From: Bacteroides sp.
GTDB taxonomy: Bacteria > Bacteroidota > Bacteroidia > Bacteroidales > Muribaculaceae
Direction: 5' to 3'
DNA: 64,000 bases
Assembly (NCBI GenBank): GCA_014802325.1
Contig: JAAVCK010000008.1
Span: 1 to 64,000, forward strand
In this document: positions 1-64,000 of the stretch, in pieces
Layout of the letters: each line of letters opens with the position of its first letter
How positions within the stretch are numbered: position 1 is the stretch's first letter
Notes under the pieces: model-generated
Seen by the model: the letters and a program-made list of their open reading frames with translations, nothing else
Told to the model about the DNA's origin: nothing
Database searches by the model: none
Translations under genes and position numbers: made by a program

Positions 1-1
1 C

Positions 2-79
2 AAGGCGTTCAGAACCCAGTTCCGAGGAGTTGGCGACATCAAATTCTTCATGTTCAGACTGGCAACACTATACTCTTGA
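2..79 (+). CDS. C-terminal tail of a gene cut by the window edge
   Basis: An open frame runs from the left edge for 25 codons to TGA at 77-79. The residues are basic and aromatic (for example FRTQFRGVGD, then FFMFRLATLY). This has the look of the end of a transposase-like or other DNA-binding protein, but it is too short to assign. Whether the frame is coding depends on sequence left of the window. A long AT-rich inverted repeat lies just downstream. Confidence 0.35.
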   Translation, partial: KAFRTQFRGVGDIKFFMFRLATLYS

Positions 80-115
80 CATTACCTCCCGCCCACCGGA
101 AAATTCCGCTGACCC

Positions 116-150
116 CTAATTAGTCTAATTAGACCAATTAGACTAATTAG
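116..150. repeat. Perfect 15-bp AT-rich inverted repeat
   Basis: Arms at 116-130 (CTAATTAGTCTAATT) and 136-150 (AATTAGACTAATTAG) are perfect reverse complements around the spacer AGACC. Each arm also contains the small palindrome CTAATTAG. It lies between the edge ORF and the convergent thioredoxin-like gene. There is no adjacent T-run, so it does not look like a classical intrinsic terminator. It could be a protein-binding site, a cruciform or a mobile element scar. Confidence 0.8.
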
Positions 151-228
151 AACTGCTCCCTACAATAATAGCAGTCGCCGGCTCTGCAGATGCAGGGTCG
201 GCGGCGATAGTGTAGTGCAAGTTGCTGC

Positions 229-714
229 TCAGAGCATGGCGAGAACTGCGTCGGTGGTGGGGTTGACTGCACGGATCTTACCGCTGGGATCGATCAGATA
301 AGAGTTGCAGCCGCGGTCGAGGTAATACTCGCCGGCCACGCGGGCGGCATCTTCGGGATTGAGATGGATCTGAGTACCTTCGCTGAGACCGTCGGCGGCT
401 ATGACGGCATTGTAGAGAGCCTCGCTGCGGTCAACATTTATGGAGAGCAACTGAAATTCGGAATTTGAACGAATATCACGCGCGAGATCGTCGTAATTAC
501 CGGCGGCAATTCTCGAAACGGGATCACTGCTGGTCCAGAAATTGACCAAAGTCCACTTTCCGTTGAATGAAATCGGCGTAGCCACAGTAGAGTCAGAAAT
601 TTCGATCGAGGGAGCTTTGCAGCCCTGGGCTGCACGTACTACTCCACCTGTGTGCGCTGAAACCGAAATAAGAATTAATGCGAAGAGTGCAAAAAGTGTC
701 GCTGTCTTCTTCAT
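229..714 (-). CDS. TlpA-like thioredoxin-fold protein lacking the CXXC motif
   Basis: A 161-residue exported protein with an N-terminal hydrophobic signal (about residues 5-20, KKTATLFALFALILIS). The rest follows the TlpA/AhpC-TSA layout: a WTLVNFW strand, a helix, LLSINVD, and a late YLIDPSGKI strand-turn. At the position where TlpA proteins carry WCxxC it reads NFWTSSDPVS, so the redox cysteine pair is absent. Two other cysteines remain (about residues 32 and 136). It is therefore probably not a classical disulfide reductase. It could be a degenerate or non-redox member of the family. It is transcribed alone from a promoter box at 833-840, well upstream of the ATG. Confidence 0.75.
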   Translation of the reverse strand: MKKTATLFALFALILISVSAHTGGVVRAAQGCKAPSIEISDSTVATPISFNGKWTLVNFWTSSDPVSRIAAGNYDDLARDIRSNSEFQLLSINVDRSEALYNAVIAADGLSEGTQIHLNPEDAARVAGEYYLDRGCNSYLIDPSGKIRAVNPTTDAVLAML

Positions 715-832
715 TGTGTCTTCTGTGATGATTTTCGTTAAACTTAGGCCGTCGGCTTATACCTTGGATTCGCATCGCTGGAACACCCCGGCGGTCGCGC
801 CGATTTTCGACGCTTCGTTAACATAGACGCTG

Positions 833-866
833 CAAAGGTAATAATTGTTTAACGGCAGAGCAAAAA
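833..866 (-). promoter_or_regulatory. Bacteroidota-type promoter for the thioredoxin-like gene
   Basis: On the minus strand, TACCTTTG (833-840) matches the TAnnTTTG -7 box. A TTTTTG at 861-866 lies 20 bp upstream, in the position of the -33 TTTG element. The resulting leader to the ATG at 714 is about 115 nt. Confidence 0.65.
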
Positions 867-974
867 TCTTTCAAAAAGTGGAATTTATTTTGCTCGTATT
901 ATGGCGAAAATTCACGGACACACGATAATGAGTCAAGGATAAGTTAAAGAGAGTTAAAAATATGTTGTATAACA

Positions 975-1934
975 TTATTTTCCAACATATCCGGCTTTTT
1001 CGAGCAATTTCGGGTCATTGTAAAAAGCAGGCGAAAGTATGGCCGAAAGCGTCTCCGACGGGTGGGCCGAGAGGTAGCTCCGCACTATGCGGTGACCTAT
1101 ATACCGACCCGCTCTGCCGGGGGCTTCGGGGTGAAGAAAAGAGGTCACGGAATTGGGGCGGACAAGCGTCTCGGTGACGGAGGGATCAGTAGAGAAAACG
1201 AGATTGCGGGCAAGAAGTGACTCCCAGGCCGGCTGCTCGTTCTGCTCCAGCCAGCTGTATTCTTCGTCGGAATATCCGAGCGCCTCCTGCTCGGTAGCGC
1301 CTGTAAGCTGCATCACAGCCTCGACCACCGCGCCCTCGGCGGCCATACGCGAAAGTGCCGTAGGATATTTTGACTGAGGATCGTAGGGAAAGCGCTCTGC
1401 CACAACAGCTTCAGCCACGTCGATACCTATGCGCGAAGCGTCTTTGAGTCGGCGCTGATAATACGGGAAATAGGAATAGAAATCGTGGTGAGGTCCGAGG
1501 TAATGGTTGAGCGCTACAAACACTACTGAGTCGGCCGTAACCACCGACTGATTGTAGGGCGAAACCACTGTGACAAGCATGGCCGGAGGAGTAGCGCCGG
1601 TGAGCTTCGCCACATTATTAAATATAGAGCCGGTGACGGCAGCTAAAGAATCTGTGGAAGCAAACTGTTCGGCCACAAACTGATTGTAGGGCTTACCCTG
1701 AAGAGAGGCGAAATAATCCGACACCCGTGAGGAATCGGCCCCCACTACATTTAGCCATATGGCAGCCGGTGCGCCGGCGGCAAGAAACCTGACCGAATCA
1801 CCGGCCAGAGCGGCCGAATCGAGGCGGACAACACGAGCCGGGGCGGCAGGTTCGGGAGCGCCGGGCACCCATGCGCATCCTGCCGCGAACGAGGCTGCAA
1901 GAAGCGATATAATATATGTGGCGATATGTTTCAT
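975..1934 (-). CDS. GldB-like lipoprotein
   Basis: A 319-residue lipoprotein. The signal peptide ends in the lipobox AASFAAGC, so Cys20 is the likely lipidated residue. The body matches the gliding motility lipoprotein GldB family: VVFVALNHYLGP, a YFPYYQRRLKDASRIGIDVA segment, and a C-terminal GRYIGHRIVRSYL stretch. GldB is needed for gliding and type IX secretion in Flavobacterium. In non-gliding Bacteroidales its role is less clear. It lies about 49 kb from the gldKLMN cluster in this window and has no operon partner here. Function beyond the family assignment is inference. Confidence 0.75.
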   Translation of the reverse strand: MKHIATYIISLLAASFAAGCAWVPGAPEPAAPARVVRLDSAALAGDSVRFLAAGAPAAIWLNVVGADSSRVSDYFASLQGKPYNQFVAEQFASTDSLAAVTGSIFNNVAKLTGATPPAMLVTVVSPYNQSVVTADSVVFVALNHYLGPHHDFYSYFPYYQRRLKDASRIGIDVAEAVVAERFPYDPQSKYPTALSRMAAEGAVVEAVMQLTGATEQEALGYSDEEYSWLEQNEQPAWESLLARNLVFSTDPSVTETLVRPNSVTSFLHPEAPGRAGRYIGHRIVRSYLSAHPSETLSAILSPAFYNDPKLLEKAGYVGK

Positions 1935-2022
1935 TGTTCAAAATTAACTATTCTTTGGCAATAATTGCCACGTCGGCATAAAAAAAGGTCATGATAGCTA
2001 CCAACTACAACAAATAAATCAC

Positions 2023-2030
2023 TAATTTTG
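2023..2030 (+). promoter_or_regulatory. -7 box upstream of the amidase gene
   Basis: TAATTTTG fits TAnnTTTG and lies about 55 bp upstream of the amidase ATG. No clear -33 TTG is seen at the usual spacing. Confidence 0.5.
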
Positions 2031-2084
2031 TGGGTTGAACGCTCAAAATAATTTACATTCCGAATAAAAATCATCACATAGCCC

Positions 2085-3230
2085 ATGCACATGCGACTCA
2101 CCACATATATTAATATACGCCTCGCGGCCGCGTGTATGGCGCTCGTCATGGCGATGGTGTGCCCCACCCCGGCCGAAGCCAAAAGCACAGCCGCCGGCAA
2201 GGAATACGTGGTGATGATCGACCCCGGCCACGGCGCTCACGATGCCGGCGCACTCGGAGCTACGACCACCGAGAAAGCCATAAACCTGGCAGTAGGTCTG
2301 AAGCTGGCCAAGCTCGTGAAAGAAGGGATGCCCGACGCCAAGGTGATAATGACGCGCGACGACGATACATTTGTCACCCTCAACGACCGCGCCAAGATGG
2401 CCAACCGCCTGCATGCCGACGTGTTCATATCCATTCACGCCAACTCGGTAGACAAGAAGTCGCCATCGCGATCCACCATACGCGGCGCGGCGGTGTATAC
2501 GTTCGGTCTCGACCGCAGCAACGCCAATCTATCGGTGGCGATGCGCGAGAATGAGGTGATGAAACTCGAAGACAATTACTCGGCCACATATCAGGGCTTC
2601 GACCCGTCGTCGACCGAGAGCTACATAATGTTTGACATCGTGCAGCATGCCGCCCACGAGCGATCGGTCACTCTGGCACATGAGGTGCAGAAAGAACTCG
2701 TGTCGACAGCCGGACGTAAAAACAACGGTGTGAAGCAAGCACCATTCTACGTACTGGTCTACACCACCATGCCGTCAATACTCGTGGAGCTCGACTTCAT
2801 CTGCAACCCCGAGATGGAGAAATTCATGGCTTCGGAAGACGGACAAAACCGCCTGGCCCGCGCTATCTACAACGGCCTGCGCAACTACCGCGGCACGGGC
2901 AAAGCCCCTCAAGCTCCCGCATCGAGCGCATCGACCCCGGTGACCACCGCGACAGCCAAGACCGAGACCTCCCCCACCCCCACGGTCAAAACCACCGGAG
3001 AGGTGCACTACCGCATACAATTCGCCACCTCGTCGCGCGAGCTGCCGTCATCAAGCCCCAAACTCAACGGCATAAGCAAGCCGGAGTATTACGTGGACGG
3101 CGGAGTGTATAAATACACCTCCGGCCGCTACGCCTCGCCGTCGGAGGCGCAGACCGACCTGCGGCGCATACGCGAGACGTATCCGGAAGCATTCGTGGTG
3201 AAAATGCAGGGCGACACAAGATTAAAATAA
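2085..3230 (+). CDS. N-acetylmuramoyl-L-alanine amidase with C-terminal SPOR domain
   Basis: A 381-residue exported peptidoglycan hydrolase. After a signal peptide (about residues 1-32) comes an Amidase_3 domain (about 42-270). It shows MIDPGHGAHDAGA with the first zinc histidine, the TEKAINL glutamate, DVFISIHANS with the next histidine, and the late catalytic VELDFICN segment. A Pro/Thr/Ala-rich linker (about 275-300) leads to a SPOR-like domain (about 302-378), which in this family binds denuded glycan at the division septum. It cleaves the amide between MurNAc and L-Ala of the stem peptide, acting in cell separation. The MCE gene starts 39 bp downstream, and I infer a shared envelope operon. 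A second Met, two codons into the reading frame, could be the true start. Confidence 0.9.
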   Translation: MHMRLTTYINIRLAAACMALVMAMVCPTPAEAKSTAAGKEYVVMIDPGHGAHDAGALGATTTEKAINLAVGLKLAKLVKEGMPDAKVIMTRDDDTFVTLNDRAKMANRLHADVFISIHANSVDKKSPSRSTIRGAAVYTFGLDRSNANLSVAMRENEVMKLEDNYSATYQGFDPSSTESYIMFDIVQHAAHERSVTLAHEVQKELVSTAGRKNNGVKQAPFYVLVYTTMPSILVELDFICNPEMEKFMASEDGQNRLARAIYNGLRNYRGTGKAPQAPASSASTPVTTATAKTETSPTPTVKTTGEVHYRIQFATSSRELPSSSPKLNGISKPEYYVDGGVYKYTSGRYASPSEAQTDLRRIRETYPEAFVVKMQGDTRLK

Positions 3231-3269
3231 AAAATTTCATATACCGAATCATAACCACAACACGCAGAT

Positions 3270-4187
3270 ATGAAGAAAATATTCACACGCGAAGTAATCA
3301 TAGGCATCACGGTCATAATAGCGCTGCTGGTGCTCTTCTTCGGCATCAACTATCTGAAAGGAATCAATATCTTCAAGGCCTCTAACTATTATTACAGCAC
3401 GTACACCAACGTGGCAGGTCTCTCGCAGTCGGCCCCCGTGACACTCAACGGCTTCAAGGTGGGTCTGGTAAGAGAGATCGAATATCAGTATGACAATCCC
3501 GGCCACATCATGGTGGAGATGAGCCTCAACCGTGACCTGAAAGTACCCCGCGGCACCAAGGCGGTGCTCACCACCGACTTCTTAGGTACGTCGACCATCG
3601 AGCTGAAATTTCCTTCGGGCACACTCGACTATCACGACGTGGGCGACCACCTCGAAGGTGAAATCTCGGCAGGACTGATGGAAAAACTCACCGGCGAGAT
3701 GCTTCCGGCCGTGACAGGAATACTGCCCAAAGTAGACACACTGCTGGCTACGGCCAACACCGTCATATCCAACCCGGCCCTTACCAAAGCCATAGACCGA
3801 CTCGATGTAGTAATGGCCAACCTTGAGACCTCGACCGCCCTGCTCCAGCGCTCGCTCGGCCCGATACTCAACAATGCCTCATCGACCATGAGCAACGTCA
3901 GCGAGATATCCGAAAACCTCACTCAGGTGAGCGCCGCCCTCGCAGCTGTGGCCGACGACCTGAAGAAAATGCCGCTCGACTCTACGATGAACCACGTCAA
4001 CGCCATTGTGGCCAACCTCGAAAAGGCATCGGCTCAGCTCAACTCCACCAACTCCAGCCTCGGACTGCTGCTCAACGACGCCCAACTCTATGAGAACCTC
4101 AACAACTCCGTGGCACACGTCGACAGCATACTCATCGACCTCAAGCGACAGCCTAAGAAATACATACCAAGCATAAAGGTGTTCTGA
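3270..4187 (+). CDS. MCE/MlaD-family lipid transport protein
   Basis: A 305-residue protein with one N-terminal transmembrane anchor (about residues 8-25). An MlaD/MCE domain follows (about 37-115: YSTYTNVAGLSQSAPVTLNG, then VPRGTKAVLTTDFLGTSTIEL). The C-terminal half is a long Asn/Ser/Leu-rich helical region, typical of MCE tails that form needle-like tunnels. MCE proteins carry phospholipids between inner and outer membranes together with an MlaE permease and MlaF ATPase. Neither partner is in this window. It follows the amidase closely on the same strand. Confidence 0.87.
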   Translation: MKKIFTREVIIGITVIIALLVLFFGINYLKGINIFKASNYYYSTYTNVAGLSQSAPVTLNGFKVGLVREIEYQYDNPGHIMVEMSLNRDLKVPRGTKAVLTTDFLGTSTIELKFPSGTLDYHDVGDHLEGEISAGLMEKLTGEMLPAVTGILPKVDTLLATANTVISNPALTKAIDRLDVVMANLETSTALLQRSLGPILNNASSTMSNVSEISENLTQVSAALAAVADDLKKMPLDSTMNHVNAIVANLEKASAQLNSTNSSLGLLLNDAQLYENLNNSVAHVDSILIDLKRQPKKYIPSIKVF

Positions 4188-4206
4188 CGACAAAAGAGTC
4201 ACCGAC

Positions 4207-4917
4207 ATGGATAAGCAGCAAGCTATACGCTACCGCGGCCATACGGCTCTGTGTGAGATAGACCTTCCCGGGCAGCAGGCAATATCGTCGGGCCGGGTGC
4301 TGATAGTGGGAGCCGGCGGATTAGGTTCGCCCGTGGCTCTGTATCTGGCGGCGGCGGGAGTGGGACACATCACCATAATGGACGCCGACACCGTGTCGCT
4401 CTCCAATCTTCAGCGGCAGATAATCCACACCACGCCCGACGTGGGCAGGCTGAAAGTGGAATCGGCCCACGAGAAAATGACGGCCATCAACCCCCATATC
4501 GAGGTAGAGACCATAGCCGAATTTCTTACGCCCGAAAATGCCCGCGACATCATAGGGCGGCATGATCTGGTGGTGGACTGCTGCGACAATCTCACATCGC
4601 GGCTGCTGGTCAACGATACCTGCATGGCTCTGGAAAAGCCCTACGTCTACGGCGCCGTGCAGAGGTTTTCGGGTCACGTGTACACCTACACTCCCGGGGC
4701 GGCATCGTATCGCGACTATTTCGACACCTCAGCGGCGGTCGACGAACCACCCTGCGCACTCAACGGCATACTCAACACCGTGGTGGGAGTGATAGGCTCG
4801 CTCCAGGCCACCGAAGCGGTGAAAATCCTGGCCCGCACAGGTGATCTGCTCACCAACCGCCTGCTCATATTCGACGCCATCACCATGACATTCACCGTGT
4901 TTCCTATCGGGCGATAA
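4207..4917 (+). CDS. ThiF/MoeB/HesA-family adenylyltransferase
   Basis: A 236-residue E1-like enzyme that would adenylate the C-terminal glycine of a ubiquitin-like sulfur carrier. It has the nucleotide-binding GAGGLGSPVALYLAAAG (about residues 35-51), the NLQRQIIH arginine motif (about 68-75), DLVVDCCDN (about 116-124), and the late VGVIGSLQATEAVKIL helix. The structural zinc CxxC pairs of E. coli ThiF and MoeB are missing: the region reads PPCALNGIL and the protein stops at TVFPIGR. No thiS, moaD or rhodanese gene is adjacent, so the sulfur carrier partner cannot be named. It starts 19 bp after the MCE gene. Confidence 0.8.
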   Translation: MDKQQAIRYRGHTALCEIDLPGQQAISSGRVLIVGAGGLGSPVALYLAAAGVGHITIMDADTVSLSNLQRQIIHTTPDVGRLKVESAHEKMTAINPHIEVETIAEFLTPENARDIIGRHDLVVDCCDNLTSRLLVNDTCMALEKPYVYGAVQRFSGHVYTYTPGAASYRDYFDTSAAVDEPPCALNGILNTVVGVIGSLQATEAVKILARTGDLLTNRLLIFDAITMTFTVFPIGR

Positions 4918-5044
4918 TCACCCGGAATAATATCGGGCCGTAAGGCGACCGCAAGCAGCTGTCGGGCTAAGGCTATTCGGGCGAAGCGCATCAAAGTTGA
5001 CTGTCATACATAATTTTACGGGCATTATCGCGTTATAAGTAAGT

Positions 5045-7444
5045 ATGCGATTACTAATTATAACGATATTATCACTTCTTGCCACAGCCGCAGGCATGGC
5101 TGCTCCGAGCATCAGGATTCATGGAAAAATCACCGATGCCGACAATAAACCTGTGGAGTTTGCCACAGTGCGCATAGGCGGCACGGCACTCGGCACCACA
5201 TCGGGTCTTGAGGGCGAATACACCGTGAGCTGCCCGGCCAACGATACGATAGTGGTCCACTTCTCATGTATAGGCTACCGCGACGCCAAGTCGACACTCA
5301 TAGACCCTCAGGCCGACGTCACACTCAACATGCGCATGCAGATGGATACCGAAATGCTGGCCGAAGTGGAGGTGACCGAGCTGCGCAAGCAGACCGGCTC
5401 GGTGGCCATGATAGATAAGGAGCAGCTGAAACTGTCGCCCGACGTGACGGGAGGGTCGGTGGAATCACTTCTGACCACGATGGCCGGCGTGACATCGAGC
5501 AACGAGATGTCGTCGCAATACTCGGTGCGCGGCGGCTCGTATGACGAGAACTCGGTGTATATCAACGGTATCGAAGTCTACCGTCCGCAGCTCATATCGT
5601 CGGGGCAGCAGGAAGGCCTCTCGATAATCAATCCCGACCTGGTGGGAGCCATAGGCTTCTCCACCGGAGGATTCACGGCGCAGTATGGCGACAAGATGTC
5701 GAGTGTGCTTGACATTACCTACCGTCAGCCCGAAGCATTTGAAGGCTCGGCGGCTGTAAGCCTCATGGGCGCGTCGCTCGCCATAGGTCAGAACTCGGGA
5801 CGGTTTTCGCAGCTCCACGGCATACGCTACAAGCAAAACTCGTCGCTGCTCTCGTCAATGGACACCAAGGGGGAGTATGACCCAACGTTTTTCGACTACC
5901 AGACGTCGCTCAACCTTAAGGTGAGCAAGAAATTCAGCGTTTCGTTCTTAGGCAATATAGCCATCAACAACTATAAGTTTACTCCGGTAAACCGCACCAC
6001 GACATTCGGCACGTCGACCGACGCCAAGAAATTCACCGTGTATTTCGACGGCCATGAAAAAGACAGGTTCGAGACATTTTTCGGCGCCCTGTCGCTCGAC
6101 TACCGTCCGTCGCGCTCCACAGAGCTAAAGCTGCTCGGCTCGGGCTATCTCACCAACGAGCTTGTGGCCTACGACATATCGGGCGAATACTGGCTCGATC
6201 AGGCCGGCACGTCAGACGTGGGCGGAGAGCTGGGCGTGGGCCGCTACCACGAGCATGCGCGCAACCGACTCAAAGCCTCGGTGCTCGCTCTCTCGCTCCA
6301 AGGCTCCACCGCCATCAACAACCAGCACACACTGACCTACGGCGCCACCCTCCAGCACGAGAAAATACTCGACCGCTCGCGTGAATGGGAGCTGCGCGAC
6401 TCGGCGGGATTCTCGCTGCCGTCGACCGGCGAAGCCGTGAAGGTGATATACAACCTCGCCTCGGACCACGACGTAAGCTCTACGCGCATGAGCTTCTTCG
6501 CCCAGGACGCATGGCGCATATCCACCGCTGCCGGCTACCTGACCCTCAACGCCGGACTCAGGGCAAGCTACTGGTCGTTCAACAAGGAATTTCTGCTCAG
6601 CCCCCGCATCAATGTGGGATTCGTGCCCGAAAAGCTCCACAACTGGGCCTTCCGCTTCGCCACCGGACTCTACTATCAGTCGCCATTCTATAAGGAATAC
6701 CGCATGCCTGTGGAGGATGCCGAGGGTAACCGCACCATAGTGCTCAACAGCGATATCAAGTCGCAGCGCAGCTTCCACCTGATAGGAGGCGCCGACTATA
6801 CGTTCCGCGCCATGAACCGCCCCTTCAAGCTTTCGGCCGAGATATATTACAAAGCGCTTTCTGACCTCGTGCCCTACGAGATAGACAATCTCAAGATAGT
6901 ATACTCGGGACTCAACGAGTCAAACGGCTTCACGGCAGGTATCGACATGAAACTGTTCGGACAGTTTGTGCCCGGGTCAGACTCGTGGATCAGCTTCTCG
7001 CTCATGAAGACGAGCGAAAATATCCACGGTGTGAAAGTGCCCCGCCCTACTGACCGCCGCTACAGTCTTGGAATATTCTTCACCGACTATTTTCCGAAAT
7101 TTCCCAAGCTGAAATTCTCGCTTCGCGGCATACTGTCAGACGGACTGCCCACCACATCACCCCGCTCCACCCGCGACAAAGGCTACTTCCGCACACCGGC
7201 CTACCGACGAGTCGACGCCGGCCTGTCATACGCCCTGCTTTCGCCGCTTAAGGACGGCGAGACACGCTCGGGCGTCATGCGCCACATCAAGAGCATATGG
7301 CTGGGACTCGACGTGTTCAACCTGCTCGACATAGCCAACGTGAGCTCATATTACTGGGTGACCGACGTGAACGACATCCAGTATGCCGTGCCGAATTATC
7401 TGACGCGGCGACAGTTTAACGTAAGACTTTCGATAGATTTCTGA
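5045..7444 (+). CDS. TonB-dependent outer membrane receptor
   Basis: A 799-residue outer membrane receptor. It has a signal peptide (about residues 1-20), a carboxypeptidase-regulatory-like domain (about 22-105, IRIHGKITDADNKPVEFATV), a plug domain (about 120-220, with SSQYSVRGGSYDENSVYING), and a beta barrel ending in the aromatic FNVRLSIDF. TonB and ExbBD power import of a substrate that binds the barrel. It is shorter than SusC proteins, and no SusD partner lies beside it, so it is not a polysaccharide utilisation pair. The substrate cannot be read from the sequence. No vitamin B12 or similar riboswitch was recognised in the 127-bp upstream gap. Confidence 0.9.
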   Translation: MRLLIITILSLLATAAGMAAPSIRIHGKITDADNKPVEFATVRIGGTALGTTSGLEGEYTVSCPANDTIVVHFSCIGYRDAKSTLIDPQADVTLNMRMQMDTEMLAEVEVTELRKQTGSVAMIDKEQLKLSPDVTGGSVESLLTTMAGVTSSNEMSSQYSVRGGSYDENSVYINGIEVYRPQLISSGQQEGLSIINPDLVGAIGFSTGGFTAQYGDKMSSVLDITYRQPEAFEGSAAVSLMGASLAIGQNSGRFSQLHGIRYKQNSSLLSSMDTKGEYDPTFFDYQTSLNLKVSKKFSVSFLGNIAINNYKFTPVNRTTTFGTSTDAKKFTVYFDGHEKDRFETFFGALSLDYRPSRSTELKLLGSGYLTNELVAYDISGEYWLDQAGTSDVGGELGVGRYHEHARNRLKASVLALSLQGSTAINNQHTLTYGATLQHEKILDRSREWELRDSAGFSLPSTGEAVKVIYNLASDHDVSSTRMSFFAQDAWRISTAAGYLTLNAGLRASYWSFNKEFLLSPRINVGFVPEKLHNWAFRFATGLYYQSPFYKEYRMPVEDAEGNRTIVLNSDIKSQRSFHLIGGADYTFRAMNRPFKLSAEIYYKALSDLVPYEIDNLKIVYSGLNESNGFTAGIDMKLFGQFVPGSDSWISFSLMKTSENIHGVKVPRPTDRRYSLGIFFTDYFPKFPKLKFSLRGILSDGLPTTSPRSTRDKGYFRTPAYRRVDAGLSYALLSPLKDGETRSGVMRHIKSIWLGLDVFNLLDIANVSSYYWVTDVNDIQYAVPNYLTRRQFNVRLSIDF

Positions 7445-7475
7445 GCCGAAAAGCCGCAATAAGGTGGAAAATCAC

Positions 7476-7483
7476 TACCTTTG
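7476..7483 (+). promoter_or_regulatory. -7 box for the aminotransferase-xseB operon
   Basis: TACCTTTG matches TAnnTTTG. Transcription would begin near 7488-7490, so an in-frame TTG at 7481 cannot be the start codon. This supports the ATG at 7520. Confidence 0.65.
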
Positions 7484-7519
7484 CGTAAACGAAACCTATT
7501 AATACCCCAAGCCACGCCA

Positions 7520-8725
7520 ATGCCCAAAGTATCAGAACGCGGCACACTCATGCCCGCATCGCCTATCCGCCGGCTTGCCCCGCTGGCAGCCAAGGCACGT
7601 GAAGAAGGCGTAAAAGTATATCACCTCAACATAGGTCAGCCCGACGTACCCACCCCTCAGTGCGGTCTCGACGCGCTGAAGCATATCGACCGCAAGGTGC
7701 TCGAATACAGCCCGTCGGCCGGACTTGACTCACTACGCCGCAAGCTTCAGGAATATTACAGCAAGTATCGCATAGAAGTGGATGTGGACGACATCATAGT
7801 CACCTGCGGCGGCTCGGAGGCAGTGCTTTTTGCCTTCATGGCCTGCCTGGATCCGGGCGATGAAATCATAGTGCCCGAGCCGGCTTACGCCAACTACATG
7901 GCTTTCGCCATATCGGCCGGAGCGAAGATAGTGACAATACCGTCGAGCATCGACGAAGGCTTCGCGCTGCCCCACGTGGAGGAGTTTGAGAAGCTGATCA
8001 CCCCGCGCACCAAAGGCATACTGATCTGCAATCCCAACAATCCCACGGGCTATCTCTACACCATGAAGGAGATGCTGCGCATTCGCGACCTGGTGAAGAA
8101 ACACGACCTCTTCCTATTCAGCGACGAGGTATACCGCGAATTTTGCTACACGGGCGCACCATATATCTCGGCTTTCCATCTGCCCGATATAGAGGAGCAG
8201 GTGGTGCTGATCGACTCGGTGTCGAAGCGCTACAACGAGTGCGGCATACGCGTGGGCGCTCTCATCACCAAGCATCCCGAGCTTAAGAAGAATATCATGA
8301 AATTCTGTCAGGCGCGCCTCAGCCCGCCCCTGCTGGGCCAGATAGTGGCGGAAGCCTCGATAGATACCCCGGCCGAATACATGCTCGAAACCTACAACGA
8401 GTATGTGGAGCGCCGCAAATTTCTCATCGACCGCCTCAACAAGATACCCGGATGCTATTCGCCTATCCCGATGGGAGCGTTCTACACTGTGGTACGTCTA
8501 CCGGTAGACGATGCCGATAAATTCTGCCGCTGGTGTCTGGAGGAATTCCGCTACGAGGGTCAGACCATTTTCATGGCTCCGGCCACGGGATTCTACACCA
8601 CACCCGGTATGGGTAAAGACGAGGTGCGACTGGCCTATGTGCTCAACACCGAAGAGCTTGCCAGGGCCATAGAGGTGCTCGAACATGCGCTGCGCGAATA
8701 TCCCGGACGCACCACCAACGTTTAA
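7520..8725 (+). CDS. PLP-dependent class I/II aminotransferase
   Basis: A 401-residue cytosolic aminotransferase of fold type I. Visible family marks are LNIGQPDVPTPQ near the N terminus, CNPNNPTGYL (about residues 170-179), FSDEVYREF with the PLP-contacting Asp/Tyr, and SVSKRYNECGIRVG, where Lys about 236 forms the Schiff base. The best matches I recall are AspC/alanine-type aminotransferases of Bacteroidales, but the amino acid substrate is not determinable here. I chose ATG 7520 because the promoter box at 7476-7483 excludes earlier starts. The xseB gene follows 26 bp later. Confidence 0.87.
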   Translation: MPKVSERGTLMPASPIRRLAPLAAKAREEGVKVYHLNIGQPDVPTPQCGLDALKHIDRKVLEYSPSAGLDSLRRKLQEYYSKYRIEVDVDDIIVTCGGSEAVLFAFMACLDPGDEIIVPEPAYANYMAFAISAGAKIVTIPSSIDEGFALPHVEEFEKLITPRTKGILICNPNNPTGYLYTMKEMLRIRDLVKKHDLFLFSDEVYREFCYTGAPYISAFHLPDIEEQVVLIDSVSKRYNECGIRVGALITKHPELKKNIMKFCQARLSPPLLGQIVAEASIDTPAEYMLETYNEYVERRKFLIDRLNKIPGCYSPIPMGAFYTVVRLPVDDADKFCRWCLEEFRYEGQTIFMAPATGFYTTPGMGKDEVRLAYVLNTEELARAIEVLEHALREYPGRTTNV

Positions 8726-8751
8726 AAAAAGCAACATCGCACCGAAAAAAA

Positions 8752-8976
8752 ATGGAAGAACCGAAATTCAATGATATCAGCAAGATGTCGTTCAGCGAAT
8801 GCCTGAGCGAACTCGAAGGTATAGTCAGAATGATGGAGAGCGACAAATGCGACATAGATCAGCTGGCCGCATACACAACGCGAGCCACTGTGCTGCTCGA
8901 CACGTGCCGCTCGAAACTGACCGCCACCGACCGCGAACTACAGAAAATACTGTCGGGCACCGGGGAAAATTCTTAA
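8752..8976 (+). CDS. xseB: Exodeoxyribonuclease VII small subunit
   Basis: A 74-residue protein with the XseB signature: FSECLSELEGIVRMMESDKCDIDQ, then an L...TTRATVLLDTCRSKL helix. XseB binds in multiple copies to XseA to form exonuclease VII, which degrades single-stranded DNA. The large subunit gene xseA is not adjacent and is not in the window. It is probably co-transcribed with the upstream aminotransferase and ends before a strong hairpin at 9020-9048. Confidence 0.87.
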   Translation: MEEPKFNDISKMSFSECLSELEGIVRMMESDKCDIDQLAAYTTRATVLLDTCRSKLTATDRELQKILSGTGENS

Positions 8977-9019
8977 AATCCGCCCCTCCATTAACAACAC
9001 TGTAACCGACACCCGTGTT

Positions 9020-9060
9020 GCGGACGCTGTAACAATCGCAGCGTCCGCTATTTTATTATA
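9020..9060 (+). terminator. Intrinsic terminator after xseB
   Basis: A 10-bp stem, GCGGACGCTG (9020-9029) with CAGCGTCCGC (9039-9048), is followed by the T-rich TATTTTATTATA. It ends the aminotransferase-xseB unit. Confidence 0.75.
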
Positions 9061-9099
9061 TATCACCACCTTATGAAAATATCAACCGGGAAATTTATC

Positions 9100-9170
9100 G
9101 TTACAAAATTGTAACAGCAGGCTTATTGTAACAATTTTGCAACAAAATCATTAAACCGTTAAAGTATTGT
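9100..9170 (+). promoter_or_regulatory. Upstream element of the first sigma factor gene, shared with the second
   Basis: The long gap 8977-9321 holds the xseB terminator, a palindrome GTTACAAAATTGTAAC (9100-9115), and ACAATTTTGCAACAA (9131-9145) followed 28 bp later by TTAAAGTATT (9159). The same two blocks with the same 28-bp spacing occur before the paralogous sigma gene (24874 and 24902). In both cases they lie about 100 bp upstream of a TAATTTTG box. This points to a common activator or operator site. An AT-rich inverted repeat AATGTTAA/TTAACATT is also present near 9209-9231. Confidence 0.55.
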
Positions 9171-9260
9171 TTAACAATGTTTTATCATGCAGCCGTGAAC
9201 AATCTTGAAATGTTAACGGGAATTTAACATTAAATAATTTCATTTCGCAGCGAGAGGTAG

Positions 9261-9268
9261 TAATTTTG
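9261..9268 (+). promoter_or_regulatory. -7 box of the first sigma factor gene
   Basis: TAATTTTG in the context GTAATTTTGAA. The same context (CAGTAATTTTGAA) precedes the second sigma factor gene. Confidence 0.65.
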
Positions 9269-9321
9269 AAATGTTCAAACGAACAAACATTCTAACAACG
9301 ATCACCTAAAAACTTACGATT

Positions 9322-9828
9322 ATGGCAACGACACTGTTTAAAAACAATCTCATGAATCTCCAGAGCAACATGCTTAACTTCGCAATGATGCTCACTCAGA
9401 ACCGTGACAATGCCTATGATCTCCTTCAGGACACCACACTCAAGGCACTCGACAATGAAGACAAGTATGCCGAAAACACCAACTTCAAGGGCTGGGTTTT
9501 CACCATCATGCGCAACATCTTCATCAACAACTACCGCAAGGCATCGCGTGCTGCTACAATCGTGGACCAGACCGAAGACCTCTACCACCTCAACCTCTCG
9601 CAGGACTCAGGTTTCGAGACACCCGAAGGCTCGTTTGGCGCAGGTGAAATCACCTCAGCCATCAACGCTATGAGCGACGAATACCGCATCCCGTTCTCAA
9701 TGCACGTGGCAGGCTACAAGTACAACGAAATCGCAGAAAAGATGAATCTTCCCCTCGGCACCATCAAGAGCCGCATCTTCTTCGCCCGCAAGCGTCTGCA
9801 GGAGCGTTTCGCTGACTACGCACAGTAA
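9322..9828 (+). CDS. ECF-type sigma-70 family RNA polymerase sigma factor, copy A
   Basis: A 168-residue sigma factor with only regions 2 and 4. Region 2 (about residues 10-75) includes DNAYDLLQDTTLKALDNEDK and the FKGWVFTIMRNIFINNYRK helix that melts the -10 region. Region 4 (about 112-162) contains the helix-turn-helix AGYKYNEIAEKMNLPLGTIK plus SRIFFARKRLQ. No anti-sigma gene lies next to it, unlike most ECF loci. By my count it differs from the paralogue at 25070 at about 20 of 167 positions. The promoter-proximal regions are also alike. It is monocistronic, and its regulon cannot be inferred from the sequence. Confidence 0.92.
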   Translation: MATTLFKNNLMNLQSNMLNFAMMLTQNRDNAYDLLQDTTLKALDNEDKYAENTNFKGWVFTIMRNIFINNYRKASRAATIVDQTEDLYHLNLSQDSGFETPEGSFGAGEITSAINAMSDEYRIPFSMHVAGYKYNEIAEKMNLPLGTIKSRIFFARKRLQERFADYAQ

Positions 9829-9858
9829 TCGAAAGATCACTCACACACAAGTTATTAA

Positions 9859-9909
9859 TAAAAAAAATCAGCACCCGGGCCGGAAGCTTAATCGCCTCCG
9901 GCCCGGGTG
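9859..9909 (-). terminator. Terminator of the MacAB-type export operon
   Basis: A perfect 12-bp stem, CACCCGGGCCGG (9872-9883) with CCGGCCCGGGTG (9898-9909). On the minus strand it is followed by a run of T (plus-strand A-run near 9861-9867). It separates the convergent sigma factor and permease genes. Confidence 0.8.
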
Positions 9910-9933
9910 TGTTATAAGCCACAGACTGTGACA

Positions 9934-11151
9934 TCACTCGTAGCGTATGGCTTCGATGGGGTCGAGATTGGATGCTTTCTTGGCGGGATACCAGCCGAAA
10001 AATACACCCGTCACGGTGCAGACGGCAAACGAAAGGCCTACCGAATAGATCTGTATGGCAACTGGCCAGTTGGCTATGAGGTGTACGAGCCATGTTGCGA
10101 CAAAGCCGAGTAATATGCCTATGATACCGCCGGTGACACTGATTATGACGGCTTCGATGAGAAACTGCGAGAGAATGTCGATGCCTCGGGCACCAATGGA
10201 CATACGCAGACCGATCTCACGCGTGCGCTCGGTGACGGATACATACATGATATTCATGATACCGATACCGCCCACGAGGAGCGATATACCTGCTATGCAG
10301 GCAAGGAGCACCGTCATCATGTCGCTCGTGGAGTTCATCATCTCGCTCAGCTCCTGCTGCGAGCGGATGGTGAAGTCGTCGGGCACACCGTCGGCAAGTT
10401 TGTGGCGCAGACGGAGCAGTCCGGTGATCTCGTCGATCACATCTTCAGTCTCGTTTTCGTCCACGGCACTTGCAAATATGCCCTGGATATAGTCGATGGC
10501 GAGTATTCGCTTCATCACGGTGGTGTAGGGAGCGAGCACCACATCGTCCTGGTCCTGACCCATGGAGTTGGCACCTTTGGATTCGAGCACGCCTACTACG
10601 GTGAAGGGTATGGTGCCGAAGCGCACCACCCGTCCCAGCGGGTCCTCGCCGTTAGGAAACAGATTGTCGACTACTGTCTGACCGAGCACACAGACCTTGG
10701 CGGCCGACTTGATATCCTGCTCGGAAAATATACTGCCCTCCCGCACCTTGAGTTTGCGAATATCGAGGTAATCGGGAGTGATACCGTAGATGGTGGAGGG
10801 ATAGTTATTGTTGCCGTTGATAAACTGACCGCCGCTGTTGACCGAAGGCGAGATGGCTGCAATGCCTGGTATGTTCATCATCGCCTCGTAGTCAGACACC
10901 TCCAGCGTCTGGTTATCGTCGGCGCTCTGTCTCACGCCGCCGCGCTGCATGTTGCCGGGATGGATCATGATCATGTTTGATCCCATCTCGGAAATCTGCT
11001 CGCGGATGCTGTTTTTGGAGCCCTGACCTATGGCAAGCATGGTGATCACCGAACCCACACCTATAATGATGCCGAGCATGGTGAGGAAACACCGGAGCTT
11101 ATTGTTGTTGAGCGCCTTAAGAGCGATTTTCAGAAGATTGACTATATTCAT
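9934..11151 (-). CDS. MacB-type ABC transporter permease
   Basis: A 405-residue inner membrane protein. A transmembrane helix sits near residues 17-40 (LRCFLTMLGIIIGVGSVITM), followed by a MacB_PCD periplasmic domain (about 45-240). Three C-terminal helices form an FtsX-like domain (about 280-400, ending PAKKASNLDPIEAIRYE). In MacAB-TolC pumps this subunit transmits ATP hydrolysis to the adaptor without forming a channel for the substrate. The nucleotide-binding domain is a separate gene just upstream, unlike the fused E. coli MacB. It is the last gene of the tolC-macA-ATPase-permease operon. The substrate is unknown. Confidence 0.88.
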   Translation of the reverse strand: MNIVNLLKIALKALNNNKLRCFLTMLGIIIGVGSVITMLAIGQGSKNSIREQISEMGSNMIMIHPGNMQRGGVRQSADDNQTLEVSDYEAMMNIPGIAAISPSVNSGGQFINGNNNYPSTIYGITPDYLDIRKLKVREGSIFSEQDIKSAAKVCVLGQTVVDNLFPNGEDPLGRVVRFGTIPFTVVGVLESKGANSMGQDQDDVVLAPYTTVMKRILAIDYIQGIFASAVDENETEDVIDEITGLLRLRHKLADGVPDDFTIRSQQELSEMMNSTSDMMTVLLACIAGISLLVGGIGIMNIMYVSVTERTREIGLRMSIGARGIDILSQFLIEAVIISVTGGIIGILLGFVATWLVHLIANWPVAIQIYSVGLSFAVCTVTGVFFGWYPAKKASNLDPIEAIRYE

Positions 11152-11161
11152 GGTGCTGATG

Positions 11162-11914
11162 TCAGTCGTTATCGGTGGGTAATTCCTCGTAAGCGCGGCG
11201 GGCCGAGCGTGGCGAGGGATTGTAGGTATCTGAAATAATCTTGCCGTCGCGGAGCACGATGTTGCGCGATGAGTATTCAGCCAGCTCGGGATTGTGGGTC
11301 ACGAAGATGATAGTGCGCCCGCGCTGATGAAACTCCTGAAAGAGCGTCAGAATGCTGAACGAGGTGCGCGTGTCGAGGTTACCTGTAGCCTCGTCGGCAA
11401 GTATGATGACAGGATCGTTGACAAGCGCGCGGGCAATGGCCACACGTTGCTGCTGACCGCCCGACATCTGATTGCTCTTGTGATAGAGCCTCTCCTTCAG
11501 CCCTACTGCCTCAAGAGCCTTAATGGCTCTCTCTCGGCGCTCGGTGGCGTTGACCGACGAGTTGTATAGCAGCGGCAGCTCTACGTTTTCTATTGCCGTG
11601 GTCTTGGGCAGAAGGTTATAGTTCTGAAACACAAATCCGATCTTACGGTTGCGCGTGACGGCACGCTGATTCTTGCTCATCTTCTGCACCGACACCCCGT
11701 CGAGCACATACTCGCCCGAGGTGGGGGTGTCAAGACAACCGAGCAGATTGAGGAGAGTGGACTTGCCGGAACCGGACGTACCCATAATGGTGACAAATTC
11801 GCCTTCATGGATAGTGAACGATACTCCGCGCAGAGCCTTGACCCTCTCGCCGCCCACGACGAACTCGCGCCGCAGGCGGTCAACTACTATAATCTTTTTC
11901 TTTTCTTCCATCAC
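11162..11914 (-). CDS. ABC transporter ATP-binding protein (MacB/LolD type)
   Basis: A 250-residue ATPase. It has Walker A GTSGSGKSTLLNLLG (about residues 45-59), the Q-loop FQNYNLLP, the signature MSGGQQQRVAIARALV, Walker B VIILADEATGNLD, and the switch histidine in FVTHNPELA. These are the marks of the MacB/LolD subfamily. It pairs with the permease 10 bp downstream and the adaptor immediately upstream (3-bp gap). It would drive export of a small molecule or peptide across the envelope through the TolC homologue. Confidence 0.9.
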   Translation of the reverse strand: MMEEKKKIIVVDRLRREFVVGGERVKALRGVSFTIHEGEFVTIMGTSGSGKSTLLNLLGCLDTPTSGEYVLDGVSVQKMSKNQRAVTRNRKIGFVFQNYNLLPKTTAIENVELPLLYNSSVNATERRERAIKALEAVGLKERLYHKSNQMSGGQQQRVAIARALVNDPVIILADEATGNLDTRTSFSILTLFQEFHQRGRTIIFVTHNPELAEYSSRNIVLRDGKIISDTYNPSPRSARRAYEELPTDND

Positions 11915-11917
11915 AGG

Positions 11918-13078
11918 TCACTTTTTCTTGCTGCCGGGGGGCTGAGGGGCAAAGGGGCTACGCGCGGCAGAAGCCGACTCGGCCGATGAAGTTACGGAAT
12001 AACCGGTGGCCACCTTGTCGCCATCTTTCAGTCCGGAAGTCACTACGGAGTAGATGCCATTGGAAGTGCCGGTAGTCACTGCCTTGTTGACAAGGCGGTC
12101 GCCCTCCACTACCCATATAGTGCGCTCACCGTCGGCAGGAGCGGCAATAGCTTCGCCCGGCTCGGGGAGATTCTTGGCACCCGTGTGGGTCTCGGGCTTG
12201 AAATTGAATGCCGACACGGGCAGGAGGAGCACGTCGTTTTCCTCCATTACGTATATCGTGAGGGTGGCTGTGAGGCCCGGTATGAGTTTGTGGTCGGGAT
12301 TGGAAGTTGACACGATTACCTCATAGGTCACCACATTGCTCTCGGTGGTGGGATTGAGGCGCACCTGGGTCACCGAGCCTTCAAAAAGTTGGTCGGGGTA
12401 AGCGTCGACAGAGAAAGTGACATGCTGGCCCACTTTCACCTGTCCAATATCGGCCTCGTCGACATTGCCTACCACCTGCATATTGTCGAGGTCGGCGATG
12501 GTGTAGAGGTTGGCCACGTTCATGTTTGATACCACGGTCTGTCCTACCTCAACCTCACGCGAGATTACGATGCCGTCGATAGGCGAATAGATTTCGGCGT
12601 AATTAAGATTTTTGGCGGCGCGCACTCGGTCAGCCTGAGCTTTCTCGTAGGCGGCTTTCGACACCTTGAGGTCTTTCATCGAGGTCTGATACTCATACTC
12701 GCTTATGAGTTGCTTCTCGTAGAGCGCCTTGTCGCGGTTGAAATTAGTGAGATTATAATCGTAGGTCAGCTTGGCGGACTCAACATTGGCCTCGGCACTG
12801 CGCAGGTCGGCGTCGAGAATGGTCTTCTCAATCTCAGCAATGAGCTCGCCCTTCTTGACAATGGAATTGTAGTCGGCATAGAGCACGGAGATGATACCGG
12901 TAACCTGCGTACCCACGTCGACCGAAGTGACGGATTCGAGAGTACCCGTAGCGGTGACGGTCTCTGACAGATTGCCTTTCTGTACGGTGACGGTGTCGAG
13001 CGTCACCGATTCCTTTGAGCCGCAGCCTGCGAGGAGGGGCAGCATCAAGGCAAGATAAAAGATATACTTAGCTTTCAT
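11918..13078 (-). CDS. Periplasmic adaptor (membrane fusion) protein, MacA-like
   Basis: A 386-residue lipoprotein-like adaptor. The signal ends in LLAGC (Cys about 19). It has a barrel-sandwich hybrid (about residues 35-70 and 165-200, EIYSPIDGIVISREVEVGQTV), a coiled-coil hairpin (about 85-165), a beta-barrel domain, and a membrane-proximal domain. The tail is rich in Ser, Ala and Pro. In MacAB-TolC systems it bridges the permease to the outer membrane channel. It sits between the tolC homologue (16-bp gap) and the ATPase gene. Confidence 0.88.
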   Translation of the reverse strand: MKAKYIFYLALMLPLLAGCGSKESVTLDTVTVQKGNLSETVTATGTLESVTSVDVGTQVTGIISVLYADYNSIVKKGELIAEIEKTILDADLRSAEANVESAKLTYDYNLTNFNRDKALYEKQLISEYEYQTSMKDLKVSKAAYEKAQADRVRAAKNLNYAEIYSPIDGIVISREVEVGQTVVSNMNVANLYTIADLDNMQVVGNVDEADIGQVKVGQHVTFSVDAYPDQLFEGSVTQVRLNPTTESNVVTYEVIVSTSNPDHKLIPGLTATLTIYVMEENDVLLLPVSAFNFKPETHTGAKNLPEPGEAIAAPADGERTIWVVEGDRLVNKAVTTGTSNGIYSVVTSGLKDGDKVATGYSVTSSAESASAARSPFAPQPPGSKKK

Positions 13079-13094
13079 AAATATGAGAGGTGGA

Positions 13095-14408
13095 TTAATT
13101 CAGTGTAATATCAGCGGTGCGGTAATACTCTATCATCTTCATGCCGAGCACCGCCATGTATTTGGCCTGAAGCACGGTGTGGCGCGCCTCGGTCAGGGCG
13201 TTGTGGGCCGACATGAGTTCGATGGGGTCTACATAGCCGAGCTCAAACTTCTCGGCGGTGAGTGCATCGGTGGCCTCGGCTGCGCTGAGCTGCTCTAATG
13301 CAGCGGTGTAGCGCGACTGGGCCGTGCGGGTGTCGACATACCAGTTCTCCACCTGCTGCGCCAGACTGACACGGCGCTGATCAATGTCGAGTTCGGCGCC
13401 TACGGTCTGCACGCGGGCTTTGCCCACGGCTGCCAAAGTCTTCTTGTTGTCGAATATAGGCACGGATAGCGACAGGCCTATCTGCTCGCCGAAATTCTGC
13501 TTCATCGACGTGCCAAACGAGTTGCCCGGGGCTACATAGCCCGTGCCCACACCGGCAGTAAGGGCTATCTTGGGCATACGGCCCGCGCGCGCTATCTTCT
13601 CGTCGATCTCGCTGCTCTCGCGCGCCAGATCGAGACTGCGCAGTTCGAGGTCAGTATCAAGAGCGAGTTGATAGCTCTCGTCGATGGGTGGCAGCGCGGC
13701 CATAATCTGGTCGGTAGTCCAGTCCACATCGGCGGGGGTGACATCCTGCTCTATGCCGAGCGAAAGGAGCTGCTTCAGCTCTATGCAGCGGGTACTGAGA
13801 GTACCGCGTGCATTGACGAGAGCATAATTATCCTGCTCGGCCTGGGAGCGAAGCTGGGCATAGTCGACGCGCGATGCCTTGCCAGCTTCCATGAGCGCCT
13901 TGGCGCGCTCGGCCTGGGCGTTGCTCAGCTGAGCCATCTCCTCATACACGGCTATCGACTCGCGGGCATAGAGAATATTGAGATACACCTGAAGAATATC
14001 GGTGCGGAGCGAACGCACAGCGGCGTCTGTGTTGATGCGGCTCATCTGAGAGCCGAGCTTGTCGCGGCGAATATTGTTTTCTCGCGAACCGCCGTCCCAT
14101 ACCGTCCATGCGGCATTGAAGCCATAATTGCTCGTATATGAATTACGCGCTCCCGTACCCCAGGGATAATTGGAATATCCGTGGGAGGTGGAGAAGTCGA
14201 GCGACGGCTGCCACTGCGCCTCGGCCTCGGAGAGAGAAATGTCGGCGGTCTGCTCGGCAAGCCTTGTCTTCATCAGGGGTATATTGTGGGTCTCGGCATA
14301 GTTCACGCAGTCAGCGTAGGTCCACACCTCGGCATGAGCACCGGTCCATGCCGCCGCAAGCCCCGATAATAAAATTAAAAAACGATTCATGTAATACAGT
14401 TTCTTCAA
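13095..14408 (-). CDS. TolC-family outer membrane efflux protein
   Basis: A 437-residue exported protein with a signal peptide (about residues 1-26) and two outer membrane efflux protein repeats (about 30-215 and 235-425). These are rich in long helices with Ala/Glu/Gln heptads (SLSEAEAQWQPSLDFSTSHG, ALEQLSAAEATDALTAEKF). A trimer forms the outer membrane exit duct. It is the first gene of the export operon, so the complete tripartite pump is encoded together. A TATTTTCG just upstream resembles but does not match the -7 consensus. Confidence 0.88.
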   Translation of the reverse strand: MKKLYYMNRFLILLSGLAAAWTGAHAEVWTYADCVNYAETHNIPLMKTRLAEQTADISLSEAEAQWQPSLDFSTSHGYSNYPWGTGARNSYTSNYGFNAAWTVWDGGSRENNIRRDKLGSQMSRINTDAAVRSLRTDILQVYLNILYARESIAVYEEMAQLSNAQAERAKALMEAGKASRVDYAQLRSQAEQDNYALVNARGTLSTRCIELKQLLSLGIEQDVTPADVDWTTDQIMAALPPIDESYQLALDTDLELRSLDLARESSEIDEKIARAGRMPKIALTAGVGTGYVAPGNSFGTSMKQNFGEQIGLSLSVPIFDNKKTLAAVGKARVQTVGAELDIDQRRVSLAQQVENWYVDTRTAQSRYTAALEQLSAAEATDALTAEKFELGYVDPIELMSAHNALTEARHTVLQAKYMAVLGMKMIEYYRTADITLN

Positions 14409-14480
14409 TTATCCACCGCGAAAATAGCCACTATTATAATAATATGAAAGTGAAATAGACCAACCGGGTATTTTTATCGA

Positions 14481-14530
14481 CAAAAAAATAAGCCGTCCCG
14501 CCGATCCTTCAGTGAGGACAGGCGGGACGG
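14481..14530 (-). terminator. Intrinsic terminator of obgE
   Basis: A perfect 10-bp stem, CCGTCCCGCC (14493-14502) with GGCGGGACGG (14521-14530). On the minus strand it is followed by CTTATTTTTTTG. Confidence 0.85.
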
Positions 14531-14562
14531 ATATGTGGCGATGTCGGCGATGGGTGGGGTGA

Positions 14563-15765
14563 CTATTCGTCTACCAGATCATCATCGATTGGATAGTAGG
14601 CATCATCGTCGGCGTCGTCATATATCATATCGTCGTCGAAATCCTCTTCAAATTCCTCGACGTCGGCATCGGTGACAGGTGCGTTCTCAAACACAAACTC
14701 GTCCTCCTCGCGCACTCGGTGGTGACCGTCGAGCGGGCGGTGGGTGATAGGATTGACCTCGATACGGTTACGCTCGTCGGTGATCTCACCCCAGAGTATA
14801 TCCTTGAGGCGGTCGATACCCATGCCGGTGACAGCCGAGATAAACACGGTAGGAATGTCGGTGGGGAGATGCTGCTTCATCTCCTCCATCAGCTCGTCGT
14901 CGAGCATATCGCTCTTCGATATGGCCAGCACACGCGGCTTGTCGGCAAGCTGGGGATTGAATTTCTCAAGCTCCGACACCAGTATATCATACTGCTCGCG
15001 CACGTCGTCGGCATCAGCCGGAACCATAAAGAGCAGCACGGCATTGCGCTCGATGTGGCGGAGGAAGCGGAGTCCGAGACCTTTGCCCTCGCTGGCACCT
15101 TCGATGATACCGGGAATGTCGGCCATCACAAAGGAGCGGTTGTCGCGATACGACACTATGCCGAGCTGCGGCTCCATAGTGGTGAAGGGATAGTCGGCTA
15201 TCTTGGGACGTGCGGCCGATATAGCCGACAGAAGTGTGGATTTACCGGCGTTGGGAAATCCAACCAGACCTACGTCGGCAAGCAACTTAAGCTCAAGGAT
15301 GATGCTTTTCTCTATAGCAGGTTCACCGGGCTGGGCGTAGCGGGGAGTGCGGTTGGTGGCACTCTTGAAGTGCCAGTTGCCCAGACCTCCGCGTCCACCG
15401 CGGAGCAGCTTTATCTCCTGACCATCGTCGGTGACCTCAGTGAGATACTCACCAGTCTCGGCGTCAAACACCACTGTGCCGCAGGGCACCTCAACCACAA
15501 CGTCGTCGCCGTCCTTGCCAAACGAACGTCCGGCCGAACCGCTCTGACCGTTACCGGCAAAAATGTGCCGGCGGTATTTCAGAGGCAGCAGAGTCCACAT
15601 GTGGCTGTTGCCGCGAAGTATAATGTGACCGCCACGACCGCCGTCACCGCCGTCGGGTCCGCCTTTGGGTACATATTTGGCGCGATGGAAGTGTCGCGAT
15701 CCGGCACCGCCCTTGCCCGAGCGGCATAGTATCTTAACGTAGTCTATGAAATTGCTGTCAGCCAT
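14563..15765 (-). CDS. obgE: GTPase ObgE/CgtA
   Basis: A 400-residue ribosome-associated GTPase. The glycine-rich Obg fold (about residues 5-160: [30 protein letters not shown]) precedes the G domain. The G domain has P-loop [11 protein letters not shown] (about 168-178), switch [22 protein letters not shown], and a SKSD base-recognition motif. The C-terminal 60 residues are strongly acidic ([19 protein letters not shown]), a variable feature of Obg tails. It acts in late 50S ribosome assembly and the stringent response. It is 80 bp downstream of the nucleotidyltransferase gene, possibly the end of the same transcript. Confidence 0.95.
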
Positions 15766-15845
15766 AGTGAAAAAAATGGTATTTGGTTATTGTCTTGATT
15801 ATAAAACCGCGCCGAGGGTGGTTTCGTTCACTGCGCGGCAAATAT

Positions 15846-16892
15846 TCACTCTGAAAGGTCGCGGTGATGGTCCATCAGCTCGCATGCGTGGGCATAGTCA
15901 GTGTGCGACCCTATATCGATCCATGTGCCTGATATGGGGAAATAGCTCACCTTTCGTCCGGCGGCTATGGCATCGGTGATGAAGTCGGTGGCATCGGTGC
16001 GGGAGTCGCGGCTGAGGGTGGCGAGCAGACTGTCGGAAATCAGATATATGCCGGCGTTGGCATAGTAGGCATACGCGGGCTTCTCCTCCAGCGCCGTGAC
16101 CCGGCCGCGGTCGGTGGCGAGTATGGCGTAGGGCACTGACACATTGTAGGGTATGGCGGCTATGGTGATGTCAGCCCCCGAAGCAGTGTGGTGGAGATAG
16201 AGATCTTCGTAGGATATGGTGGTGAGCAGGTCGGAGTTCATCACCAGCGTAGTGCCGAGTGTGCCCGGCTCAACGAGCGAGGCCGAGCCGAGTGTACCCA
16301 TCGGGAAGGTCTCGCGCACGCATTTCACATCCACACCACCCACCGGAGTGGCGAAATGCTCTTCGAGCTGCTCGGCCAGATAGTTGACCGTCACGGTAAT
16401 ATCTTTTACACCCACCGAAGCAAGCGCCTCGACATTGTAGTCGATAATAGCCTTTCCGGCCACCTTGACAAGCGGCTTGGGGGTAGTGAGGGTAAGCGGA
16501 CGCAAGCGCTCGCCCTTGCCACCTGCCATGATGATGGCCCGCATGGGCAGGATGGTGCGCGTCTGAGTAGTGTCAAGTATCGAAGTGACACGGCAGTCGG
16601 CATCGAGCACGGGGATGAGGTGTTTGCCCGAACGGCGCATTTCCTTCAGGGCGCGCACATCTATGGCGCCGTCGCGCAGGAAGCTGAATCCTCGGTGCAT
16701 GGCCTCGGTGACTGAAGCCGTGAGCGGAATGCCGCGGAGAAGTGCGCGGCGTATGTCGCCGTCGGTAAGAGTGCCGGTCATAACACCGTCGGGCGAGGTC
16801 ACGAGAAGGGTCATCTCACTACCCGACAGACGGTTGATGGCTTCGAGTGCCTGGAGAAGCGTGGCGGAACTGTGGATTATATGATTTTTCAT
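15846..16892 (-). CDS. CBS-domain sugar-1-phosphate nucleotidyltransferase, PtmE-like
   Basis: A 348-residue protein. Two CBS motifs occupy about residues 1-115. A nucleotidyltransferase domain follows (about 117-345) with the signature MRAIIMAGGKGERLRPLT, PKPLVKVAGK, and a late GTWIDIGSH loop. This CBS-NTP_transferase layout is that of PtmE, the glucosamine-1-phosphate guanylyltransferase that starts the GDP-linked route to legionaminic acid in Campylobacter. Its neighbours, a CMP-sugar synthetase and a hydrolysing 2-epimerase, fit that pathway. It overlaps the upstream synthetase gene by 4 bp (ATGA), indicating translational coupling. The exact sugar and nucleotide are inferred. Confidence 0.82.
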   Translation of the reverse strand: MKNHIIHSSATLLQALEAINRLSGSEMTLLVTSPDGVMTGTLTDGDIRRALLRGIPLTASVTEAMHRGFSFLRDGAIDVRALKEMRRSGKHLIPVLDADCRVTSILDTTQTRTILPMRAIIMAGGKGERLRPLTLTTPKPLVKVAGKAIIDYNVEALASVGVKDITVTVNYLAEQLEEHFATPVGGVDVKCVRETFPMGTLGSASLVEPGTLGTTLVMNSDLLTTISYEDLYLHHTASGADITIAAIPYNVSVPYAILATDRGRVTALEEKPAYAYYANAGIYLISDSLLATLSRDSRTDATDFITDAIAAGRKVSYFPISGTWIDIGSHTDYAHACELMDHHRDLSE

Positions 16893-17590
16893 GTCAACGC
16901 GGATGAGGAGGCAAGAATATTTTCGGCCATCAGCCAGTCAAAAAGCGTGTCGAGGTCAACGCTGCGGTCAGAGGGCATGGGGCAGGCCACGCGACGGGGC
17001 ATGGCGCCGAGCGGCATGGCACGGAGCGACTGCGGATTGATCACATAGACAGCGCCGTTGTATTGCCACGCTTTAGGAGCGTCCTGACGGCGCGTGATGA
17101 GTCCGTCGCCTTTCGATACATGCAGGTAGCCGGTAGCAGGGTCGGTCTCGAAACAGTCATAATAAGGATTGCATGAGGCTTCGCGGACTGTGACCACCAT
17201 GTCGATCTCAGAGGTATAGAGAGCCAAGCAGGCGGCTACGTCGGCAGCGGTGCGCAGAGGCGACGTGGGTTGCAGGAGCACCACGCAGTCATATTCCACA
17301 CCGGCTGCGTCGGCCTGATCCATAGCGTGGAGTATCACTTCTCGGCTTCCGGATGTGTCAGTGGCGAGATGGGCGGGTCGCAGCCATGGCACGTCGGCAC
17401 CGGCGCCCCGAGCCACTGCGGCGATAGCCTCGGAGTCAGTCGACACCACTACGTGGGCAACCGACGGCGCCAGCTGAAGCGCCACATCTATAGAATACGT
17501 TATCAACGGCCGACCGGCAAGGAGCCGGACGTTTTTGTGAGGTATTCCCTTGCTGCCTCCACGGGCGGGGATGACGAAAAGCGGTGTCAT
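16889..17590 (-). CDS. CMP-nonulosonate (acylneuraminate) cytidylyltransferase
   Basis: A 233-residue enzyme of the NeuA/LegF/PseF family. It has FVIPARGGSKGIPHKNVRLL (about residues 5-24) for CTP binding, VVVSTDSEAIA, LLQPTSPLRTAADV (about 105-118), and a late RSVDLDTLFDW containing the metal-binding aspartates. It transfers CMP from CTP to a nine-carbon acidic sugar. From its partners I favour legionaminic acid over N-acetylneuraminate, but the two cannot be separated by sequence alone. It overlaps both neighbours by 4 bp. Confidence 0.88.
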   Translation of the reverse strand: MTPLFVIPARGGSKGIPHKNVRLLAGRPLITYSIDVALQLAPSVAHVVVSTDSEAIAAVARGAGADVPWLRPAHLATDTSGSREVILHAMDQADAAGVEYDCVVLLQPTSPLRTAADVAACLALYTSEIDMVVTVREASCNPYYDCFETDPATGYLHVSKGDGLITRRQDAPKAWQYNGAVYVINPQSLRAMPLGAMPRRVACPMPSDRSVDLDTLFDWLMAENILASSSALT

Positions 17591-18756
17591 GAGAGGGGTA
17601 TGATGTCGTAAAATTTCTTCATTCGCAGTCGTGCAGGGTCGGCCGCTGCTATGGCATCGACTATGCGCGTAAGTGTGTCGGGGCCACAGTAGGGATTGGT
17701 GGCTGTGGCAGCGCGGGCGCGCATTTCGGGCGTGAGAGCCTGAGCGATGGCAGCGGCGATGGAGTCGGCTGTATCGTCGGCATGTATCACGGAGTCGCTC
17801 CGCAGACGTCCCTGCTGGCGTATGCCTATGTCGACGGTGGGTATACCGGCCGACGGCACTTCGACTATGCCGCTCGACGAGTTGCCCACTACGGCAGCTA
17901 CAGTCTTGAGCGCCGAGAGATAGCGCAGTCGTCCGAGCGACGGGATGGCAAATGCGCGATCCGGGTGGCGGCTCACATATGATTGTATCATCGAGATGAT
18001 TATGCGGCCTCCGGCGTCGTTGTTGGGGTACGTGAAGAGCACCCGGGTGTGGGGAAAGCGGTCGAGCGCTTCGAGAAGGTTGGCGAATAGCTCTGATGTG
18101 GCATTATCGTCGAGCGTGGCCGGATGATATGTGACCAGCAGAGTGGATGAATCGACATCAAACCCGACAGACTCGCTCAGTTCGGCCGGAGTAAGCGACG
18201 GACCGTTGAGCAGATTATACACCCCGATAGCACCGGTATTTATCACCCTGTCAGGCGACTCACCCATAGCTATCACACGGCGGCGGTAGGATTCGCACGC
18301 GGTGAGATGGAGCGACGACATTTTGGTGATGGCATGGCGGATGGAATCATCGATGGCACCTTCGGATATTTCGCCTCCGGCTATGTGTATGACCGGGATG
18401 CGCATCATCAGGGCGGCAGTGGCGGCGGCAAGCATCTCGAAGCGGTCGCCCAGTATCACCACCAGGTCTATGGCAAGCCGCTCAAACTCGCTCGCTACTC
18501 CCTCCTGACACTGAGCCATGGCGTGGAGCTTGCCGCGGGGGGTGTCGTCGTCGGTATCCACAGGCACTTCCACCGGCGTGAATCCGTCGGCACGTATCTC
18601 GTCGACCGTATGGCCGTAACGATCAGACAGGTGCATATTGGTGGCTATAATGTGAACGGTCACGTCCGTGCGGGCGGAAAGAGCGGTGGCTATCGGACTG
18701 AGTAGTCCCCAGTCGGCCCGCGTTCCGGTCATTATTGCTATCCGCTTTGCGTGCAT
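17587..18756 (-). CDS. Hydrolysing UDP/GDP-N-acetylhexosamine 2-epimerase (NeuC/LegG type)
   Basis: A 389-residue GT-B fold epimerase. It starts IAIMTGTRADWGLLSPIATA and carries VVILGDRFEMLAAATAAL, the conserved IHIAGGEISEGAIDDSIRHA, and a late VVGNSSSGIVEVPSAGIP. The last three are hallmarks of the hydrolysing subgroup (NeuC, LegG, NnaA), which releases NDP while inverting C2. It supplies the six-carbon precursor for nonulosonate synthesis. The condensing synthase (NeuB/LegI) is not in this window, so the pathway is split. The gene begins 13 bp after yggS. Confidence 0.87.
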   Translation of the reverse strand: MHAKRIAIMTGTRADWGLLSPIATALSARTDVTVHIIATNMHLSDRYGHTVDEIRADGFTPVEVPVDTDDDTPRGKLHAMAQCQEGVASEFERLAIDLVVILGDRFEMLAAATAALMMRIPVIHIAGGEISEGAIDDSIRHAITKMSSLHLTACESYRRRVIAMGESPDRVINTGAIGVYNLLNGPSLTPAELSESVGFDVDSSTLLVTYHPATLDDNATSELFANLLEALDRFPHTRVLFTYPNNDAGGRIIISMIQSYVSRHPDRAFAIPSLGRLRYLSALKTVAAVVGNSSSGIVEVPSAGIPTVDIGIRQQGRLRSDSVIHADDTADSIAAAIAQALTPEMRARAATATNPYCGPDTLTRIVDAIAAADPARLRMKKFYDIIPLS

Positions 18757-18769
18757 GACTTTCGATGAA

Positions 18770-19441
18770 CTAATATTCGCGATACCCGAAAATGTCAGTT
18801 CCCACCCTTACCATCGTGGAGCCGCATGCTATGGCGATGTCGCGGTCGTCGCTCATGCCCATGGACAGTATGTCGAATTCGGGCGAGGTGGAGAATACGC
18901 CTGAGCGCAGACTGTCAAACAGTCCACGGAGCGCTTCAAAGTCGCGGCGCACCACGGCAGTATCGTCGGTAAACGTAGCCATTCCCATAAGTCCGCGCAC
19001 TCTAACGCCGGGAAATTCGGCCGCGCTGAATCCGGCCGCAAGTCCGTCGAATTCATCGGGCGCCATACCGGTCTTAGATCCGTCGGCCGATACATTGACC
19101 TCAAGGAGCACATCCACTACCCTACCCTGCCTTACGGCTTCATCGCTCACCGCACGGAGAAGCCGGCGGGAGTCGATGCTCTGTATGAGCGACACGTGGG
19201 GAAGCACGGCGCGCACCTTGTTGGTCTGCAAGTGGCCTATAAAGTGCCACTCTATGTCGGGCGGGAGCGCCGGCGCCTTGACGGCGAGTTCCTGAGCGCG
19301 ACTTTCGGCAAATACGCGCTGACCGGCGTCGTAGGCGCAGCGGAGCGCTTCGACGGGGTGGAACTTCGACACGGCCACCAGAGTCACACCTGCGGGTATG
19401 GTGGCGGCTACGCGACTGAGATTGGCGGCTACGTCGGTCAT
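18770..19441 (-). CDS. YggS/PLPBP family pyridoxal phosphate homeostasis protein
   Basis: A 223-residue fold-III alanine-racemase-like protein. PLP is bound by Lys in LVAVSKFHPVEALRCAY (about residue 26). Other family marks are IEWHFIGHLQTNKVR, SIDSRRLL, and the C-terminal LSMGMSDDRDIAIACGSTMVRVGTDIFG. The family buffers and delivers PLP and has no known catalytic product. It sits between DUF4494 (6-bp gap) and the nonulosonate genes. Confidence 0.92.
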   Translation of the reverse strand: MTDVAANLSRVAATIPAGVTLVAVSKFHPVEALRCAYDAGQRVFAESRAQELAVKAPALPPDIEWHFIGHLQTNKVRAVLPHVSLIQSIDSRRLLRAVSDEAVRQGRVVDVLLEVNVSADGSKTGMAPDEFDGLAAGFSAAEFPGVRVRGLMGMATFTDDTAVVRRDFEALRGLFDSLRSGVFSTSPEFDILSMGMSDDRDIAIACGSTMVRVGTDIFGYREY

Positions 19442-19447
19442 GCCGTA

Positions 19448-19897
19448 TTACTCCTCGCTTTTCGAGCCACCGAGGTTGGCGGCATATACATCCATGATGG
19501 GAGTCTCGGAGATGGATACGATCTCAAAATCGGCCATTGTGCCCTTCATACCTTCCATGAAGCGGTCATATGCGCCTTTGAAACCGGTGGCAGCAACGAG
19601 TATCTGCGACACAGCGCGCTTCTCGGCGGCTGTCTTTTCGTCGATGGTGATGAAAGCTACCTTGACAAGATACCAGCGGTCGGCGGAGTCGTCGCGGAAT
19701 ATCTCGGCAATCTTGGTGCGCTTCACGGCCGATACGGAGTACTCGCCGGAGATAAACGGGGTCATCTCTTCGATGATACGGGCCTCAGACTCTGTAAACG
19801 ACAGTGCATCTACAAGATAGGGCTCAGTCACCTTCTTGATCGAGCCGTTTTCCATCGTTTTATCGTAACGTACTTTACATTCAAACCAGTTTGCCAT
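19448..19897 (-). CDS. DUF4494 domain-containing protein
   Basis: A 149-residue cytosolic protein matching the Bacteroidota DUF4494 family: N-terminal MANWFECKVRYDKTMENG, a central RTKIAEIF, then RWYLVKVAFITIDEKTA. The family has no established function. It opens the yggS-containing operon, and a TAATTTTG box on the minus strand (19939-19946) is a candidate promoter. Confidence 0.85.
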   Translation of the reverse strand: MANWFECKVRYDKTMENGSIKKVTEPYLVDALSFTESEARIIEEMTPFISGEYSVSAVKRTKIAEIFRDDSADRWYLVKVAFITIDEKTAAEKRAVSQILVAATGFKGAYDRFMEGMKGTMADFEIVSISETPIMDVYAANLGGSKSEE

Positions 19898-19938
19898 AAC
19901 TATAATTACAGTTTATGATGTTTAAAAATATTCTCCCA

Positions 19939-19946
19939 CAAAATTA
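19939..19946 (-). promoter_or_regulatory. -7 box upstream of the DUF4494-yggS operon
   Basis: Minus-strand TAATTTTG, about 42 bp upstream of the ATG. No good -33 TTG is seen. Confidence 0.4.
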
Positions 19947-20010
19947 ACAAAAAATTGTGGCATATCCTTGCGTTGCCGGAAATTTATGGGTCGGCGGCAG
20001 AAATGTGATG

Positions 20011-20130
20011 CGGTAGTGCAACCGCCGCGCAGTTAGTGGTGGCGTGGGCGTGTACCCCGGGTGACAAGCACACGGGGTTAACCATATTGCAGCCACTCCG
20101 CGGCTTGAAGATTACAATTTTGCACTACCG
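20011..20130. repeat. Inverted-repeat segment flanking the structured element
   Basis: CGGTAGTGCAA (20011-20021) and TTGCACTACCG (20120-20130) are a perfect 11-bp inverted pair bracketing about 100 bp with further GC-rich complementarity. The segment directly abuts the terminal repeat of the next element. No gene is seen in 19898-20453. Confidence 0.55.
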
Positions 20131-20132
20131 AG

Positions 20133-20421
20133 GCTGTGTCGAAATAACAAAAGAATGCCCGCAGGGCATTGAGTTATTCGTAACCGGCGCCTCCGTAGCT
20201 ATGCGGAGGCGTCGCCGGCCATTGGCCTGTAAACTTTGGCGTCCGTCAGGCCGCCGATTATATAACTTATTGAGTTTTATTCGGCGGCCTATCGGACGCC
20301 TTTTTGGTTTCTGCATCTAACCCCGGGGCGCCTCCGCAGAGCTACGGCGACCCGGGTTACGCGTACATCAGCGTCCTGCGGACGCTTGTACCTTTTTGAA
20401 AAAAGTCTATTTTGACACAGC
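20133..20421. mobile_element. Hairpin-rich repeat with terminal inverted repeats (MITE-like), full copy
   Basis: The ends match as inverted repeats at 13 of 14 positions: GCTGTGTCGAAATA at 20133-20146, and GCTGTGTCAAAATA read on the minus strand at 20408-20421. Such GCTGTGTC ends occur on several insertion sequence families. Inside are several perfect hairpins: AATGCCC/GGGCATT near 20155-20171, CGCCTCCG/CGGAGGCG near 20189-20211, a long stem with GGCGTCCG and GGCCGCCGA arms across 20238-20300, and GCGTCC/GGACGC near 20371-20385. No transposase is encoded. The right two thirds recur inverted at 61788-61979. No clear target duplication was found. Confidence 0.7.
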
Positions 20422-20453
20422 ATTACGAGATTCAAAATCAGGAAAAATACTTA

Positions 20454-21737
20454 TCACCTCCTGGCGCGGGCGGAGAGGAGGCGGTGACCGAGGCGGCAGT
20501 AAAGACACTTGCGCGGCTCGCAGTAAGCGCGCCGGAGCTGAATGAGTGCCTGCGACATGGAGGCGTCGCTGCATTTCATGCCGGCCGATGCAAAGAGGGT
20601 GATGATGGAATTGCTCTCAGGCGGGAGCTCGGTGAGCAACTGAAAGCCGTGATGCCACATATCATCGTTGCCGTGGCGGCGACCATAGGCCATGATGAGC
20701 GGCACAACGGCATTGATAATCAATCCTATGGCCGATGAGCGACTGAGGGTTGACGGCACATGAGCGTCGGCCTCGGGGCCAAACGTAAAGTGCCGGCTCC
20801 AGTAGCCGGTGAGCGGCACTCGAAACATTTCTATAGCCGCCTCAGCGCTCTCGGCGTGGATTATATCGTCGAGGAGGCGGTAGCCGCCGGTGACGAGCGC
20901 TGCCAACAGGGCTATGCGGCGGTGAGGGAAGTTGGGTGGACGCATGCGCGCCATCTTCCACCCCATTGGCTGGGGCTGCGTGAGGGAAAACTTACGCACA
21001 TAAAATGCGTGCTCACGGCGTAGCATGGCGGCATAATCGTCGTCGGCCGGGGCGCGGTCAAGCAGTCCGCTCTGCCCGAAAAGGAGAGCCTCGACGGCCT
21101 CGGGCGAGTCGGCATGTTTGTGAAGGATGCGCAGGGGCACGGCGCGTGCTAGGCGCTCCATCGGTTCGCCATTGATACCGAATCCGAGGGCGCGCGCCAC
21201 GGTGATATAGCATACCGACTGCCAGTCGTCGGCCATCGACGAAAGCAGGTGTAGTATGCGGTCAGATTTCTCATGGAAGCGCTCGAAAGCGAGGGCTGTG
21301 AACCAGTCGGATACGTAGATCGACGGTATGGCGGCGAGTTCGGCCGCGCATGGGAGCTCGGTGGCAGCACGTCCCACGAGGTCATTGTAGCGCTGATTAA
21401 ATTCCGGAGCACATGCCATCACCATCTGCGGGATAACCTCGCCGTTGCGGCGGGTGATGAGTGTGTCGTCGCGATCCACTACATGAAGTACTACCGAGTC
21501 GTAGGCGGGATCGCCGTCGTGGCCGTGGCGGTGCCAGTCGGATGCACGGACGTGAATCTCCACGTCGCCCACCCACAAGTGACCGTCGATTCTCACTTTG
21601 GCGTTGAAGAAATCGGGACCGGCGTCGGTATTGAGTCGACCCGGGTCTATGACCGACACGCGCCGCCCGTCGACCGTATTGAGATCGACAGGAAGCAGCA
21701 GGCGATGCTGCCACACGTATTGCATCAGTCGTTCCAT
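20454..21737 (-). CDS. DUF2851 family protein
   Basis: A 427-residue protein with the N-terminal layout of Bacteroidota DUF2851: MERLMQYVWQHRLL, VIDPGRLNTDAGPDFFNAKV, then GDVEIHVRASDWHRHGHD and VVLHVVDRDD. The acidic and histidine residues in DAGPDFFNAKV...VEIHV resemble a PD-(D/E)XK nuclease core. That is my reading, not an established function. The C terminus ends in a Cys-rich CYLCRLGHRLL-like stretch (CEPRKCLYCRLGHR). It is followed directly by the structured repeat, with no separate terminator seen. Confidence 0.83.
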   Translation of the reverse strand: MERLMQYVWQHRLLLPVDLNTVDGRRVSVIDPGRLNTDAGPDFFNAKVRIDGHLWVGDVEIHVRASDWHRHGHDGDPAYDSVVLHVVDRDDTLITRRNGEVIPQMVMACAPEFNQRYNDLVGRAATELPCAAELAAIPSIYVSDWFTALAFERFHEKSDRILHLLSSMADDWQSVCYITVARALGFGINGEPMERLARAVPLRILHKHADSPEAVEALLFGQSGLLDRAPADDDYAAMLRREHAFYVRKFSLTQPQPMGWKMARMRPPNFPHRRIALLAALVTGGYRLLDDIIHAESAEAAIEMFRVPLTGYWSRHFTFGPEADAHVPSTLSRSSAIGLIINAVVPLIMAYGRRHGNDDMWHHGFQLLTELPPESNSIITLFASAGMKCSDASMSQALIQLRRAYCEPRKCLYCRLGHRLLSARARR

Positions 21738-21780
21738 GCCGTGAGGGAGTGTGAGGGGAGAGCGGATGTGACAGCGCTAA

Positions 21781-22263
21781 TCAGAGCATGCGGTTGAAGG
21801 CTATCATGTGGAGGGCAGTCTCAAGTGCTTCGGCACCTTTATTGCCAACTTTTCCTCCGGCACGGTCGAGTGCTTGCTGCTCGTCGTTGACAGTGATGAC
21901 GCCGAACACCACGGGTATGTCGCACTCCGAGTTGAGATGGGTCATGCCCTGAGTGACGCTCTGACATACGTAGTCGAAATGAGGGGTATCTCCGCGAATC
22001 ACACAGCCGAGTATCACTACTGCGTCGTAGCTGCCGGTCTCGATGAGTTTAGAGGCTGCAAATGTGAGTTCTACGGTGCCGGGCACATAAAACACATCGG
22101 CTTCGAGTGTGCACTCGGGCACGGCTTTACGGTAATATTCCACTACTTCCATAGCTCCTGAGGTGAGGGCGTCGGTGATATGGGAGTTCCAGCGGGCCTG
22201 TACTATTGCGATATTGGCGTCTTCGAGCGCCGGAAGAGTATCGGTAGGACGGTAGGTTGACAT
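21781..22263 (-). CDS. ribH: 6,7-dimethyl-8-ribityllumazine synthase
   Basis: A 160-residue enzyme that condenses 5-amino-6-ribitylamino-uracil with 3,4-dihydroxybutanone 4-phosphate in riboflavin synthesis. Family marks are IVQARWNSHIT, VPGTVELTFAASKLIE (about residues 60-75), VILGCVIRGDTPHFDYVCQS with the catalytic His, and PVVFGVITVNDEQQALDR. It forms 60-mer or pentameric assemblies in other bacteria. Other rib genes are not nearby. The TPR-like gene lies upstream on the same strand, separated by a repeat-rich gap. Confidence 0.94.
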   Translation of the reverse strand: MSTYRPTDTLPALEDANIAIVQARWNSHITDALTSGAMEVVEYYRKAVPECTLEADVFYVPGTVELTFAASKLIETGSYDAVVILGCVIRGDTPHFDYVCQSVTQGMTHLNSECDIPVVFGVITVNDEQQALDRAGGKVGNKGAEALETALHMIAFNRML

Positions 22264-22284
22264 CTTTATAAGTATTTGGATTTA

Positions 22285-22385
22285 TGATTCTTTTTGATTC
22301 ATGATTAAGGATTCATGATTCATGATTGGGATTAGGGTTTGGGGATTTTGAATCATCGTGAATTATGAATCATGAATCGTGAATC
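22285..22385. repeat. GATTCATGATT direct and inverted repeat cluster
   Basis: The gap between the TPR-like gene and ribH contains several copies of ATGATT/GATTCATGATT on the plus strand (about 22285-22327) and their reverse complement AATCATGAATC on the other side (about 22350-22385). They flank a GGGATTAGGGTTTGGGG core. The segment can fold into a long imperfect hairpin. Confidence 0.6.
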
Positions 22386-22393
22386 GAGGTAGG

Positions 22394-23392
22394 TTATTTC
22401 GGAAAGATTTTGTGCCAGAAGCCGAGGATGTCGAGGTCGCGCGAACGGGATGAGGCGAGTATGTCGACTATGCGGCGATGTTCGGTCTCGGCTTTGAGAC
22501 GGGTGGCTTTGTGGAGGAGGGTATTGAGCAGGTGGATAGCCTTTTCGCGCATGGGTTCGAGGTGAAGCATCACGTCGCCGAGAGCTATCGACAGATTGAG
22601 CTGCCGGAGCGACATGGATTCGTCGATACGGGTGAGATATTTAAGAGCACGCACATAATATTGCACGGCCTCACGGTAGCGTCCCATACGGGCGAGGGTC
22701 TCCCCTTCGGTGGCTATGGAGTCGACCAGGCGCACGGTGGCGTCGCCCACTCCGGCGTTGACCATCTGAAGGTATGTATTGGTGGATGCCTGATATTGCT
22801 CAAGAAGGCGTGTCTGCTGCTCGCGACTGCGATAGACCACCGTGGCTGCGTTGAGAGCCATGATATGCGCCGAGCCGTAGCGTGCGGGCGATGTGCGGGC
22901 AAGGCGTTCGAGCAGACGCATGGATTTCTCAAGATTTCGCTCCGCCTGTCGAAACTCCTTGCGCTCGTTGTGGATAAAAGCCAGATCGTAGAGCTGCGCG
23001 GCCAGCATGGCCATGAAAGGCTCGTCCTTACGGCGGGGCGTGGCTGCTAAAAGCGAGAGTGTGGATGCGGCCGTGGTCATGGCCGTATCGAAGTCGTCGG
23101 CCTCGATATAGAGGGCGGTCAATACATGTTTGACGGCCGTATGCAGGTCAAATAATTGCTGAGAGTCGTCGGCTCGGGGCGTCAGTAGCTCATCGAGCGC
23201 CGTCAGCTTTGCTATGGCGTTCAAGGTCTGAGCGGAGGCTATAGCGGCGGCAGCTTCGGTGCGCAGAGCGTCGAGAGCTTCATTGAATGGCAGGCCGGTC
23301 AGTGTATCGGCCATCGCCTCGGGTGCTCCCGGAAGTGTGACCGACGTGGCCGATGGCGATGCAAATACGGCTTCAAGACTCGTTGACTTCAT
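22394..23392 (-). CDS. Tetratricopeptide-like helical protein
   Basis: A 332-residue, almost wholly helical protein without signal peptide or membrane segment. Repeating units such as MLAAQLYDLAFIHNERKEFRQAERNL and ETLARMGRYREAVQYYVRALKYL have the A/L/Y spacing of TPR helices (about residues 130-165 and 225-255). A TPR-type protein beside ribH is a gene order I recall from other Bacteroidales. It is probably a cytosolic scaffold. Its binding partner is unknown. Confidence 0.65.
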   Translation of the reverse strand: MKSTSLEAVFASPSATSVTLPGAPEAMADTLTGLPFNEALDALRTEAAAAIASAQTLNAIAKLTALDELLTPRADDSQQLFDLHTAVKHVLTALYIEADDFDTAMTTAASTLSLLAATPRRKDEPFMAMLAAQLYDLAFIHNERKEFRQAERNLEKSMRLLERLARTSPARYGSAHIMALNAATVVYRSREQQTRLLEQYQASTNTYLQMVNAGVGDATVRLVDSIATEGETLARMGRYREAVQYYVRALKYLTRIDESMSLRQLNLSIALGDVMLHLEPMREKAIHLLNTLLHKATRLKAETEHRRIVDILASSRSRDLDILGFWHKIFPK

Positions 23393-24126
23393 AGGGCTAT
23401 GACTATTGAAGCTATTATGGCAGACTGAGGCATGGCGGCGTCGCGCGCCACCTCGCCCTCGGCGGAATATTCGGTGAGAGTGCCGGCGGACTCATCTATG
23501 GCAAAGAAGCGGCGGGCATAGAAACTGATGTTGTGGGTATACACGGCAGCCATGTCGCTATTCTCAAAGATTGCGGCGATGATGTCGGCCGATGCTATGA
23601 CAATGTCGGCCAGTTCGAGATTATCGAATATGCGCGGCATGACTCGGGTGACGCGCGGCACCTGGAGCGATGTGAAGTAAGGTACATATATCATGGTGAC
23701 CTTACGCGCGGAGGCATAGCGCAGCAGATCGAGCATCATGGCGTGTACGCCGGGATCGATAGAGAAATATCCGCCCCACACCATGATGTCGCCGGCCTCG
23801 AAGCGGGGCCAGACAGGATTGAACGGTTCGGCCGACGGGATGGTATAGATGGTGCGTGCGCCGCGGGATTCGAGCGTAAGCGGTAGCGGTACGTCGGAAT
23901 AGCGGTCGAGGCCGGCAATGTCGATTCCGGCTTTGACGAGCATGTCGACAGCCATGTCGCCCGACACGTCGGCGGCCGCACGACCTATGAATGCCGTGTC
24001 GCGGGCCCGTGCGGCAGCTATGGCGGCATTGGCTATCAGATCGTCGAGCTCCCACGAGGCGTCGGCATCACTGTCGAGCATCACCTTGAGCGAGAGTCCG
24101 CTCATAAAATACACTCGTCTACTCAT
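23389..24126 (-). CDS. PfkB-like sugar kinase family protein, degenerate at the C terminus
   Basis: A 245-residue protein resembling PfkB carbohydrate kinases: an N-terminal NAAIAAARARDTAFIGRAAADVSGD segment (about residues 37-61) and GIDIAGLDRYSDVPLPLTL, then GDIMVWGGYFSID. The usual C-terminal anion-hole and catalytic motif (GAGD) is not present: the matching region reads ARDAAMPQSAIIASIVIAL. It may therefore be non-catalytic or bind a different ligand. I chose ATG 24126 because it overlaps the upstream SIS gene stop (ATGAGTAG), implying translational coupling. An upstream in-frame Met at 24204 would lie deep inside the SIS gene. Confidence 0.6.
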   Translation of the reverse strand: MSRRVYFMSGLSLKVMLDSDADASWELDDLIANAAIAAARARDTAFIGRAAADVSGDMAVDMLVKAGIDIAGLDRYSDVPLPLTLESRGARTIYTIPSAEPFNPVWPRFEAGDIMVWGGYFSIDPGVHAMMLDLLRYASARKVTMIYVPYFTSLQVPRVTRVMPRIFDNLELADIVIASADIIAAIFENSDMAAVYTHNISFYARRFFAIDESAGTLTEYSAEGEVARDAAMPQSAIIASIVIAL

Positions 24127-24733
24127 GGCCTGTGCGTGACTTGTGACCCAGATAGCCGCCGTGGTGGCGCTTGGCATATTCCTCGCGCGAGAATCCGGTG
24201 GCATGCATCACGTTTACCACCAGTATGTCGCCTATCACGGTCATTACGGTGGTGGAAGTGGTGGGCGTCAGGCCGAGCGGACACACCTCGGGAGCGCCCC
24301 CGGTAGGGAGCGTGAGATCGGTTATGCGCGAGAGTTCGCTGTCGGGGTTACCCGTGATGACTATCATGGGGATGTCGGGATAGAGATTACGAGTCAGCCC
24401 GACAAGATCTATAATCTCGCGTGTCTTGCCCGAATTGGATATGAGCAGCATCACGTCGTTGGGCTGCAACACACCAAGGTCGCCGTGCTGCGCCTCCGAG
24501 GGATGCAGATTGACTGCCGGGATGCCGGTGGATGAAAAAGTAGTGGCGATGTTCATGGCTATCTGTCCGGCCTTGCCCATGCCCGAAGTGACGAGTTTGC
24601 CACCGCGGCGGTGCACATGCTCCACTATCAGCTCCACGGCCTTATCATAGTTTTCAGTGTAGGGAATAGAGAGCAGCGCGCGGCTTTCGGCACTGACTAT
24701 CTGCTCCATCGACTCTTTGATATTCATAGACAT
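24119..24733 (-). CDS. SIS-domain sugar-phosphate isomerase (KpsF/GutQ/KdsD-like)
   Basis: A 204-residue protein with a single SIS domain: GGKLVTSGMGKAGQIAMNIA (about residues 47-66), STGIPAVNLHPSEAQHGDLG, LISNSGKTREIIDL, and IVITGNPDSELSRITDLTL. These match arabinose-5-phosphate isomerases of the KpsF/GutQ family, which make the precursor of Kdo. The C-terminal CBS pair found in KdsD is absent. The start at 24733 is supported by the promoter box at 24748-24755, which rules out the in-frame Met at 24811. It forms a two-gene unit with the PfkB-like gene. Confidence 0.82.
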   Translation of the reverse strand: MSMNIKESMEQIVSAESRALLSIPYTENYDKAVELIVEHVHRRGGKLVTSGMGKAGQIAMNIATTFSSTGIPAVNLHPSEAQHGDLGVLQPNDVMLLISNSGKTREIIDLVGLTRNLYPDIPMIVITGNPDSELSRITDLTLPTGGAPEVCPLGLTPTTSTTVMTVIGDILVVNVMHATGFSREEYAKRHHGGYLGHKSRTGHE

Positions 24734-24747
24734 AATTATTATAAATA

Positions 24748-24778
24748 CAAAATTATACAATTTTCGCGCATCGCACAA
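24748..24778 (-). promoter_or_regulatory. Promoter of the SIS/PfkB-like unit
   Basis: Minus-strand TAATTTTG (24748-24755) with TTG (24776-24778) 20 bp upstream. This is the standard Bacteroidota spacing, and the predicted leader is only about 10 nt. Confidence 0.65.
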
Positions 24779-24870
24779 TGTTTTGTCACCGAAAATACAA
24801 TAACGTTTCACCCTTCAACCTACCACCTGCAGACCGAAGGCTTTAACAAAATCGTAACAATTACAGCACT

Positions 24871-24911
24871 GCAACAATTTTGCAACAATTATTTTCAACT
24901 ATTAAAGTGTT
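24871..24911 (+). promoter_or_regulatory. Upstream element of the second sigma factor gene
   Basis: ACAATTTTGCAACAA (24874-24888) and TTAAAGTGTT (24902-24911) repeat the pair found before the first sigma gene, with the same 28-bp offset. They sit about 103 bp from the -7 box. The rest of the AT-rich gap 24756-25069 shows no gene. Confidence 0.55.
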
Positions 24912-25004
24912 ATTTATCAATCTTTTACAAACACCGACCAAACTTTTTTGATTGTATACCGAGATTTTCTTCATGAAATAATTCGGCATGTGAATCGGAG
25001 ACAG

Positions 25005-25012
25005 TAATTTTG
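25005..25012 (+). promoter_or_regulatory. -7 box of the second sigma factor gene
   Basis: TAATTTTG in the context CAGTAATTTTGAA, the counterpart of 9261-9268. Confidence 0.65.
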
Positions 25013-25069
25013 AATCGTCAAAACAAAATAAACACAGGCAAATAACACTAAAACCCAACCCCCATCAAA

Positions 25070-25573
25070 ATGGCAACCTCTCAATTCCAAACCAACCTCA
25101 TGAGCCTCCAGAGCAATCTCCTCAACTTTGCAATGATGCTCACACAGGATCGCGACAACGCTTACGATCTCCTTCAGGACACCACTCTCAAGGCTCTCGA
25201 CAATGAGGATAAGTATGCCGAGCATACCAACTTCAAGGGATGGGTTTTCACAATCATGCGTAATATCTTCATCAACAACTACCGCAAGGCCTCTCGCGCC
25301 GCTACAGTAGTTGACCAGACTGAAGATCTTTACCACCTCAACCTCTGCCAGGACTCAGGCTTCGAGACTCCCGAAGGTTCGTTCGGCGCCAACGAGATCA
25401 CGGCAGCTATCAATGAGATGACCGACGAATTTCGCGTTCCGTTCTCAATGCACGTAGCTGGCTACAAGTACCACGAGATCGCCGACAAGATGAATCTTCC
25501 CCTCGGCACCGTAAAGAGCCGCATATTCTTCGCTCGCAAGCGCCTCCAGGAGCGTTTCGCCGACTACGTTTAA
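25070..25573 (+). CDS. ECF-type sigma-70 family RNA polymerase sigma factor, copy B
   Basis: A 167-residue paralogue of the factor at 9322. Region 2 is nearly unchanged (DNAYDLLQDTTLKALDNEDK, FKGWVFTIMRNIFINNYRK). Region 4 keeps LPLGTVKSRIFFARKRLQERF. Differences cluster at the extreme N terminus (MATSQFQTNLMSLQ against MATTLFKNNLMNLQ) and in the linker and early region 4 (NEITAAINEMTDEFRVP). Near-identical recognition helices suggest overlapping promoter specificity. No anti-sigma gene is adjacent. It ends before a GC-rich hairpin at 25609-25640. Confidence 0.92.
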   Translation: MATSQFQTNLMSLQSNLLNFAMMLTQDRDNAYDLLQDTTLKALDNEDKYAEHTNFKGWVFTIMRNIFINNYRKASRAATVVDQTEDLYHLNLCQDSGFETPEGSFGANEITAAINEMTDEFRVPFSMHVAGYKYHEIADKMNLPLGTVKSRIFFARKRLQERFADYV

Positions 25574-25608
25574 TTTCCCCCGACAATAAAGGTATTAAGT
25601 GTTATACA

Positions 25609-25640
25609 CGCTGCCGCCCGGTTCTCCCGGTGCGGCAGCG
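25609..25640 (+). terminator. Hairpin downstream of the second sigma factor gene
   Basis: A 9-bp stem, CGCTGCCGC (25609-25617) with GCGGCAGCG (25632-25640), then CTTGTATATAG. The T-run is weak. Confidence 0.55.
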
Positions 25641-25831
25641 CTTGTATATAGTAATATATATGTTCTTGAAGTTATCTCCAATATGGTGCAGAGGGCGGCA
25701 TCCAACGCCGCAATGGCATTATGGTAATTTCTTCGCATTATCCACAACATCGTGCCTCCGGCACTCACAGGTCGCGCACCATCATCGGTCGGGAGCTCCT
25801 GAGGAGCGCCCCTACAGGGCAATATATTGAA

Positions 25832-26752
25832 TCATACCGGATTAATCAACTCCGTGGTATGCTCTCCTACCGTGAGTGTGACCGGGGCGGAGACCATGAG
25901 GGGATAGTTGCAGCTGACGTGGCCGACGGGAAAGTCGAAGGCCACGGGTATGCCGAGGTCGCCTACGAGCGGGGCAATCATCTGCTCTACGGTCGGGTAA
26001 AGGTCGGTCGGGCGATAGTTGGTGAATTGGCCGAAAATAAGTCCGCGCAGACGGCGGAGTGTGCCGTTGAGGCGCAAGGTGTGGAGCATGCGTTCCACTT
26101 TATATATCGGCTCGGATATGTCTTCAAGAAAGAGTATGGTATCGGTGGTGGCGGTAATGGTGTCGAAGGGGGTGGAGATGAGTGAAGAGAGCACTGCGAA
26201 GTTGCCTCCGCGGAGTACTCCGGTGGCGCTCCCGGCTATGGCAAGCGGATGGGTAGCCGACTCGACGGGTGAGACGGGCGCGCCGTTGAGAATCGCACGC
26301 AGACGCTGCGAGCACGGGTCAGTCCCTCCGGTCTCGGCGATATGGCGGCAGTTTGGGGCATGGAGCGAGGCGATGCCTTCAGAGCTCATCAGGCAATGAA
26401 GCGCGGTGATGTCGCTGTAGCCTATGAGCCATTTGGGAAATTCGCGGAGTGGCAGCTTCGACAGGGATTCGAGTAGGTGGACTGCGCCAAATCCGCCCCG
26501 GGAGCATAGCACGGCATCGTAGCGGGGCGACGTGAGAGCCTCGGTCATGTCGGAGAGTCGGTCTTGGGGAGTAGCGGCAAACGAACCATAGCGGTCAAGG
26601 GCATGCGGCATGATTTCGGGAATGAATCCCCACGATGTGAGCACCCTGGCAGCGCCATGGACCACGTCGGTATCCACCGCACCCGCCGGCGACGCGATGG
26701 CTATGCGGCTACCCTGATGCAGCGGCGGAGGTATGAGGAGCTGACGGGTCAT
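25832..26752 (-). CDS. S66 family LD-carboxypeptidase (muramoyltetrapeptide carboxypeptidase)
   Basis: A 306-residue enzyme that removes the terminal D-Ala from tetrapeptide stems during peptidoglycan recycling. Marks are GSRIAIASPAGAVDTDVV near the N terminus, LCSRGGFGAVHLLESL with the catalytic Ser (about residue 85), WLIGYSDITALHC, and a late LFLEDISEPIYKVERML with the conserved Glu. No signal peptide is seen, fitting a cytosolic LdcA-type protein. It overlaps the upstream radical SAM gene by 4 bp (ATGA). Confidence 0.9.
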   Translation of the reverse strand: MTRQLLIPPPLHQGSRIAIASPAGAVDTDVVHGAARVLTSWGFIPEIMPHALDRYGSFAATPQDRLSDMTEALTSPRYDAVLCSRGGFGAVHLLESLSKLPLREFPKWLIGYSDITALHCLMSSEGIASLHAPNCRHIAETGGTDPCSQRLRAILNGAPVSPVESATHPLAIAGSATGVLRGGNFAVLSSLISTPFDTITATTDTILFLEDISEPIYKVERMLHTLRLNGTLRRLRGLIFGQFTNYRPTDLYPTVEQMIAPLVGDLGIPVAFDFPVGHVSCNYPLMVSAPVTLTVGEHTTELINPV

Positions 26753-27528
26753 GCCACGCTGACGTCTATACCGGTCTCGCGGCGGATACGCGCGGCTATC
26801 TGCTCAAGCTCTTCGCGGGGCACTTTGACAAGTTCGCGCGCGGGGGTACGTCGGTCTATGGAATATATCATCACCTGCCTCGGGCCGATGGTGCGATATG
26901 CTTCGATCAGTGCGTCGATCTCGGCCGGGGTGGTATTGTCGACGGGCTCACCATTCCACGAGCCGCGAAGCAACATGGTCTGCACTACACAGTCGCGCCC
27001 GAAGGGTCGGATCATTTCGACAGCCCTCTCCGACGTGAACGCAGGCGACACGGGCCTGTCGATCAGCCTCATAGTGGAGGTGACTGCCGAGTCGAGCTTC
27101 ACGATATTATTGTCGACTTTACGCAGCGCAGCAGCCACATCGGGATGGTCGAGCCGGGTTGAATTGGTGAGCACGCTGATTTTCACGTCGGGAAACCAGC
27201 GGTCACGGAGAGCTATGGTGTCGTCGATAATTCCGGCAAACTCGGGGTGCATGGTAGGCTCACCGTTGCCTGAAAAAGTAATCACGTCGAGATGCTCTCC
27301 GGCCTCGCTCATGGCACGGAGTTTGTCGCCGAGCATGCGGCTGACGTGCTCGCGCGGAGGAAGTCCGGTGGTGCCTGTGCCTTGCGCGTTGAAGCCGGCC
27401 TCGCAGTACAGGCAGTCAAACGAGCATACTTTACCGTCGTCGGGATCAAGATTAATTCCCAGCGACACACCAAGTCGCCGGGAATGTATAGGTCCGAATA
27501 CGGTAGAATGAAACAGTACGGTCTGCAT
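26749..27528 (-). CDS. Radical SAM protein
   Basis: A 259-residue enzyme. The 4Fe-4S cluster motif is CSFDCLYC (CxxxCxxC, about residues 35-42), with a FSGNGEPTMHPEF SAM-contacting strand (about 88-100) and the usual partial TIM barrel. It resembles the COG0731-type group of small radical SAM proteins, whose reactions are mostly unknown. The ATG at 27528 shares one base with the mscL stop (TGATG), and a GTG one codon earlier is an alternative. The order mscL, radical SAM, ldcA forms one tightly coupled unit. Confidence 0.83.
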   Translation of the reverse strand: MQTVLFHSTVFGPIHSRRLGVSLGINLDPDDGKVCSFDCLYCEAGFNAQGTGTTGLPPREHVSRMLGDKLRAMSEAGEHLDVITFSGNGEPTMHPEFAGIIDDTIALRDRWFPDVKISVLTNSTRLDHPDVAAALRKVDNNIVKLDSAVTSTMRLIDRPVSPAFTSERAVEMIRPFGRDCVVQTMLLRGSWNGEPVDNTTPAEIDALIEAYRTIGPRQVMIYSIDRRTPARELVKVPREELEQIAARIRRETGIDVSVA

Positions 27529-27968
27529 CACTTAGCTGCTCCTTCAGCGTCGGCCTGCTTCTTGAGAAGGTCGCGGATCTCGGTGAGGAGCACTTCTTCC
27601 TGCGTGGGTTCGGCAGGAGCGGCAGCGGCCTCTTCTTCCTGCTTGCGGAAACGGTTCATAACTTTGATAGCAAGGAAGATACAGAATGCTACGATCAGGA
27701 AGTTGACTATGGTCTGAATCCATGTGCCCCAGTTGAGGGTAACTTCGGGCTTGATTATTTCCGTTCCGTCCATCACGGCCTTCTGAATCACCCACTTATA
27801 GTCAGTGAAGTTCATACCGCCGGTGGCTACACCTACGAGAGGCATGATCAGGTCGTCGACAAGCGATGAAACGATTTTGCCGAAAGCGGCACCTATTACT
27901 ACACCGACAGCCATGTCGATCACATTGCCACGCATGGCAAAATCCTTGAATTCTTTTAAGAGGGACAT
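27528..27968 (-). CDS. mscL: Large-conductance mechanosensitive channel
   Basis: A 146-residue inner membrane protein that opens under membrane tension to release solutes after osmotic downshock. It starts [33 protein letters not shown], with the pore-lining TM1 (about residues 15-45). A periplasmic loop (about 46-78) and TM2 (about 79-103) follow, then a charged C-terminal bundle after [12 protein letters not shown]. It pentamerises. It is the first gene of the mscL-radical SAM-ldcA unit. Confidence 0.95.
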
Positions 27969-28134
27969 AATGTATAAATGAGTAAAGTGATTATTCTTAT
28001 AACAATATAATGTCTTAGCCCTGGCGAGGGTTTAACAAAAATAACACTTTTCTCTGTCAACAGTTAATTTTTAACATTCTTTTAAGGTAGTGTGCAGCCC
28101 GAATACGTAGCTTGATTTGGCTGCAATGCCGGTA

Positions 28135-28878
28135 TCAATCAGAATTCCTGGGGTCGAGAGTGCGGGCGGTGATGAAGTCATTGAACATCTGACGATAGCT
28201 GTCGGATATTGGCACATAGCTCTCGCCGAATACTATGCGATTTCGCTCGATAGTGGTGATACGCGACGTGTTGACTATAAAGCTGCGGTGGACGCGCATA
28301 AACTGCGGTTCGGGGAGCTTGCTTTCAATAGACTTCATGCTCAGCAGGGTCATGACGGGGCGTTCGCGCGAGGCGGTGTAGATACGCACATAGTCTTTCA
28401 GTCCTTCGATATAGAGTATATCGTCGATGGCAATCTGAATCAGCTTATACTCGCTCTTGACTATGATGAAGCGGTCGTCGACAGTGGCCGATACAGCTGT
28501 CTGACGGACATCGACCGATTCCTTCCACTTCAGAGCACGGTTGGCTGCCTCAAGAAATTCCGGATAACTTACCGGTTTGAGCAGATAGTCGAGAGCGTTG
28601 AGGCGGAATCCCTCCACGGCATAACTGTCGTAGGCCGTGGTGAACACCACGCGGGTAGAAGGGGGAATGATTCGGGCAAATTCCACACCGCTTATCTGGG
28701 GCATGTTGATGTCGAGAAACACAATATCGATGTCGCCCGACAGGATGGCAGACGTGGCATCGTTGGGCGAGGAATATTCGCCTGCGAGTTCGAGGAATGG
28801 TGTCTTGAGTATATATGACGCGATGAGACCGGAGGCCAAAGGCTCGTCGTCGATCACGCAGCAGCGCAGTTTATTCAT
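28135..28878 (-). CDS. LytTR-type response regulator
   Basis: A 247-residue transcription regulator. The receiver domain (about residues 3-115) has the acidic pair in CVIDDEPLAS, the phosphoacceptor Asp in IDIVFLDINMPQISG (about 56), and the conserved Lys in YLLKPVSYPEF. The LytTR DNA-binding domain (about 145-245) includes ILYIEGLKDYVRIYT and FMRVHRSFIVNTSRI. ATG 28878 overlaps the kinase stop codon (ATGAATAA), showing coupling to the partner kinase. The target genes are unknown; LytTR regulators bind paired direct repeats upstream of envelope or secretion genes. Confidence 0.9.
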   Translation of the reverse strand: MNKLRCCVIDDEPLASGLIASYILKTPFLELAGEYSSPNDATSAILSGDIDIVFLDINMPQISGVEFARIIPPSTRVVFTTAYDSYAVEGFRLNALDYLLKPVSYPEFLEAANRALKWKESVDVRQTAVSATVDDRFIIVKSEYKLIQIAIDDILYIEGLKDYVRIYTASRERPVMTLLSMKSIESKLPEPQFMRVHRSFIVNTSRITTIERNRIVFGESYVPISDSYRQMFNDFITARTLDPRNSD

Positions 28879-29920
28879 CTGTTTCGGTATTAAGGTCAAT
28901 AGAAAGTGTGGCCACGAAGCGTCCGTCGGTCACAGAGGTCTTAAGCGAAGCACGGTCGCCGTAGAGGAGCGACAGGCGGCGGTTGAGGTTGGTCAGGCCG
29001 ATACCACCCGACTCGGTGGCCGCGCGGGGTGCCACCGCATTGGAGGTGACGCAATGCACCACTCCGCTACCGGCCGTAAGCGAGATGGTGACAGGTTTAT
29101 AGGGGGCGGCGGTGTCGCCATGCTTGAAGACATTTTCAATCAACGTAATGAAAATCAGCGGCGCAACCGGGGTATCGGCGCAGTCGCCCGCGTCAAGTGT
29201 CACTTCGAGCGGCAGCGACGGGCTGAGGCGGAGTTTCATAAGCTCTATATAGTTGCGGATGAAATCGATCTCTTTTTCCAGAGGCACGGTGGCGTGACTC
29301 TCATAAAGCATGTAGCGCAGCATGCGGCTGAGCTCGTGCACAGCCGACTGGGCTTTATCGGGCGCGATGGCGATAAGGGCGTAGATGCTGTTGAGGGTAT
29401 TGAACAGGAAGTGAGGATTGAGCTGACTTTTCAGATTGGCGAGCTCATCGGCTCGCTGAGCGTCGGCCAACTCTCGGCGACGTGTTTCGAGAAACCTCCA
29501 CTGCTCGCCGAGTTTCATGGCCACGGCGAGTCCGATGGTGAGGATTATCATCACGGCGTCGCGGGTAAGCATCAGTGCCGTGCGTGATATGAACGAGACG
29601 TGATCGGGATTTTTGGGTGGACGCGACGGTGCAAATCCCGAGATATAGAAGAGAGTTAGCACCACAGCAATCAGTACTATGTTCGTAGCTGCAAACCGAC
29701 CCCACTGGCTGCTGCGCGAAGGCAGGCGGCGGAGTATAAGATAATACTCCACATAAAATACAGCTATGAATGTAAAGGCCTTGATGAAAAACTCGGGATG
29801 GACCTTTTTCCACGGGAATGCAAGGCTCCACAGCACCTCGGGGAGCACGAACAGCATCGAGATGACGAGCAGATGGGTTAAGAATGTCAGCACCCTGTTG
29901 CGATTGAACTGAGATTTCAT
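28871..29920 (-). CDS. LytS-like sensor histidine kinase
   Basis: A 349-residue inner membrane kinase. Four hydrophobic segments lie in the first 140 residues (for example LLVISMLFVLPEVLW, AFTFIAVFYVEYYLIL, FAATNIVLIAVVLTLFYISG). A His_kinase domain follows, with the phosphorylated His in LKSQLNPHFLFNTLNSIYAL, then an ATPase domain with FITLIENVFKHGDT and GGIGLTNLNRRL. I chose ATG 29920 (MKSQFNRNRV) because longer forms would run into secDF and lack hydrophobic or conserved sequence. It forms a two-component pair with the LytTR regulator. Confidence 0.87.
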   Translation of the reverse strand: MKSQFNRNRVLTFLTHLLVISMLFVLPEVLWSLAFPWKKVHPEFFIKAFTFIAVFYVEYYLILRRLPSRSSQWGRFAATNIVLIAVVLTLFYISGFAPSRPPKNPDHVSFISRTALMLTRDAVMIILTIGLAVAMKLGEQWRFLETRRRELADAQRADELANLKSQLNPHFLFNTLNSIYALIAIAPDKAQSAVHELSRMLRYMLYESHATVPLEKEIDFIRNYIELMKLRLSPSLPLEVTLDAGDCADTPVAPLIFITLIENVFKHGDTAAPYKPVTISLTAGSGVVHCVTSNAVAPRAATESGGIGLTNLNRRLSLLYGDRASLKTSVTDGRFVATLSIDLNTETDE

Positions 29921-30011
29921 GGGTATACTACAAGTTATGGACTCAAAGTTGGCAAAAAAAGTCGAAACCGGCAAAAAACTTCGACAATCGCCGCATAAAT
30001 GTCGACAAAGG

Positions 30012-30054
30012 GGGAGCGCCCGAGGGTCAATGTAATGACCACACGGGCGCTCCC
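30012..30054 (-). terminator. Hairpin downstream of secDF
   Basis: An 11-bp perfect stem, GGGAGCGCCCG (30012-30022) with CGGGCGCTCCC (30044-30054), and an inner GGTCA/TGACC. It lies between secDF and the kinase gene. The downstream T-run on the minus strand is weak, so termination is likely but not certain. Confidence 0.5.
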
Positions 30055-30092
30055 GGCATGAGTTATGGTGATAATTCAGAAAGTCAGACTGA

Positions 30093-32981
30093 TTACTTTG
30101 CGGCAGCCTTCTTGTTGCGGCGAGCGTCGGCAAGATAAGCCACGGGAGCTGCAAGGTAGATGGTGGCAAGAGTACCGATGACGACACCGAAGATCATAGC
30201 GAAAGTAAACGAGCGGATAGCGTCGCCACCAAGCACAAAGATCGAGAGGAGCACGAGCAGTGTCGAGCTTGAGGTCATCACCGTACGGCTCAGAGTGGAG
30301 TTGAGCGACGAGTTGATGGTGGTGTAGAAATCCTGCTTGGGATAGAGAGCTACATTCTCACGCACGCGGTCGAATACCACCACGGTATCGTTGATCTGAT
30401 AACCGATCACCGTAAGGATAGCGGCGATGAAGGTCTGGTCGATCTCCATAGCGAAGGGGAAGAGACCCCAGAAGAGCGAGTAGAAACCTACGATGGTGAA
30501 CGCTGTGAACGACACGGCAGCAAGTGCGCCGAGCGAGAAGGCAACATTGTGGAAGCGGATGAGGATGTAGAAGAACATGGCCACAAGCGCGATGATCACG
30601 GCGATGATAGCGTCGGTGCGCATATCGTTGGCCACGGTAGGACCTACCTTAGCCGATGACATGATACCGATATTCTCGTTGGTAGTGGAGAAGTCTTCGA
30701 TCGACATACCGTTGAGTTCGTCAGACAGACCGTTGTAGAGGATACCGGTGATTTCTTCATCGATACCTTCGTCGTCAGAATCGATCTTGTAGTTAGTGGA
30801 GATACGCACCTTGGTGTCGTCGTCGATAGTGATGACGCTTACCTGCGCACCCTCGAAGAGGGGAGCGAGTTTCTCCTGAAGCTCGTGAGTCTTCACTGAG
30901 TGATCAAACTGCACCACGTAGTTGCGACCACCCGAGAAGTCGATACCCTGATTGAGACCGCGCATAAAGAACGAACAGATAACTACGATCACAGCCACGC
31001 CTACCACGGTGAAGCTGATCTTGCGGGCACCGAGGAAGTTGAAGTGGGTGTTGCTGAACATCTTGCTCGAAAGAGCGGTGGTGAAGGTAAGGTTCTCGAA
31101 TGCTTTGGTCTTACCGAATGCGATGTAGACGAGACGGGTAAGATATACGGCAGTGAAGAACGAGCAGATGATACCGATGATGAGTGTGGTGGCGAAGCCC
31201 TTGATAGGACCGGTACCGAAGATGAGGAGGATCACACCGGTGATGATAGAAGTGAGGTTAGAGTCAAAGATGGCCGAGAATGCGTTGGAATAACCATCGG
31301 AGATGGCGTTGCGCACATTCTTGCCGGCGCGGAGCTCTTCCTTGGCACGCTCATAGATAAGCACGTTGGCGTCGACTGCCATACCGAGCGCGAGCACGAT
31401 ACCGGCGATACCCGAGAGGGTGAGCACTGCCTGGAACGAGGCAAGGATACCGAACGTGAAGAAGATGTTGAATATAAGAGCGAGGTTGGCAATGAGTCCG
31501 GGGATGAATCCGTAGAAGAGACACATGAAGATCATGAGGAGCACGAGAGCCACTACGAACGACCAGAGACCGTCGTTGATAGCCTGCTGACCGAGCGACG
31601 GACCGATCACGGTGTCGGAGATGATGTCGACCTTAGCAGCCATCTTACCGCTCTTGAGCACGTTGGCAAGGTCTTTTGCCTCGTCGGTAGAGAAGTTACC
31701 GGTGATCTGCGAGCGACCGCCTTCGATCACACTGTTGACGTTGGGAGCAGAATAAACCTGATCGTCGAGCACGATAGCCACCTGCTTGTTGAGGTTGGCG
31801 GCGGTGATGCGGGCCCAAGTGCGGGCGGCATCGGGCTTCATGTTCATAGATACGTAGTTACCGCCCTGCATCTGGTCAAACTCGCTGGTAGCCGAGGTAA
31901 TCACGTCGCCTGAAAGGGCGGGCTTACCGTTGGTGGTCTTGAGAGCCACGAGCTGATAGATGGCGAGATTGCGCTTGCCGCGGATAGAGTCGTCCACAGT
32001 CACGATCTCGGGCTTGAACTCCCAAGCGAGCTTGATATTGCCGGGGAGGATGCGCTTGGCGGCATCGGAGGCGAGAAGGGTGTTGATAGTGTCGCGGGCA
32101 GTCTCGGCTGCGATACCTACGCCGATGGGATTGTTTGTAGCGCCGAGCTGGAGGAAGTATTCGGCAAGACCGCGACCATCGTTAAGAGAGTCAGCGCGGA
32201 GAGCGGCGTCGAGCTGCTGGATGTAGGGGAGCACCTCGGTATACTGTGCGGTCTCATAGAATTCGAGATTGGCGCTTGACTTAAGAAGGTCGCGAACACG
32301 GTCATGCTCCTTCACACCGGGAAGTTCGAGGAGGATCTGACCGTCCTTTTCAAGTTCCTGGATATTGGGGGCAACCACACCGAACTGGTCGATACGGGTA
32401 CGGAGCACGTTGGTAGAGCTGCTGACGCGATCCTTTACCTCCTGCTTGAGGGCATTGCGTACAGACTCGGGGCTCTGACCGCGCTTAACCTGATCCTTGA
32501 ATACGACAGAAAGGTCGCCGGCGGGATCGAGAGCGGTGTATTGCTGATAGAAGATGTCTACATAATCATTGCTCTTGGTGGCGCGCACTACCGAGTCAGT
32601 AGCAGCGAGAGCCTTTTCAAAGTAGGGATTGCCCTCGGCGTTGGCCATTGAGCGGAGAATATCGGGAACCGATACCTGAAGGGTGACGTTCATACCGCCC
32701 TTGAGGTCGAGGCCGAGACCTACACCAAGTTTCTGTACTTCATTGAAAGTGTAACCAAGATAGACTTTTTCGTTAGCGATGTTTTTGATGTAATCGCTGT
32801 AAGCCTTGCGGTAAGTTTCGGGGTCGTCGTTGAACTTAGCAGCCTCGATCTTAGCCGCTGCATCGGCCTTGTCCTCGTAGTGGTTTGTCACCACTGTGAA
32901 AGAAAGGTAGAAGAGACAGATGAGCACGAGGAATACTGCTATTACTCCTGCAACAACGCTTCCCAATGATCCTTTTTGCAT
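30093..32981 (-). CDS. secDF: Fused protein translocase subunit SecDF
   Basis: A 962-residue membrane protein fusing SecD and SecF, as is usual in Bacteroidota. The SecD half has a first TM (about residues 9-30), the GVGLGLDLKGGMNVTLQV motif (about 85-102), a large periplasmic P1 domain, and five more TMs (about 465-640). The SecF half begins near 660 with GLNQGIDFSGGRNYVVQF and adds six TMs, including the conserved VIGYQINDTVVVFDRVREN. It uses the proton gradient to pull preproteins through SecYEG from the outside. The tail ends in KKAAAK. Confidence 0.95.
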   Translation of the reverse strand: MQKGSLGSVVAGVIAVFLVLICLFYLSFTVVTNHYEDKADAAAKIEAAKFNDDPETYRKAYSDYIKNIANEKVYLGYTFNEVQKLGVGLGLDLKGGMNVTLQVSVPDILRSMANAEGNPYFEKALAATDSVVRATKSNDYVDIFYQQYTALDPAGDLSVVFKDQVKRGQSPESVRNALKQEVKDRVSSSTNVLRTRIDQFGVVAPNIQELEKDGQILLELPGVKEHDRVRDLLKSSANLEFYETAQYTEVLPYIQQLDAALRADSLNDGRGLAEYFLQLGATNNPIGVGIAAETARDTINTLLASDAAKRILPGNIKLAWEFKPEIVTVDDSIRGKRNLAIYQLVALKTTNGKPALSGDVITSATSEFDQMQGGNYVSMNMKPDAARTWARITAANLNKQVAIVLDDQVYSAPNVNSVIEGGRSQITGNFSTDEAKDLANVLKSGKMAAKVDIISDTVIGPSLGQQAINDGLWSFVVALVLLMIFMCLFYGFIPGLIANLALIFNIFFTFGILASFQAVLTLSGIAGIVLALGMAVDANVLIYERAKEELRAGKNVRNAISDGYSNAFSAIFDSNLTSIITGVILLIFGTGPIKGFATTLIIGIICSFFTAVYLTRLVYIAFGKTKAFENLTFTTALSSKMFSNTHFNFLGARKISFTVVGVAVIVVICSFFMRGLNQGIDFSGGRNYVVQFDHSVKTHELQEKLAPLFEGAQVSVITIDDDTKVRISTNYKIDSDDEGIDEEITGILYNGLSDELNGMSIEDFSTTNENIGIMSSAKVGPTVANDMRTDAIIAVIIALVAMFFYILIRFHNVAFSLGALAAVSFTAFTIVGFYSLFWGLFPFAMEIDQTFIAAILTVIGYQINDTVVVFDRVRENVALYPKQDFYTTINSSLNSTLSRTVMTSSSTLLVLLSIFVLGGDAIRSFTFAMIFGVVIGTLATIYLAAPVAYLADARRNKKAAAK

Positions 32982-33074
32982 TGTGTTAGTAAAATGTATT
33001 AAAAGATTGATTAATTGATTTAGTTCAAGGTAGTTAACCGTCCGGCAATGACACCGGGCGGCATTTCAGCTTGC

Positions 33075-33082
33075 AAATATAG
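33075..33082 (-). promoter_or_regulatory. -7 box upstream of secDF
   Basis: Minus-strand TATATTTG, about 95 bp upstream of the secDF ATG. The remainder of 32982-33310 is AT-rich with no gene I can support. Confidence 0.5.
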
Positions 33083-33310
33083 CAATTTTTATTTCAATTT
33101 CCGCCATAATGGGCTAATAATTATGAAATTTTATAAAATTGAAACTGTACCTACTCTCAACCGGCTAATTAAAAATAGCGTATTATCCGAAATCTCGTTC
33201 ATGGGTAGGGTCGAGCCAATTCTTGAAAGGATAAAAATTTTCTGATTGCGGCAGCTCTAATTTTCAATTAGTTAGATATAAGACACTTTCATACATGGAG
33301 AGCCATCGGT

Positions 33311-34012
33311 TTATATGTTGCTCTCTATTTCTTCCACAGTCGGCAGAGTCCCTTTAAAATCCGCAGGAAAGAGTTTCGCCAATTCATATTCAGATATGCC
33401 GATAGGTTCGTTGATAGCTTCTAAAGCGTATTTTGCTAACACATTATCTTTGGTTTTGCATATCAGCAAGCCTATAGTGGGATTATCCGTTTCCTCTCGC
33501 AACTCATGATTGACAGCTGCAACGTATGTGCCAAGTTGCCCCAGGCTACTGGCCTCAAATTTCCTCGTTTTAATTTCAACTACAACATAACAATGAAGTT
33601 TGGTATTATAGAACAACATGTCGATAAATTGCTCAGTACTTCCAATCTTTATCCTATATTCTCGCCCCATGTAAGCAAAGCCGCTACCTAATTCAAGCAA
33701 AAATTTTGCGATATTTTTCTCCAAAGCATCCTTCAGCTCTTTCTCTCTATAATTCTCCGCAATGCTTACAAAGTCAAACGTATAAGGGTCTTTTGATAAT
33801 TCCTGGGCCAAGTCACCGTGAGGTTGAGGTAATGTGTTTTGAAAATTCGTGATCGCACGTCCCTGTCGTTCATAGAGGTCAGTATCTACAAAGTTCTCAA
33901 GCATTCCGCGAGACCAGTTATTTACTATAGTTTTGCGGACAAAGAAAATAGCCTTCTTTATATTATTTTGATATTTATCCATAATGACTTTATGATGTCC
34001 CCAAGGTATCAT
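33311..34012 (-). pseudogene. YhcG-type PDDEXK nuclease, C-terminal piece of a frameshifted gene
   Basis: 233 codons encode the C-terminal nuclease domain of the YhcG/DUF1016 family: IPWGHHKVIMDKY, VNNWSRGMLENFVDTDLYERQG, then the PD-(D/E)XK core FIDMLFYNTKLHCYVVVEIKTRKF (Asp, and the ExK in VEIKT), ending DNPTIGLLICKTKDN. The N-terminal part lies upstream in another frame. Removing one base from the G5 run at 34033-34037 (C5 on the coding strand) joins the two as ...LPQVGEEIFMIPWGHH. Family members are linked to defence or mobile elements. The locus is AT-rich compared with its neighbours, suggesting acquisition. Confidence 0.8.
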
Positions 34013-34385
34013 AAAGATTTCCTCCCCGACTTGGGGGAAGTATATTGGATTCTTGTTCTACAATTTCTTCCTCAGCTTGGGGAAGAATTATATCAGCCTC
34101 TGGATAAAGTAGATAGAAGCGCTGCATATATCGCAGATTTGTAGGAGAAAAACTCTTTACTCCGGGTAGTAAGGTCTTTAAATCTTGACTGAGATTCTCA
34201 AAGAATTTATCACCCCACTGATACTGTGATTTTTTCTCTGTTATTTCTCGTCCTAAATTCCAATAAAATTTTAGCATTTCAGAATTAACAGATGTAGCGG
34301 CTTTTAATTGGCTCCGACGGAAATCCTCACTGATTCCAGTGATCCATTCGTTATATTTCTTGTCTGTGTTGAGAAGTGTGCTCAT
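33990..34385 (-). pseudogene. YhcG-type protein, N-terminal DUF1016 piece of the same gene
   Basis: 131 codons from ATG 34385 encode the DUF1016 N-terminal helical domain: YNEWITGISEDFRRSQLKAA, MLKFYWNLGREI, FFENLSQDLKTLLPGVKSFS, and NLRYMQRFYLLYPE. After the acidic LPQAEEEIVEQESNIL the frame passes the C5 run and reads out of register (PPSRGGNLYDTLGTS, then stop). In the alternative frame the sequence continues directly into the conserved IPWGHH of the nuclease domain. The gene could be inactive, length-variable at this tract, or affected by a sequencing error. Confidence 0.8.
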
Positions 34386-34501
34386 ATAAATACTTTTTAC
34401 TGAGTAAAGGTAAGAAAAAAAATCTGATATGTCATATCTTTTAATCATAAGGTATTAACCTACGCGTCTAACTTTCTACAAATGTTAAATTCATGAAAAG
34501 A

Positions 34502-34533
34502 TTTGGTGGGGTAGATAATTGGTTGTAATTTTG
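34502..34533 (+). promoter_or_regulatory. Promoter of the metK leader
   Basis: TTTG (34502-34505) and TAATTTTG (34526-34533) are 20 bp apart, the classic Bacteroidota -33/-7 arrangement. Transcription would begin near 34538-34541, just before the riboswitch. Confidence 0.75.
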
Positions 34534-34547
34534 CAGTCCATAAAAAC

Positions 34548-34603
34548 ATAGTGGACAAATTTGGCTGCTTGCAACCACTTCAAAAAAATGCTAAACCGCA
34601 ACC
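34548..34603 (+). promoter_or_regulatory. SAM-II riboswitch upstream of metK
   Basis: The leader matches the SAM-II (metA-type) aptamer order: P1 strand AGTGG (34550-34554), the loop motif AATTTGG (34558-34564), CTTGCAACCACT (34568-34578) where CCACT closes P1, an A-rich linker, and GCTAAACC (34590-34597). In this pseudoknot the 3' GCUAAA strand returns to the loop, and the CC can pair with the GG of the loop. The element starts just after a strong promoter and lies ahead of the SAM synthetase gene, which is biologically coherent. A covariance model search would settle it. Confidence 0.82.
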
Positions 34604-34683
34604 TCATCGACCCGCCCGGGTCAGCCGCGCCACCGCCGACTGCGGTGAGCACGAACGATAAAAGGTTTTTTGAAGTTACATAA
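34588..34683 (+). CDS. 31-residue leader ORF starting inside the riboswitch
   Basis: ATG at 34588-34590 is preceded by CAAAAAAA, the A-rich context favoured for Bacteroidota starts, and runs 31 codons to TAA at 34681. The start codon overlaps the GCTAAACC pseudoknot strand of the SAM-II aptamer, so ligand binding would bury it. The peptide contains proline clusters ([15 protein letters not shown]) that can stall ribosomes. It ends 97 bp before metK. It may be a regulatory leader rather than a functional protein. Translation is unproven, and the GC-rich hairpins GACCC/GGGTC and CACCGC/GCGGTG lie within it. Confidence 0.4.
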
Positions 34684-34780
34684 GGGTCAGTGCCGAGAGC
34701 ACTGCCGCGAAAATGTTGAAAAACAGGCACCGAATTTTCCATGGCCTATTTTTCGACATTTTAATTTTATATATACATAT

Positions 34781-36106
34781 ATGAAGACTTATCTTTTTAC
34801 ATCGGAAAGTGTATCGGAAGGACATCCCGACAAGGTGGCCGACCAGATATCCGACGCCATACTCGACGAATTTCTCGCCCATGACCCCGAATCGAAGGTG
34901 GCATGTGAGACCCTCGTCACCACCGGCCAGGTGGTGATAGCCGGTGAGGTGCGCTCGGAGGCATATATCGACCTCCAGGACGTGACCCGCCGCGTGATAA
35001 AGCAGATAGGATATGACCGCTCCGAGCTTAAGTTTGACGGTGAGGCCTGCGGCATACTCTCGGCACTCCACGAGCAGAGCGCCGACATCAACCGCGGCGT
35101 CGACCGCGAAAGCAAAGAAAAACAGGGTGCCGGCGACCAGGGCATGATGTTTGGCTACGCTTGCAATGAGACCCCTGACTATATGCCTCTCACTCTTGAC
35201 CTCTCTCACCGACTGCTCCGCGAGCTCGCCGACATACGCCGCGAAGCCAAGGAGATGACATGGGAGAAGCGCGGCCGCGTGTTCACCTATCTCCGCCCCG
35301 ACTCAAAGAGCCAGGTTACTGTGGAATATGACGAGAATAACCGACCGCTACGTGTGGACACCATCGTGATCTCTACGCAGCACGACGAGTTTATCAAGCC
35401 GACAGATGATACCCCCGAGGCTCAGGCCGAGGCTGACCGCGCCATGCAGCAGCGCATTACCGACGACATGCGCAACATACTGCTGCCGCGTGTGAAGGCT
35501 CAGCTCCCTGCTGATGTGGCAGCTCTCATAGGCGACGACGTGAAGCTGCTCGTCAATCCTACCGGAAAATTCGTGATAGGCGGCCCTCACGGCGACACCG
35601 GACTTACCGGACGCAAGATAATAGTGGATACCTACGGCGGACACGGCGCTCACGGCGGAGGTGCATTCTCGGGCAAAGATCCCTCTAAGGTCGACCGTTC
35701 GGCAGCTTATGCCGCCCGGCACATAGCCAAAAACCTCGTGGCTGCAGGCGTGGCCGACCGCGCGCTCGTGCAGGTGGCCTACGCTATTGGCTGCGCCGAA
35801 CCCGTCAGCCTGTGCATCGACACCGCCGGCACGTCGCATGTGGATCTCTCCGACGGCGAAATCGCCGAAATAGTTAAGAAGATGGAATGTTTCGACATGC
35901 GCCCTTACGCCATAGAAAAGCGCTTCGACCTCCGCAAGCCCATCTACGCCGAGACCGCATCCTACGGCCACGTAGGCCGTCAGCCCCGCCGCGTGGTCAA
36001 GCACTTCGAGTCGAAATACGAAGCTCCCAAGGACATCGAGGTAGAACTCTTCGGCTGGGAACGCCTTGACGCCGTCGACGAGGTGAAGAAAGCATTCGAC
36101 ATCTAA
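34781..36106 (+). CDS. metK: S-adenosylmethionine synthetase
   Basis: A 441-residue enzyme making SAM from methionine and ATP. It starts [22 protein letters not shown] with the conserved His and Asp. Other motifs are [20 protein letters not shown] (about residues 118-137), [23 protein letters not shown] (about 262-284), and the P-loop-like [19 protein letters not shown] (about 290-308). I chose ATG 34781 rather than an in-frame TTG at 34670, which would precede conserved sequence by 37 codons in the leader. Feedback by SAM is implied by the SAM-II riboswitch in the roughly 240-nt leader. Confidence 0.96.
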
Positions 36107-36126
36107 TCCCGTACCCTCAACCCATC

Positions 36127-36177
36127 AATGGCCGCCCCACCCGGAGCGGCCATTGTCGTACGTAATTGAACGACAAT
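36127..36177 (+). terminator. Hairpins downstream of metK
   Basis: AATGGCCGC (36127-36135) pairs with GCGGCCATT (36146-36154). A second inverted pair follows: ATTGTCGT (36152-36159) and ACGACAAT (36170-36177). No strong T-run is present, so this is a weak terminator or a convergent-gene boundary. Confidence 0.45.
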
Positions 36178-36240
36178 GCTGTAGGGGCGCTTCACAGGAT
36201 TGATTATTAAATTGTTGCGGTGAAAAAGGAAAAGGTGTGG

Positions 36241-37512
36241 TCAGAGCTGGTCGATAAGCGGGAGGCATCTGTTGAAATACTCACGGGCTGTCTTCCACGG
36301 CACGTAGAGCGAACTGCGTCCCGGGATGATGGGCACGGGCACTTCGTTGAGATCAAGGCGCACAAAATATTCGCCCTTGGCGTCCTTGAACAGGATGAGC
36401 TGGATATTCGACGCCATAGGCACTACGTAGAAGTCGCGCCAGTGGAGGCCGACGGTATCGAAATAGTTGGTCATATAGTAGCACCCGGGCACGTGCATGA
36501 GCGCCAGCAGCGGCATGAGGGTCTCGGCATGGCCGAAGCGCAGTTCGATGGGGGTTGATGATTCACCGGCTATGAAAGCGTCGGTGGTTTTGATAATATC
36601 GAGCAGGAGGGCCGAATCCATGTCGGGGGCAGCGCTCGACAGCGTGGAGGCCGAATAGGTGAGGTAGTGGTGAAGATTTTCCACACTCCACATGGCATTA
36701 TACTCTTCAAGCGTGAGAAAGCGTTCCCAACCGGCATCGACCGACATGGCCGAGCATCCGGCTATGATCTTGTACATAACTTTAGCCAAGTCCTGAGCCT
36801 CACCTTCTTCATAGGGGTAAGCGACGCCGAGCAGACGGCTCACGGGGGCGAGGGGGAGCGCCGCATCGGCGAAATCAGAGTATACTTTGCGCCAACCGTC
36901 GCTCGCTATGTAGTCGCGATAGTCGTCGTTGAGATCAAAGGCGCGCAGGAGCGGCGAATTCTGACGGCCGGAGGAGGTGTAGATCTCCACATGATTGTCG
37001 AGTCGCGAGAGCTGATGAGTAAACTCATCCATCGATGCTATGGCACGCGGCGAGTATGAGGCTATGGCATGAATGCGGGCATTTTTCACCACTTCCGGAA
37101 ATGCCTGAAAGAGCCTCGACGCTATGGCGCGCTGCTCAGCCATACCCAAAGAATCGAGTGCTCCCCAGCGCGATGCAGTCTTGGCCACGATAAGATCCAC
37201 GAGTTTACGGAACTCGCGGCCGCGCGGGGTGATGGTACCCAGCGAATCAGCCTTGGCAAGGGCTCGCGACATGGCACGGGTGTATCGGCTCGACGAGAGG
37301 AAGCGCGCTCCGTGGCGACCGACATGATTTATCATCACCGCCTGCAAGCCGAGCGAATCGGGCACAGCTACCCGGGTTACTACCGGATAGGGCATCGACG
37401 AGCCCTGACACTGCCAAGCGTCGTAGGTGGTGGCTGTAGGGTCGGCAGCATTAGAGAGCAAGATGCCGGCCAGGGCGGCTACGGCGGTAAGTAATATTCG
37501 TAATCTTTTCAT
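36241..37512 (-). CDS. Histidine-type phosphatase, MINPP-like
   Basis: A 423-residue exported enzyme with a signal peptide (about residues 1-23). It carries the catalytic histidine motif of branch-2 histidine phosphatases, INHVGRHGARF (about 61-71). The C-terminal proton donor motif reads RFGHAETLMPLLAL, with HAE instead of the HD of classical acid phosphatases. HAE is typical of multiple inositol polyphosphate phosphatases, so a phytate-degrading role is likely. I chose ATG 37512, which begins MKRLRILLTAVAAL. Family knowledge places such enzymes in the periplasm or outer membrane vesicles of gut Bacteroidales. Confidence 0.8.
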   Translation of the reverse strand: MKRLRILLTAVAALAGILLSNAADPTATTYDAWQCQGSSMPYPVVTRVAVPDSLGLQAVMINHVGRHGARFLSSSRYTRAMSRALAKADSLGTITPRGREFRKLVDLIVAKTASRWGALDSLGMAEQRAIASRLFQAFPEVVKNARIHAIASYSPRAIASMDEFTHQLSRLDNHVEIYTSSGRQNSPLLRAFDLNDDYRDYIASDGWRKVYSDFADAALPLAPVSRLLGVAYPYEEGEAQDLAKVMYKIIAGCSAMSVDAGWERFLTLEEYNAMWSVENLHHYLTYSASTLSSAAPDMDSALLLDIIKTTDAFIAGESSTPIELRFGHAETLMPLLALMHVPGCYYMTNYFDTVGLHWRDFYVVPMASNIQLILFKDAKGEYFVRLDLNEVPVPIIPGRSSLYVPWKTAREYFNRCLPLIDQL

Positions 37513-37529
37513 CTTCGGGTAATATTGCT

Positions 37530-37537
37530 TATATTTG
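37530..37537 (+). promoter_or_regulatory. -7 box for the small TPR-like gene
   Basis: TATATTTG matches TAnnTTTG and lies 34 bp upstream of the ATG at 37571. Confidence 0.5.
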
Positions 37538-37570
37538 TAACGCATAAACATTGCCCAAAGTTAAGAAATA

Positions 37571-37843
37571 ATGTCACAAATTCAAAATATTGACAAACTT
37601 ATAGCCGGGCTGCCGCCGGAGGATGCTCTGGCAAAGCTCGACGGACTGATGGCAGACAACGAAGCAGATGCCGCCCTCCTCTTTGCCCGCGGCAAACTCC
37701 ACTGGCGGCTGGGACATCGCGCAAAAGCCACAAGCGACTATGCGGCGGCCGCAGAGATTGATCCGGACTCGCCGGCGGTGCGTGCGCTCGAACTTGCCCG
37801 CGACGTAGAGGCGTTTTTCAACCCCGATCTTTACAATCCCTGA
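37571..37843 (+). CDS. Small tetratricopeptide-repeat-like protein
   Basis: A 90-residue protein with one clear TPR unit, ALLFARGKLHWRLGHRAKATSDYAAAAEIDPDSP (about residues 35-68). A helical N terminus (DKLIAGLPPEDALAKLDGLM) may be a second, diverged unit. It has no signal peptide. A matching promoter box lies upstream, and its stop overlaps the convergent small gene by 13 bp. Function unknown; probably a protein-interaction module. Confidence 0.65.
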   Translation: MSQIQNIDKLIAGLPPEDALAKLDGLMADNEADAALLFARGKLHWRLGHRAKATSDYAAAAEIDPDSPAVRALELARDVEAFFNPDLYNP

Positions 37844-38109
37844 GCAGCAAAGAGGCTCGGGTAAGAGTCGGCAGAGGGAGATACTACGGCAGGCCGGGGA
37901 CGGAGCATGACATTATGCGATGTGGTCCAGCCCTCGGTAGCGTTGCGGAGCCGGATAGTGATAAGTCCGGCAAGATCGCTCATACGTGAGCGGAGATATT
38001 CCATGACTTCACCGATGGACTTCATGCCGGTCAGACGAGTGGAGATGCAAGTGGTGCCACGGCGAACTACGGTGGCGAAGATGGTGTCGGTTGCGGTTAT
38101 TCTGTTCAT
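37831..38109 (-). CDS. Conserved small Bacteroidales hypothetical protein
   Basis: A 92-residue protein with no signal peptide or membrane segment: NRITATDTIFATVVRRGTTC, then TGMKSIGEVMEYLRSRM, GLITIRLRNATEGW, and a Pro-rich end (LRPRPAVVSPSADSYP). The pattern, alternating strands and one helix followed by a GW motif, matches small proteins I recall from other Bacteroidales, but no function is known. It is monocistronic and convergent with the TPR-like gene. Confidence 0.55.
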   Translation of the reverse strand: MNRITATDTIFATVVRRGTTCISTRLTGMKSIGEVMEYLRSRMSDLAGLITIRLRNATEGWTTSHNVMLRPRPAVVSPSADSYPSLFAAQGL

Positions 38110-38185
38110 GACTTTGAGGAGTTAAGTATTCTTTTCACGATGCAAAAATACTTCTCCACATGAGCCACTAACCTTGACACCTATG

Positions 38186-38926
38186 TTAAGGTATGCTAAA
38201 ATCAAATACCAGTCGCGGATCGAGCGGCAATCCTCGATAACGCACTTCAAGGTGCAGATGCGGGCCGGTGGAATTACCAGTGTTGCCGCTGAGGGCTATC
38301 GCTTCGCCTTCGCATACGCGCTGACCTTTGTCGACAAGCGGTTTGCTCAGGTGGGCGTAACGGGTTTCAAGTCCATTGTCGTGTACCACAATGAGATAGT
38401 GACCGTAGCCACGTGAATCATATCCTATCTGACTTACAGTGCCGATCATCGGAAGCGAGATAGTGTCGCCCACACACATGTGTATGTCGATACCGTAGTG
38501 CATGCGGTCAAATTTCTCACGATAGCCATAGGGCGACGTGACAATAAGTTTGCGAGGCAGCTGAAAGAGTACGCCCGTGACGGGCGGCGCGGCAGCTGAC
38601 GGATAGAGGATATACTCGTCGCGCGCCCAAGTGCCCGACGCATAGAAGTCGTGGGTGGAAAACGCGTCGGTAATAACATTGAGGGCATCAATGCCGCATG
38701 TAGGCGACGGAGGCAATGTCGGCGGGGACGCGATAGTGTCAGACTCCGCGACCGATACCAAAAATGACAGAACGTCGCCCACGGTGGTCTGCGGGGCCGA
38801 CTCGCGGACATTCACACTGTCAGCGGCAAGGATAAGCGATAAAACGTCAACTTCCCGGCTTTGTGAAAAAGCTCGGGAAGCGGACAATATAGTTAGCAAT
38901 AGCAGAATTGCTGCGCGGAGTGTCAT
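38186..38926 (-). CDS. M23 family metallopeptidase (LytM domain)
   Basis: A 246-residue exported protein with a signal peptide (about residues 1-21) and a C-terminal LytM domain (about 135-240). The zinc ligands are visible in MHYGIDIHM (HxxxD) and GPHLHLEVRYRG (HxH), with YGHYLIVVHDNG and RYAHLSK between them. Members cut peptidoglycan cross-bridges or act as activators of amidases. It overlaps the Wzz-like gene by 4 bp, tying it to the polysaccharide export operon. It may open the wall locally for the export machinery, which is inference. Confidence 0.9.
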   Translation of the reverse strand: MTLRAAILLLLTILSASRAFSQSREVDVLSLILAADSVNVRESAPQTTVGDVLSFLVSVAESDTIASPPTLPPSPTCGIDALNVITDAFSTHDFYASGTWARDEYILYPSAAAPPVTGVLFQLPRKLIVTSPYGYREKFDRMHYGIDIHMCVGDTISLPMIGTVSQIGYDSRGYGHYLIVVHDNGLETRYAHLSKPLVDKGQRVCEGEAIALSGNTGNSTGPHLHLEVRYRGLPLDPRLVFDFSIP

Positions 38927-40071
38927 TGTTCAGCAGTCTCGACGGGCTTGGAGTCAGAGGGCTTGGACGACGAACCGAGGCGCTCGCGGAACATCTTCAC
39001 CGACGATTTTCCAAAGAGAATCCAGGCCGAGCAAGCTACGAAAGCGAGGAATATGAAACCGATAAGTATGAACATCTTGCGCGGGGCGGAAGCTCTGACC
39101 GGAACTGTGGCAGGAGTGATGATGGCGTAGACCGGAGTGGTCTCCTGCACTTTAGCCTGCGCAAGCTGTACCTGCTGGGCTGTCTGATTGTAGAGATTAA
39201 ACGCAAGTGTAGCCTCATTTTGCAGACGCTCGCGTGTAGTCTGGGCCGTGTGGAGCGACAGACTCTGGTTGCGGTCAAGATAATCGGCATAGCGCTGCTG
39301 GGCCTCGAAGTAATTTACACGCGCCTCTTCATTGAGCTTCTGCGCATATTCGAGGTCTTGACGGGCTTTGTTGGTACGGTAGGCAGTGATATATTCCTGA
39401 AGACGTGCCACCACCGTATCGGCCAGCATAGCAGACACGAGAGGGTCCTGAGCTACGACCTTGATGGAAACTACCGAGGTTTTGGCATCAACCGAAGTCT
39501 CTATGCTGCCGCGGAGAGCGTCGAGAAGCCGCGTCTCGGATTGGGTGAGCTGAAACTGATCAAGTTTGTGGTCGCCGGCAACTTCCTCTTTCGACTTAAA
39601 CAGTGAGAAGAGCATGCCGGGGAGTCTCGTGATATAACCCCACCAGGGACCGCGGGTCTCGGTGGTCATGTATTTTTCTACGGTCATCTCCTTAGGGTCG
39701 CTGCCCGAGGTGCGAACCTCTACATCAAAAAGGCCCGTAATAAACGGCACGGAACTAACCACATCGGGGTAAAGCACAGGATACACTGCATCGGAGCCGC
39801 TACTCGAACCGATAGAAATACCCGCCATGGATGCCAAAGCACCAAGACCGCCGGCGCGGCTGCCGCTGTCGCTTGATTCAGGCGCGAGTTTTACCTCGGT
39901 GGTGTATTCTTTAGGGATACTGAAAGCTACCACAATGCCTATCACGGCACCACAGATACACCACTTGACGATCTTGCGGCGCTGGTCCCACAGATTTGAC
40001 AGTAGCTGGAGCAGATCTATTTCATACTCGTCTTTTCCCTGCTCGGAATTGGTGATATTTTCTTCAGCCAT
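38923..40071 (-). CDS. Wzz-type polysaccharide chain-length determinant protein
   Basis: A 382-residue inner membrane protein. Two TMs (about residues 35-55, IVKWCICGAVIGIVVAFSIP, and about 335-356, KMFILIGFIFLAFVACSAW) flank a periplasmic coiled-coil region (about 220-300). The N terminus has the Wzz signature EIDLLQLLSNLWDQRR. No tyrosine kinase domain is fused, so this is a Wzz/PCP-1-like rather than full Wzc protein. It would set chain length of a surface polysaccharide with the SLBB exporter encoded 5 bp upstream. Confidence 0.87.
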   Translation of the reverse strand: MAEENITNSEQGKDEYEIDLLQLLSNLWDQRRKIVKWCICGAVIGIVVAFSIPKEYTTEVKLAPESSDSGSRAGGLGALASMAGISIGSSSGSDAVYPVLYPDVVSSVPFITGLFDVEVRTSGSDPKEMTVEKYMTTETRGPWWGYITRLPGMLFSLFKSKEEVAGDHKLDQFQLTQSETRLLDALRGSIETSVDAKTSVVSIKVVAQDPLVSAMLADTVVARLQEYITAYRTNKARQDLEYAQKLNEEARVNYFEAQQRYADYLDRNQSLSLHTAQTTRERLQNEATLAFNLYNQTAQQVQLAQAKVQETTPVYAIITPATVPVRASAPRKMFILIGFIFLAFVACSAWILFGKSSVKMFRERLGSSSKPSDSKPVETAEQ

Positions 40072-40076
40072 GATAA

Positions 40077-42494
40077 TTATTTCTTGAAGATGTTTGTAAT
40101 AGTGGCAGCCATCGTAGCTACAGACGAGAAGCTGGTGGCGAGTGTAAGAATCTTAGTCCAGTCCGTGCCGGATGTGGCCGACTTGGTGGGCACTATGATC
40201 TGACAGCCGGGTTCGATAGGCGTATTTTTCTTGGCTCGTGACACCTTACCGTTGAGATACACCACGAAAGCCTTACCCTTACGGGCGGTCTGACCGTAAC
40301 CACCGGCCTGGTCGATATAGTAATCAAGTTTCTTACCGGGCTCATAGATCACGGCGTTGGGATACATCACGTCGCCGGAAATCTTGACAGTACTCTGCTG
40401 CTCGGGGATAAACAATTGGTCGCCGGGCTGGAGCACCAGGTCGTAATGCGAACCGGGATTATTGAGAGCCATCTCAAGGTCAATACCTACGTTATAGCGG
40501 TCAGACACCTCTATCTGGCTCAGAGCGATAGAGTCGCCCTGATTTTCCTTACTATTGGCGATAGCCATACGCATGGCCTCTTTGCGGGCTTCATACTCAT
40601 CTTCGGTGAGCTTGCGAGTCAGATGCGCACCTTTAAGATATGCATCCTGAAGCACACCACCTGCACGGCGCACAACTTCCGACAGACGCTCGTTGCGCTT
40701 CTGAAGGATATACTGGCCATCGAAGAGCACCTCACCGTTGAGCACCACAAACTGCTGAGCGGAGTAACCGGGACTCTTGCGGACCTCAACGTGGTCGTTA
40801 GGCTTGAGAATAAAGCCTTTGCCATCGCCTACAGCCAATCCGTTTTCCAGCGATATGGTGAATATCTGGGCAAGCTGCTGAGTCTGCTCCACCGATGTGG
40901 GGTCAACGATACGGCGAGATATATCAACTCGGGCAGTGGAAGCACCTTCAAGGAGACCTCCGGCCTGGAATATCAGGTCCTCTACCGTAGTGTTGGCAGC
41001 GTAGGGATAGCCACCCGGACGGGCCACATGGCCTGCGATGAAAAGGCCTCCGCGCTCTTCCACTTCGTGGATACTTGAGATTACAATCACGTCGTTGCGT
41101 TTCAGCGTGATATCTGGTGCTGTGCCGTCAAGAACCCTCTTGATGTCAAACGACTGAAGCTGAAGGTCAAGATCAGGACCTTCGCGATACAGAATCACAC
41201 GGTCGGTATATGCGTCGTCGGTAAGGCCTTCGGCCTTGCGGATAAGGTCGCTGACGGTCTGAATATCTTTTCCGATAGCAAACAGACCGGGACGATAGAC
41301 CGAACCCTTGATTTCCACACGGTTGGCATAGCGGTCAAGGATAGTCCCGACGGTTACGACGTCACCGTCCTGCAGTCGGTAAGTTCCGAAATCACCGGTA
41401 TCGATATTATATAATTCATTTTCAGTACCAGCCTGACGCGAAAGTTTCACCATCGACTCGTAGGCATCGCCGGTAAAACCGCCTGAGTATTCGAGGAGAT
41501 TCTGCACGGTCTCACCAGGCTTGATTTCATAATACATCGGACGCTTTACATTACCGTCGATGTTGACGAGCTGCGAATAGGGAGGCACAATGATAACGTC
41601 GCCTTCCTGGAGGCGGATGTTGCCGGCCGTCTTGCCGTTGAATAGATATTCATATATGTCCACTCCGGCAATTTTCTTGCCGTTGCGGAGTACCTGGATG
41701 TTACGCATCGAACCGATATCGTTGATACCGCCGGCGCGATACAGGGCATGGAATACCGACGAGAACGGCGACATGCGATACGTGCCCGGGGTGGAAACCT
41801 CACCGAGTATGTCAACCTGAATACTGCGCACCTGGCCGAGAGTAACCTGGACATCGGTCTCCGAATCACTCACGCCGGCATATTTGCGTGCAAATGTACT
41901 TTTAAGATGCTTGTTGGCATCGCTGACAGTCATACCGTTGAGATAGACCGGGCCAATCGATTCTATCATAATGCTGCCCTCGGGTGAGATAGTCTGCCGG
42001 AGATGATCTTCCGAAGCGCCCCATATATCAATGAGCACTTCGTCGCCGGGGCCGAGGCGATAGTTCTGAGGAGTAGCCAGATTGTCGCTGGGCTCAAATG
42101 TCAGTTCACGGGAATTAAATACTTTATGGCCGTAGATCTGACGATATGACTCTTCACCATCGTAACCTTCATCAAGCTCTCGCGACACTTGAATAATAGC
42201 TTCGGAGGAAATATCGGAAGACACATCGTGGCGGCGTTCGCGCTTGGCGGCAGCAGTACTTTGCGATGCAACTACGGCTTCGCTCTGCTGCTCGCTTTCG
42301 AGCAACGACTTGATGCGCTGCGCTTGTTCGGGTGTTACGCCTTTAGCAAGCAGTTCCCTACCTATCTGCTGTTCGGTCTTGCCGAGAGATGTCTGCTTCT
42401 TGATATAATCTATCACCTGCTGGTCAGTCATATCAGCCGAGGCCATGAGAGCCGCAGCCATGAAGATCGACAGAAAGACACGTCTGAAATTCAT
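40077..42494 (-). CDS. SLBB-domain polysaccharide export protein (Wza-like)
   Basis: An 805-residue exported protein. After a signal peptide (about residues 1-20) and a Glu/Gln-rich helical region comes a Poly_export domain (about 140-225, LGPGDEVLIDIWGASEDHLR). A series of SLBB/soluble-ligand-binding units follows (for example VDILGEVSTPGTYRMSP, VNIDGNVKRPMYYEIKPG, VEIKGSVYRPGLFAIG, LFIAGHVARPGGYPYA, VVLNGEVLFDGQYIL, VKISGDVMYPNAVIYEPG). It is about twice the size of Wza and carries more SLBB repeats, a form common in Bacteroidota. It would make the periplasmic/outer membrane conduit for an exopolysaccharide. It is first in the operon. Confidence 0.9.
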   Translation of the reverse strand: MNFRRVFLSIFMAAALMASADMTDQQVIDYIKKQTSLGKTEQQIGRELLAKGVTPEQAQRIKSLLESEQQSEAVVASQSTAAAKRERRHDVSSDISSEAIIQVSRELDEGYDGEESYRQIYGHKVFNSRELTFEPSDNLATPQNYRLGPGDEVLIDIWGASEDHLRQTISPEGSIMIESIGPVYLNGMTVSDANKHLKSTFARKYAGVSDSETDVQVTLGQVRSIQVDILGEVSTPGTYRMSPFSSVFHALYRAGGINDIGSMRNIQVLRNGKKIAGVDIYEYLFNGKTAGNIRLQEGDVIIVPPYSQLVNIDGNVKRPMYYEIKPGETVQNLLEYSGGFTGDAYESMVKLSRQAGTENELYNIDTGDFGTYRLQDGDVVTVGTILDRYANRVEIKGSVYRPGLFAIGKDIQTVSDLIRKAEGLTDDAYTDRVILYREGPDLDLQLQSFDIKRVLDGTAPDITLKRNDVIVISSIHEVEERGGLFIAGHVARPGGYPYAANTTVEDLIFQAGGLLEGASTARVDISRRIVDPTSVEQTQQLAQIFTISLENGLAVGDGKGFILKPNDHVEVRKSPGYSAQQFVVLNGEVLFDGQYILQKRNERLSEVVRRAGGVLQDAYLKGAHLTRKLTEDEYEARKEAMRMAIANSKENQGDSIALSQIEVSDRYNVGIDLEMALNNPGSHYDLVLQPGDQLFIPEQQSTVKISGDVMYPNAVIYEPGKKLDYYIDQAGGYGQTARKGKAFVVYLNGKVSRAKKNTPIEPGCQIIVPTKSATSGTDWTKILTLATSFSSVATMAATITNIFKK

Positions 42495-42590
42495 ATAATT
42501 ACTAATATTTTGCCTTGTACACCAAGGACTTTAAGGTTAACGATTGGTTTACGGGAGGATAGACCGGAGCATGCCAATCCATCCAAAAGA

Positions 42591-42621
42591 CAAAATTAAT
42601 AACTTTATACTAAGACAGCAA
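42591..42621 (-). promoter_or_regulatory. Promoter of the polysaccharide export operon
   Basis: Minus-strand TAATTTTG (42591-42598) with TTG (42619-42621) 20 bp upstream. The leader is roughly 90 nt. Confidence 0.6.
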
Positions 42622-42666
42622 CCTAATTAACAGTCATTAACAAATTAGAGAGCGGTAGATATTTAG

Positions 42667-42685
42667 TCTATACGGGATGTATAGA
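42667..42685. repeat. 7-bp perfect inverted repeat upstream of the export operon
   Basis: TCTATAC (42667-42673) and GTATAGA (42679-42685) are separated by 5 bp, about 45 bp upstream of the export operon -33 element. It is a candidate dimeric regulator site. Confidence 0.4.
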
Positions 42686-42688
42686 TGC

Positions 42689-42720
42689 AAAAAAAGCGCT
42701 GCTTTCACAAGCAACGCTTT
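42689..42720 (-). terminator. Terminator of the tRNA-Asn transcript
   Basis: AAAGCG/CGCTTT (42693-42698 and 42715-42720), extended inward by TGCTT/AAGCA. On the minus strand it is followed by a run of T. It lies 6 bp past the 3' end of the second tRNA. Confidence 0.75.
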
Positions 42721-42725
42721 CTTTG

Positions 42726-42799
42726 CGCTTCAGGATGGGCTTGAACCAACGACCCCCTGATTAACAGTCAGGTGCTCTAACCAACTGAGCTACTGAAGC
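42726..42799 (-). tRNA. tRNA-Asn (anticodon GTT)
   Basis: A 74-nt cloverleaf on the minus strand. The acceptor stem is GCTTCAG/CTGAAGC, the D arm GCTCAGTTGGTTAGAGC, and the anticodon stem CCTGA/TCAGG with loop CTGTTAA giving anticodon GTT. The T arm is around GTTCAAGCC. The 3' CCA is not encoded. It is identical to the copy at 42834-42907. Confidence 0.95.
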
Positions 42800-42833
42800 A
42801 AGAACAAAAATGAAAACAAACAAATTATTAACG

Positions 42834-42907
42834 CGCTTCAGGATGGGCTTGAACCAACGACCCCCTGATTAACAGTCAGGTGCTCTAACCAACTGAGCTA
42901 CTGAAGC
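42834..42907 (-). tRNA. tRNA-Asn (anticodon GTT), second identical copy
   Basis: Same 74-nt sequence as 42726-42799, separated by 34 bp of AT-rich spacer. This is the promoter-proximal copy. The pair is probably one transcript ending at the hairpin 42689-42720. Confidence 0.95.
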
Positions 42908-43017
42908 AGTGATACATTTTCTCTCAAATGCGTTGCAAAATTAATCTCTTTTTTTGAACTATGCAAGTGTTTTTATAAAAATCACGAAATTTTTTATTTT
43001 TTTGACCGTTATCCATC

Positions 43018-43047
43018 TTGAAGTATTATAATTATTGAGTAACTTTG
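43018..43047 (+). promoter_or_regulatory. Promoter of the S41 protease-mfd operon
   Basis: TAACTTTG (43040-43047) with a TTG 19-20 bp upstream. Confidence 0.65.
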
Positions 43048-43075
43048 ACGCTCAATTAACCACATTAATATACAG

Positions 43076-44737
43076 ATGAAAAAAATACTCCTTATAGCGC
43101 TATGCTTTGCGGCCGCCGCAGCAGCGGTCACAGGCGCCACACGCAGCCGCAAAAATGAGATTTCGCGCAATCTCGACATATTCAATTCCGTATATAAGGA
43201 ACTCCAGACTTTCTACGTAGACTCTATCGACGCCGAACGCAGCATCAACGTGGCCATCGCCGCCATGCTCAACGACATCGACCCCTACACCGAATACATC
43301 TCGGCCAAAGATCAGGAAGACTTCCGCTCCATGACCACAGGTGAATATGCCGGTATCGGCTCGTACATTCAGGAGCGGCCGGGCGGTAAAGTGATAATAT
43401 CAGAGCCTCACGAAGGCTCACCCGCCGCTCTGGCCGGGCTGCGCCCGGGCGACCTCATAGTGGCAATCGACGGCGACAGCACTGCCGGATGGCGCTCGTC
43501 GCAGGTGAGCGAGCGGCTTAAAGGTCAGGCCGGCACTAAGGTCACAGTGACCGTGAATCGGCCTTATGTACAGGACTCTATAATCACCGTCGACATCATC
43601 CGCCGCAAGATACAGATACCCTCAGTGCCCTACTACGGCATGGCAGCCGACGGCGTGGGCTACATAGCGCTCAACTCGTTTACCGACAAGAGCTACGACG
43701 AGGTGCGCGATGCCCTGCTCGACCTCCGCAACAACCATGAAGCCAAAAGTCTGATACTCGACCTGCGCGGCAATGGTGGCGGACTGCTCGAAAGCGCCGT
43801 GAAAATCCTCGGCCTTTTTCTGCCCAAGAACACCGAAGTCCTGACCACCCGAGGTAAAGGTCTGCTCAACGAGCGCACCTACAAGACATCGGGCAAACCT
43901 GTCGACACGAAGATGCCTATCGTGGTGCTAATCGACGGCGCCACAGCATCGTCGAGCGAGATTGTGACCGGTGCACTCCAGGATCTTGACCGCGCCGTAG
44001 TGGTGGGCAACCGCTCGTTTGGCAAAGGACTGGTTCAGGGCACACGTCAGCTCCCCTACGAGGGACTGCTCAAAGTCACCACCGCCAAATACTACATTCC
44101 GTCAGGTCGCCTCATTCAGGCCATCGACTACTCGCGCCGCAATCCCGACGGCTCGGTAGCGCGTATCCCCGACTCGCTGACCACAGTGTTTCACACCGCC
44201 GGCGGACGCGAGGTGCGCGACGGTGGTGGTATCACTCCCGACGTGAAGATAGACTATCCCGATGTAAACCGCATTACTTATAATGTGGTGCGCGACAACT
44301 GGAGCTTTGACTTCGCTACTAAATATGCAGCCGAGCATCCATCCATTCCGGCGCCGGCCGACTTCGAGCTTACCGACACGATCTACGAGCAGTTCAAGCA
44401 GTCGATCGATCCTTCGCGCTTTGAATACGATAAGGTGCTTGAGACTGCCATGAAGCAGATGCGCGAACTCGCCCGCTCGGAAGGCTATATGAACGACTCC
44501 ACCGCAGCCGAATTTGACCGTCTCGAAGGCATGCTGCGCCACGACCTCTACCGCGACCTCGACACCCATCGCGCCGATATAACCAACTATCTCGCACCCC
44601 AAATCATATCACGCTACTACTTCGGCCGCGGCGAACTCGAATATGACGTGAAACACAGCCCCGATGTGAAGCGCGCCATAGAGATACTCGGCAGCGACGA
44701 ATACGATAAAATACTTCACCCCGGCGCATCGCGATGA
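43076..44737 (+). CDS. S41 family C-terminal processing peptidase (CtpA/Prc type)
   Basis: A 553-residue exported serine protease. It has a signal peptide (about residues 1-20), a PDZ domain (about 88-165, GRPGGKVIISEPHEGSPAALAGLRPGD-like), and the S41 core. The nucleophile serine is in IDGATASSSEIVTGAL (about 303), and the general-base lysine is in GNRSFGKGLVQGT. A long helical C-terminal extension (about 420-553) is typical of Bacteroidota members. It degrades or trims periplasmic proteins from their C termini. The mfd gene starts within its stop codon region (4-bp overlap). Confidence 0.92.
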   Translation: MKKILLIALCFAAAAAAVTGATRSRKNEISRNLDIFNSVYKELQTFYVDSIDAERSINVAIAAMLNDIDPYTEYISAKDQEDFRSMTTGEYAGIGSYIQERPGGKVIISEPHEGSPAALAGLRPGDLIVAIDGDSTAGWRSSQVSERLKGQAGTKVTVTVNRPYVQDSIITVDIIRRKIQIPSVPYYGMAADGVGYIALNSFTDKSYDEVRDALLDLRNNHEAKSLILDLRGNGGGLLESAVKILGLFLPKNTEVLTTRGKGLLNERTYKTSGKPVDTKMPIVVLIDGATASSSEIVTGALQDLDRAVVVGNRSFGKGLVQGTRQLPYEGLLKVTTAKYYIPSGRLIQAIDYSRRNPDGSVARIPDSLTTVFHTAGGREVRDGGGITPDVKIDYPDVNRITYNVVRDNWSFDFATKYAAEHPSIPAPADFELTDTIYEQFKQSIDPSRFEYDKVLETAMKQMRELARSEGYMNDSTAAEFDRLEGMLRHDLYRDLDTHRADITNYLAPQIISRYYFGRGELEYDVKHSPDVKRAIEILGSDEYDKILHPGASR

Positions 44738-47700
44738 CGCTTGAAGATATAAGCCGGCGGTTTATCACCGCCCCGCGCCGCCGATCGCTGACGGCGGCTA
44801 TGACTTCGGGCAGCGGCCTCGTGTCGCTCTACGGACTCGCAGGCTCATCGGCGGCAATGGCTCTGTCGGCTATCGACGGCGGAGGGCAACCCGTGATAGT
44901 GGTGGGAGATTCGGCCGACGATGCCGGATACCTCTACCACGACCTGTCGCGACTCGTGGGCGAAGACAATGTGGTGATGTTTCCATCGGCCTACAAGCGC
45001 GACATAAAGTACGGCCAGATCGATCCGCCCTCGCAGATACTTCGCACCGAGGCCCTCAACCGCTGGTATGCCCCCGACAGCGCTCCGCTTTTCGTGGTGA
45101 CATATCCGGAGGCGATGGCCGAGAAAGTGGCATCGAGAAATCTCATCGAGAATACCACCATGCGGCTTGTAAAGGGTCAGACCACCGACCCGCAGGAGCT
45201 GGTGAAGTGGCTGATGGACAACGGATTTGTGAAGCGCGACTACGTATACGAACCCGGGCAGTGGGCCATGCGCGGCTCTATAGTCGACATCTACGGCTAC
45301 AGCAACGAGCTGCCGCTCCGCATAGACTTTTTCGGCGACGAGATAGATTCGATACGACTCTTCAACATCGAGACACAACTTTCGGAACGCAATCTTGATG
45401 AGATAGCCATCACCTCAGGCGTGGCCTCACAGTCGGCCGGAGAGTCACTGCTCGACTTTATCGACAGATCAACCGTAATATGCTCCCGCGATCCGCACTA
45501 CACCGTGAGCCGTGTGGTAGCCGTATCGCAGGAGACCATGTCGGAAAACGCGCTTCTTGCAGGCACGCCCGACAATCTAATCGACGAAAAAGCCACCCGC
45601 CAGCTCGTCGACGGCGAGGCTTTCGCGCGCTCATTCGTTACATTCCGCCGCATTGCGTTCACCGCCGCAGCCCAGCCCGAGAAAGGAGCCGATAAAAGCA
45701 TCGACTTCAAGTGCACGCCACAGGCCATATATCACAAAAATTTCGACCTGATAAGCGAATCGTTCACCTCGTTTCTCTCACGCGGCTACCGCATCTGCAT
45801 CCTCTCAGACAGCGAGAAGCAGATCGAGCGCCTGAAAGTGATATTTGCCGACCGAGGTGACAAAATCGACTTCACCCCGGTCAACGCCACTCTCCACGAG
45901 GGATTTGTGGACGACGCCACCAAGACCTGCGTATTTACCGACCACCAGATATTTGACCGCTTCCACAAATACACTCTGCGAAGCGAGCGCGCCCGTTCGG
46001 GCAAACTCGCCCTCTCGCTCAAGGAACTCAGCTCCATCGAACCGGGCGACTATATAGTACACGTGGACCACGGCGTAGGCAAATTTGCCGGACTGCTGCG
46101 CACCAACGTCAACGGCCACACGCAGGAGATGATAAAACTCGTGTATGCCAACGACGATATTATCTTCGTATCGATCCACGCCCTCCACAAACTCGCCAAA
46201 TACCGCGGTAAAGAGGGCGAACCACCGAAAATCAACAAACTCGGCACCGGTGCGTGGAACCGCATCAAGGAGCGCACCAAGAGCAAGCTCAAAGATATAG
46301 CCCGCGACCTCATCAAGCTCTACGCCGCGCGCAAAAGCGAAAAAGGATTCTCATTTTCGCCCGACAGCTATCTCCAGCAGGAACTTGAGGCATCGTTTAT
46401 CTACGAGGATACCCCCGACCAGCTCACCGTGACCAAAGCCGTGAAAGCCGATATGGAGAGCGACCGCCCGATGGACCGCCTGGTGTGTGGCGACGTAGGC
46501 TTCGGCAAGACCGAGATAGCGGTGCGCGCCGCGTTCAAGGCCGCCACCGACGGCAAGCAGGTGGCTGTACTCGTGCCCACCACCGTACTCGCATTCCAGC
46601 ACTTCACCACGTTTTCAAAACGTCTGGCCGACTTCCCAGTCAGAGTGGAATATCTGTCGCGCGCCCGCACCGCCAAGCAGGTGCGTCAGATACTTGCCGA
46701 TCTGGCCGACGGTAAGATCGACATACTCATAGGCACCCACCGCATAGTGGGCAAAGATGTAAAATTCAAGGACCTCGGGCTGCTTATCATCGACGAGGAG
46801 CAGAAATTCGGCGTGGCCGTGAAGGAAAAGCTGAAGCAGATGAAGACCAACGTCGACACCCTCACGCTTACCGCCACCCCCATACCGCGCACACTCCAGT
46901 TCTCGCTCATGGGAGCGCGTGACCTTTCGTCGCTCAACACCCCGCCCGCCAACCGTTACCCCATCATCACATCAGTGACCGGCGATGACGACGACGTGAT
47001 AGCCGAGGCTGTCAACTTCGAGCTGTCGCGCAACGGGCAGGTGTTCATGATCAACAACCGCATCGAAGGCCTCTACGAACTCGAATCGCGGGTGCGCCGC
47101 CTCGTGCCCGATGCCCGCGTGGTGACAGCCCACGGCCAGATGGCACCCGAGGCGCTCGAAAAGACCATAATCGACTTCGCCAACCACGACTATGACGTGC
47201 TCATAGCCACCACCATACTCGAAAGCGGCATAGACATGCCCAATGTCAACACCATCATAGTCAACAACGCCCAGAACTTCGGCCTGAGCGAGCTCCACCA
47301 GCTGCGCGGCCGCGTGGGGCGAAGCGCACGCAAGGCATTCTGCTATCTGCTCGTGCCGCCACATATACCGCTCTCGCCCGTGGCACGACGCCGCCTGCAA
47401 GCCATAGAAAGTTTCTCCGAGCTGGGCAGCGGCATCCACATAGCCATGCAGGACCTCGACATACGCGGCGCCGGCAATCTGCTCGGAGCCGAACAGAGCG
47501 GATTTATAGCCGATCTCGGCTACGAGACCTATCAGAAGATACTGCGTGAGGCGGTGACCGAACTGCGCACCGAAGAGTTTGCCGACGTGGAGACCGACTC
47601 GCAGCAGGAGACAGAATACGTGGCCGACTGTGTGATCGAAAGCGACATGGAGCTGCTACTGCCGGCCGACTACGTGCCCACCGAGAGCGAGCGCATAGCG

Positions 47701-48084
47701 CTCTATCAGGAGCTTGACGGCATAGAGCGCGAGCTTGACCTGCGCGCATTCGCCTCGAAGCTCGTCGACCGTTTCGGCGAGATACCTGCCGTGACGCTCG
47801 AACTGATGCGCATACCGCGCTTACGCGGCATGGCCCGGAGGCTCGGTATCGAAAAAGTGTCGCTCAAGCAGGGCATGATGTACCTGTATTTTGTCGACAA
47901 GACCAATGTGGCCTACTATCAGTCGCCCGCATTCGGACGCTTGCTCAACTATCTGCAACTCAACGCGCGCCGCTGCAAGATACGCGAGCGCAACGGCCGT
48001 AACTCGTTTGTAGTGGACGACGTGGCCGACGTGGAGACCGCCGTGGCCATACTCGAACAGGTGCTTTCACTCCCGGCTCTATGA
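44734..48084 (+). CDS. mfd: Transcription-repair coupling factor
   Basis: A 1116-residue ATP-dependent translocase that removes stalled RNA polymerase and recruits UvrA. It has UvrB-like N-terminal modules (about residues 1-400), then the RNA-polymerase-interacting CarD-like domain (ELSSIEPGDYIVHVDHGVGKF, about 430-450). The helicase core has Walker A GDVGFGKTEIAVRAAFKA (about 583-600), the DEEQ box (LLIIDEEQKFGV, about 684-695), TLTATPIPRTLQFSL, and QLRGRVGRSARKAFCYLL. A TRCF C-terminal domain completes it. It overlaps the S41 protease gene by 4 bp. Confidence 0.96.
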   Translation: MTLEDISRRFITAPRRRSLTAAMTSGSGLVSLYGLAGSSAAMALSAIDGGGQPVIVVGDSADDAGYLYHDLSRLVGEDNVVMFPSAYKRDIKYGQIDPPSQILRTEALNRWYAPDSAPLFVVTYPEAMAEKVASRNLIENTTMRLVKGQTTDPQELVKWLMDNGFVKRDYVYEPGQWAMRGSIVDIYGYSNELPLRIDFFGDEIDSIRLFNIETQLSERNLDEIAITSGVASQSAGESLLDFIDRSTVICSRDPHYTVSRVVAVSQETMSENALLAGTPDNLIDEKATRQLVDGEAFARSFVTFRRIAFTAAAQPEKGADKSIDFKCTPQAIYHKNFDLISESFTSFLSRGYRICILSDSEKQIERLKVIFADRGDKIDFTPVNATLHEGFVDDATKTCVFTDHQIFDRFHKYTLRSERARSGKLALSLKELSSIEPGDYIVHVDHGVGKFAGLLRTNVNGHTQEMIKLVYANDDIIFVSIHALHKLAKYRGKEGEPPKINKLGTGAWNRIKERTKSKLKDIARDLIKLYAARKSEKGFSFSPDSYLQQELEASFIYEDTPDQLTVTKAVKADMESDRPMDRLVCGDVGFGKTEIAVRAAFKAATDGKQVAVLVPTTVLAFQHFTTFSKRLADFPVRVEYLSRARTAKQVRQILADLADGKIDILIGTHRIVGKDVKFKDLGLLIIDEEQKFGVAVKEKLKQMKTNVDTLTLTATPIPRTLQFSLMGARDLSSLNTPPANRYPIITSVTGDDDDVIAEAVNFELSRNGQVFMINNRIEGLYELESRVRRLVPDARVVTAHGQMAPEALEKTIIDFANHDYDVLIATTILESGIDMPNVNTIIVNNAQNFGLSELHQLRGRVGRSARKAFCYLLVPPHIPLSPVARRRLQAIESFSELGSGIHIAMQDLDIRGAGNLLGAEQSGFIADLGYETYQKILREAVTELRTEEFADVETDSQQETEYVADCVIESDMELLLPADYVPTESERIALYQELDGIERELDLRAFASKLVDRFGEIPAVTLELMRIPRLRGMARRLGIEKVSLKQGMMYLYFVDKTNVAYYQSPAFGRLLNYLQLNARRCKIRERNGRNSFVVDDVADVETAVAILEQVLSLPAL

Positions 48085-48170
48085 CCCCTGTTGAAATCAA
48101 TCGGGCGGTGTCTTCTCAGATACCGCCCGCACATATAATTCTCTTGTCCAATTCAATTAGATATTTCTAC

Positions 48171-48178
48171 TATATTTG
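48171..48178 (+). promoter_or_regulatory. -7 box of the YgiQ-type gene
   Basis: TATATTTG matches TAnnTTTG. A TTG lies about 25 bp upstream (48143-48145), slightly long for the usual spacing. Confidence 0.55.
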
Positions 48179-48245
48179 ACGCGCGGCAAAGCCAATCGTT
48201 ACAGCACCGCACGAATATTTAACTATTTTTAGCACATATCCTGTC

Positions 48246-50078
48246 ATGAACAATATCACCGACTATCTGCCCACATCGGTAAAAGAAATGAAAGCACTCG
48301 GATGGGACCACGTGGATGTGGTACTTTTCACGGGCGACGCCTACGTGGATCATCCCTCGTTTGGCGCAGCCGTGGTAGGCCGCACGCTTCAGGCCGCCGG
48401 CTACAATGTGGCTATCGTGCCTCAGCCCAACTGGCAGGATGATCTGCGTGACTTCAAGAAATTCGGAGCGCCGAGACTGTTTTTCGGTGTGTCGGCCGGA
48501 GCTATGGACTCGATGGTCAACCACTACACCGCCGCCCGACGCCTTCGCAGCGATGACGCATATACACCCAACGGCCGCCACGGCGCCCGCCCCGACTATC
48601 CCACCATAGTATACTCCGACATACTCCGATCCATCTACCCCGATACTCCTATCATAGCCGGAGGCATCGAAGCCTCGATGCGCCGCAACAGCCACTATGA
48701 CTACTGGCAGGACCGCCTGCGCCCCTCCATACTCATGGACTGCAAGGCCGATCTGATAGTCTACGGCATGGGCGAAAGCATAGATGTGGAGATAGCGCGC
48801 CGACTCGAAGCCGGCGAAAAAATCACCGACATCACCGACTTGCCTCAGACCGTGGTGCGACGCCCGGCCGCTGAGATACCCCGTGCCGACGACGACCGAA
48901 ATGTAATCCTCGCCTCATATGACGAGTGCCGGCGCGACAAGCGATGCCAGGCATCAAACTTCAAAATCATCGAGACCGAGAGCAACGCCATGGAAGGCCG
49001 TGTGATATGGCAGCTCCACGGCGACACGGCCATAAAAGTCAATCCCATGCTTCCGCCACTCACCACCGAGCAGCTCGATGCGTCATACGATCTGCCCTAC
49101 ACCCGTCTGCCCCACCCCCGCTACAAAGGCAAGCGCATACCGGCCTACGAGATGATACGCCACTCCATCACTATGCACCGCGGATGTTTCGGCGGGTGCG
49201 CGTTCTGCACCATATCGGCCCACCAGGGTAAATTCATATCCTCGCGCTCGGCCGACTCCATACTGCGCGAAGCACACGCCATAACCCGTATGCCCGACTT
49301 CAAGGGCTACATATCCGACCTCGGAGGCCCGTCGGCCAACATGTACGGTATGCACGGCAAGAATCTCGAAGCATGCCGCCGCTGCCGGCGCCCGTCGTGT
49401 CTGCACCCGGCCGTGTGTCCCAATCTCAATACTGACCACGGCCCGCTCACCGACCTCTACCGACGTGTCGACGAAATGCCCGAAATCAAGAAATCGTTTG
49501 TAGGCTCGGGCGTACGCTATGATCTGTCAACACATCCCACCGGCAACCCCGACGTAGACCGCCGCAACCGCATTTACAACGAGCAGCTCATCACACGCCA
49601 CGTGTCGGGACGGCTGAAAGTGGCGCCCGAACACACGTCTGACCGCGTGCTTGAGCTTATGCGCAAGCCGTCGTTTGACCTCTACCACAGGTTTGCCTCA
49701 CTGTTTGCCGATGTGAACCGTCGCGCCGGGCTGCGCCAGCAACTCATCCCCTATTTCATCTCCTCACATCCCGGCTGCCGCGAGACAGACATGGCCGAAC
49801 TGGCCGTAGAGACCAAAGATATGGGTCTGCAGCTCGAACAGGTGCAGGACTTCACGCCCACCCCAATGACCCTTTCGACCGAGATATATTACTCGGGCTT
49901 CAACCCCTACACGGGCGAGAAAGTGTTCACCGCCACCACTCCGGCCGAAAAACTCGCCCAGCGCAAGTACTTCTTCTGGTGGGACCGCACTTACCGCATG
50001 GATATCACCCGGTCGCTCGAACGCCTCCACCGTCCCGACCTGCTCCGCCGCCTCTACCCGCCTAAAGGCCGCAGATAA
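48246..50078 (+). CDS. YgiQ-family radical SAM protein
   Basis: A 610-residue cytosolic protein. The N-terminal YgiQ region (about residues 1-290) begins DYLPTSVKEMKALGWDHVDV and includes IAGGIEASMRRNSHYDYW. The radical SAM domain has the cluster motif CFGGCAFCTI (CxxxCxxC, about 317-326), GYISDLGGPSANMYGM, and a Cys-rich CRRCRRPSCLHPAVCPN insertion that could bind a second metal site. Then come LKVAPEHTSDRVL and QDFTPTPMTLSTEIYY. The reaction of this widespread family is not established. Confidence 0.9.
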   Translation: MNNITDYLPTSVKEMKALGWDHVDVVLFTGDAYVDHPSFGAAVVGRTLQAAGYNVAIVPQPNWQDDLRDFKKFGAPRLFFGVSAGAMDSMVNHYTAARRLRSDDAYTPNGRHGARPDYPTIVYSDILRSIYPDTPIIAGGIEASMRRNSHYDYWQDRLRPSILMDCKADLIVYGMGESIDVEIARRLEAGEKITDITDLPQTVVRRPAAEIPRADDDRNVILASYDECRRDKRCQASNFKIIETESNAMEGRVIWQLHGDTAIKVNPMLPPLTTEQLDASYDLPYTRLPHPRYKGKRIPAYEMIRHSITMHRGCFGGCAFCTISAHQGKFISSRSADSILREAHAITRMPDFKGYISDLGGPSANMYGMHGKNLEACRRCRRPSCLHPAVCPNLNTDHGPLTDLYRRVDEMPEIKKSFVGSGVRYDLSTHPTGNPDVDRRNRIYNEQLITRHVSGRLKVAPEHTSDRVLELMRKPSFDLYHRFASLFADVNRRAGLRQQLIPYFISSHPGCRETDMAELAVETKDMGLQLEQVQDFTPTPMTLSTEIYYSGFNPYTGEKVFTATTPAEKLAQRKYFFWWDRTYRMDITRSLERLHRPDLLRRLYPPKGRR

Positions 50079-50128
50079 AAAAAGCGGTCAGGACCACTCT
50101 GACCGTGTGCGGTCTGAGTGGTCCTGAC
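50075..50128. terminator. Bidirectional terminator between convergent genes
   Basis: A perfect 13-bp stem, GTCAGGACCACTC (50087-50099) with GAGTGGTCCTGAC (50116-50128). On the minus strand it is followed by CGCTTTTTTTATC. It ends the thioredoxin transcript and probably the YgiQ one as well. Confidence 0.85.
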
Positions 50129-50151
50129 TAAATATCTTATATATCTGCTGA

Positions 50152-50622
50152 TCAGAATCCGAGGAATTCGGCAAACTCAGCCTCATCCATAGCGCCTACG
50201 CGCGAGCGGGTGGTGCCGTCGGGCATGAGCACCACCACCATAGGTATGGTGCGAACGCCGAACTGGTCAGCGGCTTTGGGATTATCGTCAACATCTACCG
50301 AAAGATATATAGCTTCGGGATGAGCCTTAGCCGACGCCTCAAACACAGGCTCGAAGCGCTTGCAGGGACCGCACCAGGTGGCATTGAAGTCGATCACCAC
50401 GGGCAGTTCGGGGTCGGGTTGCACCTGAGTGGGGAACTGTGCGGGAGTGTAGACTATCACACCTGTGCCGCGCTCATAGTTGGCCTCGGTGATTTCGGGA
50501 GTCTCCACGATATTTTCCACACCTTCCTCCACGGTTTCCGCCGCAGTCTCGGTATTAGCCTTGTTGCCACATGCGGTCATCATCATGGCCGCAGCAGCCA
50601 TACATAAGTAAATAGCTTTCAT
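50152..50622 (-). CDS. Thioredoxin-family lipoprotein
   Basis: A 156-residue lipoprotein with lipobox MMMTACG (Cys about 17). An acidic linker (ETAAETVEEGVENIVETPE) leads to a thioredoxin domain (about residues 60-156) with the active site NATWCGPCKRFEPVF and the cis-proline in VRTIPMVVVLMPDG. It is likely an envelope-anchored disulfide reductant. I chose ATG 50622 because the extra 11 upstream codons precede the signal peptide and the promoter -7 box lies at 50653. Confidence 0.87.
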   Translation of the reverse strand: MKAIYLCMAAAAMMMTACGNKANTETAAETVEEGVENIVETPEITEANYERGTGVIVYTPAQFPTQVQPDPELPVVIDFNATWCGPCKRFEPVFEASAKAHPEAIYLSVDVDDNPKAADQFGVRTIPMVVVLMPDGTTRSRVGAMDEAEFAEFLGF

Positions 50623-50652
50623 TTTGATTTTTGATGATTTTATGTTGTGGGG

Positions 50653-50683
50653 CAAAGATAGGCTAAATTTTCGGGTTAAACAA
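50653..50683 (-). promoter_or_regulatory. Promoter of the thioredoxin lipoprotein gene
   Basis: Minus-strand TATCTTTG (50653-50660) with TTG (50681-50683) 20 bp upstream. The leader is about 25 nt. Confidence 0.65.
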
Positions 50684-50714
50684 TATTCGGGCGGATAATT
50701 ACGTTAAAAAGATA

Positions 50715-51431
50715 ATGAAAAAGCGCCTGTCAGTAACATTATTTCTGCTTCTTGCGGCGGTGGCATCGGTTTTTGCTCAGAATCTGAACGACAAGCTGAT
50801 GAACCGCCCCTACACCGATATGCGCAAGTGGCATCTGGGATTTTCGATAGGAGCACACACCCAGGATATATCATTTACCCACAACGGTTTCGTGACCGAC
50901 GGCGGCGAGCAGTGGTTTATGGAGCAGCCGGCATTTTCGCCGGGATTCTGCGTCAACGGCCTGATCGACTACCGCCTGAGCACATATCTCAACCTGCGCT
51001 TCACGCCCGGTATGTATTTCGGCAACCGCGACATAAAGATGCGCGAGTACAACACCGGAGCCACGCTGTCGCAGAATCTCAAGTCGACCTATGTGGTGCT
51101 CCCGCTCGACCTGAAATTTTCGGGTATGCGCCTGCGCAACGCGCGTCCCTACGTGACGGGAGGCTTCATGGCCGCCCTCGACGTAGCCAAAAAGACGAGC
51201 GACTATCTCAAGACCAACACTTTCGACGCATTTCTCACCGTAGGCTTCGGATGCGACTTCTATCTGCCGTTTTTCAAGTTTATCCCCGAGATAAAGTTCT
51301 GCTTCGGCCTGCGCGACATATTGATCCACGACCGCCCCGATCTGGTGGACGATCCTGAAAAATTCAAGATTACACAATCGCTCGCCAAGGCGCGCTCCAA
51401 CATGGTGGTATTCACCTTCTATTTCGAATGA
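50715..51431 (+). CDS. PorT-family outer membrane beta-barrel protein
   Basis: A 238-residue exported protein with a signal peptide ending at about VFAQ (residue 22). The barrel pattern is alternating: RKWHLGFSIGAHTQDISFTH, INLRFTPGMYFGNRDIKM-like strands, a central TYVVLPLDLKFSG, and the terminal aromatic MVVFTFYFE. The layout matches PorT/SprT proteins required for type IX secretion in Porphyromonas and Flavobacterium. It opens the type IX cluster and overlaps the next gene by 4 bp (ATGA). Confidence 0.82.
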   Translation: MKKRLSVTLFLLLAAVASVFAQNLNDKLMNRPYTDMRKWHLGFSIGAHTQDISFTHNGFVTDGGEQWFMEQPAFSPGFCVNGLIDYRLSTYLNLRFTPGMYFGNRDIKMREYNTGATLSQNLKSTYVVLPLDLKFSGMRLRNARPYVTGGFMAALDVAKKTSDYLKTNTFDAFLTVGFGCDFYLPFFKFIPEIKFCFGLRDILIHDRPDLVDDPEKFKITQSLAKARSNMVVFTFYFE

Positions 51432-52441
51432 CACGCTATCGTCTGACACTACTGCTACTGCCGCTCGTGCTGGCCGCGCTGTGCTTTACCGACGCACAGG
51501 CGCAGACCGACGCGCGCCTCACCCAGTACTGGGCCGTGCCCACCTACTACAATCCCGGAGCCGTGGGCGAGACTGATTTCGTCAGGATACGCGGCGGCTC
51601 GCGTCTGCAATGGATAGGTATCGACAATGCTCCCACTACCTTTATAGTCACCGGCGACATGCCTCTGAAGATAGGCAAGAAGCGCGTGGGACTCGGAGTG
51701 ATGTTTCAGCAGGAGTCGGCCGGTCTATACACCAACATCACCGCCGACATACAACTCGGTTATAAACTCAACCTCTTCAAGGGAGTGCTCACCGGCGCCG
51801 TCAACATAGGTCTGCTCAACGAGAAATTCAAAGGCTCGGAAGTGTTCATACCCGATGACGACGACTATCACCAGTCGACCGACGAAGCCATACCTACCAC
51901 CGACGTAGGCGGCAATGCGCTCGACATAGGCGTGGGAGCCTACTACTATCACCCCAAGTTCTGGGCCGGAATATCGCTTCTTCACGCCAATAATCCCACG
52001 GTGACATTCACTTCAGATTCGCAGACCGCCACCGGCGGTACCTCGGCAGAAGGCACAAGTGCTAAAAATTTTGAATTTACCGCCCCGCGCACCTTATATT
52101 TTATGGCGGGCAGCAATATTCCAATTAAAAATACGTTATTTGAAGTGATACCCTCCATGCTCGTGCGCAGCGACTTCACGTTTACCACGTTTGACGTCAC
52201 CGCCCGAGTCAGATACAACAAATTCATATCGGCCGGCGTGGCCTACCGCTACAACGATGCCATATCGGCCATGATAGGAGTTGATTTCAAAGGGTTCTTT
52301 CTGGGCTACAGCTTCGACTATCCCACCACGGCCATCGCCAAGGCATCGTCAGGCAGCCACGAGATTTTCGCCGGGTACAGTCTGAAACTCGACTTCTCGG
52401 AAAAAAATAAAAACAAACACAAGAGCATACGCCTCATGTGA
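51428..52441 (+). CDS. PorP/SprF-family type IX secretion membrane protein
   Basis: A 337-residue outer membrane protein. After a signal peptide (about residues 1-25, cleaved after AQAQ) it follows the PorP/SprF pattern: LTQYWAVPTYYNPGAVGE, then RLQWIGIDNAPTTFIVTGD, GLGVMFQQESAGLYTN, the WAGISLLHANNP segment, and a final KLDFSEKNKNKHKSIRL. PorP-type proteins associate with the PorK-PorN ring and some gliding adhesins. It is located directly before gldK, the usual gene order. Confidence 0.9.
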   Translation: MTRYRLTLLLLPLVLAALCFTDAQAQTDARLTQYWAVPTYYNPGAVGETDFVRIRGGSRLQWIGIDNAPTTFIVTGDMPLKIGKKRVGLGVMFQQESAGLYTNITADIQLGYKLNLFKGVLTGAVNIGLLNEKFKGSEVFIPDDDDYHQSTDEAIPTTDVGGNALDIGVGAYYYHPKFWAGISLLHANNPTVTFTSDSQTATGGTSAEGTSAKNFEFTAPRTLYFMAGSNIPIKNTLFEVIPSMLVRSDFTFTTFDVTARVRYNKFISAGVAYRYNDAISAMIGVDFKGFFLGYSFDYPTTAIAKASSGSHEIFAGYSLKLDFSEKNKNKHKSIRLM

Positions 52442-52467
52442 CGGCGTGACTCCACATAACGCGACTT

Positions 52468-53904
52468 ATGAAAAAAATATTTCATTTTCTCCTTACATCA
52501 ATCGTGCTCGGCTCGGTAGTGTCGTGCGCCTCCGGCTCCCGCGGCTCGGCAGGCGGCGAGGTTACAGGCGTGTCAGGCACATCCTGGGCCGAACCCACCC
52601 CCTACGGCATGGTGCTCGTTTCGCGCGGCTCCGTGAAGATGGGTCCCTCCAAAGCCGACAGCCTGTGGAATCTTCGTGCCGATGCACGCGGCGTGTCGGT
52701 CGACGCTTTCTGGATGGACGAGACCGAAATCACCAACTCGAAATACAAGCAGTTTGTACACTGGGTGCGCGACTCCATCATCCGCGAACGCCTCGCTGAT
52801 CCCGCCTACGGAGGCAACGAGGAATTTAAGATCGAGGAAGACCGCGACGGTAATCCCGTGACTCCCCACCTCAACTGGAACAAGCCCATCCCCTGGCGCA
52901 ACGCCAACGAGGATGAGCGGCGCGCCATTGAGAGCGTGTATCGCATCAACCCCATCACCGGAGTGCACGAGCTCGACCACGAGCAGCTCAATTACCGCTA
53001 CGAGGTGTATAACCACACCGAGGCCGCCCGACGCAAGAACCGCACCAACGCCGAGCGCCGCGAGTATAACACTGACCGTCCGACTCCCACCACCAACCCG
53101 ATGATCTCGAAGGATACCGCTTTTGTCAACGACGAGGGCGAGATTATCCGCCAGACCATCACCCGCTCGCTCACCGGTCCCTACGACTTCCTCAACACCT
53201 ATATAGTCAACGTGTATCCCGACACTACAGCCTGGATCAACGACTTCGACAATGCCTACAACGAGCCTTATACCCGCCTCTACTTCTCACATGGCGGATA
53301 CAATGACTATCCTGTAGTGGGTGTGAGCTGGGAGCAGGCCAATGCGTTTGCCAACTGGCGCACCGACTTCCTCCGCCGCTCGCTCGGCCGCGAGGGTGTA
53401 TACATCGAACCTTACCGCCTCCCCACCGAGGCCGAATGGGAATACGCTGCCCGCGCCGGCAACAGCGACAATATCTATCCCTGGGAGGGCGACCTGCCTC
53501 TGACCGAGGACAAGGGGTGCTTCTATGCCAACTTCAAGCCGCAGGAAGGCAACTACGTGCAGGACGGCCAGCTCATCACCTCGAAAGTGGGCACCTATTC
53601 GCCCAACGATTTCGGCCTCTACGATATGGCCGGCAACGTGAGCGAGTGGACATCGACCGCCTACACCGAAAGCGTGTCGAAGCTCACCTCCGACCTCAAC
53701 CCCGAGTATCGCTACGACGCGGCTAAGGAAGACCCCTACCGCATGAAGCGCAAGATAGTGCGTGGCGGCTCGTGGAAAGACGTAGCCCACAACATACGCT
53801 CCGACATACGCATGTGGGAATACCAGAACGAGCAGCGCTCCTATATAGGCTTCCGCTGCGTGCGCTCACAGATAGGCTTTGCCAAGGGCACAAAAGCCAA
53901 GTAA
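52468..53904 (+). CDS. gldK: Type IX secretion/gliding lipoprotein GldK (PorK)
   Basis: A 478-residue lipoprotein (lipobox GSVVSCASG, Cys about 17) with a formylglycine-generating-enzyme-like sulfatase-modifying domain. Marks are GMVLVSRGSVKMGPSKAD, FWMDETEITNSKYKQF, VVGVSWEQANAFANWR, LPTEAEWEYAARAGNSDNIYPW, and the C-terminal IVRGGSWKD...RSYIGFRCVRSQ. PorK/GldK forms the periplasmic ring with PorN. It lies in the order gldK-L-M-N, each gene separated by about 30-45 bp. Confidence 0.94.
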   Translation: MKKIFHFLLTSIVLGSVVSCASGSRGSAGGEVTGVSGTSWAEPTPYGMVLVSRGSVKMGPSKADSLWNLRADARGVSVDAFWMDETEITNSKYKQFVHWVRDSIIRERLADPAYGGNEEFKIEEDRDGNPVTPHLNWNKPIPWRNANEDERRAIESVYRINPITGVHELDHEQLNYRYEVYNHTEAARRKNRTNAERREYNTDRPTPTTNPMISKDTAFVNDEGEIIRQTITRSLTGPYDFLNTYIVNVYPDTTAWINDFDNAYNEPYTRLYFSHGGYNDYPVVGVSWEQANAFANWRTDFLRRSLGREGVYIEPYRLPTEAEWEYAARAGNSDNIYPWEGDLPLTEDKGCFYANFKPQEGNYVQDGQLITSKVGTYSPNDFGLYDMAGNVSEWTSTAYTESVSKLTSDLNPEYRYDAAKEDPYRMKRKIVRGGSWKDVAHNIRSDIRMWEYQNEQRSYIGFRCVRSQIGFAKGTKAK

Positions 53905-53944
53905 TCACTGATTTTTTATACCACTACCACACTCGATCCCCGCA

Positions 53945-54898
53945 ATGGATAAAGAAATAATCAAGTCAAAGCTCAACCGGCTCCTCTCGTGGGAGGGCGG
54001 TCAGCGTCTATTCAACTTCGCCTACAGTATCGGCGCCGCCATCGTGATTTGGGGTGCGCTGTTCAAGATACTCCACCTCCCCGGCGGTAATGCCCTGCTC
54101 TGTATAGGTATGGGCACCGAGGTTGTGATGTTCCTTATCACAGCCTTTGACCGTCCGCCCAAGGAATACCACTGGGAAGACGTGTTTCCCGAACTCGACA
54201 ATCGCCGGCCTATGCTCGACGAGGACGGAAATCCCATAGCTCCCGCACCTCTGGCCCGCGGCAATGTGCAGGGCGGAGTGGTAGTCAACGGCGGAGCCGG
54301 ACAGGTTGCCGGCGGGCAGGCAGTAGTGGTGAAGGATTCATCGCCCCTCAACCTCTCTGACGAGGACTCGAAAGCCATCTCCGACAGCATCGCGTCGATG
54401 ACCGAGGCCGCAGGTCAGCTCTCGAAAATGGCCGAACTCTCCAACGCCACCACCGCTTATCTGGAGCAGATGCAGGCCATAGCGACCCAGATGCAGAATC
54501 TGCATGCCACCACCGAGGCGCTCAACGCCGTAAGCTCCACTCTGCTGGCAAGCTACACGGCTATCACTGAGCACTCGGCCGACATTGCGGCCAACTCCAC
54601 CGGCTATATCAACCAGATGAACGACCTCAACCGCAATATCGGCGGACTCAACACCATCTATGAGATACAGCTCAAGAGCGTGGCTTCGCAGCTCGACGCC
54701 ATAGACCGCGTAAACCGCGGCATCAAAGATATACGCGACATGTATGAGAAGAGCGCTGCCCAGAGCGCGCGCTACTGCGAGGAAACTGACAAGATGGCCC
54801 GCAACATGCAGCAGCTCAATCAGGTGTACGAGAAAATGATCTCGGCCATGACCGTCAACATGTATCGCCCCGGCGCCATGCCCCCGGCTGCCGAATAA
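53945..54898 (+). CDS. gldL: Type IX secretion motor protein GldL (PorL)
   Basis: A 317-residue inner membrane protein. Two hydrophobic segments near the N terminus (LFNFAYSIGAAIVIWGALFKILHL, about residues 21-44, and NALLCIGMGTEVVMFLITAF, about 49-68) contain Glu59 in the GMGTEVVM helix. In the PorL/GldL family a glutamate at this place is thought to couple proton flow to motor movement. The cytosolic remainder is a long helical region (about 130-310). Together with GldM it forms the T9SS energising motor. Confidence 0.92.
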   Translation: MDKEIIKSKLNRLLSWEGGQRLFNFAYSIGAAIVIWGALFKILHLPGGNALLCIGMGTEVVMFLITAFDRPPKEYHWEDVFPELDNRRPMLDEDGNPIAPAPLARGNVQGGVVVNGGAGQVAGGQAVVVKDSSPLNLSDEDSKAISDSIASMTEAAGQLSKMAELSNATTAYLEQMQAIATQMQNLHATTEALNAVSSTLLASYTAITEHSADIAANSTGYINQMNDLNRNIGGLNTIYEIQLKSVASQLDAIDRVNRGIKDIRDMYEKSAAQSARYCEETDKMARNMQQLNQVYEKMISAMTVNMYRPGAMPPAAE

Positions 54899-54939
54899 CC
54901 CACACACATCTCCCTCTCTATTAAAGTAACTATCTCCAC

Positions 54940-56505
54940 ATGGCAGAATCAATAGTAAGGCTCTCACCCAGGCAGAAGATGATAAACCTCATGTATATCG
55001 TCCTCACCGCCATGCTCGCCCTCAACGTGTCGAGCGACGTGCTCGACGGCTTCGTGCAGGTCGAGGACGGACTGGCGCGCTCAAATGCCAGTGTGGGTCG
55101 CCGCAACGACGCCATCTACTCGCAGCTCTCGGCTTTCACCGACCAGAATCCGGAGAAAGGCCGTCCGTGGCTCGACCGCGCCGATCATCTGCGCTCGCGT
55201 GCCGCATCGCTGTTTTCGATGGTCGACTCGCTAAAATATGAGATCGTGCGTGAGGCCGACGGTCCCGACGGCGATCCCGCCGACATACAGCGCCGCGACG
55301 ACCTGGAAAGCGCCGCCGTGGTAATGCTCGCTCCCGGAGCCGACGGTGGCCGGATGCTTCGCGAGGCTATCGACGACTACCGTGCGTTTGTGATCTCGCT
55401 CGTAGCCGACTCCACCAAGCGCGCGTCTATCGAAGAGGCTCTTTCCACCGCTCCTTTCCGCCGTCCCGGCACGGTGGTGGCGCAGGAATGGGAAGAAGCC
55501 AAGTTTGAGAACCAGCCCGTAGTGGCGGCTGTGACGCTGCTCACCAAGTTGCAGAATGACATACGCTTCGCCGAGGGCGAGGCGCTGTCAAACCTCCTCT
55601 CGGCTGTCGATGCCGGCGATGTACGTGTCAACGAGCTCAACGCATTCGTGATACCTCAGTCGCGCATGGTGATGAAAGGCAGCAAATATTCGGCCAACAT
55701 AGTGCTCGCGGCAGTCGACACCACTGCGCGCCCCGAGATATTCATCAACGGCAACAAGCTCAACAATGAGCACGGACTCTATGAGCTGGGCACTTCGTCG
55801 ACCGGTACGTTTGACTACTCGGGTTATCTTGAAGTGACCCACGGCGACGGATCGTCGACCCGCCATCCGTTTCAGTCGAGCTACGTGGTGATGGAACCCA
55901 CCGCCACCGTGTCGGCCACCATGATGAATGTGCTCTACGCCGGTATCGACAACCCAATGTCGATCTCCGTGCCCGGTGTCCCTATGGCCAGTGTCAACGC
56001 CACCATGACCAACGGCACGCTGACGCGCAAGGGCGATCAGTGGATAGCACGCCCCAACAAAGTGGGCGACAACGCGGTAATCACCGTGACAGCTTCGATC
56101 GATGGCTCCAATATACCGGTGAGCACCTCCACATTCCGCGTGCGCAAGCTGCCTGATCCCGTGGCGTTCATCACCTTTACCGGCGCCAACGGTCAGCCCG
56201 AACGCTACAAGGGCGGTCGACCCCTGTCGAAGACCACACTTCTGGCAGCCCCGGGTATCGACGCCGCCATCGACGACGATATGCTCAATATCGACTTCAA
56301 GGTGCTCGGATTCGAGACCGTGACATTCGACCAGATGGGCAATGCGATACCCGAAGTATCGGCCGGCGCACAGTTCTCACAGCGACAGAAAGACGCTTTC
56401 AAACGCCTCTCGCGAGGAAAGCGATTCTACATCTCGCGCATACGTGCCATAGGACCTGACGGCGTGGAGCGTCTGCTCAACCCCGTGGAAGTAATAGTAA
56501 ACTAA
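54940..56505 (+). CDS. gldM: Type IX secretion motor protein GldM (PorM)
   Basis: A 521-residue protein with one N-terminal TM (RQKMINLMYIVLTAMLALNV, about residues 12-31) and a helical first periplasmic domain (about 35-215). Three beta-rich domains reach to residue 521 (for example SRMVMKGSKYSANIVLAAVD and the C-terminal VEVIVN). It spans the periplasm from the GldL motor to the GldK/N ring. Its length matches PorM and GldM of known systems. Confidence 0.93.
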   Translation: MAESIVRLSPRQKMINLMYIVLTAMLALNVSSDVLDGFVQVEDGLARSNASVGRRNDAIYSQLSAFTDQNPEKGRPWLDRADHLRSRAASLFSMVDSLKYEIVREADGPDGDPADIQRRDDLESAAVVMLAPGADGGRMLREAIDDYRAFVISLVADSTKRASIEEALSTAPFRRPGTVVAQEWEEAKFENQPVVAAVTLLTKLQNDIRFAEGEALSNLLSAVDAGDVRVNELNAFVIPQSRMVMKGSKYSANIVLAAVDTTARPEIFINGNKLNNEHGLYELGTSSTGTFDYSGYLEVTHGDGSSTRHPFQSSYVVMEPTATVSATMMNVLYAGIDNPMSISVPGVPMASVNATMTNGTLTRKGDQWIARPNKVGDNAVITVTASIDGSNIPVSTSTFRVRKLPDPVAFITFTGANGQPERYKGGRPLSKTTLLAAPGIDAAIDDDMLNIDFKVLGFETVTFDQMGNAIPEVSAGAQFSQRQKDAFKRLSRGKRFYISRIRAIGPDGVERLLNPVEVIVN

Positions 56506-56535
56506 GCAATATCACTCATCCCCATCCATAAAGAA

Positions 56536-57690
56536 ATGAAACTTATCATCCGATACACTCTCATAGTAGCTGCCCTGCTGGCTATGGCGGCTCCCGCCGC
56601 TTCGGCACAGGACGCAAGCTCCTCGTCGGTAGTGAAACGCAACTCTCCGCGCGACCGCGACGCCGCCGCCGACAAGACGGGCGTGACTCAGCGCATGCAG
56701 GCTTTCTATGAAGAAGAGCCCGTAAGCGACTCCGAGCTCCAGTGGATGCGCGTGATGTATCGCCAGCTCGACCTTACAAAGGATGCCAACGGGGCTCTCT
56801 ACTTCCCCGACGAGCATATCGAGGGGCAGGACAATCTGTTTCGCATAATACTCACCCTCGTGGCTGCCGGCCAGCTCGACGGCTATGAGTATCTCGACGG
56901 CCGCGAGATGTTTACCGAGCCGTTTAAAGTCAACGTGGCCGACATGTTTGACCGCTTTCACATCCTCTACACCCAGGCTAAGGGCTCCACGGAGAAGCGT
57001 CCGAAATACGAGATAGATCCTTCCGACGTGCCTTCGACCGAGGTGCTGTCATATTACATCATCGAGAAGTGGGAATTTGACAAGCGCTCCAACCGCATGC
57101 GCACCCGCATCGAGGCTATCTGTCCGGTGCTCCACCGTTCGGGCGATTTCGGCGGCGAGGCTGTGAAATATCCCATGTTTTGGGTGAAATACGATGATCT
57201 CCGCCCGTATCTCTCCACTCAGAATATCTTTGTGGACGACGACAACAATCTTACCACCTGCACCTACGACGACTTTTTCCAGCTCGGACTCTACGACGGC
57301 GAAATCTACAAGACGCGCAATCTTAAGAACAAGTCGCTCATGCAGATGCACCAGACTCCCGAGGAGCTGAAGCACGCTCAGGACAGCATACAGAACCGCC
57401 TCGACACTTTTGAGGAAAAACTCTGGGTGCCCTCGCTCGCCGAACTCCGTGCGCGCCGCGAAGCCCGCGAGGAAGCCGAGGCTCTCGCCGCTGCCGCAGC
57501 CGACTCCACGTCGGTCGACACTCCAGCTCCCCGCTCCACCCGCTCGTCGCGCGCCGTGAAGTCGAAGCGAGGCTCGAAAGACTCGTCGGCGTCGAAGCCC
57601 GTCAAGGCGTCGAAGCCTAAGACCAAGACGTCAAAACCCAAGTCAACATCCTCGTCGGCTGCGCGAAGCGTGCGCAACCGCAAGCGCTGA
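56536..57690 (+). CDS. gldN: Type IX secretion ring protein GldN (PorN) with a basic C-terminal tail
   Basis: A 384-residue exported protein (signal about residues 1-24). The GldN domain (about 35-290) includes WMRVMYRQLDLTKDANGALY, YEIDPSDVPSTEVLSYYIIE, RIEAICPVLHRSGDF, and YPMFWVKYDDLRPYL. After about residue 320 comes an unusual low-complexity tail rich in Ser, Lys, Ala and Arg (RSSRAVKSKRGSKDSSASK and more), running to the stop. I do not know such a tail in PorN of Porphyromonas. It is the last T9SS gene and ends 6 bp before the symporter gene. Confidence 0.92.
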   Translation: MKLIIRYTLIVAALLAMAAPAASAQDASSSSVVKRNSPRDRDAAADKTGVTQRMQAFYEEEPVSDSELQWMRVMYRQLDLTKDANGALYFPDEHIEGQDNLFRIILTLVAAGQLDGYEYLDGREMFTEPFKVNVADMFDRFHILYTQAKGSTEKRPKYEIDPSDVPSTEVLSYYIIEKWEFDKRSNRMRTRIEAICPVLHRSGDFGGEAVKYPMFWVKYDDLRPYLSTQNIFVDDDNNLTTCTYDDFFQLGLYDGEIYKTRNLKNKSLMQMHQTPEELKHAQDSIQNRLDTFEEKLWVPSLAELRARREAREEAEALAAAAADSTSVDTPAPRSTRSSRAVKSKRGSKDSSASKPVKASKPKTKTSKPKSTSSSAARSVRNRKR

Positions 57691-57696
57691 TCAGTC

Positions 57697-59097
57697 ATGG
57701 CCGGTAGCATCACCGCCATAGCCGATACGATATGTGGCTATCCGCTCTTCTTCTTACTGATAGGGGGCGGATTGTTCCTTTTCTTCTACACCGGCATGGT
57801 GCCCCTGCGCTATTTCCGACACGCGCTGGCCGAACTGCGCCGCAAGCAGCAGGCCGGGAGCAGCAATGAGATTTCATCGGTGCAGGCGCTGGCCTCAGTA
57901 GTTGCAGCCACGGTGGGCATGGGCAACATTGCCGGAGTGGCTATCGCAATAGTCATGGGCGGTCCGGGCGCGATATTCTGGATGTGGGTGAGCGCCATAG
58001 TGGGTATGTCGACCAAATACTACGAAGGCGTGCTCACCACGCGCTACCGCTCCACCGCTACTGACGGCCGCCCCGTAGGAGGCACCATGCACATCATTGA
58101 CAACGCTCTCGGCCCGCGCTGGCACTGGATGGCAGTGACATTTGCGGTGGCCGGCCTGTTTGGCACACTCTGTATCATGAATGCCAATCAGCTTACAGAG
58201 GCCCTCACGGCCACATTCACCACCCCCGAAGGCCTTGCATCGTCGCGCGCCATCATCTCGGTGGCCGCTCTGTCAGGGCTCAGCCATGTGGCTGTGTTCA
58301 GACTCATGTGCGGCATAGCGATAGCGGCTGTGGTAGCCGCCGTGGTGCTCGGCGGAATACGCCGCATAGCCTCAGTGGCCACTTGGCTCGTACCCACTAT
58401 GGTGACCATATATTTCCTGATGGTGCTCTACATCATCTTCACCCATCTTGAGCAAGTGCCCGCCGCGATAGGCTCGATATTCACCGAGGCATTCAATTTC
58501 CGGGCCGGTATAGGCGCGTTGGCCGGCATAGCCGTCATAGGCGCGCGCCGCGCCGCTCTGGTCAACGACGCCGGCGTAGGCACAGCTACCATCATGCACG
58601 GTTCGTCGGCCGGAAAAGAGCCGGTGCGCGAAGGACTCATCGCCATGCTCGGACCGAGCATCGACTCCGGACTGGTATGCACGCTCACAGCCATCGCCCT
58701 GCTGCTCTGCGGCGACTTCACGGGCGAAGGCGTAAAAGGACTCGAAATCGCCTCACGTGCCTTCGGTCAGGCCATACCGATGGGGCAGTATCTGCTTATG
58801 GCGGTAGTGTTGTGCTTCGCGATGTCGTCGATGTTCAGCTATTCATTCTACGGCACCCGATGCGCGGCCTATCTCGTGGGAGAGCGACGGGCGCGCCACT
58901 ACACCATAGTGTTTATCCTCACCCTCGTGGTCTTTGCCGTGATGCCTCTCGGCATAGCCGTGAGCCTCTGCGACCTGTTCTACGCCCTGATGGCCTTTCC
59001 CACCATGATCACCCTCATCCTCCTCCGCCGCCACGTACGGGCTGCCACCCGCACCCACTTCAGCAACGTAGACCGACAGACAGCCGACGAGGCCTGA
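57697..59097 (+). CDS. AGCS-family sodium:amino acid symporter
   Basis: A 466-residue membrane protein with about 10-11 TMs. Family marks are VPLRYFRHALAEL near the first helix, SSVQALASVVAATVGMGNIAGVAIAIVMGGPGA-type helix 2-3 (about residues 60-92), WVSAIVGMSTKYYEGVL, and SMFSYSFYGTRCAAYLVG. Transporters of this family take up alanine or glycine with sodium. It begins 6 bp after gldN, so it may share that transcript even though it has no obvious role in secretion. Confidence 0.9.
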   Translation: MAGSITAIADTICGYPLFFLLIGGGLFLFFYTGMVPLRYFRHALAELRRKQQAGSSNEISSVQALASVVAATVGMGNIAGVAIAIVMGGPGAIFWMWVSAIVGMSTKYYEGVLTTRYRSTATDGRPVGGTMHIIDNALGPRWHWMAVTFAVAGLFGTLCIMNANQLTEALTATFTTPEGLASSRAIISVAALSGLSHVAVFRLMCGIAIAAVVAAVVLGGIRRIASVATWLVPTMVTIYFLMVLYIIFTHLEQVPAAIGSIFTEAFNFRAGIGALAGIAVIGARRAALVNDAGVGTATIMHGSSAGKEPVREGLIAMLGPSIDSGLVCTLTAIALLLCGDFTGEGVKGLEIASRAFGQAIPMGQYLLMAVVLCFAMSSMFSYSFYGTRCAAYLVGERRARHYTIVFILTLVVFAVMPLGIAVSLCDLFYALMAFPTMITLILLRRHVRAATRTHFSNVDRQTADEA

Positions 59098-59195
59098 CGC
59101 TGACTGAAAACGGATTTTTCGGCTCGCAGACGCGGTATTTCAAAAAAATATCGTAAATTTAAGCCTTGAAAATTACTTAAATCTACCATATAATT

Positions 59196-60278
59196 ATGTC
59201 AACATCCCATCGCTATTGTGTGATAATGTGCGGCGGAGTAGGCAGCCGCTTCTGGCCCTACAGCCGTGAAGACCGCCCCAAGCAGTTTATTGACTTTTTC
59301 GGCACAGGCCGGTCACTGCTTCAGATGTCTTATGACCGCATACTGCCTATAGTGCCTAAGGAAAATATCATCATTGTAACTAATGCCCGCTACGCTCCCC
59401 TGGTGGCTGAGCAGCTTCCCGAGATATGCCCGCAGAATATTCTCCTCGAACCTGCCCGACGCAACACCGCTCCCTGCATAGCCTGGGCCGCACGCCATAT
59501 CGCCGCCATCGACCCGCAGGCGTCGATGATAGTGACTCCGAGCGATCATCTCATCACCCGCGAGAGCATTTTCGAGCAGTGCGTGCTGACGGGATTTGAA
59601 TTTGTCGAGGCTACCGACTCCCTGCTCACGTTCGGCATTCAGCCCGTCCGCCCGGAGACCGGCTACGGATACATACAGATAGGCGAACCCGTCACCGAAA
59701 CCATATCGCGCGTAAAGACCTTTACCGAAAAGCCCGATCTCGAACTGGCCAAGGTGTTTCTCGAATCAGGCGAATTCGTGTGGAACTCGGGCATATTCCT
59801 CTGGAGTGCCGGCGCCATACTTTCGGCCCTGGAGCAGCACGCCCCCGACCTTCACGCATCGTTTGAGCAGGGCGCAGCCACATTCGGCACTGACGCCGAA
59901 ATGGCCTGGATAGAACAGAATTTCCCATCGTGCCCGGCCATATCCATCGACTATGCCGTGATGGAAAAAGCATCTAACGTCTACGTGCAGCGCGTGTCGT
60001 TCGGCTGGAACGACCTCGGTACATGGAGCGCGCTCTACGACAATTCGCCCAAAAATTCAGCCGCAAACGTGACTCAAAACTGCCGCGTGCTCGCCTACGA
60101 ATCGAAAGGCAACATATTTGCCGTGAGCGGCGACAAACTCGTGGCCGTCAAAGGCCTCGACGACTACATCATCGCCGACTCGGGCGACGTGCTTCTCATC
60201 TGCCCCAAGAGCGATGAGCAGCGCATCAAGCTGATAGTCAACGATGCCAAGATTGCCTACGGCGACAAATACCTCTGA
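59196..60278 (+). CDS. Mannose-1-phosphate guanylyltransferase
   Basis: A 360-residue enzyme making GDP-mannose from mannose-1-phosphate and GTP. It has the pyrophosphorylase signature MCGGVGSRFWPYSREDRPKQF (about residues 10-30), LLEPARRNTAPCIAWAARHI (about 87-106), VTPSDHLI, FTEKPDLELAKVFLESGEFVWNSGIF-type active-site strands (about 177-202), and SIDYAVMEKASNVYV. No isomerase domain is fused. The product feeds GDP-mannose or GDP-fucose pathways for glycans. It ends before a strong hairpin at 60301-60329. Confidence 0.92.
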   Translation: MSTSHRYCVIMCGGVGSRFWPYSREDRPKQFIDFFGTGRSLLQMSYDRILPIVPKENIIIVTNARYAPLVAEQLPEICPQNILLEPARRNTAPCIAWAARHIAAIDPQASMIVTPSDHLITRESIFEQCVLTGFEFVEATDSLLTFGIQPVRPETGYGYIQIGEPVTETISRVKTFTEKPDLELAKVFLESGEFVWNSGIFLWSAGAILSALEQHAPDLHASFEQGAATFGTDAEMAWIEQNFPSCPAISIDYAVMEKASNVYVQRVSFGWNDLGTWSALYDNSPKNSAANVTQNCRVLAYESKGNIFAVSGDKLVAVKGLDDYIIADSGDVLLICPKSDEQRIKLIVNDAKIAYGDKYL

Positions 60279-60300
60279 CAACTAATCACTTTCAACCCCC

Positions 60301-60329
60301 GCGGCGGGAGCGCTCTCCGCTCCCGCCGC
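60301..60329 (+). terminator. GC-rich hairpin after the guanylyltransferase gene
   Basis: A perfect 12-bp stem, GCGGCGGGAGCG (60301-60312) with CGCTCCCGCCGC (60318-60329), loop CTCTC, then ATAAATT. It sits 19 bp before the GH28 gene and would separate the two units. Confidence 0.7.
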
Positions 60330-60347
60330 TATAAATTACTACCATTC

Positions 60348-61679
60348 ATGACACTCCGCCACTCATTCGCAATGCTGGCTTTTGCGGCAGCATCGGCTCT
60401 AAGCGCTCAGTATACCACCTTTCCCGACGGCTCGGCTGTAGATCCCTGGTTTAACGACACCTCCGCACCCTCACTCGAATCGCTCGGCAAGCAATACGTC
60501 ATCACCGACCACGGCGTGACCGCCTCCGACTCTACCATCTTGCAGACCGCAGCCATACAGAGCGTGATAGACCTCGCCGCTACCAATGGCGGCGGCGTCA
60601 TAGTAGTTCCCGAAGGCACATTCCTCACAGGCTCGCTCTTCTTCCGCCCCGGAACTCATCTCCACCTTCAGCCCGGCAGTAAAATCAAAGGCTCGGACGC
60701 CATAACCCACTACGAAATTGTCAAGACCCGCCTCGAAGGCCAGACGCTCGACTACTTCGCAGCCCTTATCAATGCCGACGGCGTGGACGGATTCACCATC
60801 ACGGGCGAAGGTACCATCGACGGCAACGGCCACAGATTTTACGACGAATTCTGGCTCCGCCGACGTGTCAACCGCAAGTGTACCAACCTCGAAGCCCTGC
60901 GCCCGCGAATGCTCTACGTGTCCAACTCGTCGGGTGTCACCGTGCAAGGTATCCACATGGTCAACTCAGGCTTCTGGACCAACCACCTCTACCGCTGCGA
61001 CCACGTGAAATACCTCGGTGTGACCATACTCGCTCCCACCGACGGCTACCCCAAAGGCCCAAGCACCGATGCCATTGACCTGGACGCCTGCTCCGACATC
61101 CTTGTGAGCCGCTGCTACATGAATGTCAACGACGACGGCGTATGCCTCAAAGGCGGTAAAGGCACATATGTCGACACCATTCCCGCCAACGGCCCGGTAG
61201 AGCGTGTGATAGTTGACCGCTGCCACTTCGGCAAGACCAACGCCGGCATCACATTCGGAAGCGAGGCGTGGAACTGCTCCAACGTCATAATGCGTGACTG
61301 CACTTTCGACGGCACATACCACGTGCTCCTCTTCAAGATGCGCCCCGACACTCCGCAGCAATATCGCAACGTGCTCGTCGACGGCGCCACCGGCACCGTG
61401 CGCAACGCCGTGGAAGTTCAGACCTGGACTCAATTCTTCGACAAAGTCGACCGTGACCCGATGCCCCCGTCGGGTGTGATCAACGTCACCTTCCGCAACG
61501 GCCGCCTCCACTGCACCCGCAATTTCTATAAAGACAAAGCCGGCGACTTCTACACCCTGCGCGACTTCACCTTCACCGACATCATCGCCACCACCCCCGA
61601 CACCACATTCGACACATCCCACATCACCGACTGCACCATCACCAACTGCTCAGTCACCTACCTCGAAAACCCGGAGTAA
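60348..61679 (+). CDS. Glycoside hydrolase family 28 (polygalacturonase-like)
   Basis: A 443-residue exported enzyme with a signal peptide (about residues 1-20). It adopts the right-handed parallel beta helix of GH28. Catalytic aspartates are in STDAIDLDAC (about 239-248) and VNDDGVCLKGG (about 262-272), with the TFGSEAW strand following (in place of the classical G-H-G). The N-terminal GGGVIVVPEGTFLTGSLFF stretch is a family mark. It probably hydrolyses galacturonic linkages in pectin or rhamnogalacturonan. No SusCD pair or other pectinase lies nearby, so it is an isolated enzyme here. Confidence 0.9.
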   Translation: MTLRHSFAMLAFAAASALSAQYTTFPDGSAVDPWFNDTSAPSLESLGKQYVITDHGVTASDSTILQTAAIQSVIDLAATNGGGVIVVPEGTFLTGSLFFRPGTHLHLQPGSKIKGSDAITHYEIVKTRLEGQTLDYFAALINADGVDGFTITGEGTIDGNGHRFYDEFWLRRRVNRKCTNLEALRPRMLYVSNSSGVTVQGIHMVNSGFWTNHLYRCDHVKYLGVTILAPTDGYPKGPSTDAIDLDACSDILVSRCYMNVNDDGVCLKGGKGTYVDTIPANGPVERVIVDRCHFGKTNAGITFGSEAWNCSNVIMRDCTFDGTYHVLLFKMRPDTPQQYRNVLVDGATGTVRNAVEVQTWTQFFDKVDRDPMPPSGVINVTFRNGRLHCTRNFYKDKAGDFYTLRDFTFTDIIATTPDTTFDTSHITDCTITNCSVTYLENPE

Positions 61680-61787
61680 CAATTAGCGGTTATGAGATTG
61701 ATTTTGTGGACGTTCAATCAAATAACAAAATCCATCATACTCACTATCCGCAATGAGTTCTTTAAATTGGTTCAGTCGTGGGACGAA

Positions 61788-61979
61788 GCTTTGTCGAAAT
61801 AGACTTTTTCAAAGGAGCTATAAGCGTCCGTCGGACGCTGACTTACTCGTAACCCGGGTCGCCGAAGCTCAGCGCAGGCGCCCCGGGGTTAAATGCAGAA
61901 ACCAAAAAAGGCGTCCGATAGGCCGCCGAATAAAACTCAATAAGTTATATAATCGGCGGCCTGACGGACGCCAAAGTTA
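61788..61979. mobile_element. Second, truncated copy of the hairpin-rich repeat
   Basis: Inverted relative to 20133-20421. It starts with an altered terminal repeat (GCTTTGTCGAAATA, 61788-61801) and matches the minus strand of 20231-20421 almost throughout, including GTAACCCGGGTCGCCG and the long stem GGCGTCCGATAGGCCGCCGA / TCGGCGGCCTGACGGACGCC. Similarity stops after GCCAAAGTT at about 61979, so the other end is missing. The gap 61680-62149 holds this repeat and a promoter box and no gene I can support. Confidence 0.7.
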
Positions 61980-62125
61980 ACAAACCGATAACCCATATTT
62001 TTCCATCAGCATCCACCATAAATATCTACTGACCCAAGAATAAGTGGCTATAGATGGTGTGATTGTGAGTAATGGAATAGTATATTTTTTAATCCCACAC
62101 ATTTTGCCGCCTAAGCACTAATACG

Positions 62126-62133
62126 TATATTTG
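62126..62133 (+). promoter_or_regulatory. -7 box of the RHS/M91 fragment gene
   Basis: TATATTTG matches TAnnTTTG, 17 bp upstream of ATG 62150. This suggests that the shortened gene is expressed. Confidence 0.5.
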
Positions 62134-62149
62134 CAAAAACCATAGACAC

Positions 62150-62899
62150 ATGCCCCTTACTCTCTCCACCCGATACGCCGACGGACTGCCGATGAACACC
62201 TCGACCGGCACCACCGCCAACGCCTTCAAATACACCGCCAAAGAGCTATCACTCTTCCGCGGCCTCCCCGTCTACGACTTCACCGCCCGTCACACCCTCC
62301 CCGCCGGCGGCAACATGTTCCGAACGATGGATCGTGAATGTGAGTCTTTCTTCCACCTGTCACCTTACTCTTTCTGCGGAGGTGATCCTATCAACTTCAT
62401 TGATCCGACTGGAAATATGATGTTGGCATATGATGGTGAAAGAAGATGGCAATTTATGAAAATTGACGGTGAATATGGCTTTTACAATACTGATGGCGAA
62501 CGGTTTTCGGGAGAAGGCTTTATCAAAAATCTTGAAAATGATCTTAATACTCTTTTATCTAAACCAATGGGAGAAACATTAGTCACTGGTATAATAGACA
62601 GTGATCAAATAGTTACCATACATGAGGCTAACACCTCCGAGGAAAACGGATTTGTTCAAGGGAAAAGCATAAATCATAAAATCAATTGGTGTTCTAATAA
62701 TACTGTCCAAGAAAATAATCAGAATAATTCTATACCTACGTTTATAACCTTAGGTCACGAAGTTGCTCATGCGTACGACCAAATGGAATTAGGAGGCCTG
62801 GATACTGATATATGGACTGTCTGCGAGGGAAAAAATACTACAAGGCAGAAATCTTTGCCGGTAATATGGAAAATTTTATCCGTGCCGAACATGGTATAG
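62150..62899 (+). CDS. RHS-core fragment with M91-like metallopeptidase domain, interrupted at an A6 run
   Basis: 249 codons. Residues 1-85 match the conserved end of RHS repeat proteins (FKYTAKELSLFRGLPVYDF, then SPYSFCGGDPINFIDPTGN). A variable C-terminal domain with the zinc motif GHEVAHAYDQM (HExxH, about residues 202-206) follows. After EGK the frame turns into nonspecific sequence. In the -1 frame, entered at the A6 run 62830-62835, it continues KKYYKAEIFAGNMENFIRAE and HGIAPRVTYL to a stop at 63033, which completes an M91 (NleD-like) pattern. The gene is thus a frameshifted or slippage-dependent toxin tip lacking the large RHS shell. Base composition drops sharply after the DPTG boundary. 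Confidence 0.75.
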   Translation: MPLTLSTRYADGLPMNTSTGTTANAFKYTAKELSLFRGLPVYDFTARHTLPAGGNMFRTMDRECESFFHLSPYSFCGGDPINFIDPTGNMMLAYDGERRWQFMKIDGEYGFYNTDGERFSGEGFIKNLENDLNTLLSKPMGETLVTGIIDSDQIVTIHEANTSEENGFVQGKSINHKINWCSNNTVQENNQNNSIPTFITLGHEVAHAYDQMELGGLDTDIWTVCEGKNTTRQKSLPVIWKILSVPNMV

Positions 62900-63002
62900 C
62901 TCCACGAGTCACATATTTGAATGATTTAAATACGAATCCATCTACAATCTATGCACCGCCGTCTTCATTTAGGATCAAACCATCAAAACAAAATCTTCAT
63001 CT

Positions 63003-63644
63003 ATGGAAATCTTTAAGTCTGCCACAATACTAATTCTATTATTACTTTATTCTTTAGAAATCTCAGCTATCAATCTTAAAGATTTGATTAAAAGCGTCGA
63101 GAATCAAGATCCAGCCATTGCACGATTATATCGAGTAAAAGATATAAACTTAAAATCATCTAAAATCTTTAAAATAAATCCAAATGATACTGTTGTTTTC
63201 ATGATTACAAAAGGACAGCATCCTTCTATCAGCATAGCCAACCCTAGGATTTATATATGGTCCAGGAATGATTCTATTAATTTTAAATACAGTAAGCAAG
63301 GGTACGATATAGTTGCCAATTCATACCGTCAACAATTATGGGAAGAACATAAAAAATTTAGTGAGGCCAGTGGCTTTAAAGAATATGAATATGGCTTGAT
63401 AAGACCCGAATTTTATGAAAAAGAACTCCTTTTATCAGGGAATATTGACAGTATTCGTACTCTTAAGAAATTTGATAGGATTTGTTACTATAGCCCTGTA
63501 TCAAATTTAATTTATAGGTTCGTAATCCACAGAAACAAAATTGTCAAAATTGATCATTACTCATATTCTGGCTTTCTGCCACCTCCTAATCAATATGTAG
63601 ATTCACTAGAGCTCAAATTAAGAGAAAAGATGCTAACAATGTAA
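63003..63644 (+). CDS. Exported small protein, candidate immunity protein
   Basis: A 213-residue protein that I do not recognise. It has a signal peptide (MEIFKSATILILLLLYSLEI, cleavage near residue 22) and no other membrane segment. The rest is rich in Lys, Ile, Asn and Tyr. AT content is high, like the toxin domain before it. It overlaps the -1 frame end of the M91 domain by 31 bp and is followed by another YD-repeat gene. That position, directly behind a toxin tip, is where immunity genes sit in polymorphic toxin loci. The assignment rests on context only. Confidence 0.5.
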   Translation: MEIFKSATILILLLLYSLEISAINLKDLIKSVENQDPAIARLYRVKDINLKSSKIFKINPNDTVVFMITKGQHPSISIANPRIYIWSRNDSINFKYSKQGYDIVANSYRQQLWEEHKKFSEASGFKEYEYGLIRPEFYEKELLLSGNIDSIRTLKKFDRICYYSPVSNLIYRFVIHRNKIVKIDHYSYSGFLPPPNQYVDSLELKLREKMLTM

Positions 63645-63702
63645 GATAAACATCAAAAGACTTTCACTATTAAATTTCAGCTCATAATTTCATTTATACC
63701 TT

Positions 63703-64000
63703 ATGTCCCGCCTAATCGCCATACTGCTCACGTTATTCCCGGTGCTTTTTGCGTCGGGAGAGGCGGCGTGGGGTAATGTAAGGACGGTGCTTCGCACTGT
63801 TTCCCAGGCGCAAGTCGACCGTGTGCTCGGGGCGGCCGTGAGATCAAGGGTTTATACCGTCAATTTCTACGACAAATATGAGCGGGTGGTGTTCTCGCAG
63901 TCTACTGCTGCCGACAATTCTCTGATCAAGACTTCGACCGCCTACGATTTCGCCGGTAATCCTACGTCGGTGTCATCCACCACTTACATCGGGTTCAACA
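63703..64000 (+). CDS. Start of a YD/RHS-repeat-like protein, cut by the window edge
   Basis: An open frame from ATG 63703 to the right edge (99 codons seen). It begins with a signal peptide (MSRLIAILLTLFPVLFASGE), then YD-repeat-like sequence (RVYTVNFYDKYERVVFSQST, STAYDFAGNPTSVSSTTYIG). GC content returns to the chromosomal level. It looks like a secreted RHS-type protein that may carry its own toxin tip beyond the window. Confidence 0.6.
   Translation, partial: MSRLIAILLTLFPVLFASGEAAWGNVRTVLRTVSQAQVDRVLGAAVRSRVYTVNFYDKYERVVFSQSTAADNSLIKTSTAYDFAGNPTSVSSTTYIGFN

Follow-up and report, generated by a model that had tools for sequence, protein, structure and literature searches.

The metK gene of this Bacteroidales genome is preceded by a SAM-II riboswitch (RF01726) that probably turns the gene off at high SAM, most likely by bringing transcription to an early end. 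In the window, by which we mean the whole 64,000-nucleotide stretch analysed, cmscan matched RF01726, the long-loop form of SAM-II, at 34545-34604 on the plus strand, with 61.4 bits against a cut-off of 44, an E-value of 2.2e-9 for the 64-kb window and coverage of model positions 1-60 of 60. Over the whole 64 kb three matches rose above cut-off, namely this one and two tRNAs, and the source genome holds one SAM-II copy. The sequence-only reading had called the element SAM-II and named RF00521 as its model; the class was borne out, by way of RF01726, but not the model, since RF00521 (SAM_alpha), aligned with permissive thresholds over 34450-34830, gave 17.1 bits, below its cut-off of 36, and was ruled out as the matching family. 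On the strength of the RF01726 match over the full model, and of the P1 covariation reported below, the aptamer is a real member of an already catalogued SAM-II family, with SAM sensing predicted. The motif order described from the letters was present as given, all on the plus strand: AGTGG (34550-34554), AATTTGGC (ending at 34565), CTTGCAACCACT (ending at 34579), an A-rich linker (34580-34589) and GCTAAACC (34590-34597). The P1 helix is formed by 34550-34554 and 34575-34579, and the pseudoknot by 34560-34565 with 34590-34595, the partners of the latter being assigned by eye.

On the 5' side of the aptamer, TTTG (34502-34505) is followed after a gap of 20 nt by TAATTTTG (34526-34533); these promoter-like boxes (34502-34533, plus strand) agree with the -33/-7 promoter proposed before, and we take them to be of the Bacteroidota type. 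TANNTTTG occurs within the 54-base stretch 5' of P1 at 151 of 184 distinct loci; a sigma-70 scan found no promoter on this strand. Downstream, metK (34781-36106, plus strand) encodes an S-adenosylmethionine synthetase with all three S-AdoMet synthetase Pfam domains (PF00438, PF02772 and PF02773), which confirms that the SAM-II aptamer stands ahead of this gene, and the GCTAAA strand lies 185 nt from the metK ATG, close to the distance of about 180 nt first estimated. Upstream of metK, a YhcG/DUF1016 PDDEXK-nuclease gene (33311-34448, minus strand) is split over two overlapping reading frames, with DUF1016_N positions 2-86 in 33990-34448 and positions 92-137 together with YhcG_C in 33311-34012, and looks frameshifted.

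A SAM-II aptamer before metK is ordinary in Bacteroidales and routine in the family. At E<=0.001, 24 of the 27 genus genomes had an RF01726 match, as did, in searches that covered samples of the higher groups rather than the whole groups, 144 of 149 family genomes (142 above cut-off), 98 of 149 order genomes (97 above cut-off) and 38 of 247 phylum genomes (35 above cut-off). The 192 loci fetched hold six repeats (L032-L037, equal to L063, L062, L066, L064, L071 and L060), and at all 186 distinct ones metK has the aptamer before it. At the order level 30 loci were fetched from the 98 genomes with a match, and the family matches of G067 and G124, at contig ends, fall outside the fetched loci. 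All 29 new phylum loci gave a metK match, and the right orientation, with the aptamer before metK, was read in 11. Among 20 named metK loci, chosen by hand from 80, 16 matched RF01726, including records of Porphyromonas, Tannerella, Parabacteroides, Prevotella, Rikenella and Flavobacterium, and the four with no match belong to Roseivirga, Pedobacter, Prevotella ruminicola and a 'Verrucomicrobia' bin. The setting had been presented as unusual; this view finds no support in the family and locus counts or in the named loci, and Bacteroides thetaiotaomicron already appears among the SAM-II species in the available part of PMC1273637.

Eight genomes of the family and genus gave no RF01726 match, and six of these gave no metK match either. 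In G099, also without RF01726, metK is represented by residues 271-440 only. In G026 (locus L222) metK is present with no SAM-II match and, by eye, follows immediately on another open frame; the switch appears to have been lost there. Two genomes of the order sample, G247 and G167, carry two SAM-II matches each (the second in G167 below cut-off, at 32.7 bits), so a second gene may be under SAM-II control there. L191 and L192 (in G016 and G039) hold a variant SAM-II, with a loop 1 enlarged by eye, which scores 40.5 and 38.8 bits against the cut-off of 44.

Conservation was counted over 184 of the 186 distinct loci, leaving out L191 and L192. At pairs 1-4 of P1 none of the 184 loci lacks pairing: pair 3 is T-A in 176 and A-T in 8, and pair 4 is G-C in 182 and A-T in 2. 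Treating the columns as independent would predict pairing at pair 5 in 88 loci, and 151 have it; pair 6 showed no excess of pairing (49, against 65 expected). The pseudoknot strand reads GCTAA in 184 of 184 loci, and GCTAAA is near-invariant. Covariation of P1 and conservation of GCTAAA, both suggested as checks, were therefore found; for the pseudoknot conservation is what can be shown, because a strand that hardly varies cannot display covariation.

Between the aptamer and metK the window contains a terminator-like hairpin (34710-34768, plus strand; predicted fold -16.0 kcal/mol), with arms at 34710-34728 and 34744-34762 and an interrupted U-tract, TTTTAATTTT, at 34759-34768; a simple pattern scan of the window found no terminator at this hairpin with its interrupted tract. 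Long leaders make up 22 of the 24 in the genus, and in all 22 a T-rich tract follows a hairpin with some variant of GTTGAAGC as its 5' arm; hand-entered motifs served to locate the arms. The start codon lies 23-48 nt from the first base of the 3' arm in 20 of the 22, 75 nt from it in L055 and 419 nt in L054, where a repeat-like sequence stands between metK and an intact hairpin. The repeat-like sequence in L054 (genome G158) measures about 300 bp; parts of the stretch match 88 places in G158, counting the stretch itself, and the window's genome has no match. More widely, a T-tract preceded by a hairpin of -12 kcal/mol or better was found in 71 of 166 leaders (five repeats included), against 9.8 in shuffles. 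The strongest hairpin of the window scan was a different one, AACC..GGTTTTTT (34600-34671, -24.4 kcal/mol), which the scan also flagged in L001, L058 and L060 and which was seen by eye in L054; we did not retain it as a second terminator, since it is a multibranched domain closed by just four pairs.

The 5' arm and loop of the 34710-34768 hairpin (34715-34743, plus strand) are complementary to the 5' half and core of the aptamer (34551-34575, plus strand, GTGGACAAATTTGGCTGCTTGCAAC), and we propose these two stretches as the 3' and 5' strands of an antiterminator. The duplex is computed at -22.1 kcal/mol, against -11.4 +/- 2.7 kcal/mol in 1000 dinucleotide shuffles (p=0.001), and the loop part of the hairpin alone against the aptamer gave p=0.003. 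The corresponding duplex, compared in every one of the 22 long genus leaders with 1000 dinucleotide shuffles, reached p<=0.05 in 19 and p<=0.01 in 9, p-values that are not independent because the leaders are related; L020, L063 and L067 failed the test. An alternative pairing that would exclude both aptamer and terminator was thus found as complementarity only. The loop alone reached p<=0.05 in 4 of 22 leaders, three of which form the window's close group; with the core alone, tested against the spacer as a whole, 5 of the 22 reached it, the window not among them.

Two details of the genus leaders are consistent with this pairing. In five of them P1 reads GAGG/CCTC in place of GTGG/CCAC, and each of these five has the aptamer A paired to a T of the terminator loop; in the 17 GTGG leaders the aptamer T pairs with a loop A in 10 and with G in one, and is unpaired in six. 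The change thus appears to be shared by three places, the two strands of P1 and the loop, although the co-change may amount to few events because the GAGG leaders may be one lineage. When that P1 base was exchanged in silico, the duplex became weaker in 15 of 22 leaders and stronger in 7. Furthermore, a U.G wobble of the terminator stem is kept in 17 of the 22 leaders, and in the best duplex its U also pairs with CAAC of the aptamer core in 11 of these 17; such pairing would explain why the base is U rather than C.

The same complementarity recurs outside the genus. The 166 long leaders include five repeats, and the 161 distinct ones (30 from the order, 22 from the genus and 109 others from the family, added up without repeats) have a downstream partner for the aptamer 5' half at p<=0.05 in 69 cases and at p<=0.01 in 20, against 13 and 5 for a reversed aptamer of the same composition. 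After thinning to 94 loci with less than 80% metK identity, the figures at p<=0.05 were 40 against 9 for the reversed control. The 3' half of the aptamer was weaker as a general partner, with 47 of 166 leaders against 73 of 166 for the 5' half at p<=0.05, tallies that include the repeats, and was dropped in this role.

A second element of the window lies closer to the aptamer. The P1 3' strand and linker (34577-34587, plus strand, ACTTCAAAAAA) can pair with 34666-34676, within an anti-linker element, GGTTTTTTGAAGT, at 34664-34676 on the same strand (p=0.017, 300 shuffles); in the predicted free fold of the window this duplex has a pairing probability of 0.999 and replaces P1, whose own probability falls to 0.01 in the unliganded fold. 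GGTTTTTTGAAGT is identical in L058 and L060, the spacers of which are 73-76% identical to that of the window, and the linker test reached p<=0.05 in 4 of the 22 leaders, that is, the window, L058, L060 and L070, the best partner of the linker in L070 being the terminator arm. As the sole antiterminator the anti-linker was set aside because, when free, it could pair with the terminator 5' arm, which would give a switch of the wrong sign; by eye, this pairing with the 5' arm is not kept in relatives.

The fold figures, which are predictions from energy parameters only, bear on how such a switch could operate. When the window transcript is cut at 34745, with the 3' arm incomplete, 34551-34575 is predicted to pair with 34715-34743, the antiterminator fold. 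Blocking the aptamer to mimic the bound state gives the terminator a probability of 1.00 in the window and of 0.50-1.00 across the 22 genus leaders; at full length with the aptamer free, the window value is still 1.00, and 7 of the 22 leaders drop below 0.5. The switch would thus have to be kinetic, because the equilibrium fold of the window keeps the terminator even without SAM. In the nascent fold the mean pairing probability between 5' arm and aptamer exceeds 0.5 in 11 of the 22 leaders and is 0.27 in the window.

From these elements we infer the following order of folding, SAM binding and termination. Without SAM, the linker and the P1 3' strand would pair with the anti-linker at 34666-34676 and P1 would open; 34551-34575 would then be captured by the terminator 5' arm and loop at 34715-34743, a pairing that would need kinetic trapping during transcription, and the polymerase would read into metK. 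With SAM, P1 and the pseudoknot would hold 34551-34575, the anti-aptamer strand, no longer captured, would fold into the terminator hairpin, and the transcript would end at about 34768. A platform other than direct masking, which the first reading had anticipated, is in keeping with the 185-nt spacer and with this candidate attenuator; its form is predicted from complementarity and folds.

The main competitor is a translational output, in which the freed downstream strand would pair near the metK start and keep ribosomes off. The hairpin of the window ends 18 nt before the start codon, and 23 relatives from outside the genus have TTTTCCAC and, after it, TGGAAA..ATG; for their leaders the folds predict an ATG that is unpaired with a mean probability of 0.16 when the strand is free, compared with 0.39 when it is held, with a drop of more than 0.3 in 12 of 23, and the order sample behaves alike (0.23 against 0.44, with such a drop in 11 of 30). 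Some relatives therefore seem, from these predicted folds, to mask the start codon instead. In the window's own genus, however, the predicted start accessibility is 0.35 when the strand is free, compared with 0.31 when it is held, and a drop of more than 0.3 is seen in 0 of 22; moreover, L054, with an intact hairpin whose 3' arm is 419 nt away from the start, fits termination and not start masking. For the window we consider this reading unlikely.

Transcription could also be ended by Rho, with the freed pyrimidine-rich strand as its loading site and the hairpin incidental. The anti-aptamer strand at the order level is pyrimidine-rich by eye, and a hairpin of -8 kcal/mol or better was found in just 3 of 30 leaders of the order sample; against this, hairpin and T-rich tract occur together in 22 of 22 long genus leaders, and we give the Rho reading little credit.

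Slighter still is the case for direct masking of the start by the pseudoknot, the textbook SAM-II mode. The distance from GCTAAA to the ATG ranges from overlap up to 530 nt, and it is 17 nt or less at 25 of the 186 distinct loci, among them L066 and L068 of the genus itself, in which the start codon lies directly behind the pseudoknot strand (GCTAAAAATG); for the window, though, the mode was rejected on its spacer of 185 nt. The extreme of overlap is seen in L185, L187 and L192, in which the start codon abuts the pseudoknot strand's end or shares bases with it (GCTAAAATG, GCTAATG). That the aptamer is decayed or non-functional, with chance complementarity downstream, is scarcely credible given its retention in 144 of 149 sampled family genomes, the covariation of P1 and the 69 of 161 leaders with an anti-aptamer duplex against 13 of 161 for the reversed control.

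The termination switch that we favour can be compared with known systems through the available portions of the papers cited here. SAM-II in Bacteroidetes has been in print since 2005/2010 (PMC1273637, PMC2864571), so that a SAM-II riboswitch on metK in this order is ordinary as a find, aptamer and place both being known. RF01726 was described for SAM-II with long loops from Bacteroidetes and marine sequences (PMC2864571); the window resembles it in the full-length model match, the taxon and the downstream gene of SAM metabolism, whereas that description, in the portion available, gives no expression platform and an attenuator is proposed here. With the alpha-proteobacterial SAM-II of RF00521 (PMC1273637), for which putative terminators were noted for many RNAs and an OFF switch was expected, the window shares P1, pseudoknot, expected sign and a putative terminator, and differs in its score of 17.1 bits, below the 36-bit cut-off. 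In Sinorhizobium meliloti, SAM binding to the metZ SAM-II is predicted to lead to a Rho-independent terminator (PMC9373788), as proposed here, albeit before another gene and in another phylum; for metA of the same species its authors could not predict a SAM-II-driven antiterminator, and an antiterminator built from the aptamer 5' half was not found in the available text of that paper. The metX SAM-II (PMC10907184) has an aptamer of the same class and works by direct occlusion, with the ribosome site in the pseudoknot, whereas the window start is 185 nt away. The accessible portions of PMC12121620, PMC13273304 and PMC11701678 hold nothing on a Bacteroidales metK SAM-II switch, and among the matches listed no title or abstract opening, a scope outside which subscription journals and supplements fall, mentions a metK expression platform in Bacteroidales. 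The new part would be the predicted off-switch itself, a leader modelled to fold either as the sensor or as a strand that blocks an early transcription stop.

If true, this platform would account for the long spacer and would be of modest importance, as a testable mechanism of SAM control in a large group of gut bacteria. A wider proposal, on which we are evenly divided, is that the Bacteroidales SAM-II metK switches share an anti-aptamer strand that captures the whole aptamer 5' half, pseudoknot strand included, and that the output (a terminator, a start-codon mask, or no spacer with the start at the pseudoknot) has been exchanged quickly between close relatives. The leaders would then form a series offered by nature: in closely related bacteria a single aptamer seems to act through terminators, start masks or direct overlap. 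Elsewhere in the window, 42725-42907 on the minus strand holds two tandem tRNA-Asn (GTT) genes of equal score and the same printed sequence.
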